From Candidatus Gastranaerophilales bacterium (GTDB taxonomy: Bacteria; Cyanobacteriota; Vampirovibrionia; Gastranaerophilales; Gastranaerophilaceae), in the NCBI GenBank assembly GCA_944326615.1, contig CALVEO010000019.1, positions 1 to 32,683 on the forward strand: a stretch of DNA of 32,683 nt. Direction: 5' to 3'. A program made the translations under genes and the position numbers. This document shows positions 1 to 32,683 of this stretch, in pieces. The notes under the pieces were generated by a model, which was not told where the DNA came from, did not search any database, and saw only the letters and a program-made list of their open reading frames with translations. Positions within the stretch are counted from its first letter, which is position 1. The number at the start of each line of letters is the position of its first letter.

Positions 1-80
1 AACGAAAAACAGACCTCTCAAATATTGTTCCATTCAACTACAATGAGCAAAAGAAAGCTATGTAAGATATTTCAAGCTAG

Positions 81-103
81 TAGGTTGGGGTTTCTACCCC
101 AAC
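81..103 (+). repeat. REP-like hairpin upstream of the RAYT gene
   Basis: The core GTTGGGGTTTCTACCCCAAC (84-103) forms an 8-bp stem with a TTCT loop. The full 23 nt from 81 to 103 recur as an exact reverse complement at 388-410, inside the adjacent transposase gene. Hairpins of this type are the known substrates of REP-associated tyrosine transposases; that this one is the substrate here is inference from adjacency. Confidence 0.75.
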
Positions 104-129
104 AAAAATATTTGTTATAAAATTAAACA

Positions 130-660
130 ATGAACTACAGACGTGCTTTTATTCAAAACAGTTATTTGCATTTAATTGTTGTCTCTTATAAAAGAAAAAG
201 CATATTTGCAGATAATATTGAATTACTAAGACATGCCTTTAAAAATGCAAAACAATTCTTTGACTTTGAAATTATTGCAATTTGTGTTTTGCCAGACCAT
301 ATACATGTAATACTAAATCCTAAAAATATCGAAGAATATCCCAAAATTATTACATCAATAAAATATTACTTCTCTAAAAATTATAATGTTGGGGTAGAAA
401 CCCCAACCTACGGTTATGTTAATAAAGGCGAAAAAGGTATATTCCAGAGAAGATTTTTTGAACATACGATTGCCTCAGAAGAAGAATTAAACAATCAAAT
501 TAATTACATTCATTACAATCCTGTAAAACATGGACAAGTAAATAAAGTAAAGGACTGGCAGTATTCTTCTTTTCACAAATTCGTAAAACTGGGTTTATAT
601 GATAATGATTGGGGCAGCGAAAAAGACATTGAAAATATCAGAGATTTGGATTTTGAATAG
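130..660 (+). CDS. REP-associated tyrosine transposase (Y1_Tnp, IS200-like family)
   Basis: 176 aa, a usual length for single-domain Y1 transposases of the RAYT branch. The HUH-type metal site is the H-I-H of DHIHVIL (about residues 56-62). The conserved YIHYNPVKHGQV block near residues 137-148 is typical of the family and carries a candidate catalytic tyrosine. These enzymes nick and join single-stranded DNA at hairpins rather than using terminal inverted repeats. A 23-nt hairpin lies just upstream (81-103) and its exact reverse complement lies in frame in the gene (388-410), encoding VGVETPTY. No transposon ends or target duplication are seen, so this looks like a resident RAYT gene and not a complete IS. 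The start has no Shine-Dalgarno; TAAAAT (118-123) sits 6 nt before the ATG, suggesting a leaderless message. The catalytic core looks intact. Confidence 0.88.
   Translation: MNYRRAFIQNSYLHLIVVSYKRKSIFADNIELLRHAFKNAKQFFDFEIIAICVLPDHIHVILNPKNIEEYPKIITSIKYYFSKNYNVGVETPTYGYVNKGEKGIFQRRFFEHTIASEEELNNQINYIHYNPVKHGQVNKVKDWQYSSFHKFVKLGLYDNDWGSEKDIENIRDLDFE
388..410 (-). repeat. Inverted copy of the REP-like hairpin inside the RAYT gene
   Basis: This segment is the exact 23-nt reverse complement of 81-103. It is read in frame by the transposase gene as VGVETPTY, so the mobile or regulatory hairpin is part of the coding sequence. Confidence 0.75.
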
Positions 661-777
661 TCTTTATCTCTGTTACTTATTATCAAATCAAATGTTAATT
701 TATAACAATACTCATGAAAAAAAAATTTTGTCAGTCAAAATGCATGTCGTAAAATATGCGCACTGAGAAAAATTACA

Positions 778-807
778 TTTACAAAGTCATAAGTTTTTTA
801 TTATAAT
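778..807 (+). promoter_or_regulatory. Promoter of the GNAT gene, likely leaderless
   Basis: TTTACA (778-783), an 18-nt spacer and TATAAT (802-807) are followed by 6 nt and the ATG at 814. Transcription would begin at or next to the start codon. No Shine-Dalgarno is present. Confidence 0.65.
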
Positions 808-813
808 TATGTA

Positions 814-1344
814 ATGGATAATATTTTTTTAGAAACAAAAAGATTAATATTAAGGCAGATGTCTGAAAATGATTTTTCAGATATTGCCGAAATGCTTAAA
901 AATCCTAATGTTATGTATGCATGGGAATATATTTTTGATGATATTGATGTTTTGAAATGGATTAAAAAAAATAGAGAATACTATAAAAAATACGGACTCG
1001 GCTATTTCCTTGCGGTTGAAAAAGAAACATCAAAAACAGTCGGACAAATTGCTTTAATGCCTGATATAGTTGACGGAATTGAATATTATGAAATAGGTTA
1101 TATTCTAAAAGAAAAATTCTGGAATAAAGGTTATGCTCTTGAAGGTGCAAATGTAATGATAAATTATGCATTTAATAATTTAAAATTAAAAAGTGTAATT
1201 TTTGAAATCCGTCCGGAAAATCTTTCTTCCCGAAAAGTCGCTGAAAAATGCGGGGCTGTAGTTACAGGTGAATTTGTCAAAAATGTCCGCGGAAAGAATA
1301 TGAAACATTTGATTTATACTGTTAGTAATGCTAGTATTAAATAA
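814..1344 (+). CDS. GNAT family N-acetyltransferase, RimJ/RimL-like
   Basis: 176 aa, full length for the family. The N-terminus has the typical strand LETKRLILRQMSENDF. The region around residues 85-125 holds the acetyl-CoA-binding part, GYILKEKFWNKGYALEGANV. The late motif ENLSSRKVAEKCGAV is characteristic of RimJ/RimL-type acetyltransferases that act on N-termini or small amines. The substrate cannot be read from sequence; the protein is expected to be cytosolic. The next gene begins 2 nt after the stop, so the two are probably cotranscribed. The start is fixed by the promoter placed 6 nt upstream. Confidence 0.88.
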   Translation: MDNIFLETKRLILRQMSENDFSDIAEMLKNPNVMYAWEYIFDDIDVLKWIKKNREYYKKYGLGYFLAVEKETSKTVGQIALMPDIVDGIEYYEIGYILKEKFWNKGYALEGANVMINYAFNNLKLKSVIFEIRPENLSSRKVAEKCGAVVTGEFVKNVRGKNMKHLIYTVSNASIK

Positions 1345-1346
1345 TT

Positions 1347-2312
1347 ATGAGGTTAAAAATAGATAATTATTTGCAAACAAGAGGGATTTTATTTTTTATA
1401 ATTTTTGTATTCTTAAATATTTTAGCTTTACTACCTTTTGAAAATGTATATATTGATATATTTTCACATTTTAAATTCCAGTATATTTTATTTGAAATTC
1501 TTTTTTGTTTGTTGTTTTTTTATCTATCTTTTCAAAGTAGAAAATTTATTGCATTTATTTTTATATCTTTGCTTTTTATCTGTTTGAATTTTATTGACGT
1601 AGTTGCCTATATAGGAACTCCGCAGATTATAGATTCTAATAACACTATTAAAATCGGCTTGTTTAATGTATTGACTCAAAATAATAAATACAATTCATTG
1701 AAAAATGAGATAAAAGAGCATAATCCTGATATTGTTATTTTGCAGGAAGTAGATGATATATGGCTTGAAAACATAAAAGAGTTAAAAAATAATTATCCTT
1801 ATTTTTTAGAGCATTCAAGATTAGATAATTTTGGAATAGCATTGTATTCTAAAGTCCCTCTTATAAATCCAAAAATAGAAGAATGGACAGATTATGGAGT
1901 ACCTGTTATAAGTATTGAGTTAAAATCAGTTGATAATAGTATATTGAAAATTTACGGGATTCATACATTACCACCGACCGGCAGAGAATACTTCAGAGTT
2001 AGAAATGAAATGTTAGCAGAAATAAATAATATTGCTAGCAGTAATTCTGGACAAAAAATGATTTTTGCAGGAGATTTTAATACTTCTATTTATTCAGTTT
2101 CTTATAAAAATTACATAAAGAACTCAAATCTTAATGATGCACAAATTCTTGCAAAAACATTGAAGGGCACATGGAATACAAGGCATTTCCCCTTTTTAAG
2201 AATTGCACTAGAACATGTTTTGATACCTGCTGATGTAAAATTAAATTCGTTTCAGATAGGCAGAGATTTCGGTAGTGATCATTTGCCAATTTTTGTTAAT
2301 TTATCATTTTAA
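1347..2312 (+). CDS. Membrane-anchored endonuclease/exonuclease/phosphatase (EEP) domain protein
   Basis: 321 aa. Residues 1-90 contain about three hydrophobic membrane segments, and the rest is an EEP-fold domain placed by topology on one side of the inner membrane. Family residues are visible in order: N107 in GLFNVL, E134 in ILQEVDD, the His of YGIHTLPP, the D and N of AGDFNTS, and the terminal GSDHLPI with its catalytic Asp-His pair. EEP enzymes hydrolyse phosphodiesters or phosphomonoesters of nucleic acids, lipids or sugars. The membrane-anchored architecture resembles uncharacterised EEP proteins rather than exonuclease III. The gene begins 2 nt after the GNAT stop. The substrate is unknown. 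Confidence 0.85.
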   Translation: MRLKIDNYLQTRGILFFIIFVFLNILALLPFENVYIDIFSHFKFQYILFEILFCLLFFYLSFQSRKFIAFIFISLLFICLNFIDVVAYIGTPQIIDSNNTIKIGLFNVLTQNNKYNSLKNEIKEHNPDIVILQEVDDIWLENIKELKNNYPYFLEHSRLDNFGIALYSKVPLINPKIEEWTDYGVPVISIELKSVDNSILKIYGIHTLPPTGREYFRVRNEMLAEINNIASSNSGQKMIFAGDFNTSIYSVSYKNYIKNSNLNDAQILAKTLKGTWNTRHFPFLRIALEHVLIPADVKLNSFQIGRDFGSDHLPIFVNLSF

Positions 2313-2435
2313 TCATTTAGTTTTTCTGTTTTTTATTGCTGTACTTATGTAAATCTCTGTAAAAATTTTTAGATTTTTAGTGAAAATTTGGGAAATTTGA
2401 TATGTACATTAGAGCATAAATAATAAATATTTTTA

Positions 2436-2444
2436 TGTTAAAAT
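2436..2444 (+). promoter_or_regulatory. Extended -10 element before the acyltransferase gene
   Basis: The TG-n-TAAAAT pattern at 2436-2444 lies 7 nt before the ATG at 2452. There is no Shine-Dalgarno. The spacing fits a near-leaderless start; no good -35 is visible. Confidence 0.4.
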
Positions 2445-2451
2445 TTCTTGT

Positions 2452-3540
2452 ATGGACAAATTGTTTTCAAATGAAATGAATGTGTTGAAAGCTCTTGCAA
2501 TTTTGCTTGTTGTATCAGGACATTTGGAATTTTCACTTTTAGGTATTTTCCCGCCTTATTCTTTTCAGCTTGCGTTATTTTTCTTTATATCCGGCTGTTT
2601 GTTTAAGGACAAGTATTTGAATGATGTTGCAGTATTTGTTGAAAGAAGAATAAAAAGCCTTCTTGTACCGTATTTTTGGTATAACCTGTTTTATATGCTT
2701 GTTACAATCTTGATAGCAAAGCTGACTGGGAAATTTTGGGGGATGCCTTTGAGTTTCAAGAACTTTTTTATAACGCCGTTTTTAAACGGGCATCAGTTTG
2801 ATCTTTCCTGTCCTCTGTGGTTCGTAACCCAGTTATTTATGACTATGATAACATTTTTGTTTGTGTTTAGAGGATTGAATGCTGTTACAAAAAACAGGTT
2901 TGTTCATCTTGGATTTTTTACTCTGCTCGGGCTTCTTGCAATCCCGTTTTCTAAGATTTTTCCCGTAACTCCTTTAATGCTTATTGTTATAAGAACGATG
3001 TTTTCACTGTTTTTTGTATATCTGGGGTATTTTTATACACATTATATAAAAGACAATTACAATATTTTTACTCCAAAGTGGTTCGGTGCAGTATTTGTTC
3101 TTCAGTCGATTTTGTGGATGTTTAACAGAGATTACGATCCTGAGCATGGAATTGGTTTGAGCTATGTTATAGTGTGGGCAAGATTTGATGATCAGTTAAT
3201 AGTTCCGATAATTACGGCACTAACAGGTATCTGGGCATCATTATTCACCGTAAAAATTCTTTATCCATACGTAAAAGACATAAAATTTATTCATGATATG
3301 GGCAGTGTAACCTATCATATTATGGCTAATCATCTGCTTGTAATGTACATAATAACTGCGATATTTCTGCATATAAACGGAATTCCGATATCAGAGCGTG
3401 CAAACCATGATATTTACTGGATTTATAACCCTGTTCAGACAACGTATCTGTATTTTGTGATAACAATGGTTGTTACAACTTACTTGGGAGTATTGCAGAA
3501 AAAGGCGTATAATTGGATTACAAAGCCGTTTAAAGATTAA
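2452..3540 (+). CDS. Acyltransferase family 3 integral membrane protein
   Basis: 362 aa with roughly ten hydrophobic segments. The start is typical of the family: MNVLKALAILLVVSGHLEF, in which the His of SGH is the conserved catalytic residue of acyltransferase-3/OafA-type enzymes. The Arg-containing segment VERRIKSLLVPYFWYNLFY after the second membrane segment is another family hallmark. Such proteins move acyl groups (often acetyl) from the cytoplasm onto surface glycans or other envelope molecules. No sugar-biosynthesis cluster is adjacent, so the acceptor is unknown. A promoter facing the same way starts 11 nt after the stop and belongs to the next unit. Confidence 0.85.
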   Translation: MDKLFSNEMNVLKALAILLVVSGHLEFSLLGIFPPYSFQLALFFFISGCLFKDKYLNDVAVFVERRIKSLLVPYFWYNLFYMLVTILIAKLTGKFWGMPLSFKNFFITPFLNGHQFDLSCPLWFVTQLFMTMITFLFVFRGLNAVTKNRFVHLGFFTLLGLLAIPFSKIFPVTPLMLIVIRTMFSLFFVYLGYFYTHYIKDNYNIFTPKWFGAVFVLQSILWMFNRDYDPEHGIGLSYVIVWARFDDQLIVPIITALTGIWASLFTVKILYPYVKDIKFIHDMGSVTYHIMANHLLVMYIITAIFLHINGIPISERANHDIYWIYNPVQTTYLYFVITMVVTTYLGVLQKKAYNWITKPFKD

Positions 3541-3550
3541 TCGCAGACAC

Positions 3551-3579
3551 TTGACAAATATGTAAAAATCGTAAATAAT
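3551..3579 (+). promoter_or_regulatory. Strong sigma-70-type promoter in an intergenic region
   Basis: TTGACA (3551-3556), a 17-nt spacer and AATAAT (3574-3579) match the consensus at 11 of 12 positions. Transcription would start near 3586. No good ORF follows before the terminator at 3670-3698, which points to a non-coding transcript. Confidence 0.65.
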
Positions 3580-3585
3580 GTAACA

Positions 3586-3700
3586 TGTAGGGGGAACCCT
3601 AAAGAAGTTCAGTTTCCTTAGAGTTCCACTTCATACCTACAATTCGATGATTGCTAAAATTAATTTAGCTAAAAGCTCTAGTATTCCTAGGGCTTTTATT
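3586..3700 (+). ncRNA. Candidate small RNA of about 115 nt
   Basis: The interval is bounded by a near-consensus promoter and a hairpin with a T-rich tail. Inside, GTAGG (from 3588) can pair with the CCTAC near 3655, and GGAAC with GTTCC, with an inner CTAA/TTAG helix, giving a long interrupted hairpin of about 65 nt before the terminator stem. It does not show the conserved loop of SRP RNA, and it is too short for 6S RNA or RNase P. Expression and function are inference. Confidence 0.4.
3670..3698 (+). terminator. Rho-independent terminator-like hairpin
   Basis: TAAAAGCTCTAG (3670-3681) pairs with CTAGGGCTTTTA (3687-3698) through a 12-bp stem with one T-G wobble and a 5-nt loop. A second hairpin, TTATTATTG-TTGC-CAATAATAA, overlaps its 3' side. 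Confidence 0.55.
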
Positions 3701-3925
3701 ATTGTTGCCAATAATAATTTCTTACCACCTCCTTCCTGACCATTTCCTTCACTGTCGTGTGTCAGAGGGTGATAAGCCGCAGGTATTTACCTACTTGTAC
3801 TTATTGTACAAAATTATATTACAACAATTGGAATTTAATGTCTATAAATTCTATGTGCCAATTGGCGGTCGACTATTGTATAATTATTTCTTATATTATT
3901 TCTGTAGGTAACATAAGGAATGGTT

Positions 3926-4120
3926 ATGAAAGAGTGCAATGAAAAACCTGATTTAAGATATGTTAAATTAGCTGTTAAGAAAATGGGATATTTAAATGAC
4001 TTATTTCTAGATTCGGTTAAGTTTAATCAGTGTGAATGCTACCAAAAGTATCAATATGTTTCATTAGAATTAAGTAAGTTAATATGGATACTAATGGAAT
4101 ATTTTGAGATTGAATTTTAA
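3926..4120 (+). CDS. Small hypothetical protein, 64 aa
   Basis: I do not recognise it. The start at 3926 is preferred over the in-frame ATG at 3920, because AAGGA (3915-3919) lies 6 nt before 3926. A TATAAT (3879-3884) lies about 42 nt upstream, and a hairpin with a T run (4128-4159) follows the stop. The protein is mixed charged/hydrophobic with a C-E-C pair (FNQCECYQ) and a hydrophobic C-terminal helix, LSKLIWILMEYFEIEF. The promoter, ribosome site and terminator around so short an ORF favour a real gene, but no family supports it. Confidence 0.45.
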   Translation: MKECNEKPDLRYVKLAVKKMGYLNDLFLDSVKFNQCECYQKYQYVSLELSKLIWILMEYFEIEF

Positions 4121-4127
4121 ATGCCAC

Positions 4128-4159
4128 TTTTCCCTCTATGTGTGAGAAGGAAAATTTTT
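4128..4159 (+). terminator. Terminator after the 64-aa ORF
   Basis: TTTTCC (4128-4133) pairs with GGAAAA (4149-4154), with an inner CTC/GAG helix, and a T5 run follows (4155-4159). Confidence 0.5.
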
Positions 4160-4195
4160 ATACAAAACATTTGTGTCGAGTGTGGCGGTTACGCT

Positions 4196-6235
4196 CTACA
4201 TTTTGAGCCAGAGAGCATCGTAGGCATTTAATCTTACTGTGAGTTCTTTATTTTCAACGCGTGCACGAACCATTTTATCTGTTAACAAGTTCTTCAGGTA
4301 TATGTCTTTTCCTTTTTTTCCGAAATTGTCATCAGTAAATATAACTGTTGCTTTAATTTTGTTATCGGATAAGTTATTTATTACAACAACTCTGTCATTA
4401 TCTGTTGCACGCACATAGGCAAACACTTCAGGGGATTTTGTTTTCAGCTCGACAAATGATCCTCTTGTTATTACAGGGTATTGTTTTCTAACTTTTATAA
4501 GCTGTTTTACACGTTCATAAACTCTGTTGTTGTATGTTCCTTTGTGATTTACGGCATCTTCAAAAGTTTTTTGAGTTATGGGGCCTCTGTTTATATCGCG
4601 GCTGTCAAAGTAGCTCAGCATTTTAACTTTGTTTTTAACGTCTTTATCTTTTTTCTGTTTTGCTTCCCTGAGTTTGGCGCTTTTATCGGCGTTTGCAAAG
4701 TTGTTTTGTATACCGATTTCATCTCCGTAATAAATTATTGGAATACCGGGCAATGACATAAGAATAGAAAATGCCATACCAATTCTGTCTGGGTTGTTGT
4801 CTAAAAAGTTTGCCATTCTTCCTGATATTCCGAATCCCTTTCTAAACGATGCACCTTTTGGGGCTAAATCTTCAAAGAGGATTTCTCTTGTTTTTTCGTT
4901 TACCATTTCAAGCGTAAGTTCATCGTGAACTCTTAAAAATATTGCCCATGAGGCTGATGGCGGAATTTGCGGTGTTTGTTTGTAAGCTTTCCAAAAATAA
5001 CTGTTATCTGCTGTTACAAGTGATGCCCAGATCGCAGGCATGTATGGAAAATGATAAGCTATCTGCACCTCATCTGTTCTTGTTAATTCTTTTTCTTCGC
5101 CTTTTATAGTTTCTTTAATTTTTCTCTCGGACCCGAAATATGGCAGGATTTTGTTTGGCATCTGGCAGGCTTCAGCTTGAATAACCGAGCGTGGAGCCAC
5201 AGCCTGAATAAATGCGCTAAGGATTTTAATAATTCTATGTGTTTCCTCTAAATTTTCGGCATTTGTTCCGTCTTCTTTTATAAGGTATGGAATAGCATCC
5301 ATTCTGAAAATATCTACCCCCTGATTTGCCCAGAATGCAATAGTTTCAAGGTTATAATATAATACTTTCGGATTTTTCCAGTTAATATCAAGCTGGAACG
5401 GGTAAAATGTGTGGTAAAAATAGTAATCTTTTTTATTAATGGTAACTTTTCTATAGTTATTTTCGGTGATTTCCGGGAAGATTATTCTTCTTTTTGAAAT
5501 TTTGCCGTTTGGTTCTTTGTATTCTGCTACCCAGCCGAGTTTAGGATCTTTGTATTTTGTGTATTCCGGCATTTGATCTCTGACAACAAAGTAATCAATT
5601 TTTGAGGTATCGCCCTTGAGCGCTGATTGAAACCACTCGTGCTGGTCGGAAAAGTGGTTGAGAACTAAGTCAGCCTTGATTTTAAACCCTTTTTGTCTTG
5701 CAGATGATATAAATTTTTGAAATTCAAACATACCGCCGAGATCTTGTCTTATCCCTCTTGGATTTCTGATATCAAATCCTGCATCTTCCATTGGGGAATC
5801 AACAAACGGAAGGATATAAATTGTTGTTACGCCGAGAGTTTTAAGGTAATCAAGCATTTGAATATCATCTTTAAAGGTGTTTGTTTTATCAGGATTTTTA
5901 ACACCGAAGTGGTTGGCGTAAAACATATATATAACTTCATCTTTATACCAGTCAGAAGGTCTTTTTAAATCTTCTTCTATTAAAGCGGAGGATCTTTCTT
6001 CCTTTGCTTTCTTTGCTATTGCAAGAATATTTGAATATATTACTTCAACATTTTCCTGCCCGTAAACTTTGGCAAGCGATGTTTTAATTTCTTTTTCAAG
6101 TTTTAAAGGGATAATTGCGTTCTCTTCTTGCTGAATTTCTTGTTTAGTCAGATTTTCGTTAACAGCATAAGAAATTCCTGCAGTGGTATTAAATATAAGA
6201 AGTGAAGCCAGTAATATTGCCAGTAACTTTCTCAT
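4196..6235 (-). CDS. Secreted GH13 glycosidase/transglucosidase, trehalose-synthase-like
   Basis: 679 aa. An N-terminal Sec signal peptide (MRKLLAILLASLLIF to about residue 24) sends it to the periplasm or outside. Residues ~95-560 form the GH13 barrel: region I DLVLNH (189-194), nucleophile D313 in IFRMDAIPY, acid/base E355 in IQAEAC, and D438 in LRVHDELTLEMV. The words HDELTLEMV, YHFPYMPAIW and LPGIPIIYYGDEIG resemble trehalose synthase (maltose alpha-glucosyltransferase) more than ordinary alpha-amylases. A C-terminal beta domain with KTKSPEVFAYVR follows. Trehalose synthases are usually cytosolic, so an exported member is unusual. Substrate specificity is inference; alpha-glucosidase or amylase activity is possible. 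The start is supported by AAGGGAGG 9 nt upstream. Confidence 0.85.
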   Translation of the reverse strand: MRKLLAILLASLLIFNTTAGISYAVNENLTKQEIQQEENAIIPLKLEKEIKTSLAKVYGQENVEVIYSNILAIAKKAKEERSSALIEEDLKRPSDWYKDEVIYMFYANHFGVKNPDKTNTFKDDIQMLDYLKTLGVTTIYILPFVDSPMEDAGFDIRNPRGIRQDLGGMFEFQKFISSARQKGFKIKADLVLNHFSDQHEWFQSALKGDTSKIDYFVVRDQMPEYTKYKDPKLGWVAEYKEPNGKISKRRIIFPEITENNYRKVTINKKDYYFYHTFYPFQLDINWKNPKVLYYNLETIAFWANQGVDIFRMDAIPYLIKEDGTNAENLEETHRIIKILSAFIQAVAPRSVIQAEACQMPNKILPYFGSERKIKETIKGEEKELTRTDEVQIAYHFPYMPAIWASLVTADNSYFWKAYKQTPQIPPSASWAIFLRVHDELTLEMVNEKTREILFEDLAPKGASFRKGFGISGRMANFLDNNPDRIGMAFSILMSLPGIPIIYYGDEIGIQNNFANADKSAKLREAKQKKDKDVKNKVKMLSYFDSRDINRGPITQKTFEDAVNHKGTYNNRVYERVKQLIKVRKQYPVITRGSFVELKTKSPEVFAYVRATDNDRVVVINNLSDNKIKATVIFTDDNFGKKGKDIYLKNLLTDKMVRARVENKELTVRLNAYDALWLKM

Positions 6236-6387
6236 AAAAATGCCTCCCTTATTAATTATTCTCTTATTCTAGCATCAGAGTAATCATACACAATTATCAA
6301 ATCAGCTAATGTAACAAAACCATTATATTATAAAAGTTATATCCTGTGAGGTAATTTTATAATCTTTGTAGTTTTGTTACAAAAAAA

Positions 6388-6855
6388 TTATGACTGTTTT
6401 GTTTCTGAATTTATATAATTACTTATTATCTCTGCTGCTTCCATTACCAGTCTTTCACATGGACGGGCTTTGTAATATTCTTCGGTTCTTTTTGAAGGTA
6501 TAGGAGAATCATATTTTACATCCAGCCCGAGAAGTTCCCGGCATATTATCGTTTTATTTTTCTTTATAAATTCATTTGCAAGATATTGAATTCTCTTATA
6601 GTGCTCTGCTTTTATTTTATCATTTGCAGGTGTTGTGTAGCCGTATTTCAATCCTGCTATCATAAACATTGAACTGACAGCCCCGCAGACTTCTCTTAGC
6701 CTTCCCATTCCGCCTCCGAATGATGATGAGAGTTTTAATGCAGTATCAAAATCAAGCCCCAGATCATCCGAGAATGCGCAAAAAACCGACTGTGCACAAT
6801 TATAACCGCTTCTGAACAATTCTCCAGCTTTTTTTGAATATTTATTTTCTTCCAT
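6388..6855 (-). CDS. C_GCAxxG_C_C family probable redox protein
   Basis: 155 aa, usual for the family. The defining cysteines are visible: C20 in GYNCAQSVF (N-terminal helix), the VCGAVSSM motif (the GCAxxG position) after the SSFGGGMGRLREVCG loop, C in ICRELLG, and C in ARPCERLV near the C-terminus. The family is a presumed redox-active or metal-binding helical protein, often near electron-transfer or transport genes; its biochemical role is not established. TACAAT (rc of 6862-6867) lies 6 nt before the ATG with no Shine-Dalgarno, so the message may be leaderless. It is divergent from the MCE gene. Confidence 0.88.
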   Translation of the reverse strand: MEENKYSKKAGELFRSGYNCAQSVFCAFSDDLGLDFDTALKLSSSFGGGMGRLREVCGAVSSMFMIAGLKYGYTTPANDKIKAEHYKRIQYLANEFIKKNKTIICRELLGLDVKYDSPIPSKRTEEYYKARPCERLVMEAAEIISNYINSETKQS

Positions 6856-6926
6856 AAGCGTATTGTACTATAAAATTAATCTGTTCGGGAATGTGTTTTT
6901 ATTTTATATAAAATAGAATTTCCAAT

Positions 6927-7811
6927 ATGAACAATCTTTATAAATCATTAACTGTTATTGGCATACTTTTGATTATTGCGGGAGCATATTACAATTACAA
7001 AACAAACACTTATGTAACGGCAGAATTTAAAAATCTGCGTCCTTTTCATGACAGGGCGCCTGTTTATTATAACGGATTTAAAATCGGCAGTGTCGTAAAG
7101 GTGCGCCCGAATAAAACTTATACATCAACGATTGTAACAATGAAACTTCATCCTCATGATCTTCATCTGCCTGTAAATATTTCCGCTAATTTAAAAAAAG
7201 AGCGTAACAGATGGAATAGAAAGTTCGATTATATTGATTTAATTTATCCTAAAGCTCCTTCAATATTTTATTTGAAAGATGGAGACAGAATATCTGGGAA
7301 AACTACTGTTGAACTTGAATCTTATCTTGCCAATCAGGACCCGGAGTCTTTAGAAGTAATGAAAGCAGATGCTGCTGAAACTATAAAGAATTTGAATATA
7401 ACAATTCAAACACTCGGGGATTTGTTTTCAACATTGAATTCTATGGCATCGGATGTTAAGCCGAATGTTGTTAAAGCCTCATCTGATTTAAGTGAAAGTA
7501 CCGGAAATTTTGTGAAAATTTCTTCAAATGCTGGTGTTACAACAACAAACCTGAATGAAGCTTTTAACGAAAAGAGACTTGATAGCACAGCAAAAAATTT
7601 CCAGATTGTAAGCCGTAACGTAAAACTTATGACAAATGAACTGAATAATACAATTCCGCAAATAGGCTGTACAATTAATGAAGTGAACAGAGTTCTGTGT
7701 AATTTAGATGAAATGACAGAAGGTTTAAATTGCACCATGAAAAAGCCGTTCGGCGGTCTAAGACTGATTTTTGGCAGTCCTGTGGGCAAAAAATGCAGCT
7801 GTGATAAATAA
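6927..7811 (+). CDS. MCE/MlaD domain protein, lipid-transport substrate-binding component
   Basis: 294 aa. One N-terminal membrane helix (residues 5-22) anchors it in the inner membrane, with the MCE domain (about 30-125) in the periplasm: VTAEFKNLRPFHDRAPVYYNGFKIGSVV carries the typical channel-lining strand. The rest is helical and Asn/Thr-rich, like the C-terminal regions of cyanobacterial and Mla-type MCE proteins. It ends in KKCSCDK. MlaD-like proteins form hexameric rings working with a permease (MlaE) and an ATPase (MlaF) to move phospholipids between membranes. Neither partner is in this window, so the gene is separated from them. TAGAAT at 6914-6919 lies 7 nt before the ATG, with no Shine-Dalgarno. 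Confidence 0.85.
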   Translation: MNNLYKSLTVIGILLIIAGAYYNYKTNTYVTAEFKNLRPFHDRAPVYYNGFKIGSVVKVRPNKTYTSTIVTMKLHPHDLHLPVNISANLKKERNRWNRKFDYIDLIYPKAPSIFYLKDGDRISGKTTVELESYLANQDPESLEVMKADAAETIKNLNITIQTLGDLFSTLNSMASDVKPNVVKASSDLSESTGNFVKISSNAGVTTTNLNEAFNEKRLDSTAKNFQIVSRNVKLMTNELNNTIPQIGCTINEVNRVLCNLDEMTEGLNCTMKKPFGGLRLIFGSPVGKKCSCDK

Positions 7812-7829
7812 GTATAACAACATTCGTAG

Positions 7830-7975
7830 AGGGAGAATGTAGCCGTTCCATCCGCCAAATAGTGTTTGCGTAATTACTTATATTCTTTATCCTCTCACTA
7901 ATCTGGGAGACGGCGCCGCTCTTGACGAGCCTGCGAGTCATTAGAGATGCGGGTGAGGGTTTTATTGGAGGAGAT
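7830..7975 (+). repeat. Mosaic intergenic repeat, copy C
   Basis: The left part has a hairpin of the shared type, GAATG-TAGC-CGTTC (7835-7848), with a T-G wobble. The right part (about 7915-7970) matches the module GCTCTTGACGAGC...GATGCGGGTGAGGGTTT of copy A (23060-23104) with two or so differences. It fills the space between the MCE gene and the ArsR gene; no gene is seen in it. Confidence 0.75.
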
Positions 7976-7992
7976 CAAGCTATTATCATATA

Positions 7993-8343
7993 TTATTCTC
8001 TTACGTGTTCAAGAGCCATTTCAAGAACTACTTTTACATGCTCATCTGCCAAAGAATAATATACATTTTTACCGCGTTTTTCAGCCTTTACAAGCTTTGC
8101 CGTTCTCAAGATTTTTAGCTGGTGAGAAACTGCTGATTTTGTCATATCAAGAAGCACTGCAAGATCATTTACGCACATCTCAGCTTGCTCAAGCGCCCAC
8201 AAAAGCCGTATTCTTGTACTGTCCCCCATTACCTTGAAAAAATCCGACAAATCATACAAAATATGCAAATCCGGCATATCAGGCATAACTTTTTCTACTA
8301 TTTCTGGATTAATAGCTTCACAGTCAGTCTTTTTAATTTCCAT
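7993..8343 (-). CDS. ArsR/SmtB family metal-responsive repressor
   Basis: 116 aa from the ATG at 8343; an upstream in-frame ATG at 8430 is rejected because it lies beyond this gene's own promoter. The winged-helix DNA-binding part is clear: FKVMGDSTRIRLLWAL (36-51) and the recognition helix TKSAVSHQLKILRTAKLV (68-85). The C-terminal helix carries D100, H102, H113 and E116 with the D-x-H...H-x-x-E spacing of the SmtB/CzrA alpha-5 zinc site. The alpha-3 segment EMCVNDL has only one Cys, so CadC-like alpha-3 sensing looks less likely. It should repress itself and the divergent P-type ATPase until Zn (or Co/Cd) binds. Specificity is inferred from the site. Confidence 0.92.
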   Translation of the reverse strand: MEIKKTDCEAINPEIVEKVMPDMPDLHILYDLSDFFKVMGDSTRIRLLWALEQAEMCVNDLAVLLDMTKSAVSHQLKILRTAKLVKAEKRGKNVYYSLADEHVKVVLEMALEHVRE

Positions 8344-8349
8344 AGCTTT

Positions 8350-8379
8350 ATTATAGTTTAACAATTGTTCAATTGTCAA
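8350..8379 (-). promoter_or_regulatory. Promoter and operator of the ArsR gene, leaderless
   Basis: On the minus strand, TTGACA (8379-8374), an 18-nt spacer and TATAAT (8355-8350) are followed by 6 nt and the ATG at 8343. The inverted repeat ACAATTG-TT-CAATTGT (8361-8376) lies between the two boxes and is the likely repressor site. Confidence 0.8.
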
Positions 8380-8407
8380 ATTTTTGTAACAAAATAATTT
8401 TATACAC

Positions 8408-8437
8408 TTGACAATTGAATAGTTATTCAATTATAAT
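8408..8437 (+). promoter_or_regulatory. Promoter and operator of the metal-ATPase gene
   Basis: TTGACA (8408-8413), an 18-nt spacer and TATAAT (8432-8437). The perfect palindrome AATTGAATAGTTATTCAATT (8413-8432) fills the spacer and touches both boxes, as in ArsR-repressed metal promoters. A second, looser site with TTGAA and TTCAA arms lies at 8450-8466, next to the ribosome site. Confidence 0.82.
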
Positions 8438-8486
8438 ACTAATATATAGTTGAATGCTTGTTCAATTGTTAAAGGAGATTATAAAT

Positions 8487-10352
8487 ATGTGCGAACATCA
8501 TCATCACGAACATCCTAAAAAAAATGACAAATCGCAGTTGATAAAAATTATACTTGCGCTGGTCTTATTTACGGGGGCAATTGCCACACCTGTATCGGGA
8601 ATTGCTAAAGTCATAATATTTTTTACTGCATATATAATTGCAGGTGGTGATGTTGTTGTTAAAGCTGTTAAAAATATTTTTAAAGGGGAAATATTTGATG
8701 AGAACTTTTTAATGGTTATTGCAACAGTTGGGGCTTTTGCAATACAAGAGTATCCGGAAGCAGTTATGGTTATGATTTTGTATCAGATTGGTGAATTTTT
8801 ACAGGAAAAAGCTGTTGAAAAATCCAGAAAATCAATCTCACAGTTGATGGATATACGACCTGATTACGCAAATATTGAAATTGACGGGAAATTAACAAAA
8901 GTCAGCCCGTTAGAAATCAAAAAAGGCGATATAATAACTGTTAAAACAGGTGAAAAAATTCCCCTTGACGGAACAGTAATTGAAGGTCAGGCATCTGTTG
9001 ACACATCGGCACTTACAGGAGAATCCGTTCCAAGAGAATTAAAAACCGGAGATAATGCAATTAGCGGGTGCATAAATACAAACGGGCTTTTGAAAATAAA
9101 AGTTGAAAAAGAATTTGGCGAGTCAACAGTATCTAAAATTCTTGAACTTGTCGAACATGCAGGCTCTAAAAAAGCAAAAGCAGAAAACTTTATTACAAAA
9201 TTTGCAAGATATTATACACCTGCCGTTGTTGCAGGGGCATTTATATTAGCCATTGTTCCGCCTGTAATTTTACATGCCGGATTCAGCATCTGGCTTCAGC
9301 GCGCATTAACATTTCTTGTAATTTCATGTCCTTGTGCGCTTATAATATCAGTACCTTTAGGATTTTTTGCAGGTATCGGCGGTGCATCAAAAGAAGGTAT
9401 TCTTATAAAAGGCGCCTGCTATATTGAAGCTCTGTCAAATCCGGATTCTGTTGTATTTGATAAAACAGGAACACTTACAAAAGGCACATTTAAAGTAACA
9501 GAAATTCATCCCTTTGGTATAACAGAGCAGGAGCTTTTAAAAATGTGTGCACAGGCAGAAAATTATTCAAGCCATCCGATTGCAGTTTCTTTAAAAGATG
9601 CGTACTCAAAAGAAATAGCTCCAGCCTCTGTTAAAAATGTAGAAGAAATTGCAGGAAACGGAGTTAAGGCAAATGTTGAAGGAGATGAAATTCTTGCGGG
9701 GAATATTCATCTTATGGAAATGTTCAACGTAGACTTCCAAAAAATAGACAGCGCCGGAACAATAGTTTATGCTGCAAAAAACAGGAAATTTGCAGGGTAT
9801 ATAGTAATCTCAGATGAACCTAAAGAAGATGCAAAGCCAGCGATTAATAACTTAAAAACACTCGCAAATCAAACCGTAATGCTAACAGGAGACTCTCAAA
9901 AAACAGCACAGTATATTGCGCAGGAACTTGGATTAAATAAATTCTATGCAGAGCTTCTCCCTTCCCAAAAAGTTGAAAAGCTTGAAGAATTGATTGCAAA
10001 CAAAGAAAAAAATAAAAGTGTTATATTTGCAGGCGACGGCATTAATGATGCCCCGGTTCTAACAAGAGCAGATGTCGGGATTGCAATGGGCGGTCTTGGC
10101 TCTGACGCGGCAATAGAAGCTGCTGATGCCGTTATAATGGATGATAAACCCTCAAAAATAGTAAAAGCAATACTCATTGCTCGAAAAACAATGAGTATTG
10201 TAAAACAAAATATTGTATTTGCTCTGGGCATCAAGGCTTTGTTCTTAATTCTTGGAGCCTTCGGTATCGTAACAATGTGGGGAGCTGTATTTGCCGACAC
10301 AGGTGTTGCGCTCTTAGCTGTTCTAAACTCACTCAGAGCATTAAAAGCTTAG
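8487..10352 (+). CDS. P1B-type heavy-metal ATPase, Zn/Cd/Pb export (CadA/ZntA-like)
   Basis: 621 aa from the ATG at 8487; AAAGGAG (8471-8477) sets this start, and an ATG 33 nt upstream lacks a ribosome site. The N-terminus is His-rich (MCEHHHHEHPKK) and replaces the usual HMA domain. Visible in order: phosphatase loop TGES, metal-site C281-P-C283 in ISCPCALIISVP, phosphorylation D325 in DKTGTLTKG, the SSHPIA nucleotide-site motif, GDGINDAP (516-523), and paired C-terminal membrane helices. CPC with this context is typical of the Zn/Cd/Pb subgroup. It exports metal across the inner membrane using ATP. It is divergent from the ArsR gene and shares its operator region, so it is expected to be metal-induced. 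Confidence 0.92.
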   Translation: MCEHHHHEHPKKNDKSQLIKIILALVLFTGAIATPVSGIAKVIIFFTAYIIAGGDVVVKAVKNIFKGEIFDENFLMVIATVGAFAIQEYPEAVMVMILYQIGEFLQEKAVEKSRKSISQLMDIRPDYANIEIDGKLTKVSPLEIKKGDIITVKTGEKIPLDGTVIEGQASVDTSALTGESVPRELKTGDNAISGCINTNGLLKIKVEKEFGESTVSKILELVEHAGSKKAKAENFITKFARYYTPAVVAGAFILAIVPPVILHAGFSIWLQRALTFLVISCPCALIISVPLGFFAGIGGASKEGILIKGACYIEALSNPDSVVFDKTGTLTKGTFKVTEIHPFGITEQELLKMCAQAENYSSHPIAVSLKDAYSKEIAPASVKNVEEIAGNGVKANVEGDEILAGNIHLMEMFNVDFQKIDSAGTIVYAAKNRKFAGYIVISDEPKEDAKPAINNLKTLANQTVMLTGDSQKTAQYIAQELGLNKFYAELLPSQKVEKLEELIANKEKNKSVIFAGDGINDAPVLTRADVGIAMGGLGSDAAIEAADAVIMDDKPSKIVKAILIARKTMSIVKQNIVFALGIKALFLILGAFGIVTMWGAVFADTGVALLAVLNSLRALKA

Positions 10353-10981
10353 CGGATAAAATTCGTCATAATTTTAGCTTCCGTCTGCGGATGGGAAATT
10401 CCTTCTTTTTTACCGGCTTCAATACATTTTAAAATCCATGCCATATTTTCACCCAGAACTCTCATTATCTGCATCCCTTCTAAATCCTGTTTTGCCTGTT
10501 CGGGAGAATTTTGAGCACCATGCGTCATACACCAGTAGTTTGACGAAATAACAGGCATTTGATTTATCGTAAAATGTTTTGTAATTGCATCAAGCGATGC
10601 TGTTGTGCCTGCGCGTCTCGCGGAAACTACAGCAGCAGCAGGTTTGAATGCAAAATTTGCACCGCCCGCATAAAACAATCTGTCCATAAATGATAATAAT
10701 CTTCCGCTAGGATGCGCATAATAAACAGGAGAGCCAAATATAAATCCGTCAGCATCCTTTGCCTTTTCAATAACTTCATTTACAATGTCGTCTTTGAAAA
10801 CGCATTTCCCGCCGTTTTTACGGCATCCTCCGCATCCTATACAATCGCGGATTGCATTTTTCCCAACCTGAATAATTTCTGTCTCAATTCCATTCTTCTG
10901 CAAAGTTGAAGCTGCTTCTTCAAGCGCAGTGTAAGTACAGCCATGTTCATTTGAACTGCCGTTAAATAATAAAACTTTCAT
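10349..10981 (-). CDS. Iron-sulfur flavoprotein, flavodoxin-like NAD(P)H-dependent reductase
   Basis: 210 aa. The N-terminal MKVLLFNGSSNEHGCTYTAL is the FMN phosphate loop of the flavodoxin-like fold. CIGCGGCRKNGGKC (about 47-60) is a compact CX2CX2CX6C motif that fits the [4Fe-4S] site of Isf-type iron-sulfur flavoproteins. FIFGSPVYYAHPSGRLLSFMDRLFY is the isoalloxazine-binding loop. The likely role is two-electron or relay transfer in the cytosol; the donor and acceptor are unknown. The gene is convergent with the metal ATPase, with stop codons overlapping by 3 bp. AGGAGGGT lies upstream of the start. Confidence 0.88.
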   Translation of the reverse strand: MKVLLFNGSSNEHGCTYTALEEAASTLQKNGIETEIIQVGKNAIRDCIGCGGCRKNGGKCVFKDDIVNEVIEKAKDADGFIFGSPVYYAHPSGRLLSFMDRLFYAGGANFAFKPAAAVVSARRAGTTASLDAITKHFTINQMPVISSNYWCMTHGAQNSPEQAKQDLEGMQIMRVLGENMAWILKCIEAGKKEGISHPQTEAKIMTNFIR

Positions 10982-11118
10982 AAAAACTACCCTCCTAAAA
11001 TTATTAAATAAATTTTACCTTTTTTATGGTAACATAAAATAGGTCTTACAAATAAATACCGGCAAAAATTTTTATTTACGTTTTTTGAAAAAAATATTAA
11101 TCAGGAGTATAAAATTAT

Positions 11119-12987
11119 ATGAAAGTATTAAGAATTAATTCAAACACAGCATTTGGACGTTCTCTGCGTAATGACGAGGTGGATGAGTACAGACAAACTT
11201 TAAGGGAAGCAAAAAAAGTTACAGGCCAGACCGGTAAATCAACATTTATAATCCCTATGCCGGTATTGCCGGTTTCCGAGTCAAAAGACACAGGTATAGG
11301 ACATCTGACATCTAAAGAAGGTATTGACTTTATTGATTATATGCACACCTATCTTGATTTTAATATTGTAAAAGATCTTCCATCCGGACAAATTAAAAAA
11401 TACAAAAACTTTTTTTGCAGTTATGAGGCATCATCACTTGCTCTGGGAGACCAAAATATTAATCCTGAGCTTTTATTAACAGATGAATATGAAAATCTTT
11501 TAACAAAAGATGAATTTCAGCAGATTGTTAATTCTAATAATAAAGACAATAAACATGAATTTATCAATTGCGAAAATACTATGGAAAGCGGAAGCAGCCA
11601 GGATAATGTATTAAAAAAAGCCTTTGAAAGATTTAAAAAACTTGATGATAGTAACAAGCTTAAACAAAAATATAATAAATTTGTTAAAGAAAATGACTTC
11701 TGGCTTAAGTTCCCGAGGGAAGCAGAACCGGAGCAGGAATTTTTTAAATTTAAACAATTTCTGGCAGAAGAACATCTTGCAAAAGGGAAAAAACTTCTCA
11801 ATGACAGGGGAATAAAATTATGCGGAGATTGTCTTATAAATTTTACAAAAGATGAAGTTAATGCTTTCCCTAAAGCCTTCAAACAAGGGTACAATACAGG
11901 TCTTCCTGCTTGGGGAATTCCAACACTTGATTATGATACTATACTGGATGAATCAAGTGATGCCTATAAGTTACTAAAATCAAAAGTTCAGCTTATGGCA
12001 AGACGCTATGATGTTATCAGATTTGATGTCGGCTGGAATTATATAGCTCCAATTATGACTCCTCATGGTGAGAATAAAGTTTTGCCGGAAAATAAAAAAT
12101 ATCTGGGTAGTGCACTTGTCGATAATATAGACAAATGGGTTAGAGAAATTAAAGGAGAAGATTTTGATTTAAAAAATCTGGTTTATGAAGTAGAAGCCGG
12201 TCCTAATGAATTTTCACCCTTTAAACCCGACTCCTCGGAACTAATAGAGCCATTAAAAAAACGCGTAAAAGCATACTCGAATGTTTACATGCAAAACAAT
12301 TGGGGAAGTAATGACGCTTTTACAAATAAATTCGGCTGGGATGGAGACACTTTTTCAATAGGTACAGGAAATCATGACCACCAGCCATTAAAACAAATTG
12401 CCAAAGGTATGCCTGATTCTGCGGCAAATAACCAGGTTCATAAAACAGATTCAATAGAACCGCTTGCAAGAATTTTGAAGATAGATCCTAAAGAATTGGA
12501 TAATCCTTCAGTTTATTCAAAGGCAAAGTTTGCTGAAATTATGAGTGCAAAAAATATTCATTACTTCTTTATGGACGTCTTAGGATGCGAAGAAAGGTAT
12601 AACGAACATAATCCTAATTCTGCTACAAGTTTTAGAAGGCGCGTGCCTTTTGACTATAAAAAAGCTTATCAGGATGCGCTCCATGAAGGTTTTGGTTTTA
12701 ACATTATGGACGCATTTGAAAGAGTATTTAAAGCTAAGGGTTATGATAAATCCAATCCTGATTTATACAAAAAAATCGTAAAATTTCGTGATATATTGAT
12801 TGAAAAAGAGCCTGTTCAATTTAAAACGGCTGCAAATTCGGATGATGATATTGTCAGACTTAATTTTACAGGAGAAAAGAATACAAAAAAATTAAAAATG
12901 CCGAAAATTTTATTGATTGCTTCCGGATGTGCTGCATTAGCTGGCGGGATTTTTTCATTTTATAAAAACAAAGACATTGATAATTGA
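11119..12987 (+). CDS. Divergent GH77-like (amylomaltase-related) protein with C-terminal membrane anchor
   Basis: 622 aa. It is a distant relative of the GH77 enzyme at 20964-22847: both have a PxxxxGIGHLTS/GFGSIN start region, a long helical insert with K(F/R)xxENxFWL, and the core GLPAWGIPTLD versus GQAWGFPVMD. Candidate catalytic residues are D303 (IRFDVGWN), E357 (VYEVEAG) and D420 (TGNHDHQP), so the D/E/D triad may be kept. However, the usual RIDH, EDLG and THDN words are changed to RFDV, YEVE and NHDH. Residues about 597-615 form a hydrophobic segment followed by KNKDIDN, a tail anchor not expected in MalQ. There is no signal peptide, but an Asn-rich N-terminus (RINSNTAFGRSL). Activity is uncertain. 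CAGGAG lies upstream. Confidence 0.78.
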   Translation: MKVLRINSNTAFGRSLRNDEVDEYRQTLREAKKVTGQTGKSTFIIPMPVLPVSESKDTGIGHLTSKEGIDFIDYMHTYLDFNIVKDLPSGQIKKYKNFFCSYEASSLALGDQNINPELLLTDEYENLLTKDEFQQIVNSNNKDNKHEFINCENTMESGSSQDNVLKKAFERFKKLDDSNKLKQKYNKFVKENDFWLKFPREAEPEQEFFKFKQFLAEEHLAKGKKLLNDRGIKLCGDCLINFTKDEVNAFPKAFKQGYNTGLPAWGIPTLDYDTILDESSDAYKLLKSKVQLMARRYDVIRFDVGWNYIAPIMTPHGENKVLPENKKYLGSALVDNIDKWVREIKGEDFDLKNLVYEVEAGPNEFSPFKPDSSELIEPLKKRVKAYSNVYMQNNWGSNDAFTNKFGWDGDTFSIGTGNHDHQPLKQIAKGMPDSAANNQVHKTDSIEPLARILKIDPKELDNPSVYSKAKFAEIMSAKNIHYFFMDVLGCEERYNEHNPNSATSFRRRVPFDYKKAYQDALHEGFGFNIMDAFERVFKAKGYDKSNPDLYKKIVKFRDILIEKEPVQFKTAANSDDDIVRLNFTGEKNTKKLKMPKILLIASGCAALAGGIFSFYKNKDIDN

Positions 12988-13003
12988 TTTATCAATGTCT
13001 TTT
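12970..13003 (+). terminator. Rho-independent terminator
   Basis: AAAGACATTGATAA (12970-12983) pairs perfectly with TTATCAATGTCTTT (12989-13002) through 14 bp with a 5-nt loop. The stop codon of the GH77-like gene lies in the loop. Confidence 0.8.
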
Positions 13004-13056
13004 AATTTTAGGAAAAGCCGGCAAAAAGATTTATTTTTATTTTGTCAAGAAGCAAT

Positions 13057-13860
13057 TTATGTGCCGGCATAGAAATTTTTGTAACTTATTTTATTTTTCT
13101 CACAATATTTTACTACTTCATCTGATATTTCGTCAAAATATTTAGAATTCTTTTTATTATAAATATCTTCATATATTGTTTTATATAACGGGTATTCTTC
13201 TCTTATAAACCTGAACATTTTTGTCTTAAAGCTGCTTCTGAGATTTAATTTATCGAACCAGTATTCATCTGTAAAATCTTTTGTCGCTTCAATAATTCTT
13301 TTAAAATCAGTTATTTCAGGAATAATAGGAGAAATAAATACTATCGTTCTTATACCATTTTGCTTTAATACTTTTAAAGTTTCAAGTCTTTCTTTTATAG
13401 ATGAAGAATTTGGTTCTATTTTTTTCTTTAGATTTTCATCTAATAAGCTTATGGATACTGCAACTTCAACTTTTTTCATTTTTTTTAACAAATCAATATC
13501 TCTTAACACAAGTTTTGATTTTGTTACAATAGTTATGAGTGCTTCTGATTTAACAAGCTGTTCCATAATCATTCTTGTGATTTTATATTTTTTTTCATAA
13601 GAATTATACGGATCTGTTACGGTGCTTATCATAACTTTTTTATTTTTAATTTTAAAAGTATTTATTTTTTTGTTTGTGTGTTTTATGTCAATAAATTCAC
13701 CCCATTCTTCTGAGTGTTTGCTGAAACTTGACATATAGGCAGCATAACAATACAAACATTTATTTGGACAACCAACATAAGGATTTATTACATAATCCAA
13801 ATATTTTAATTTTGTCTTATTCAGATAATCTTTTACTCTGGTTTTATCTTCAACTACCAT
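13057..13860 (-). CDS. Radical SAM protein, SPL/DNA-repair-photolyase-like family
   Basis: 267 aa. GCPNKCLYCYA (about 31-41) is the CxxxCxxC site for the [4Fe-4S] cluster and SAM. The following VMISTVTDPYNSYEKKYKITRMIME and ITIVTKSKLVLRDIDLL match the family of small SplB-like radical SAM proteins (COG1533-type), in which DPY(N/Q) is typical. True spore photoproduct lyase is not implied, since this is not a spore former's context; the substrate is unknown. The start is placed at 13860: TTGACA, 17 nt, TATTAT and 6 nt lead exactly to this ATG, while the in-frame ATG at 13881 lies inside the promoter spacer. It follows a secreted hypothetical gene on the same strand but has its own promoter. Confidence 0.82.
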   Translation of the reverse strand: MVVEDKTRVKDYLNKTKLKYLDYVINPYVGCPNKCLYCYAAYMSSFSKHSEEWGEFIDIKHTNKKINTFKIKNKKVMISTVTDPYNSYEKKYKITRMIMEQLVKSEALITIVTKSKLVLRDIDLLKKMKKVEVAVSISLLDENLKKKIEPNSSSIKERLETLKVLKQNGIRTIVFISPIIPEITDFKRIIEATKDFTDEYWFDKLNLRSSFKTKMFRFIREEYPLYKTIYEDIYNKKNSKYFDEISDEVVKYCEKNKISYKNFYAGT

Positions 13861-13866
13861 AATTCC

Positions 13867-13895
13867 ATAATATGATGCCATAGAAAATATGTCAA
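13867..13895 (-). promoter_or_regulatory. Leaderless promoter of the radical SAM gene
   Basis: Minus strand: TTGACA (13895-13890), a 17-nt spacer, TATTAT (13872-13867), then 6 nt and the ATG at 13860. There is no Shine-Dalgarno. Confidence 0.78.
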
Positions 13896-13908
13896 TAAGA
13901 TTGACTTC

Positions 13909-14472
13909 TTATTCACGAATAAGAATATCTTTTTCTACAAGAAGCGGAATTGGTGATGTGATAATGATTTCGAGGTATTTATCGTTATTTTTTTTAATAT
14001 TTTCCGCAATAGCATTTATTTCGGAGTTATTGGTGAAGTAGTGCTTCACAGCGTACTTTAAGACGGTCATGCCTTTGTTTGGATTTTTTTCAAATTTATA
14101 TATATCATATTCGAAATATTTTTTAGCATTTTCACATCCGTTTACCAAAAAGCTTATTGCAGCCTTATCTGCTTTTTTGTTTTCGATAAGCTTTAACAGT
14201 ACGCTGTTTTCAGTATTTTCAATAGTTTTATCAAAGTTTTCGGCATATTTTATCGGATCTTTTTCTTCAGGATAATAATAAACGCCTATCATTTTAGTCC
14301 AGTTGCCGACATTTTCTGAATTTCTGAAATATTCATTGCCATAACCTTTTGTCTGCGGGGCAATAGAGCTGTATTTGAGTTTATAAACTTCATTGTCAAA
14401 ATGGATTTCTTCCGCAAGGCATGAAATATGCGGTAAAAATATTGCAAGTAATATAAACAAAATTCTTTTCAT
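13909..14472 (-). CDS. Secreted hypothetical protein
   Basis: 187 aa; I do not recognise a family. An N-terminal signal peptide (MKRILFILLAIFLPHISCLA, cleavage likely before EE) sends it to the periplasm. The Cys at the end of the signal is preceded by HIS, a poor lipobox. The mature part has strands such as VGNWTKMIGVYYYP and FEYDIYKFEKN, and ends in a repeated hydrophobic/charged pattern (LEIIITSPIPLLVEKDIL). It lies 65 nt downstream of the TolC gene on the same strand and could be cotranscribed with it, though nothing in it links it to efflux. A TATAAT lies about 30 nt before the start. Confidence 0.65.
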   Translation of the reverse strand: MKRILFILLAIFLPHISCLAEEIHFDNEVYKLKYSSIAPQTKGYGNEYFRNSENVGNWTKMIGVYYYPEEKDPIKYAENFDKTIENTENSVLLKLIENKKADKAAISFLVNGCENAKKYFEYDIYKFEKNPNKGMTVLKYAVKHYFTNNSEINAIAENIKKNNDKYLEIIITSPIPLLVEKDILIRE

Positions 14473-14537
14473 ATATAAATTTAAACATTTTTTGATATAA
14501 AAAGAATTATACCTTTGTGTTATATATTAGGTTAATT

Positions 14538-15926
14538 TTAGAGATTATCGTTGACTGTAGTAAAATCTTTGCCGCCTACTGCTTTATAAATATCAACCGT
14601 AGAAATCAGATAATTTACCTGATTATTTACTTTATCTTTATCTGCTACAATAAGTTTTTCAGCATCTTTCATCAAATCAAGGTTTGATTTTGCTCCAATA
14701 TTGAACTTCTTATCAGCAAGTTTATATTTTTCATTTTCCAGATTGTACCGTTTTACGCTTTCTTTATAATTTTTCTCTCTTGTTTTTGCACCGCCCAGAG
14801 AATCATTTAGCTCCTGTATTGAGGTCAAAATTGTTTTTTCATACATTTGCTGTGCTTTTTCAAGTTCAAGTTTCGTCCATCTCAATCTTGCCATTTTAGC
14901 TCCGCCCGTAAACAAATCAAGTGATGGAACAACACCTGCAAGAGATTTAAAAGTGTGATTTCCGAATATATTTGTAAAATTATATGCGCTGAAGCCTGCC
15001 TGACCGTACAAAATAAATTTAGGCAAAAAGTCGCGTCTTGCAACTTTTGCATCTATTCCTATTTTTTCAATATAATCTTCCGCCTTCAAATAATCAGGTC
15101 TGTACTGGATAACTTCGGCGTTAATAGATTCCGGCAGAGGAAGAAGTGCAATATTTGAATAATCACCTCTTGCCATTTGAGATAAATCTTTCTCTCTTAA
15201 ACCTGTCAATACTCCGAGTTCTCTTGCAACAATAAGTCTTTTATCAAGATAAACATTCAATTCTTCTTTTAACTGTGTCAAAAGCTGTTTTTCATCCATG
15301 AGTTCTGTTACCGGGCACAAACCGTTATTATATTTTATTTCTTCTAATCTTACGATTTCTGTCTGGAGCTTAACGAGTTCTTCCTGATCCTTTATCAATT
15401 TGTCAAATTTGATAAGATTAAAATATTGGGATGCAACAGCAGAAGTTAGAGATATATAGGAAGCTCTTTCATTCTGTTTAACAATTTCATGCTGCTTTTT
15501 AAATGATTTTGTTCTCAAATAATTTTCGCCCCAGATATCAATTTCATAACTCATTGTAAGCGGCAGGAAAAAATTGCTCTGTTTGTAATCAGGAATTACA
15601 ACATTACCGAATTTAACAGTTGAAGAACTGAAATCTCTAAACAAATCTCCCTGAAATCCGACCTGAGGCAGCTGTCCTGCAAAAGCCATTTTTATAACCT
15701 GTTCAGACTGCTTTACATTAAGCGATGCGATTTTCAAATCCTGATTGTTTTTAAATGCGGTTGTAATATAATCCGTCAAAACAGGGTCATTATACTTCTG
15801 CCACCACTCAAGGTTTAAATATTCAATTCTATAATCGGGCGTATCTTTTTTGTTCTTGGCTTGTGCTGTAATATTAAATGAGCACAGCAAAATAAACAGG
15901 GTAAGTAATATTTTAAAATTTTTCAT
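14538..15926 (-). CDS. Outer-membrane efflux channel, TolC/NodT family
   Basis: 462 aa, a standard length. The signal peptide is MKNFKILLTLFILLCSFNITAQA. Two repeated OEP halves follow: the first with WWQKYNDPVLTDYITTAFKNNQDLKIASLNVKQ, the second with LPESINAEVIQYRPDYLKAEDYIEKIGIDAKVARRDFLPKF, the canonical rPD.. / A.r..fLP motif of NodT-type channels. It forms a trimeric outer-membrane and periplasmic duct for exported compounds. There is no lipobox Cys. It is divergent from marR-emrA-emrB across a 24-bp palindrome, so one repressor probably controls all four. AAAGGA lies 9 nt before the ATG. Confidence 0.92.
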   Translation of the reverse strand: MKNFKILLTLFILLCSFNITAQAKNKKDTPDYRIEYLNLEWWQKYNDPVLTDYITTAFKNNQDLKIASLNVKQSEQVIKMAFAGQLPQVGFQGDLFRDFSSSTVKFGNVVIPDYKQSNFFLPLTMSYEIDIWGENYLRTKSFKKQHEIVKQNERASYISLTSAVASQYFNLIKFDKLIKDQEELVKLQTEIVRLEEIKYNNGLCPVTELMDEKQLLTQLKEELNVYLDKRLIVARELGVLTGLREKDLSQMARGDYSNIALLPLPESINAEVIQYRPDYLKAEDYIEKIGIDAKVARRDFLPKFILYGQAGFSAYNFTNIFGNHTFKSLAGVVPSLDLFTGGAKMARLRWTKLELEKAQQMYEKTILTSIQELNDSLGGAKTREKNYKESVKRYNLENEKYKLADKKFNIGAKSNLDLMKDAEKLIVADKDKVNNQVNYLISTVDIYKAVGGKDFTTVNDNL

Positions 15927-15948
15927 ATTTATGTATCCTTTTTACATG

Positions 15949-15972
15949 TTTGTGTTATTATGATAACACAAA
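15949..15972. promoter_or_regulatory. Palindromic operator between the tolC-like and marR-like genes
   Basis: TGTGTTATTATGATAACACA (15951-15970) plus two further paired bases on each side gives 10-bp arms around TATG. It overlaps candidate -10 boxes for both directions (TATGAT at 15959-15964 on +, CATAAT on -). A MarR dimer binding here would block both transcripts, including its own. Confidence 0.75.
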
Positions 15973-15980
15973 GAAAAATC

Positions 15981-16439
15981 ATGGACAAGCATAATTTATT
16001 AAAAAGTAGAATAGGAATGAAACTTGTACGCGTAGGCAAAATGGTACGCGCAATTGCAAATCAAAAATTTATTAAGGCTAATTTTCCTATAACTCCTGAA
16101 CAATTTACGGTTTTGACAGCTATACTTGACCATGATGGTTTATATCAGAGGCAAATAGGTGCACTTACCCTGAAAGATCGCCCTAATATAACAAGAATAA
16201 TAAATATACTTGAAGAAAAAGGGCTTGTAACAAGAACTCCTGATATAAACAAACGCAAAATATTTAAGATTAATATAACTGAAGAAGGTAAAAAGGCTTA
16301 TAATGCGGTTTTACCCACAGTAGCGGAACACTGGCAGGATACAGTAGAAGGTGTTACTGATGAAGAACTTAAAAATTGTCTGAAAGTTTTAAATAAAATT
16401 AAAGCAAACTTGGAAGAAAAATTAAATATACAAATATAA
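15981..16439 (+). CDS. MarR family transcriptional repressor
   Basis: 152 aa from the ATG at 15981. An in-frame ATG at 15960 lies inside the palindromic operator and is less likely. The winged-helix core is clear: FTVLTAILDHDGLYQRQIGALTLKDRPNITRIINILEEKGLVTRTP, followed by the wing DINKRKIFKINITEEGKKAY. MarR proteins bind palindromes as dimers and release DNA when a phenolic or drug ligand binds. The 24-bp palindrome just upstream and the emrAB genes downstream indicate a local regulator of the efflux pump. emrA follows 10 nt after the stop. Confidence 0.9.
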   Translation: MDKHNLLKSRIGMKLVRVGKMVRAIANQKFIKANFPITPEQFTVLTAILDHDGLYQRQIGALTLKDRPNITRIINILEEKGLVTRTPDINKRKIFKINITEEGKKAYNAVLPTVAEHWQDTVEGVTDEELKNCLKVLNKIKANLEEKLNIQI

Positions 16440-16449
16440 GAGGTGAAAT

Positions 16450-17565
16450 ATGACAGACAGACCCCAAAATAAAAATCACGATGAACAATTTGAAGAAAAA
16501 GCTAAAGAAAGATTAAAAGAACGAAAAGAAAAAGCAAAAAAGAAACGTCCCGAATACAAGAAAAAAAGAGTTTTTGTTCCCGTAACAACAGCAGTTATTC
16601 TTATTTTGACTGGAATTTTCCTTGCGATACATGCAACATTTTACCAGTCAACAGATGATGCTTTTGTAGAAGGCAGACTTATCTCGGTTGCACCTCGTGT
16701 ATCAGGTCCTGTAATAAATCTTCTCGTTGACGATAATGATGTTGTTAAAGCCGGCCAGCTTCTTGTCGAAATTGATCCTGCTGATTATGAAGTTAAGCTT
16801 CATCAGGCAGAAGCAAAACTTGCTGAGGCTAAAGCTCAATTAAATGTTACAGAAAAACAAATTGAAGAAGGCGGCTCAAATGTACAACAGTCTTATGAAG
16901 ATGTAACATCAGCCCGGTCAAAGCTTGATTTTGCGGCTAAAGACCACAAAAGATATACTGATATGTATAAAGAAGGTATAGTATCAAAGCAGGACTTTGA
17001 CAACAGCCAGAATCAATATACCGTTGCCCAGGCAAACCATAAAGCAGCGACCGAAAAATCAAAGGCAATGGAATCAGCTTTAGAATCTCATAAAGCAAAA
17101 GCCGAAGCAGTTCAGGCTGAAATTAAAAGACTTGAAGCCGAAGTAGAACAGGCAAAACTAAACCTTTCATACACAAAAATATATGCACCGCAATCAGGTA
17201 TGGTTTCTGCCAGAAGCGTTGAAAAAGGCAATTACCTTCAAATAGGTCAGCCTTTAATGAATATTGTCCCTGAACATGTATGGGTAATTGCCAACTTTAA
17301 AGAAATTCAATTAACACACATGAAAAAAGGACAGCCTGTCTCAATTAAAGTCGATACATACCCCGGCAAACGTTTTAAAGGTCATGTTGACAGTATTCAG
17401 CGTTCAACAGGTGCAAAATCAAGCTTATTCCCGCCTGAAAATGCTGTAGGAAGCTATGTAAAAATCGTCCAGAGAGTTCCCGTCAAAATTATGTTTGACG
17501 AAGATATTAAAGATTACAACATAGTTCCAGGCATGTCAGTAGTACCCAAGGTTAAAATAAGATAA
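16450..17565 (+). CDS. emrA: HlyD/EmrA family periplasmic adaptor of an MFS efflux pump
   Basis: 371 aa. A very basic, Lys-rich cytoplasmic N-terminus (about 1-38) precedes one membrane helix (about 40-60). The adaptor follows: the first biotinyl-lipoyl half STDDAFVEGRLISVAPRVSGPV, a long alpha-helical hairpin rich in Ala, Glu and Lys (about 110-235), the second lipoyl half YTKIYAPQSGMVSARSVEKGNYLQIGQ, and a beta-barrel ending in VPGMSVVPKVKIR. It bridges the inner-membrane transporter to the TolC channel. Its stop overlaps the start of the transporter gene by 1 nt (TAATG), so the two are translationally coupled. AGAGGTGA is the ribosome site. Confidence 0.93.
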   Translation: MTDRPQNKNHDEQFEEKAKERLKERKEKAKKKRPEYKKKRVFVPVTTAVILILTGIFLAIHATFYQSTDDAFVEGRLISVAPRVSGPVINLLVDDNDVVKAGQLLVEIDPADYEVKLHQAEAKLAEAKAQLNVTEKQIEEGGSNVQQSYEDVTSARSKLDFAAKDHKRYTDMYKEGIVSKQDFDNSQNQYTVAQANHKAATEKSKAMESALESHKAKAEAVQAEIKRLEAEVEQAKLNLSYTKIYAPQSGMVSARSVEKGNYLQIGQPLMNIVPEHVWVIANFKEIQLTHMKKGQPVSIKVDTYPGKRFKGHVDSIQRSTGAKSSLFPPENAVGSYVKIVQRVPVKIMFDEDIKDYNIVPGMSVVPKVKIR

Positions 17566-19106
17566 TGGAAGAAACAAAAAAGCAGACAAACCCCTATATA
17601 GTTGCAATATCTGTATTGCTCCCGGCATTTTTGTCGCTTGCGGCATCTTCTGCAACAAACGTAAGCCAGCCTCATATTGCAGGATTTTACGGGGCAACAC
17701 AGTATGAAACTAATACCGTTATAACCTGTTATATTATCTCAGGCGGGCTTATGCTGCCTGTTACCGGATATTTGGTCAGAACAATAGGCAAAAAACTTTT
17801 ACTTTTTTACAGTATCTGGTTATTTGCATTAGGCTGCCTGCTATGCATACTTGCCCCGAATTTGCAGGCGCTTATTGCGGCAAGAATTGTTCAGGGTATC
17901 GGAAGCGGAGCAATTTTGCCTCTTTGTCAGGCTGTTTTGCTTGAGATATTTCCGCCTGAACAAAGAGGGGTCGCAATGGGATTATTTGGCGTTGCGGCAA
18001 TGTTTTCTCCTCTTGCCGGGCCTTTTATTGGCGGCTATTTAACAGATAACTGGTCCTGGCAGTGGATTTTTATCATAAATATTCCGCTGTGTATGATTTC
18101 ATTTGCACTTGTCAAAATGTTTGTACCTAACGACAAACCGGATAAACAAAAATATAATAAAAAATTTGATATAATAGGTTACGGCTCAATTGTTATAGCA
18201 ATGGCATGCATGCAGGTGGTGCTTGATAAAGGACAACAGTATAACTGGTTTGATACAACATGGATATGCTGGACAACGGGTGTATGTATTTTTGCTTTTG
18301 TATTCTTTTATGTATGGGAGCTTGAATACAAATATCCTGTCATAGATATCAGAGTATTTAAAGACAAAAACTTTATGTTTGGAACATTGATGAGTTCATT
18401 TATCAATGTCACAATTTATTCAACACTGCTTTTAGTTCCGATGTTTGTCCAGAGTCTTTTGGGATACAGCCCTTCAAAATCAGGGCTTTCAATGTTTCCG
18501 CGCTCTATAGTATGTCTTGTCGGATTATTGCTATTCGGAGAGCTTTCAAGATTTATTAAACCGAAAATAATGGCAACAGCAGGACTTTTAACAATATCGG
18601 TTTCTTTATTGATGCTCACACAATTGAATACAACATCTTCAATTGAAAGTGTTATACTGCCAAATCTTTTATTGTGTGTCGGGGTTCCTATGGCATTTGT
18701 TCCGATTACAGCCCTGTCATTCCAAACTCTTCCTGCTTCTAAAAATGCCGATGCTGCATCATTGCATGCTCTGTTTAAAAATATCATAACGGCAATTGCA
18801 ACATCTGCTTCAGCCACGTTTATTGCAAGGGTTTCACAGGTAAGACAAACTTATCTTGTTGAAAATTTATCACCCCATAACCCGATGTTCCAGCACAAAC
18901 TTTTGGCATTGAAGGCCAAATTTTTAATACATTATCCTGATGTAGTTGCAGCAAAAAAAGCAAGCGGAACGTTATACAACCAGCTTTTACAGCAATCAAA
19001 ACTGGCATCATTTTTTGATGCATTTACAGTGCTTGCACTAATGGCTGTTGCGGTTATTCCATTACTCTTGCTTATTAAATATAAAAAGCCAAAACAGACC
19101 GGTTAA
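17565..19106 (+). CDS. emrB: MFS drug exporter, DHA2 family (EmrB/QacA type)
   Basis: 513 aa with about 14 hydrophobic segments, the DHA2 count. Motif C-like GIGSGAILPLCQAVLLEIFPPEQRGVAMGLFG and the family's TNVSQPHIAGFYGATQYETNTVITCYIISGGLMLPVTGYL near the first helices are clear. It exports hydrophobic compounds or uncouplers using the proton gradient, passing them to the EmrA adaptor and the TolC channel encoded in the same locus. It starts inside the stop of emrA. The substrate cannot be read. Confidence 0.93.
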   Translation: MEETKKQTNPYIVAISVLLPAFLSLAASSATNVSQPHIAGFYGATQYETNTVITCYIISGGLMLPVTGYLVRTIGKKLLLFYSIWLFALGCLLCILAPNLQALIAARIVQGIGSGAILPLCQAVLLEIFPPEQRGVAMGLFGVAAMFSPLAGPFIGGYLTDNWSWQWIFIINIPLCMISFALVKMFVPNDKPDKQKYNKKFDIIGYGSIVIAMACMQVVLDKGQQYNWFDTTWICWTTGVCIFAFVFFYVWELEYKYPVIDIRVFKDKNFMFGTLMSSFINVTIYSTLLLVPMFVQSLLGYSPSKSGLSMFPRSIVCLVGLLLFGELSRFIKPKIMATAGLLTISVSLLMLTQLNTTSSIESVILPNLLLCVGVPMAFVPITALSFQTLPASKNADAASLHALFKNIITAIATSASATFIARVSQVRQTYLVENLSPHNPMFQHKLLALKAKFLIHYPDVVAAKKASGTLYNQLLQQSKLASFFDAFTVLALMAVAVIPLLLLIKYKKPKQTG

Positions 19107-19157
19107 AAATTTTACAGTCAGACATAGTTTATCACATGCCAGACATATAAAAAATCG

Positions 19158-19166
19158 TGGTATAAT
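19158..19166 (+). promoter_or_regulatory. Extended -10 promoter of the ABC permease gene, leaderless
   Basis: TGGTATAAT (TG-n-TATAAT) is followed by 6 nt and the ATG at 19173. No clear -35 or Shine-Dalgarno is seen. Confidence 0.65.
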
Positions 19167-19172
19167 TACTTT

Positions 19173-19997
19173 ATGAAAAATTTAAAAATATTTTTAGGTT
19201 ACCTTACACTTATGTTAATTGCGTTGAGCATGCTATATCCGTTTTTTGCAATGGTAAATCTTTCTTTTACAGAAAATAACGAGATTTTTTCCCATGCTGG
19301 CAGAATTTTTCACAACAACCTAACATTTGAGAATTATAAAAATGTTTTTACTGAAATTCCAATCGGGCTTTATTTTTTCAACAGCCTTCTGGTTGCATTA
19401 GTAACCACAATCGGACAGGTAATTTTTTCATCACTTGCCGGATATGCATTTGCAAGACTAAATTTTAAGTACAAAGATGCGTTATTTCTCATAATATTAA
19501 TAACAATGCTTGTTCCTCCGCAGGTAAACATTATACCGTTATTCTTTTTAATGCGGGAACTTCATCTGGTTGATACGTATCAGGCATTAATCTTACCTGC
19601 ATTATTTGGAGGATTTGGTATATTTTTAATGAGACAGTATTTTCTGGGTTTTCCAAAAGATCTTGAGGAATCTGCAAGAATTGACGGCTGCAATCTTTTT
19701 CAAACATTTTTTAAAATTGCGCTGCCGCTGGCACTTCCGGCTGTTGCAACTTTAGCGATATTTACATTTGTAACTTCCTGGAACAGCTTTATGTGGCCTC
19801 TGATTGTTACAAACAGTGAAAGTATGAGAACATTGCCTGTCGGACTTGCAATTTATAAAGGCAGTTTCAGGGAATTAACTTTATGGAGCAATCTTCTTGC
19901 CTGTTCTGTTATATGTACAGTACCGGTAATAGGCGTATTCTTGTTAGGTAAAAAATTCTTTATTTCCGACATTTTACAAGGTGGCGTAAAAGAATAA
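19173..19997 (+). CDS. Carbohydrate ABC transporter permease, MalG/UgpE type
   Basis: 274 aa with six membrane helices. The cytoplasmic EAA loop is clear: DLEESARIDGCNLFQTFFKIALPLALPA, the site where the ATPase docks. The N-terminal ALSMLYPFFAMVNLSFTENNEIF and VTSWNSFMWPLIV are typical of the second (MalG-like) permease of CUT1 sugar importers. The partner permease, binding protein and ATPase are not in this window, so it is an orphan here. The nearby GH13 and GH77 enzymes would fit uptake of malto-oligosaccharides, but that is inference. It has its own promoter and ends in a terminator shared with the opposite operon. Confidence 0.88.
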   Translation: MKNLKIFLGYLTLMLIALSMLYPFFAMVNLSFTENNEIFSHAGRIFHNNLTFENYKNVFTEIPIGLYFFNSLLVALVTTIGQVIFSSLAGYAFARLNFKYKDALFLIILITMLVPPQVNIIPLFFLMRELHLVDTYQALILPALFGGFGIFLMRQYFLGFPKDLEESARIDGCNLFQTFFKIALPLALPAVATLAIFTFVTSWNSFMWPLIVTNSESMRTLPVGLAIYKGSFRELTLWSNLLACSVICTVPVIGVFLLGKKFFISDILQGGVKE

Positions 19998-20026
19998 AAA
20001 AGTCAGGTTTTTTGAACCTGACTTTT
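19998..20026. terminator. Bidirectional rho-independent terminator
   Basis: AAAAGTCAGGTT (19998-20009) pairs with AACCTGACTTTT (20015-20026). T runs lie on both sides, so it can end the permease transcript (+) and the TPR/NHL transcript (-). Confidence 0.8.
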
Positions 20027-20044
20027 AGCTTATGAATTTTTTAA

Positions 20045-20944
20045 TTACAGCTTATATTTCAACACCGAATTTGAGCCCTGTGATGAAACAAAAAGGAAAT
20101 CACCATTTATATGCACTCCGTAAGGTTTTTGGACATTTGCAATAAGAACAGAAATCACGCCTGAAGGTGTAATTTTTATAACATTATTGCTATTGTAGTT
20201 AGAAACGTAGATATTTCCTGCATCATCGCTAACCATATCTATAGGTCCGTTGATTTTTGCATCTTTTATAAATATAAGTTTTTTGCCGTCAGGAGTAATT
20301 TTATAAATCATATTATCCGAAAAACATGCTACAAAAACATTTCCGTTTTTATCAGATGTAATTCCTGTCGGGCTCGCAATATCATTATACATTGCGTTCG
20401 TCTGTTCCTTCTTTGCCTGTTCGGTTTTTTGAGGCTCTGGTTTAGACGCTTCAACAGCAGCAGACGGCTGCGGTTTTTCTGTTTCTTTGATTGCTGTTTG
20501 CTCCTGTACAGTTGTTTTTAAAGAAGAAGCAAGCTGTTGTGCTTTTGGATAAACATTACTTTCTTTCGGGATTAATGAAAGATATGTTTTTGCCTTGTCA
20601 GGCTGACCTAGCTTACTGCTTAAATAAGCCGCTTTAAATACAGATTCATAGTCATCTGGTTTTCTAACCATAATCTGTTTAAATACAGCAAGGGCAGCTT
20701 CATCCTGCTTCAAATACTCAAGAATTGACCCCAGATTGTAATATGCATCAATATAATTCGGATCAATACTTATAGCCTGCCTGAAAGCCGCCATTGCACG
20801 ATCGTATTGGGCTGTTTTATAATAATCAATTCCAAGATTATACTGCAATTTTGCCTCATTAGGCGGCTCGTAGAATTGTGGTTCTGCAAAAACCGCCAAA
20901 CCTGTATTTGCCAGTATCAATAAACTTATAAAAAGTTTTTTCAT
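20045..20944 (-). CDS. Secreted TPR and NHL/SMP-30-like beta-propeller repeat protein
   Basis: 299 aa from the ATG at 20944 (GGGAG upstream); an in-frame ATG at 20989 would overlap the previous gene and hide the signal peptide MKKLFISLLILANTGLAVFA. Residues ~25-135 hold three TPR units (EAKLQYNLGIDYYKTAQYDRAMAAFRQAISIDPN, YIDAYYNLGSILEYLKQDEAALAVFKQIM...). A Lys/Glu/Pro/Gln linker (about 145-185) follows, then three NHL-type blades with the pattern SPTGITSDKNGNVFVACFSDNMIYKITP. Three blades are fewer than a full propeller, so it may oligomerise or be a partial one. A periplasmic binding or scaffold role is likely. It starts 19 nt after the glucanotransferase and is cotranscribed with it. Confidence 0.8.
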   Translation of the reverse strand: MKKLFISLLILANTGLAVFAEPQFYEPPNEAKLQYNLGIDYYKTAQYDRAMAAFRQAISIDPNYIDAYYNLGSILEYLKQDEAALAVFKQIMVRKPDDYESVFKAAYLSSKLGQPDKAKTYLSLIPKESNVYPKAQQLASSLKTTVQEQTAIKETEKPQPSAAVEASKPEPQKTEQAKKEQTNAMYNDIASPTGITSDKNGNVFVACFSDNMIYKITPDGKKLIFIKDAKINGPIDMVSDDAGNIYVSNYNSNNVIKITPSGVISVLIANVQKPYGVHINGDFLFVSSQGSNSVLKYKL

Positions 20945-20963
20945 CAATTTCTCCCGTAAAAAT

Positions 20964-22847
20964 TTATTGTATTTCATCCAATTTTTCAATCAATTTTTGA
21001 TTTTTTTCTGCAAATTCATGACCTCTGGCAATTATTGCAAGTTTGAGGATATTTGCAAGATTAATTGTATGAAGCTCTTTGTAATTGTCAGGAAGTCTTA
21101 AGCTCCAGTTTGCATCGCCTGCGGTACCTGGTCTGTTGTAGACATCGTAAACATTGAAGTAATCCGTAAAGAAGATTTGTATATTTTCAGCCTGACAAGC
21201 AAAGAGTTCAACAAGTTTTGTCTGAGCCAAAAATTCTGCATCATCTGTGAGATGAACAATAATATCATCTTTATTTTGGTTTTGTGCGAACAAATCATCT
21301 ACAAGATTTTTAGCATGGAGATAACCGATGTGCGTGTGAATATTTTGATCTGCCCACATTTTAATCGGTTCATTGTCATGAGTTCCAACCATTGCCCAGC
21401 ATTTTTTGCCGATGTTACAGCATCTGTAAGGATCTTCTGGTTTATCTGCTTCCACAAACTGTGTTAATTTCATGCCCTGCAGACCGTAAGCATTCATAAC
21501 CGATGCAACAGGATTGGTCAAAGTGCCGAGATCTTCGCACACAATTGCATCTTTATCCAGCCCTTCTTCTTTAGCTGCAGCAATAACAATTTTTTCGATA
21601 AGTCTGCCGTAATCTTTTATCTGCTGTTTTGATAATTTTTTTACCCTTTTTTCTTTATCCGCAGTCAATTCCAAATCCAAATCTTCAATTTTTGCAATTG
21701 CGTATTTAGAAAGTTCCGGATGTTCGGGAGATGAATATAATCTTCCGGCACCTTCTTCTATTTTCGGTTTTTTGCCCTGCTTATATACCCATGGGTCAAT
21801 AAGTCCTACGATATGATCTATTCTTACACCGCCGGGGTTTTCTCTGAACATTTTTTTGTAAAGATTTTTGAGAAGCTGTCCGCCTTCATCCAAAGAACCG
21901 TCAGCATTGTACATTCTTTCCGGATCCATAACAGGAAATCCCCATGCCTGCCCGTCTTTAGAGAAATAATCCGGAGGACAGCCAAGACACCAGCCTTTTA
22001 AAAATAACGACTGGTAAGCCCATGTATCGCGATCAGAAAATGCAACCTGTCTGTCTGCAATCATTTTTATATCATGTTTTTGAGCGAATTTTCTTGTTTC
22101 TTCATTTTGTTTGCTTATGATAAATTGAGTAAATTTATAAAGCTCAATTTCATCTGAATATTTATTTTCAATCTCTTTAATTCTGTCTGCAAACTGCATT
22201 TTTTCTTCTATTGATTGTGGATTAAATAGATTTTTGTCTGTTTCTGAATCCCATAGAGGCCAGTAATCATTTCCATGTTCAATTGATAATGCTTCATAAA
22301 GGCTGTCTTTATCGAGCCAGAAGCTATTTTCTCTTTTGAAATGTTCAAATTCTTTTTCAAGTTTTTTTACAGGGTTAGCTTTAAAGTTGTTCCAAGCTTC
22401 CTGCAAAGCTTCGTCATATCTTTTGTAAGCATAAGAATATGCAGTTTTATTTACATCTTTATTAGGATTGTTGTTTACGATTTCATTGTATGTATTTTCA
22501 GAAAGAATTTTCCCCCAGGCTTTTGTTGTTAACTCTTTTAAATCAATAAATAAAGGATTTCCTGAGAAAATAGTTCCTGTATAAGGGGAAGAATCACAAG
22601 ATTTTGTTTTACCTGCCGGTCCAAGCTGAATTGCATCAAACAAACCAGAAGCGTATTCAATAAATTCTTTACCGCCATCAGTATTTATGCTACCGAAGCC
22701 TGTATTTTGTCCGCTTGCGGACGGGAAGCTTCCATTATGCATAATAAAAGCGAGATTTTTTTTACCGAGAGTTTTAAGTGCTTTTCTTATAGTTTTTTTA
22801 GCATTTTCTGATAAAACATTAGATTTTGATTCTAAAGTACAAGTCAT
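20964..22847 (-). CDS. malQ: 4-alpha-glucanotransferase (amylomaltase), GH77
   Basis: 627 aa. GH77 landmarks: IMHNGSFPSASGQNTGFGS (start of the barrel), AWGFPVMDPERM, nucleophile D344 in GGVRIDHIVG, acid/base E438 in IVCEDLGTLT, GLQGMKLTQF (the 250s-type loop), and D491 in VGTHDNEPIKMW. It moves alpha-1,4-glucan chains between malto-oligosaccharides in the cytosol, releasing glucose. It is longer than the ~500-aa core because of a helical insert around residues 110-250. It is the first gene of an operon with a secreted TPR/NHL protein. A distant paralogue with altered motifs lies at 11119-12987. A GGAAGAAGGGG stretch lies upstream of the start. Confidence 0.92.
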   Translation of the reverse strand: MTCTLESKSNVLSENAKKTIRKALKTLGKKNLAFIMHNGSFPSASGQNTGFGSINTDGGKEFIEYASGLFDAIQLGPAGKTKSCDSSPYTGTIFSGNPLFIDLKELTTKAWGKILSENTYNEIVNNNPNKDVNKTAYSYAYKRYDEALQEAWNNFKANPVKKLEKEFEHFKRENSFWLDKDSLYEALSIEHGNDYWPLWDSETDKNLFNPQSIEEKMQFADRIKEIENKYSDEIELYKFTQFIISKQNEETRKFAQKHDIKMIADRQVAFSDRDTWAYQSLFLKGWCLGCPPDYFSKDGQAWGFPVMDPERMYNADGSLDEGGQLLKNLYKKMFRENPGGVRIDHIVGLIDPWVYKQGKKPKIEEGAGRLYSSPEHPELSKYAIAKIEDLDLELTADKEKRVKKLSKQQIKDYGRLIEKIVIAAAKEEGLDKDAIVCEDLGTLTNPVASVMNAYGLQGMKLTQFVEADKPEDPYRCCNIGKKCWAMVGTHDNEPIKMWADQNIHTHIGYLHAKNLVDDLFAQNQNKDDIIVHLTDDAEFLAQTKLVELFACQAENIQIFFTDYFNVYDVYNRPGTAGDANWSLRLPDNYKELHTINLANILKLAIIARGHEFAEKNQKLIEKLDEIQ

Positions 22848-22935
22848 ATTTTAATTTACCCCTTCTTCCTATATCAACAAACTGATGATATCATAAGGCA
22901 ATTATTTTTTCAACTGTCTTCCAAATCCTCTTCCA

Positions 22936-23260
22936 AGGGAGGGGGAACGTAGCCGTTCCATCCGCCATTTGAGTTTTGCATAAGCTTGTTCTGCCATTGT
23001 AAGAAAATATGACGTGTGAAGCGGAACACGCTGCCCCTCTCTCTATGTGAGAGGGAGCAGCTCTTGACGAGCTTGCGAGTCACTAGAGATGCGGGTGAGG
23101 GTTTAACTAGAGGGTAAGAAGGTAAGAAGGTAGGAAGATAGGAGGGTAGGCTGTTTACGGTAAAAGGCTTATCTTCTAATTGCCAAAGTCTACCTTCTTG
23201 TAGTGACAGAGCAAGTTCATGCAAGGCCCAGGTATCGGGTGCAGCGGCTACGCTGCCCCT
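22936..23260 (+). repeat. Mosaic intergenic repeat, copy A
   Basis: Modules in order: hairpin GGAACG-TAGC-CGTTCC (22944-22959); a segment at about 22986-23028 that is found inverted in copy D; module M2 (23029-23117), with its hairpin of CCCTCTC/GAGAGGG; a linker of GGTAAGAA-like units (23112-23150); and module M1 (23151-23260), ending in hairpin GCAGCG-GCTA-CGCTGC (23241-23256). M1 is identical over 110 bp to the reverse complement of 25008-25117. No credible gene is in it; one short minus-strand ORF is low-complexity. Confidence 0.85.
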
Positions 23261-23526
23261 CCCTTGAGGGGAGCGCGAATGAACGAAGGGCGAAACGGCG
23301 GCGCGCAGACGACGACGTTGCAGTCCCGTTATTCGCGAATGAGCAAGACAGGGGAAGTGAAGGGGTGGGTGATATTTAAATGAAAACTATAATTTGTACT
23401 GCTCACAAAAATAACATCTGTAACCAGCTTGCCTTCTTGCCTTCCGAACCTCTGTTCTTCCAGATCGCCCCCCACAAATGTTTCAAGAATAATATCTGCC
23501 TTTGCACACGCAGCATAGTGTAAACA
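23261..23526. other. GC-rich intergenic segment, no gene seen
   Basis: From 23261 to about 23345 the base use is much richer in G and C than its surroundings, with repeated words such as GCGCGAATGA, GGCGAAACGG and TTCGCGAATGAGC. The rest (23346-23526) is ordinary AT-rich sequence up to the XRE gene's stop. I see no ORF or RNA gene. Confidence 0.5.
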
Positions 23527-23853
23527 CTAACTGATAGTAACAAATGCAGCAGCAAGCAATTTATAAATAAGCCGTTTGTTATTCTTATCCTGCTTTTCTA
23601 TAATATCAAAAATAGCTTTATCAAGATTTTCCGGCAAATTAACAGAAGAAAATTTAAAAAATTCTATCAGTTCAACGTCAAAAACAGAAGCGATTTTTTC
23701 CAGCACATGCAGGGAAGGGTAAAATCTGCCTGACTCGATACCTGAAAGCGATGATGTTTCAATATCAATCATTTCGGACAATTGTTCTTGAGTCAATCCC
23801 TTACTTTTTCGTATTTCTTTTATCCGTTTCCCTAATAATTTTTTGTTATCCAT
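23527..23853 (-). CDS. XRE family helix-turn-helix regulator
   Basis: 108 aa from the ATG at 23853 (MDNKKLLG); an earlier in-frame start at 23901 is rejected because TATGAT lies exactly 6 nt before 23853 and the HTH then begins normally. LGKRIKEIRKSKGLTQEQLSEMIDIETSSLSGIESGRFYPSLHVLEKIASVFDVELIEFF is a complete Xre-type domain (about 5-65). The tail (66-108) is charged, ending in a hydrophobic stretch LIYKLLAAAFV. It may act as a repressor of itself or of nearby genes; the target is unknown. It is divergent from the first pseudopilin gene and lies between the two exact 110-bp inverted repeats. Confidence 0.85.
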   Translation of the reverse strand: MDNKKLLGKRIKEIRKSKGLTQEQLSEMIDIETSSLSGIESGRFYPSLHVLEKIASVFDVELIEFFKFSSVNLPENLDKAIFDIIEKQDKNNKRLIYKLLAAAFVTIS

Positions 23854-23941
23854 AAAATAATCATACCTTGATTTGATAATAAAAATAAGTAATAATATCA
23901 CGTTTTTTAATTCAAATTACGTAATAAACACTTTATACCCC

Positions 23942-23970
23942 TTGACAATCACTGAAAAATGATTTAAAAT
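23942..23970 (+). promoter_or_regulatory. Promoter of pseudopilin gene 1
   Basis: TTGACA (23942-23947), a 17-nt spacer and TAAAAT (23965-23970). Transcription near 23977 gives a leader of about 109 nt that holds a TAGTTTT/AAAACTA hairpin and ends with a ribosome site (AAAGGTGA). Confidence 0.7.
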
Positions 23971-24085
23971 AAGTGTATAACTATTAGTTTTATTAAAACT
24001 ATGATTTTAGCATATACAAAATTGAACAATAACATAGAGTAATTTTAAGAGAGTAAATCTTACAAAAAAGAAAGGTGAAAAGATT

Positions 24086-24766
24086 ATGAGAAAAATGAAC
24101 GCATTCACGTTGGCTGAGGTATTGATTACCCTTGGTATTATCGGGGTAGTTGCTGCAATGACCATGCCTACATTGATGAACTCTACACAGGGTGCACAGT
24201 ACAAAGCTGCTTACAAAAAAGCATTGTCTGCCTTGTCTCAGGCTGTTACTTTGAACGTTGCTTTAGATGAATGGAATTTTGCCGATTTAGACGGAACTGA
24301 TGAGACTTACAATTTAACAGATATGTTAACAAGCAGAATGAATGTTGTTAGAACTGAAACAGGTTCCTTTAATGATGCTCAAGGGAATGATTATGCAGTA
24401 AAGAGAAATAGCTCTTTAAAAGGTGGCGGAGGTGAAGTTACTGCACCAGGAAATGGTAATACAACATTATTCTTCAATGATGGTATCATGTTTACATTCA
24501 AAAATACAGCTAAAGAATGTACATTAGGTACTGATGAAGCAGGGCTTACACCGGCTAAAAGAGCAACATTAACCACAAATGGTTGTATGGGCTTTATTGA
24601 TGTAAACGGTATCAAGGCTCCGAACAGACTTGTACAATGTGATGTCGGCGGCGAAGGTACAGATTGTGAAATCAAGAGCCCGACAGATGTTTATCCTGTA
24701 ATCTTCTATGATCAAACAATCATGCCTAACTCTGAAGCTGCCAGAGCAGTATTGTACAGCAAGTAG
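24086..24766 (+). CDS. Type IV pilin-like (pseudopilin) protein, paralogue 1
   Basis: 226 aa. The short basic leader MRKMNA is followed by FTLAEVLITLGIIGVVAAMT with Glu at +5, the N-methylated prepilin signature. The residue before the cleavage point is Ala rather than the usual Gly, an oddity. The C-terminal domain has four Cys in two pairs (ECTLG/TNGC and QCDV/TDCE), likely disulfide-linked outside. It would be processed by a prepilin peptidase and assembled in a pilus or pseudopilus. It is a close paralogue of 25447-26112, with the middle variable and both ends conserved. The last 30 nt before and into the start are identical in both genes. No pilus machinery is in this window. Confidence 0.88.
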   Translation: MRKMNAFTLAEVLITLGIIGVVAAMTMPTLMNSTQGAQYKAAYKKALSALSQAVTLNVALDEWNFADLDGTDETYNLTDMLTSRMNVVRTETGSFNDAQGNDYAVKRNSSLKGGGGEVTAPGNGNTTLFFNDGIMFTFKNTAKECTLGTDEAGLTPAKRATLTTNGCMGFIDVNGIKAPNRLVQCDVGGEGTDCEIKSPTDVYPVIFYDQTIMPNSEAARAVLYSK

Positions 24767-24787
24767 GGCGAGTGAGCTGAGGCTGGA

Positions 24788-24895
24788 GCGCTTTTGCCGT
24801 TGGGATGACAATCACATAAGGCAAAACGCGAACGAGCACAAATTTTTTAAAAATCGAATCTTTTTGTCGGCGGAGTTTCACCCCGCCGTTTTTTT
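24788..24895 (+). terminator. Inverted repeat and rho-independent terminator after pseudopilin 1
   Basis: CGGCGG (24868-24873) pairs with CCGCCG (24883-24888), followed by T7. Before it, a weaker inverted repeat, GCGCTTTTGCC / GGCAAAACGCG (24788-24798 and 24820-24830), pairs with a one-base bulge. Confidence 0.72.
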
Positions 24896-24928
24896 ATGAG
24901 ATCCTGAACTTGTGTCAGGATTTCATTA

Positions 24929-25135
24929 TTACCCTCTAGTTATACCCTCACCCGCATCTCTAGTGACTCGCAAGCTCGTCAAGAGCTGCTCCCTCTCACA
25001 AAGAGAGAGGGGCAGCGTAGCCGCTGCACCCGATACCTGGGCCTTGCATGAACTTGCTCTGTCACTACAAGAAGGTAGACTTTGGCAATTAGAAGATAAG
25101 CCTTTTACCGTAAACAGCCTATCTTCCTACCTTCC
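24929..25135 (-). repeat. Mosaic intergenic repeat, copy B
   Basis: On the minus strand this reads linker (GGTAGGAAGATAGG), then M1 (25117-25008, 110 bp identical to 23151-23260), then M2 (25017-24929, 89 bp with two mismatches to 23029-23117), sharing the joint CGCTGCCCCT. In copy A the order is M2-linker-M1, so the two are circularly permuted. The hairpin GCAGCG-TAGC-CGCTGC is at 25012-25027. It lies between the two pseudopilin genes. Confidence 0.88.
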
Positions 25136-25261
25136 TAACTTCCAAACTGTATCCTGATAAATTGCCTGACATCTTTTATAACTTCTCCTCTATCCGGATG
25201 ATTTTTACCCGTCTAATCCTTTAGAATTAGTTAAAATTAATTAATAATTTTTGTAAAGCTA

Positions 25262-25290
25262 TTGACTTTTTACAAAAAATACTTTAAAAT
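25262..25290 (+). promoter_or_regulatory. Promoter of pseudopilin gene 2
   Basis: TTGACT (25262-25267), a 17-nt spacer and TAAAAT (25285-25290), the same layout as the promoter of paralogue 1. The leader is about 150 nt and ends with the same 30-nt segment (25420-25450) as gene 1. Confidence 0.68.
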
Positions 25291-25446
25291 ATAGATACAA
25301 AAAGATTTTTCAAAAGAGTTTTTATGCATATCCATACATTTTGGAGAGATTCGATGATTAAAATATTAATAGAGGATAGAGATATAAAAGCGTAGAACAT
25401 TTTTGAGGAATCAGAAAGTTTTACAAAAAAGAAAGGTGAAAAGATT

Positions 25447-26112
25447 ATGACAAAAAGATTCGGCTTTACACTCGCAGAAGTGTTAATCACATTAGGTATC
25501 ATCGGTGTTGTAGCTGCAATGACTATGCCTACATTGATGAACTCTACTCAAGGTGCACAGTACAAAGCTGCTTACAAAAAAGCTTTATCAGCTTTATCTC
25601 AAGCTGTTACTTTAAACATGGCGCTTGATGAATGGAACTTTGCTGATTTGGAATCAGGCAGTACTGTTTACAATTTGGAAAAAATGTTAACAAGCAGAAT
25701 GAATGTTGTTAGAACTGAAACAGGTTCATTTAACGATGCTAAAGAAGCTCAATATAAAGGAAGAGTTACAAATAATAAAGGTGCAGGTGTAACTTCTGAT
25801 GTTACAGTTACAAATAATACAACATTATTCTTTAACGATGGTATTATGTTCACTTTCCAGGGTGATGATATTTCAGGATGTACAAGAGGTGCTGATGGTA
25901 CAGATCCTATAACTTCTTTACCTGACTCTTGTAAAGGTTTCATCGATGTAAACGGTATTAAAGCTCCAAACAGAGTTGTTGCTTGCGATGAAGGTACTAA
26001 CGATGATAATTGCCAAATCAAGAGCCCGACAGATATTTATCCTGTAATCTTCTATGATCAAACAATCATGCCTAACTCTGTTGCTGCTAGAGCAGTATTA
26101 TACAGCAAATAG
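25447..26112 (+). CDS. Type IV pilin-like (pseudopilin) protein, paralogue 2
   Basis: 221 aa. The leader MTKRFG has the canonical Gly before FTLAEVLITLGIIGVVAAMT, with Glu at +5. Residues 7-60 match paralogue 1 almost exactly in protein but differ at many third codon positions. Other blocks are nearly identical in DNA, for instance the segment coding for TSRMNVVRTETGSF and the last 80 nt. The C-terminal domain has four Cys (GCTR/DSC and ACDE/DNC) placed as in paralogue 1. It is expected to be exported and assembled like a minor pilin. It is followed by a strong terminator at 26138-26171. Confidence 0.88.
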   Translation: MTKRFGFTLAEVLITLGIIGVVAAMTMPTLMNSTQGAQYKAAYKKALSALSQAVTLNMALDEWNFADLESGSTVYNLEKMLTSRMNVVRTETGSFNDAKEAQYKGRVTNNKGAGVTSDVTVTNNTTLFFNDGIMFTFQGDDISGCTRGADGTDPITSLPDSCKGFIDVNGIKAPNRVVACDEGTNDDNCQIKSPTDIYPVIFYDQTIMPNSVAARAVLYSK

Positions 26113-26137
26113 TTTTAATAGGATAAAACAAAATAGT

Positions 26138-26171
26138 AAAAAAGACTCTGTAATATTACAGAGTCTTTTTT
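26138..26171 (+). terminator. Strong rho-independent terminator
   Basis: AAAAAAGACTCTGTAA (26138-26153) pairs with TTACAGAGTCTTTTTT (26156-26171) in a perfect 16-bp stem and ends in T6. It can also work on the opposite strand. Confidence 0.88.
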
Positions 26172-26193
26172 AGTGATATCCTTTTTTTATTAA

Positions 26194-26222
26194 TTGACAC
26201 AAACAGCCCGAAATGCTATATA
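26194..26222 (+). promoter_or_regulatory. Leaderless promoter of the small membrane protein gene
   Basis: TTGACA (26194-26199), a 17-nt spacer and TATATA (26217-26222) are followed by 6 nt and the ATG at 26229. There is no Shine-Dalgarno. Confidence 0.72.
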
Positions 26223-26228
26223 TATAAT

Positions 26229-26471
26229 ATGAGAGAAATTGTTTATACGGAAAAACTTAATTCCATAAGAAATGAAATGACTCATTTATGGACATCATTC
26301 TTTATCGTTGGTGGAGGTTCTTTTACTCTCCTGTTTAATAAGCCGACTTTTGGTGTTGCCGTTTTGGCATTCATTGGACTGTTATTTGCGTGCATATTTT
26401 TTAATGCATACATAGTAAGGCGTACAGAACTTTTGAAATTGTTAAATAAATTAGAAAGGGAGAATAAATAA
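26229..26471 (+). CDS. Small two-helix membrane protein, 80 aa
   Basis: I do not recognise a family. A charged N-terminus (REIVYTEKLNSIRNEMTHLW) is followed by two hydrophobic helices separated by NKPTFG (about 21-37 and 44-63), then a basic/charged tail that looks coiled (RRTELLKLLNKLEREN). The stop overlaps the next start by one base (TAATG), so it is coupled to a 37-aa membrane peptide. It lies between the pseudopilins and the repeat region. A toxin/antitoxin or a small membrane accessory role is possible, but nothing shows it. Confidence 0.65.
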   Translation: MREIVYTEKLNSIRNEMTHLWTSFFIVGGGSFTLLFNKPTFGVAVLAFIGLLFACIFFNAYIVRRTELLKLLNKLERENK

Positions 26472-26584
26472 TGGATATAATTTCTATATTACAAATTACA
26501 GGAGCATCACTGTTAGTTATAACCGGTATTTACGGGATTTATCAGTACATGAAACAAAATCGTGAATATAAAATGTACAAATAG
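26471..26584 (+). CDS. 37-aa single-helix membrane peptide, coupled to the previous gene
   Basis: Reads MDIISILQITGASLLVITGI... with one transmembrane helix (about 4-24) and a basic tail YMKQNREYKMYK. The start overlaps the previous stop (TAATG), and GGGAG lies about 11 nt before the ATG. The reading frame, coupling and clean membrane topology argue for a real microprotein. The family is unknown. Confidence 0.55.
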   Translation: MDIISILQITGASLLVITGIYGIYQYMKQNREYKMYK

Positions 26585-26625
26585 AAAGTACCCGCATTTT
26601 TTAATTCCCTCTCGCTCAAGGAGGG

Positions 26626-26756
26626 GGGGGGGGAATTTCTAGCTGACCTGTGGTGAGAAGGCAGGGAGTCAAGTTGTATACAGTAATGTCATTGCGCATT
26701 TATTGCGCAATCTAAAATTTATCATAAAAAGATCGCGCACCATATGCGCGATGACA
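26626..26756. repeat. G11 tract and 70-bp near-palindrome
   Basis: A run of 11 G lies at 26623-26633, inside a loose AATTCCC/GGGAATT hairpin. Then 26687-26756 is an imperfect palindrome of 70 bp: TGTCATTGCGCAT at the left end matches the reverse complement of the right end at 12 of 13 positions. It contains two nested hairpins, ATTGCGC/GCGCAAT and ATCGCGCA/TGCGCGAT. It carries no gene. Confidence 0.7.
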
Positions 26757-26794
26757 GGTCTTAATATTCACTCCCTCGTCACTTTGGGGAGAGA

Positions 26795-26916
26795 GTTAGA
26801 GAGAGGGGGAACGTAGCCGTTCCATCCATCACATTGGGTGTTGCATAAACTTTGGGTGTCATTGCGAGGGGGAGCGTGCCGCTCTACACGTCACATTTTC
26901 TTACAATGTCAGAACA
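26795..26916 (+). repeat. Mosaic intergenic repeat, copy D
   Basis: Hairpin GGAACG-TAGC-CGTTCC at 26808-26823, as in copy A. The right part (about 26866-26916) is the reverse complement of copy A's 22986-23040 segment with a few changes, so this module is inverted relative to the hairpin. It stops a few bases before the stop codon of the U32 gene. Confidence 0.78.
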
Positions 26917-26919
26917 ATC

Positions 26920-28563
26920 CTATTTTTGGAAAAATTTATCAAGCAATACAGGCACAAATTTCGCACTTAGTGCACTGAAATCAAACACAAATTCATTCAC
27001 GCCTGCACTGTATAATTCTTCGACCTTATCAAATTCCTCAAGAATTTTATCCTCAAACATGTGCATTCTGCAAAATCCATCACAGGTAAAAGGATAAATT
27101 TTATCCAATGAAGGATCATGAAGCCCGTAACCTCCCCTGTGGCAGGGGGCTTTGCACGAAAGACGCGATACTACTGCGCTGTCATTATTTAAAGGACACA
27201 AACCAAGACTTGGAACCCTTATATTTCCTGCAATAGTATATTTTTTAAACTGTATATCATTTTTTATTTTTTTTATCGTTTTTATGGTGCTTTCTATATC
27301 TGAAAATGACGTAAAATCAACTGTTTCAATCGGAGCAAGGTTATTCAGGCATTTTATGGAAAGACTGTTCAATAGGTTTATGCCCTGTCCTATTTCTATC
27401 GGAATATGGTTAATATCAGAATCATTAATCGCCGTCCAAAAATATCCGATATTGTTGATAATCAAGCTATCAGGTGCCGGATTAGTAAGCAAAATCTGCT
27501 TTACATACTCATAAACCCTGTCAAAATCCCTTTCAATAAGAATTCTCGGCGTAGAAAGCTGGAATTTTATCCCGTATTTGGTACAGAATTTTTTAACCTT
27601 CATTATTATGTCGCTGAAACTGCTTGTCGCAAGATCGCATGTCGCAAGGATTTCCCCGTACTCTATTGAGTAAACCGGGCATACACCCGCTTTTTTTATG
27701 TATTTTTCAAGTTCTTTTATTTGTGCAAGTTCTGAAAGGCGTAAATTTATTTTATATATGTCTTTTTTTGAATAATCCAGAACCTGCCGGATTTTGGGCT
27801 TTGTAATTTTCCACTCAAAATTCCTTATATTTCTGCTGAATTTAAAATCCTGCCCTTCAGCGCTTACCACAACCCCGAGAAAGTGATTTGTGCTGTAAAT
27901 ACTTTTTCTCACATGTTTGAAAGGAAGTTTTTGATGCTTAAAAAGTTTGGGCTTATCAAGAATTTTTTGGATAAGTTCAATGGCCTCCAATATTTCATCG
28001 GAATTATTAAATTTTCCCTTGATAACAACGCTGTCAATAGCCTTTAATTTTTTTATATCCTCGGCACAGTAAGGAAGGTTATCGCTGTCTATCGCCAGAG
28101 GAAGTTTTGTATACTGTTTAATTTTTGCAATATTTTTCATGTAGATTTCTTCGGTAATAATAATCTCATCGACCTTGTGAAAATTATTAATAAAGTCAAT
28201 ACCTGCTAAATTATGAATATCAAAATACGAATCTACAATAACCTTGAAGGGCAGATTAAAAACCTTTATTGCCTCCAAAATCGCAAAACTGTTTATGAAA
28301 ATACCATCAATTCCTGCTGTTTTCAAAAATTTCAACAATTTTTTTATCTCCGGCAGGTTTTCTTCTGTTATGTCATGTTTGAAATTTATATAAATAGCAC
28401 AGTTATTCCGTTTTGCAGCATCCACAAATTCATTAACATACTCAAAATTGTTATTTAAAAACTTTTTATAATAAACATAATAATCCCTGCAAGATGTTTC
28501 TTTAGCGAAAACGCCAATATCTTCAGGCTTTTTAACAGGTGCAACAATTTTTATACTTCCCAT
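26920..28563 (-). CDS. Peptidase U32 family protein (two TIM-barrel-like halves, Fe-S type)
   Basis: 547 aa. The N-terminal half contains the barrel with INFKHDITEENL and GIDGIFINSFAILEAIK. The C-terminal half holds the U32 cysteine cluster: LGLCPLNND, SCKAPCHRGGYGLHDPSLDKIYPFTCDGFCRMHMFE, which fits the [4Fe-4S]-binding cysteines and the Y-x-L-x-D..YP words of U32 proteins. Several U32 members (RlhA, TrhP, UbiU/V) are now tied to RNA or ubiquinone hydroxylation rather than proteolysis; which applies here is open. The start follows TGGTATAAT with 6 nt to the ATG, so leaderless. A MITE-like element begins right at this promoter. Confidence 0.82.
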   Translation of the reverse strand: MGSIKIVAPVKKPEDIGVFAKETSCRDYYVYYKKFLNNNFEYVNEFVDAAKRNNCAIYINFKHDITEENLPEIKKLLKFLKTAGIDGIFINSFAILEAIKVFNLPFKVIVDSYFDIHNLAGIDFINNFHKVDEIIITEEIYMKNIAKIKQYTKLPLAIDSDNLPYCAEDIKKLKAIDSVVIKGKFNNSDEILEAIELIQKILDKPKLFKHQKLPFKHVRKSIYSTNHFLGVVVSAEGQDFKFSRNIRNFEWKITKPKIRQVLDYSKKDIYKINLRLSELAQIKELEKYIKKAGVCPVYSIEYGEILATCDLATSSFSDIIMKVKKFCTKYGIKFQLSTPRILIERDFDRVYEYVKQILLTNPAPDSLIINNIGYFWTAINDSDINHIPIEIGQGINLLNSLSIKCLNNLAPIETVDFTSFSDIESTIKTIKKIKNDIQFKKYTIAGNIRVPSLGLCPLNNDSAVVSRLSCKAPCHRGGYGLHDPSLDKIYPFTCDGFCRMHMFEDKILEEFDKVEELYSAGVNEFVFDFSALSAKFVPVLLDKFFQK

Positions 28564-28569
28564 AGAATT

Positions 28570-28578
28570 ATTATACCA
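28570..28578 (-). promoter_or_regulatory. Extended -10 promoter of the U32 gene at the edge of the MITE-like element
   Basis: Minus strand TGGTATAAT (28578-28570), then 6 nt and the ATG at 28563. The element's terminal repeat begins at 28577, so any -35 would lie inside the element. Confidence 0.62.
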
Positions 28579-28847
28579 TAATAAATATTATAAGAAGTGA
28601 ATAGGTGAATAAGTAAGTCAATACTGTGCGCTTCGCGCACCGTAAAACAGCTTCCTTCCCTGAATAGGGAAGGTTAGGATGGGTTATAATTAATACCCAC
28701 CCTAATCAGGGAGGGGTAATATAAATTATTCACCCTCACCCTAGCCCTCTTTCACAAGGGAGAGAAAGATTAAATTTCGTGCGTATTAGCGCGTCGTAAT
28801 GACTTATTAACTTATTCACCTATTAACTTTCTATAATATTTATTATG
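28577..28847. mobile_element. MITE-like element, 271 bp with ~50-bp terminal inverted repeats
   Basis: The ends match as inverted repeats: 28577-28592 and 28832-28847 are identical (CATAATAAATATTATA), the next 21 bp agree at 18 positions (AATAGGTGAATAAG identical), and the next block agrees after a 4-nt gap. The inside holds a GTGCGC-TTC-GCGCAC hairpin (28626-28640), a CCTTCCCTGAATAGGGAAGG hairpin and CCCTCACCCTAGCCC words like those of the mosaic repeats. There is no ORF. No clear target duplication is seen. Confidence 0.7.
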
Positions 28848-28995
28848 TAAACAAATGTTAACATTCGCTGAAAAATTAAGCAATTTTTTGGGAAAGAAAT
28901 ACTTAGTATATATATAAGGAATATATAGGATAGTTTAACACACTTTCTCAAAACACAAATCAATAGGATTACAATTGAATTTAGGGAGGACAGCA

Positions 28996-29232
28996 ATGGC
29001 AATAGGTGCTGAGGATTACATCGACCAGCTATTGGTCAAAAAATATGCAGAAGAAAAAGTTGATAACCATGACAATATGGAATCCATGGTTGACCCTGAA
29101 AAAATGATGGGTGCAATGAATGATTACGCCAGCATGTATCGCAATATGATGGGGCTTAAACAACGTCTCAATATAGCTTGTTACGCGGTTAATGCTCGTA
29201 ATGCACGATATAACAAAACTTCCCAGTATTAG
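28996..29232 (+). CDS. Small hypothetical protein, 78 aa
   Basis: I do not recognise it. The start at 28996 is chosen because AGGGAGG (28983-28989) lies 6 nt upstream; a TTG at 28975 in the same frame lies before that ribosome site. The protein is soluble and Met-rich: MAIGAEDYIDQLLVKKYAEE, then ESMVDPEKMMGAMNDYASMYRNMMGLKQ, probably helical, ending in NARNARYNKTSQY. It precedes maf by 63 nt on the same strand, but maf has its own -10 box. The strong ribosome site makes it a likely real gene. Confidence 0.65.
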   Translation: MAIGAEDYIDQLLVKKYAEEKVDNHDNMESMVDPEKMMGAMNDYASMYRNMMGLKQRLNIACYAVNARNARYNKTSQY

Positions 29233-29295
29233 TTATACAAAATTTTATGTTCCTGCTTTTTTAAGATATAATATCTCTAAGAAAGTGAGAACAAA

Positions 29296-29853
29296 ATGGC
29301 GGGAAAAATTATCCTTGCTTCTTCTTCTCCCAGAAGAGCAGATATTCTGAAAAAACTTAATATTGGATTTGAAATTATACCGTCTCCGTATGTCGAAGAT
29401 CATACAAGGACGGTTTTTTCTTATGATTTTATAGAAAGTCTTGCTTATAACAAGGCAAAGGCGGTTTTACCTCTTGTCAAAGAACCTTCATTAATTATCG
29501 GAGCAGACACTGTTGTTGTTCTTGATAATGAAATTCTTGGTAAGCCCGAAGGATATGAAGGTGCTTTTAGAATGCTGAAAAGGCTTTCTGGAAAATCTCA
29601 TATTGTTGTTACCAGTATTGTTGTGATAGATTCCCAAACAAAAGAAGTAAAGAAAAATTCAACAACCAGCGTGGTAACGTTTGAAAAGCTTACTGATGAA
29701 CAAATAAAATACTATATTGATAATTTTAAGCCGTTTGATAAAGCAGGAGCGTATGGAATTCAAGAGATGCCAGCAGGCTATATCAAATCATATACCGGTG
29801 ACCTTGAAAACATTATAGGTATAAGTTCTAAAGCTTTACTTAAATTATTATAA
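29296..29853 (+). CDS. maf: Maf family nucleoside triphosphate pyrophosphatase
   Basis: 185 aa, the usual length. [13 protein letters not shown] (5-17) is the conserved N-terminal substrate loop. [18 protein letters not shown] carries the catalytic Asp, and [10 protein letters not shown] with [12 protein letters not shown] completes the family pattern. Maf proteins hydrolyse nonstandard or canonical NTPs (dTTP, UTP, modified) to the monophosphate and pyrophosphate, and affect septum formation. The AGA-Y-GIQ form fits dTTP/UTP-type members. TATAAT (29267-29272) gives a short leader with AAGAAAGTGAG. Its stop overlaps the convergent SEC-C gene by a few bases. Confidence 0.92.
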
Positions 29854-31125
29854 ATTGGCTCCGCAGCATTTTTTGAATTTTTTACCGCTTCCGCATGGAC
29901 ATGGATCGTTTCGCCCGATTTTGCTTAAATCTATTCCTTCCAAATTTGGTTTTTCTATATCTTCTTCTATAATACCAAGAGTTTTTGAAAAAGCTTTGGA
30001 TTTATACAAAACAGTTGTTGATGAAAATATTTTATTCTCCAAATATCTTGATTTATAGTGTTCAAGTAATTCATCAAGGGTATAATTTGTATTGAGAAGC
30101 TTATTAACAATCTCCATAAAATTGTCGTGCTTTTGTGCAACACGCTTAATTATGTTAGCTGAAAATTTATCATTATTTAAGAAAAATTCAACGCATTCTT
30201 TTGCATTTTCTACACTGTCCGGATTTTCTATAATTTTATTAAATGTTTCATAAAAAGGAACTGCATATAAACCTAATTCATTATCAAAAATTATTCCGAC
30301 ATCATAAATTTCTTTGTGAGATGAGAAACCGCCCAGAGAATTTTCCAGGAAATTTTCATAAGAATTATTAAACTCTGAAACATTAAAGAATTTATAAGTG
30401 TCTAAGGTTTGAATTTTATCTTTGAAATCAACTTTTTCTCCGCCTTCAGCAAAATCGTTGAAAGCACCGATTAAATCATCAGCGAACTTGTTTGTTGTTA
30501 CAATCTCATCTGTACCAAAAAACTCTATAAATTTATCATAAATTTCTTTAATATCTTTTTCAATTTCTTTCTGCTTTTCTGGATTATCCATATAAACCAG
30601 CTCAGGGTTTTGAATAATTTTTGCAACGGAATATCTCAGAGCGTCATCACGCCTGCTTGATGGAAGCACACCTGATATTTCAAGAAGATAATATGCTTTT
30701 TCAAATTTAAAAATCCTTGCAACAACATACTGACCTGACCCCATTCCTCTGAATGTAGTCATTTTTACAAGTGATACAACATTATATGTTTTTTCGTTTA
30801 TAATATTATTCAATTCAAAGCCGTTTTGCAATACACGTTTTATTTCAAAAATTGAAGATATAGACTGCATCAAAGCCTTAACAATCTTTTTTTCTAAAGC
30901 AGAAAGCTTTCTGGTATTTTCCAAAAACAAGGCTAATATACTTTTATTATTCAAATTTCTTTCAAATATGTAATTAAAACAAGCAGATTGAAAATTCATT
31001 CCGCTCTGTCCGATTGTTTTTAAATATTCTTCAAAATCAGGTTTTACAGCCTCATCTATCTGTATAAATTCAGCAAGACGTTTTATAATCTCATTAATTT
31101 CTTTTAAATCTTCTAAAACTAGCAT
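29848..31125 (-). CDS. SEC-C motif (zinc-binding) domain protein
   Basis: 425 aa. The clear domain is the C-terminal SEC-C motif, [22 protein letters not shown], a Cys-rich zinc site as in SecA tails and YecA. The remaining ~400 residues are helical and charged, with no motif I recognise; the middle ([36 protein letters not shown]) is strand-rich. The motif usually serves protein-protein or ribosome contacts, so a role in protein quality or export is possible but unproven. GAGAGGGAG lies just before the ATG. It is convergent with maf. Confidence 0.75.
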
Positions 31126-31197
31126 TAATTTCTCCCTCTCTATAAAGAGAATACCTTAAAAGAATTCAAAACTCAATACTATAACCGATTAATATTG

Positions 31198-32274
31198 TTA
31201 AGGTTTTCTAACAAGCTTTGTTTCAAGAGAAAATTCACAATCCGGACACATTTTTTGAGCAATTCTTTTATCTAATTTTGCTCCGTTTAAATCACCTAAT
31301 GCTGCTCTTGCTACTGATCTGTTATAGTAAACATCAGCCGGAGAAAAATGTACATTTTCTTTTTTAACATAAGCGTCGACAAGTTTATTCAATTCATTAT
31401 ATGCAGCCGAGTAATCCTTATTTTTAAGCTGATAAGCGGCTTTTTCACTTCTCAAAAGATATTTTGCAGCTTTTTCAGGCTCAGCTTCTATAGCTTTATC
31501 AAATTCAGCGAGCATGTCTTTATAAGGTAAATAATAAGTTTTAACCCCTGTAATATTATCAGAGAAACTGTCGGATAAACTGTATTTGTTAGCATTTACG
31601 TAATCATTTACAGATTCCTTATACTGTTTTAATTTAAATTCAGCATAAGCTTTTTGAGCATATGCTTCAGGAGCTATCGGTACAAATTTCAAATATATAC
31701 CTGCTAAATTTGCAGCCTGCTTGTATTTTTCGGAATTATTCAATCCACTGATAATAAACGGAGTACAAACATAGCCAATAAATAAAACAGCAAGTATTAA
31801 TACAATATAAACACTTTTTCTTGGAGTATTTACATATTCCTTAAAAGCCTTATCATCAATATATTTTACACTGGGCTTAAAAGGAGTTTTCTTAAAAGTT
31901 CCAATATACCTTGCCAGATAATTTTCATAAAGATAGTTAATGCCTATATAAGTAATATAAAGGACAATCAGCGGAATTAGTGACAAAATCAAAGCTGCCG
32001 CCCAGAATGGCATGCGCATAAATTCCGTAAAAAACGGAAATATAATAAAATAAATATATAAAAGGATTTCCAGAGCTACAACAGAATTTAGAATTGTTGT
32101 AAACTTTCTGTAAGTTTTGTTAACTTCTTTTAATTTTTCATCAGGAAGTTTTACCGAATATAAGTAACCGTTACTTCTCATAATACCTGCGAGTATAGTA
32201 TAGTTATTTATATTATAGTAAGTGCAGTACTGAGAGTTTAAAAAAATTTTTTTTCTGTAATCATTAATATCCAT
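31198..32274 (-). CDS. Membrane protein with C-terminal TPR-like repeats
   Basis: 358 aa. Three membrane helices are visible (about 38-60, 72-96 and 132-154). The C-terminal half (about 170-340) is helical with TPR-like pairs such as APEAYAQKAYAEFKLKQYKESVNDYVNANKY and DVYYNRSVARAALGDLNGAKLDKRIAQKMCPDC. A CPDC pair lies near the end. I know of no function; such proteins usually scaffold membrane complexes. A promoter TTGCAA, 17 nt, TAATAT and 6 nt leads to the ATG (32309 to 32274), again leaderless. Confidence 0.7.
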   Translation of the reverse strand: MDINDYRKKIFLNSQYCTYYNINNYTILAGIMRSNGYLYSVKLPDEKLKEVNKTYRKFTTILNSVVALEILLYIYFIIFPFFTEFMRMPFWAAALILSLIPLIVLYITYIGINYLYENYLARYIGTFKKTPFKPSVKYIDDKAFKEYVNTPRKSVYIVLILAVLFIGYVCTPFIISGLNNSEKYKQAANLAGIYLKFVPIAPEAYAQKAYAEFKLKQYKESVNDYVNANKYSLSDSFSDNITGVKTYYLPYKDMLAEFDKAIEAEPEKAAKYLLRSEKAAYQLKNKDYSAAYNELNKLVDAYVKKENVHFSPADVYYNRSVARAALGDLNGAKLDKRIAQKMCPDCEFSLETKLVRKP

Positions 32275-32280
32275 AAATTT

Positions 32281-32309
32281 ATATTAACATTTTTTCTAAA
32301 AATTTGCAA
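32281..32309 (-). promoter_or_regulatory. Leaderless promoter of the membrane TPR gene
   Basis: Minus strand TTGCAA (32309-32304), a 17-nt spacer, TAATAT (32286-32281), then 6 nt and the ATG at 32274. Confidence 0.5.
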
Positions 32310-32372
32310 TCAGTTTACAAAAAATTTTGAGATGTTATAATAAATTGGCAGCAAATTGAAAATTATATATAT

Positions 32373-32446
32373 CGGGACGTGGCGCAGCTTGGTAGCGTGC
32401 TACCTTGGGGTGGTAGAGGTCGCAGGTTCAAATCCTGTCGTTCCGA
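32373..32446 (+). tRNA. tRNA-Pro (GGG anticodon)
   Basis: 74 nt with a full cloverleaf: 7-bp acceptor stem (one G-T pair), D-arm with GGCGCAGCTTGGTAGCGT, anticodon stem CTACC/GGTAG around TTGGGGT (anticodon GGG), and T-arm with GGTTCAAATCC. The discriminator base is A, and CCA is not encoded. CGGGACG is the 5' end. Confidence 0.93.
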
Positions 32447-32469
32447 TTTTTTAAATAGCTTCAATTTTT

Positions 32470-32546
32470 GGGATGTAGCACTCTGCCGAGCAAACGATTA
32501 AGTATCGTTTGCGAGAGGTGATGGTAGCGCCTTGCTATTCTTCTAT
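32470..32546 (+). repeat. 77-bp repeat, copy 1
   Basis: Identical over 77 bp to 32607-32683, at a spacing of 137 bp. It contains a perfect hairpin GCAAACGAT-TAAGT-ATCGTTTGC and outer TAGCA/TGCTA pairing. It may be a structured RNA or tRNA-like element beside tRNA-Pro. The flanking TTGCTATTCTT and AAGAATAGCAA (32532-32592) are also inverted repeats. Confidence 0.85.
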
Positions 32547-32606
32547 ATCTCTGTTAAAATTCAACCAGTACATTTAAAATAAAGAATAGCAATTGAAAAA
32601 AATTTC

Positions 32607-32683
32607 GGGATGTAGCACTCTGCCGAGCAAACGATTAAGTATCGTTTGCGAGAGGTGATGGTAGCGCCTTGCTATTCTTCTAT
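32607..32683 (+). repeat. 77-bp repeat, copy 2, reaching the window end
   Basis: Exact copy of 32470-32546. The window stops at its last base, so further copies may follow. Confidence 0.85.

Follow-up and report, generated by a model that had tools for sequence, protein, structure and literature searches.

A REP inside its own RAYT gene in Gastranaerophilales: probable relocation of the inverted partner into the coding sequence

A canonical REPtron consists of a RAYT gene flanked by REPs that are inverted relative to each other (Nunvar et al. 2010, PMC2817692). In-frame REPs within RAYT genes are already published as well: passages of Quentin et al. 2018 (PMC6006769) describe them in tnpAREP genes of subclass 2.4, at a site other than the one reported here, and passages of PMC3733652 mention REPs within other genes too. 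Palindromic repeats translated within proteins are also known as Rickettsia palindromic elements (RPEs), which occupy many unrelated genes (passages of PMC3733652, and general knowledge), whereas here the host is the cognate transposase. As for the enzymes, E. coli TnpAREP recognises REP, not inverted REP, and contacts it through helix alpha3 and the surroundings of strand beta4, as stated in parts of PMC8266576. Elements of the IS200/IS605 type (IS608, ISDra2) share with the RAYT described below the Y1 HuH fold and, by analogy, hairpin-guided single-strand chemistry; unlike its inner REP, their end hairpins flank the gene.

The window, i.e. the whole stretch of DNA analysed, comprises 32,683 nucleotides of the uncultured gut bacterium Candidatus Gastranaerophilales bacterium (contig CALVEO010000019.1, assembly GCA_944326615.1). 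Its relevant features are the following.

80 to 103, + strand: left REP, GTAG foot and hairpin GTTGGGGT-TTCT-ACCCCAAC; marks the left edge of the unit that relatives share
130 to 660, + strand: gene of a RAYT (REP-associated tyrosine transposase) of Y1 HuH type, 176 aa, with NF047646, Y1_Tnp and 4er8 matches
298 to 306, + strand: HuH motif codons H57-I58-H59
388 to 411, - strand: inner inverted REP, a perfect reverse complement of the left REP; its + strand forms codons 87-94 (VGVETPTY)
505 to 507, + strand: codon of the presumed catalytic Tyr126 in YIHYNP
661 to 706, + strand: tail of about 45 nt after the stop, common to several, not all, relatives; possible right end, judged by eye and ragged

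An earlier note, made from the sequence of the window alone, had named the gene a RAYT, and this holds: it matches NCBIfam REP_Tyr_transpos (NF047646) with 132.4 bits against a cut-off of 80, and Pfam Y1_Tnp with 47.7 bits. The predicted model (pLDDT 90.4) has the TnpAREP fold, its best solved relative being E. coli TnpAREP with REP (4er8; E 1.9e-13, TM 0.75). H57, H59, Y126 and the downstream N130 are invariant in 70 aligned proteins; from what is known of the RAYT family, we take Tyr126 to be the catalytic residue. Residues 85-109 form a loop between helix 67-84 and strand 110-114 of the model, which places codons 87-94 in the predicted alphaC-beta4 loop, and VGVETPTY aligns to a gap in E. 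coli TnpAREP. With subclass 2.4, the gene shares a REP that lies within the gene, keeps the frame and stands between the HuH and Tyr motifs. It differs both in the site, which in subclass 2.4 is between beta3 and alphaC, and in the motifs, NH[IFV]H, WQ and YIxNNP there versus DHIH, FQ and YIHYNP here, so that neither the motifs nor the insertion site given for that subclass in passages of PMC6006769 are those of the window RAYT. Subclass 2.2, compared by motif description, agrees in YIHYNP and in extra alphaC-beta4 residues, and differs in DHLH and WE.

The note had also reported that 81-103 and 388-410 are perfect reverse complements of 23 nt. The identity is in fact one base longer: all 24 nt of 80-103, GTAGGTTGGGGTTTCTACCCCAAC, recur in exact reverse complement at 388-411, with some 284 nt between the two copies. 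Folding reproduced the claimed 8-bp stem in each copy, closed by a 4-nt loop, and the hairpin is a real REP with the GTAG foot at 80-103; the second copy does encode VGVETPTY, as codons 87-94 of ORF 130-660. The 20-nt hairpin occurs in the window at these two places only, even when up to three mismatches are allowed, while 100 dinucleotide shuffles gave 0.00 matches on average, by which chance was rejected. A left REP with GTAG foot, an inverted partner and coevolution of RAYT and REP are traits of canonical REPtrons. In contrast to these, no inverted REP was found within 160 nt past the stop, the right partner lying inside the coding sequence at 388-411, and REP copies are few in most genomes. 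The genome search that the note had proposed found the 24-mer at three exact places in the 1.96 Mb (78 contigs) of the own genome, two of which are the upstream and the inner copy; a fourth copy of the hairpin carries one mismatch, and a looser REP pattern gave seven places including the pair, unlike the abundance of REPs that marks a canonical REPtron. The left REP starts 79 nt from the contig end.

Across the family, the exact 24-mer is present in 41 of 191 genomes, and five of them (G141, G070, G171, G003 and G155) contain no exact copy beyond the two upstream of and inside the RAYT gene. Two genomes rich in exact 24-nt REPs were also seen: G041 with 70 copies, yet without a RAYT match in the family protein search, and G164 with 35 copies, where the RAYT matches listed are broken pieces only. 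On contig C9 (locus L006) a REP and an inverted REP adjoin, as in REPINs. Locus L006 holds a single inverted REP at 1059-1083 and a mixed-type REP/inverted-REP pair at 1497-1554; the REPs of this locus stand near two genes that by eye resemble dapB and asd.

We then compared the layout of relatives. The search with the window protein matched 76 of the 191 family genomes; these matches, relatives and 60 further loci, all selected for their resemblance to the window protein, gave 110 loci with a match, 98 distinct gene sequences and 83 full-length genes without stops. The other 15 of the 98, fragments and broken genes among them, stand outside the counts, and the comparison also omitted L063 (Acidithiobacillus) as well as duplicate own-genome loci; near-identical proteins (L073/L074 from the same genome; L020/L053) were counted apart. 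The named relatives are mostly Candidatus Gastranaerophilales, and nearly all named genomes of the order are metagenome assemblies. A hairpin was accepted with a perfect stem of at least 6 bp and a foot GT[ACG][GA] or [CT][TGC]AC, decayed copies thus being scored as absent.

An inverted REP inside the gene was found in 34 of the 83 distinct full-length RAYTs of these Gastranaerophilales-type genomes, always as a 20-nt hairpin plus foot; since orientation is inherited within a clade, its being inverted in all 34 does not amount to 34 independent facts. An inverted REP downstream of the gene accompanied 33 of 49 RAYTs without the inner copy versus one of 34 with it (Fisher p 6e-10, kinship ignored). 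Among seven genes nested in the clades but devoid of the inner hairpin, three had a downstream inverted REP, versus the same one of 34 (p 0.012). To judge from the sequences, the inner copy appears to substitute for the downstream inverted REP of other RAYTs of the order. The feature was seen in none of the 30 best-scoring loci of Cyanobacteriia (386 genomes searched), in none of the 30 best-scoring loci of Pseudomonadota (249 genomes searched) and nowhere in the phage records searched. Three pseudomonadotal loci (L156, L161 and L175) possess an inner hairpin that matches no flanking REP.

The inner hairpin is thus probably the inverted partner that completes the RAYT's REP pair on the right; it would have been shifted into the coding region and kept there as substrate. 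While in the canonical locus one REP precedes the gene and its inverted copy follows it, in the present clade the inverted copy would have come to lie in frame in the alphaC-beta4 loop, which may tolerate eight residues, and the downstream copy would usually be gone. Both copies would be kept alike because a single RAYT has to recognise each of them, one per strand, as a paired substrate. Occasional events between the two REPs might drop the N-terminal half of the gene, giving double-foot hairpins before C-terminal remnants.

On a tree built without the loop columns, presence of the inner REP required 9 changes versus 26.6 with shuffled labels; it occurs in 27 of the 33 rows that make up one well-supported clade, in 6 of 7 of another and in L037. 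Support for the deep branches is weak, so that the tree fixes neither the direction of the REP move nor whether there was one origin or more. A lone insertion into one gene was rejected, as the inner REP marks clades and 34 of 83 genes. Of the note's suggestion of an insertion tolerated in a loop, the loop site, absent from the E. coli relative, stands, while the lone insertion gives way to clade-wide inheritance. In the large clade, the inner hairpin has decayed in six intact genes (L016, L022, L027, L028, L032 and L050), from which it follows that the hairpin is not essential in the short term; in the smaller clade, L111 is without it.

Both an upstream and an inner REP were present in 31 rows; L078, in which they differ in length, was excluded, leaving 30 pairs. 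Within these, the two 24-mers of a gene differ at no, one or two positions in 19, 8 and 3 cases, respectively, the mean mismatch being 0.47 per 24 for own pairs versus 4.92 between loci. For the 18 distinct combinations the mismatches sum to 13 versus a shuffled mean of 95.2, and none of 20,000 shuffles was as low. These shuffles ignore relatedness; the match nonetheless holds across several REP types (GTTGGGGT.., GTTGGGCA.., GTCGGATT.., GTCGGCTT.. and GTCGGGCT..). The foot follows partly: an inner CGAC accompanies an upstream GTCG in L029, L030 and L035, with L026 and L056 (upstream GTAG, inner CGAC) as exceptions. In canonical relatives, upstream and downstream REPs are identical in 16 of 28 pairs.

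Such complementarity might also serve control at the RNA level, with the REP in the 5' untranslated part pairing with the inner copy and looping out the start codon. The minimum-energy fold of 76-415 does pair both copies (-84.5 kcal/mol versus a shuffle mean of -50.8, z -7.4), but any exact inverted repeat would fold alike, and the partner in canonical relatives lies behind the gene. In addition, of the 13 mismatches in the 18 combinations, four give G-U pairs and nine break the long-range pair, while the local hairpins all stand, a comparison that leans one way because hairpins were required for detection. We regard this explanation as very unlikely.

The alignment of homologues, also proposed in the note, bears on what determines the segment. 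The loop peptide shifts with the REP type (VGVETPTY, VGQVCPTD, VGLVNPTY, VGLVKPTY). Fourfold sites differ far less inside the unit than outside it: 72/690 (0.104) versus 1593/3327 (0.479) in a 16-row subset, and 24/366 (0.066) versus 1088/2357 (0.462) in a 13-row subset. In the former, third-position differences along the gene reach their minimum in the window of codons 87-94; in the latter, the minimum lies in the windows that begin at codons 82 and 83, adjoining and overlapping the unit. The peptide tracks the REP and fourfold sites are constrained, so the eight codons are fixed by the DNA target, not by the protein. Although VG and PT recur in every peptide type seen, ordinary protein conservation was rejected, as the peptide varies with the REP while third positions are frozen; the chance that the segment is ordinary conserved protein sequence, or mere coincidence, is negligible. 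A different link between peptide and REP could be envisaged, in which the REP-encoded peptide itself touches the REP, so that a change of REP would rewrite its reader in the same step; a GTAG foot goes with ...PTY and a GTCG foot with ...PTD. This is conceivable because the segment lies between alphaC and beta4, a region that contacts REP in E. coli TnpAREP (parts of PMC8266576), and we give it very little credence.

The reading frame would also restrict the length of the target. The inner unit measures 24 nt in 34 of 34 genes, and the upstream unit does so in 30 of the 31 rows that have an inner copy versus 7 of 34 without one, where it ranges from 19 to 25 nt. A unit whose length is not divisible by three cannot form in situ within the gene without breaking the frame, and L022, which combines a 23-nt REP type with a decayed inner hairpin and a downstream inverted REP, agrees with this lock. 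In the loop of L057/L078, a further forward REP and inverted-REP-derived pieces are present in frame, leading to a protein of 199 aa; judging by this sequence, REP pieces accumulate in the RAYT loop.

The resemblance of the copies could alternatively be neutral: a REP may have landed in a tolerant loop, and the inverted copies may have been equalised by template switching or conversion rather than by selection. Correction between inverted repeats is a known process, a loop such as that of L057/L078 accommodates additional REP pieces, and intact genes with decayed inner copies exist. Against conversion, identity halts at the REP borders: beyond the 24 nt, the two copies are unlike (identity 0.26 on the GTAG side and 0.43 on the other, shuffles 0.39). 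Moreover, fourfold sites are low across whole clades, and in L025 one stem pair is flipped between the copies (T-A versus A-T) while both hairpins are intact, which fits selection for the hairpin and not copying. We consider the neutral explanation unlikely.

As for the borders of the unit, the 34 copies show about chance identity upstream of GTAG (0.23-0.36 per place, the last base 0.43 with T in 21/34), and homology among them begins at GTAG, giving a sharp left end. The upstream and inner REP together enclose no more than the gene's N-terminal half (324-373 nt), and the pair therefore cannot form the ends of a unit containing the whole gene. The inner copy as right border of a moving unit was likewise rejected, homology continuing to the stop and in several relatives about 45 nt past it. 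This tail (661-706) also follows L014, L018, L044, L050, L056 and L066, possibly a right end without a REP; other copies diverge sooner. A search of 33 congeneric genomes for an empty site of the copy L020 (G155) yielded no clean case; both outer flanks of the site occur in G701, with 0.72 kb of other sequence between them versus 1.67 kb in G155.

Some broken relatives look like deletions between two REPs. Several C-terminal gene pieces start at or near the inner REP, which is weak evidence on its own because alignments tend to break at a variable loop. The hairpins are better evidence: in L116, GTCG, a nearly perfect hairpin and CGAC precede the C-terminal half; in L060 a mutated hairpin has GTAG before and CTAC behind it; L058 contains a REP-like sequence and an inverted REP 14 nt apart; and L106 (601-890) is an N-terminal RAYT half whose end is a hybrid hairpin fused to a forward REP's right arm. 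Deletion of this kind was proposed as the source of double-foot REPs by Quentin et al. (passages of PMC6006769). Since the stems have the same order in both copies, slippage without RAYT could yield such remnants too.

The note had further suggested self-targeting or autoregulation, i.e. that the RAYT might bind or cut its own gene through the template-strand inner REP and so limit expression or copy number. By sequence the inner REP is a cognate site, and the remnant genes resemble products of events between two REPs. Nevertheless, seven clade-nested genes manage without the inner hairpin. As for binding to mRNA, the inner site is there present in its inverted form, a form not recognised by E. 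coli TnpAREP (parts of PMC8266576), which argues against such binding at this place. We regard self-targeting or autoregulation as possible but quite unlikely.

Compared with subclass 2.4, the relocated partner proposed here is new in its site, its exact covariation, its taking the place of the downstream REP, the fixed length and the presumed deletion products. The abstract, passages and section 23 of PMC6006769 contain nothing on covariation with flanking REPs or loss of downstream REPs. Searches of open-licence PMC articles listed, by title or abstract opening, none that describes an inner REP covarying in this way in a RAYT, which is weak evidence of absence.

The locus represents a natural case in which the target of a mobile element and the protein presumed to act on it share the same 24 bases, and in which target length is set by the reading frame. 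It supplies numerous natural enzyme-target pairs that carry their own record of coevolution. The remnant genes suggest a route by which double-foot REPs, whose origin Quentin et al. only proposed, might arise, and if the inner copy is a site in use, self-limitation of RAYTs would become directly testable.

Follow-up and report, generated by a model that had tools for sequence, protein, structure and literature searches.

The two inverted repeat copies A and B, which enclose an XRE-type regulator gene and a prepilin gene in Candidatus Gastranaerophilales, a gut lineage that is related to Cyanobacteria and has not been cultured, are very probably two independent and fairly recent insertions of non-autonomous, hairpin-rich mosaic repeats and not the ends of a segment that is moved or inverted. 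For the window, i.e. the whole stretch of 32,683 nucleotides that was analysed, this reading does away with the tempting idea of an invertible pilin switch in favour of a dispersed repeat family for which congeners show repeat-free sites. The same modules as in A and B appear to encode, elsewhere in the genome, the leaders of prepilin genes, with a single orientation and in frame.

Inverted repeats at the malQ-U32 locus

Positions 23151-23260 (- strand, copy A) are the exact reverse complement of 25008-25117 (+ strand, copy B), and this match of 110 bp at a distance of 1.75 kb is far beyond chance. It is surrounded by imperfect inverted arms (23126-23264 and 25004-25142, 139 nt, 5 mismatches), and an adjoining inverted match connects 23028-23125 with 24921-25018 (98 nt, 5 mismatches, two of them in the first 89 nt). 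The sequence comparison bears out the original prediction of 110-bp arms without mismatch and of an 89-bp M2 module with two mismatches, while the module mapping confirms that the order of M2 and M1 is circularly permuted between the copies. On the + strand copy A shows the order M2, heptads, M1 and hairpin HT, all of them in - orientation; copy B, when reverse-complemented, reads heptads, M1, HT and M2, a circular permutation of copy A.

Copy A belongs to a composite insertion of ~612 bp in the gap between malQ and the XRE gene (22917-23528). It comprises an HT module with the hairpin GGAACG-TAGC-CGTTCC and a tail (22944-22988, +), a V module (22989-23032, +), M2 (23035-23101, -), a heptad linker of AAGGTAG-like units (23107-23144, -), M1 (23145-23206, -) and an HT module of the GCAGCG-TAGC-CGCTGC variant (23208-23256, -), followed by the dispersed modules F (23264-23340, -; 4 copies among the own loci examined) and G (23381-23450, +). 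In a check for terminal repeats of the MITE type, the ends (72 bp) of the copy A core at 22934-23266 were alike at 74%. Copy B (24898-25176) is located downstream of the prepilin 1 terminator and holds M2 (24945-25011), HT (25012-25060), M1 (25062-25121) and a heptad linker (25123-25148), all on the + strand. Both copies lie outside genes, the coding frame of A is broken, and the predicted folding of their transcripts beats that of shuffled sequences (z -7.9 for copy A, z -5.5 for copy B). A third local copy with HT (+) and V (-) occupies the gap between prepilin 2 and the U32 peptidase gene (26808-26914) and is absent from congener G001, and an HT(+)/M2(-) fragment is found elsewhere in the window (7835-7959). 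The left edge of insertion B carries the palindrome ATCCTGAACTTGTGTCAGGAT (24902-24922), apparently another repeat type.

Among 22 long M1 copies, A and B form the sole identical pair; the next pair reaches 97% identity, the next relative of A and B 94.5%, and the median of all pairs is 83%. The identity of 100% compared to this median points to a recent common source or to local homogenisation.

A dispersed family of repeat modules

Copies A and B are not a private pair but members of a dispersed mosaic family. With copy A as query, 87 matches were obtained all over the own genome, which was searched as a draft of 1.96 Mb in 78 contigs (98% complete), so that the number of repeats and their layout near contig ends carry some uncertainty; contigs C6, C22, C30, C36 and C46, for example, end within repeats. 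For 33 further stretches of this genome the repeats were divided into the modules HT (hairpin GGAACG/GCAGCG/GGAGCG-TAGC-stem plus tail), M1, H7 (the heptad linker), M2, V, W, G and F, and the loci examined contain 59 HT, 39 M1, 48 H7 and 24 M2 in total. The directed neighbours in the 34 own loci were M1>H7 (32), HT>M1 (22), M2>HT (15), HT>V (11), HT>HT (9) and H7>M2 (7), with a period of ~60 bp for HT>HT and with neighbouring HT copies mostly head to tail. The modules follow a fixed cyclic order, M2>HT>M1>heptads>M2, and A and B represent this cycle in two different phases. Since the order is fixed, permutation is a genome-wide property, and the earlier expectation that it stems from tandem units agrees with this tandem-like cyclic chain.

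The HT core is present in 104 copies here and in 0-36 copies in 32 congeners, and a reversed-pattern control gave zero. M2 occurs 25 times here, twice in G017, the closest relative, and in none of the 31 other congeners, which argues for a young burst. The HT stem shows covariation, with 29 two-sided compensated cells compared to 11.7 in shuffles and 94.7% of the cells paired. As a short palindromic hairpin of high copy number, HT is mainly intergenic (26 of the 31 classified clusters lie between ORFs). Across 84,980 genomes the HT pattern was found in 8 stretches, most of them titled Candidatus Gastranaerophilales, with records of the own genome perhaps excluded, and an Rfam search with the repeats matched no family.

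The pneumococcal BOX, RUP and SPRITE elements are modular clustered repeats as well, some of them with open reading frames (PMC3049150). Variable module number, clustering, structured RNA and few or no copies in other species are features shared with the family described here, whereas sequences and host are unrelated, and a long in-frame tie to one gene family, the prepilins, distinguishes our repeats from these elements. BIMEs and REP elements are short palindromic intergenic repeats that form mosaics with other modules (PMC2817692, PMC3733652). HT resembles them, being short, palindromic and intergenic, with ~100 copies, mosaics and compensated stem changes.

It is nevertheless unlikely that the repeats are REP/BIME elements moved by the RAYT of the window. 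The ORF at 130-660 does encode a REP-associated tyrosine transposase (NF047646, E 1e-38; TnpA_REP structure 4er8, E 2e-23) and the only Y1_Tnp in the genome, and congeners with RAYT have somewhat more HT (one-sided p 0.033, or 0.09 without the own genome). However, the cognate hairpin of this RAYT, GTAG + GTTGGGGTTTCTACCCCAAC, differs from HT and occurs at 4 sites in the genome. The unpaired GTAG or CGTC foot of the REP family is absent from HT (GGAACG-TAGC-CGTTCC), where GTAG spans stem and loop, and the RAYT gene, the only one in the genome, is accompanied by its other hairpin and not by that of HT. Adjacent HT copies, unlike those of BIMEs, mostly do not alternate in orientation. Moreover, G017 and G015 possess 31 and 28 HT copies with no RAYT detected, while G006 has a RAYT but no HT. 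With a different hairpin, and a presence that tracks HT number weakly, the RAYT is a weak candidate for the mobiliser of M1 and M2, and no cognate transposase was found for HT in this genome. The RAYT hairpin itself is located upstream of the gene at 81-105, in a reverse copy at 388-412 inside the RAYT coding sequence, where it encodes VGVETPTYGY, and at two further genome sites.

Gene order in congeners and origin of the insertions

We located malQ and the U32 gene across the genus and compared the gap between both in congeners. The order malQ(-) XRE(-) pilin(+) pilin(+) U32(-) is found on one contig in G001, G005, G008, G011, G019, G020, G025, G026, G031 and G032. G003 and G007 show unchanged orientation as well, there read over contig breaks. 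In this comparison between species, the 12 congeners with both genes all had XRE and pilin in the same orientation. G010, G022 and G028 have one pilin in the gap and no XRE was detected there, and G002 has a single pilin on the opposite strand. None of the congeners compared contains M1, M2 or HT in the malQ-U32 gap, while some have single V, W or H7 matches. Sites without A and B are readable in the alignments: the copy A insertion is absent in G001, G026, G003, G005 and G031, and for copy B the window positions 24895 and 25171 join in G001 (L089, 1743/1745). Because congeners possess the gene block without the repeats, the genes are the older part of the locus and the repeats were added afterwards, at two points. 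We therefore read the XRE-type regulator (HTH_3; 23527-23901, -), prepilin 1 (N_methyl, with a short leader; 24086-24766, +) and prepilin 2 (25447-26112, +) as ancestral at the locus, and A and B as two later insertions.

According to this reading, the insertions would have entered intergenic gaps of the old block malQ-XRE-pilin-pilin-U32. That A and B are nearly identical and oppositely oriented would be due to a recent source common to both or to local homogenisation, and permutation would arise as modules propagate in pieces of a cyclic chain (M2-HT-M1-heptads)n. We infer a spread via a trans-acting activity, complemented by tandem duplication or recombination. The motif AACTG at both edges of the copy A insert (22912-22916 and 23529-23533) is suggestive of a 5-bp target duplication; it is seen for copy A only, junctions of this kind share a 5-mer by chance in ~10% of cases, and as an argument for independent insertion it is weak by itself. 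The closeness of A and B and their inverted spacing of 1.75 kb are also explicable by local recombination, including inversion.

An inversion of the XRE/prepilin 1 segment by recombination at the 110-bp arms, as the original prediction had envisaged, is nonetheless very unlikely. The exact inverted arms are long enough for RecA-type recombination, and no other M1 pair in the genome is as much alike, but the 10-12 congeners without the repeats keep a single XRE/pilin orientation. No site-specific recombinase was found near the locus by a Pfam scan of the surrounding ORFs, which identified XRE, the two prepilins, malQ, U32 and one small ORF without match. Inversion by homologous recombination between A and B is possible but unsupported, and given ~100 sister repeats in the genome it would be a by-product rather than a purpose. 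That A and B bounded a composite transposon or cassette that carried in XRE and prepilin 1, as near-identical inverted ends around two genes may suggest, has next to no probability, since congeners hold both genes in place without such ends.

Two other loci were considered as unoccupied sites. L046 (enolase upstream) was rejected, as its flanks lie at different places in congeners, and the boundary at L050 is blurred, since congeners carry other tandem repeats in that gap. The orthologous gap in congeners (L118, L122, L123) contains a different tandem array of ~63-76 bp with GTTAAGCGGCACGCTT-type hairpins. Occupation of the same gap by different repeats suggests an insertion hotspot behind an RNA-gene-like terminator.

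Prepilin leaders built from modules

Beyond the two insertions A and B, several repeat clusters of the family overlap open frames that terminate in AFTLAEVLITLGIIGVVAAMTMP. A genome search revealed ~107 prepilin N-termini of this type, which is an unusually large repertoire for 1.96 Mb. In a set of 88 prepilins with 700 bp upstream, the leader is open over at least 100 codons in 33 cases and over at least 200 codons in 16, and HT, M1, M2 and H7 occur within these leaders in one orientation only and in frame. For leaders with an opening of at least 60 codons (49 leaders, 7,809 codons), 409-663 stops were counted in the other five frames; since this set was selected for openness, the evidence lies in the length distribution and not in the zero stops, and paralogous leaders share segments and hence are not independent. 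A control with frames +1 and +2 is biased by fixed stops near the pilin in the shared proximal leader, which makes the stop count over the same segment the better measure. Of the 25 M2 copies, 7 are followed by a prepilin within 800 bp, compared to 1.1 expected (p 7e-5), 5 of these copies being in coding orientation, and module clusters are open across their full length in 9 of 10 cases within leaders versus 12 of 24 outside.

Leaders of up to ~270 codons with in-frame mosaic repeats were seen at L049, L055, L057 and L059 and upstream of further prepilins. A 20-aa unit in tandem, AFTLAEGATHVVHFDDIRRA, occurs upstream of AFTLAEVLITLG in prepilin leaders, and THVVHFDDIRRA is an example of a peptide from leader modules.

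Rickettsia palindromic elements (RPE) are palindromic repeats that are read in frame in protein-coding genes (PMC10969869). The leader copies, as opposed to the extragenic copies A and B, are likewise palindromic repeats in frame within coding sequence. While RPE reside in unrelated metabolic genes, the leader copies belong to a single family of paralogues, where they precede the mature N-terminus, and our repeats also have many intergenic copies.

G/C tracts at prepilin starts

A run of G or C is present in 43 of 104 prepilins (39 of length 10, two of 9 and two of 11), as read from assemblies, in which G-tract length errors are possible and demand caution (PMC9187656). The tract is positioned 21-38 nt after an ATG, which mostly has a good ribosome-binding site. 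As found, two genes are in frame, both with a tract of 11. When one base is added to the tract, 36 of the 42 analysed prepilin genes are open from the ATG to the mature pilin, and two genes with a tract of 9 are open only at 8 (or 11). Although the flanking distances vary modulo 3, 40 of the 42 genes fall into a common frame class, which is strong evidence, as judged from the reading frames, for translation of the prepilin leaders. In the stretches from G017, G022 and G025 the tracts are almost always 10 and the frame is open at 11. Examples of tract loci are L153, L192 and L213 in the own genome and L233, L245, L249, L253 and L261 in congeners.

These data suggest a large, slippage-controlled pilin repertoire. 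It is possible, and we put this forward tentatively, that the modules are the building stock of this prepilin repertoire and that single pilins are switched on by tract slippage. The gene design would consist of a strong ribosome-binding site, the ATG, ~25 nt and a G10/C10 tract one base out of frame, followed by a stop-free leader of mosaic repeats with up to ~270 codons and then by the pilin. Such slippage might take place in DNA, during transcription or during translation, and shared modules would permit leader swaps by recombination. That the tract is uniformly 10 long at different loci and in different species gives a hint of programmed slippage and not of free phase variation, and the frame pattern fits DNA phase variation and programmed slippage alike. 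Within the literature collection searched, no paper connects phase variation and Gastranaerophilales.

In the gut commensal Bifidobacterium breve, G-tract slippage switches pili of two sortase-pilus clusters (PMC9187656). Here too an early G-tract in a pilus gene of a gut commensal sets the open frame. Unlike in B. breve, more than 40 prepilin genes are concerned, and nearly all of their tracts measure exactly 10, one base out of frame; the tract is followed by repeat-built leaders, and switching is putative here. If true, a young repeat burst would lie in frame within one paralogous family behind a G-tract start, and would offer a testable example of how non-autonomous repeats turn into protein-coding elements of a system for surface variation. 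An orphan G11 tract at window 26623-26633, followed by AATTTCTAGCTGAC but by no prepilin, resembles the prepilin start modules.
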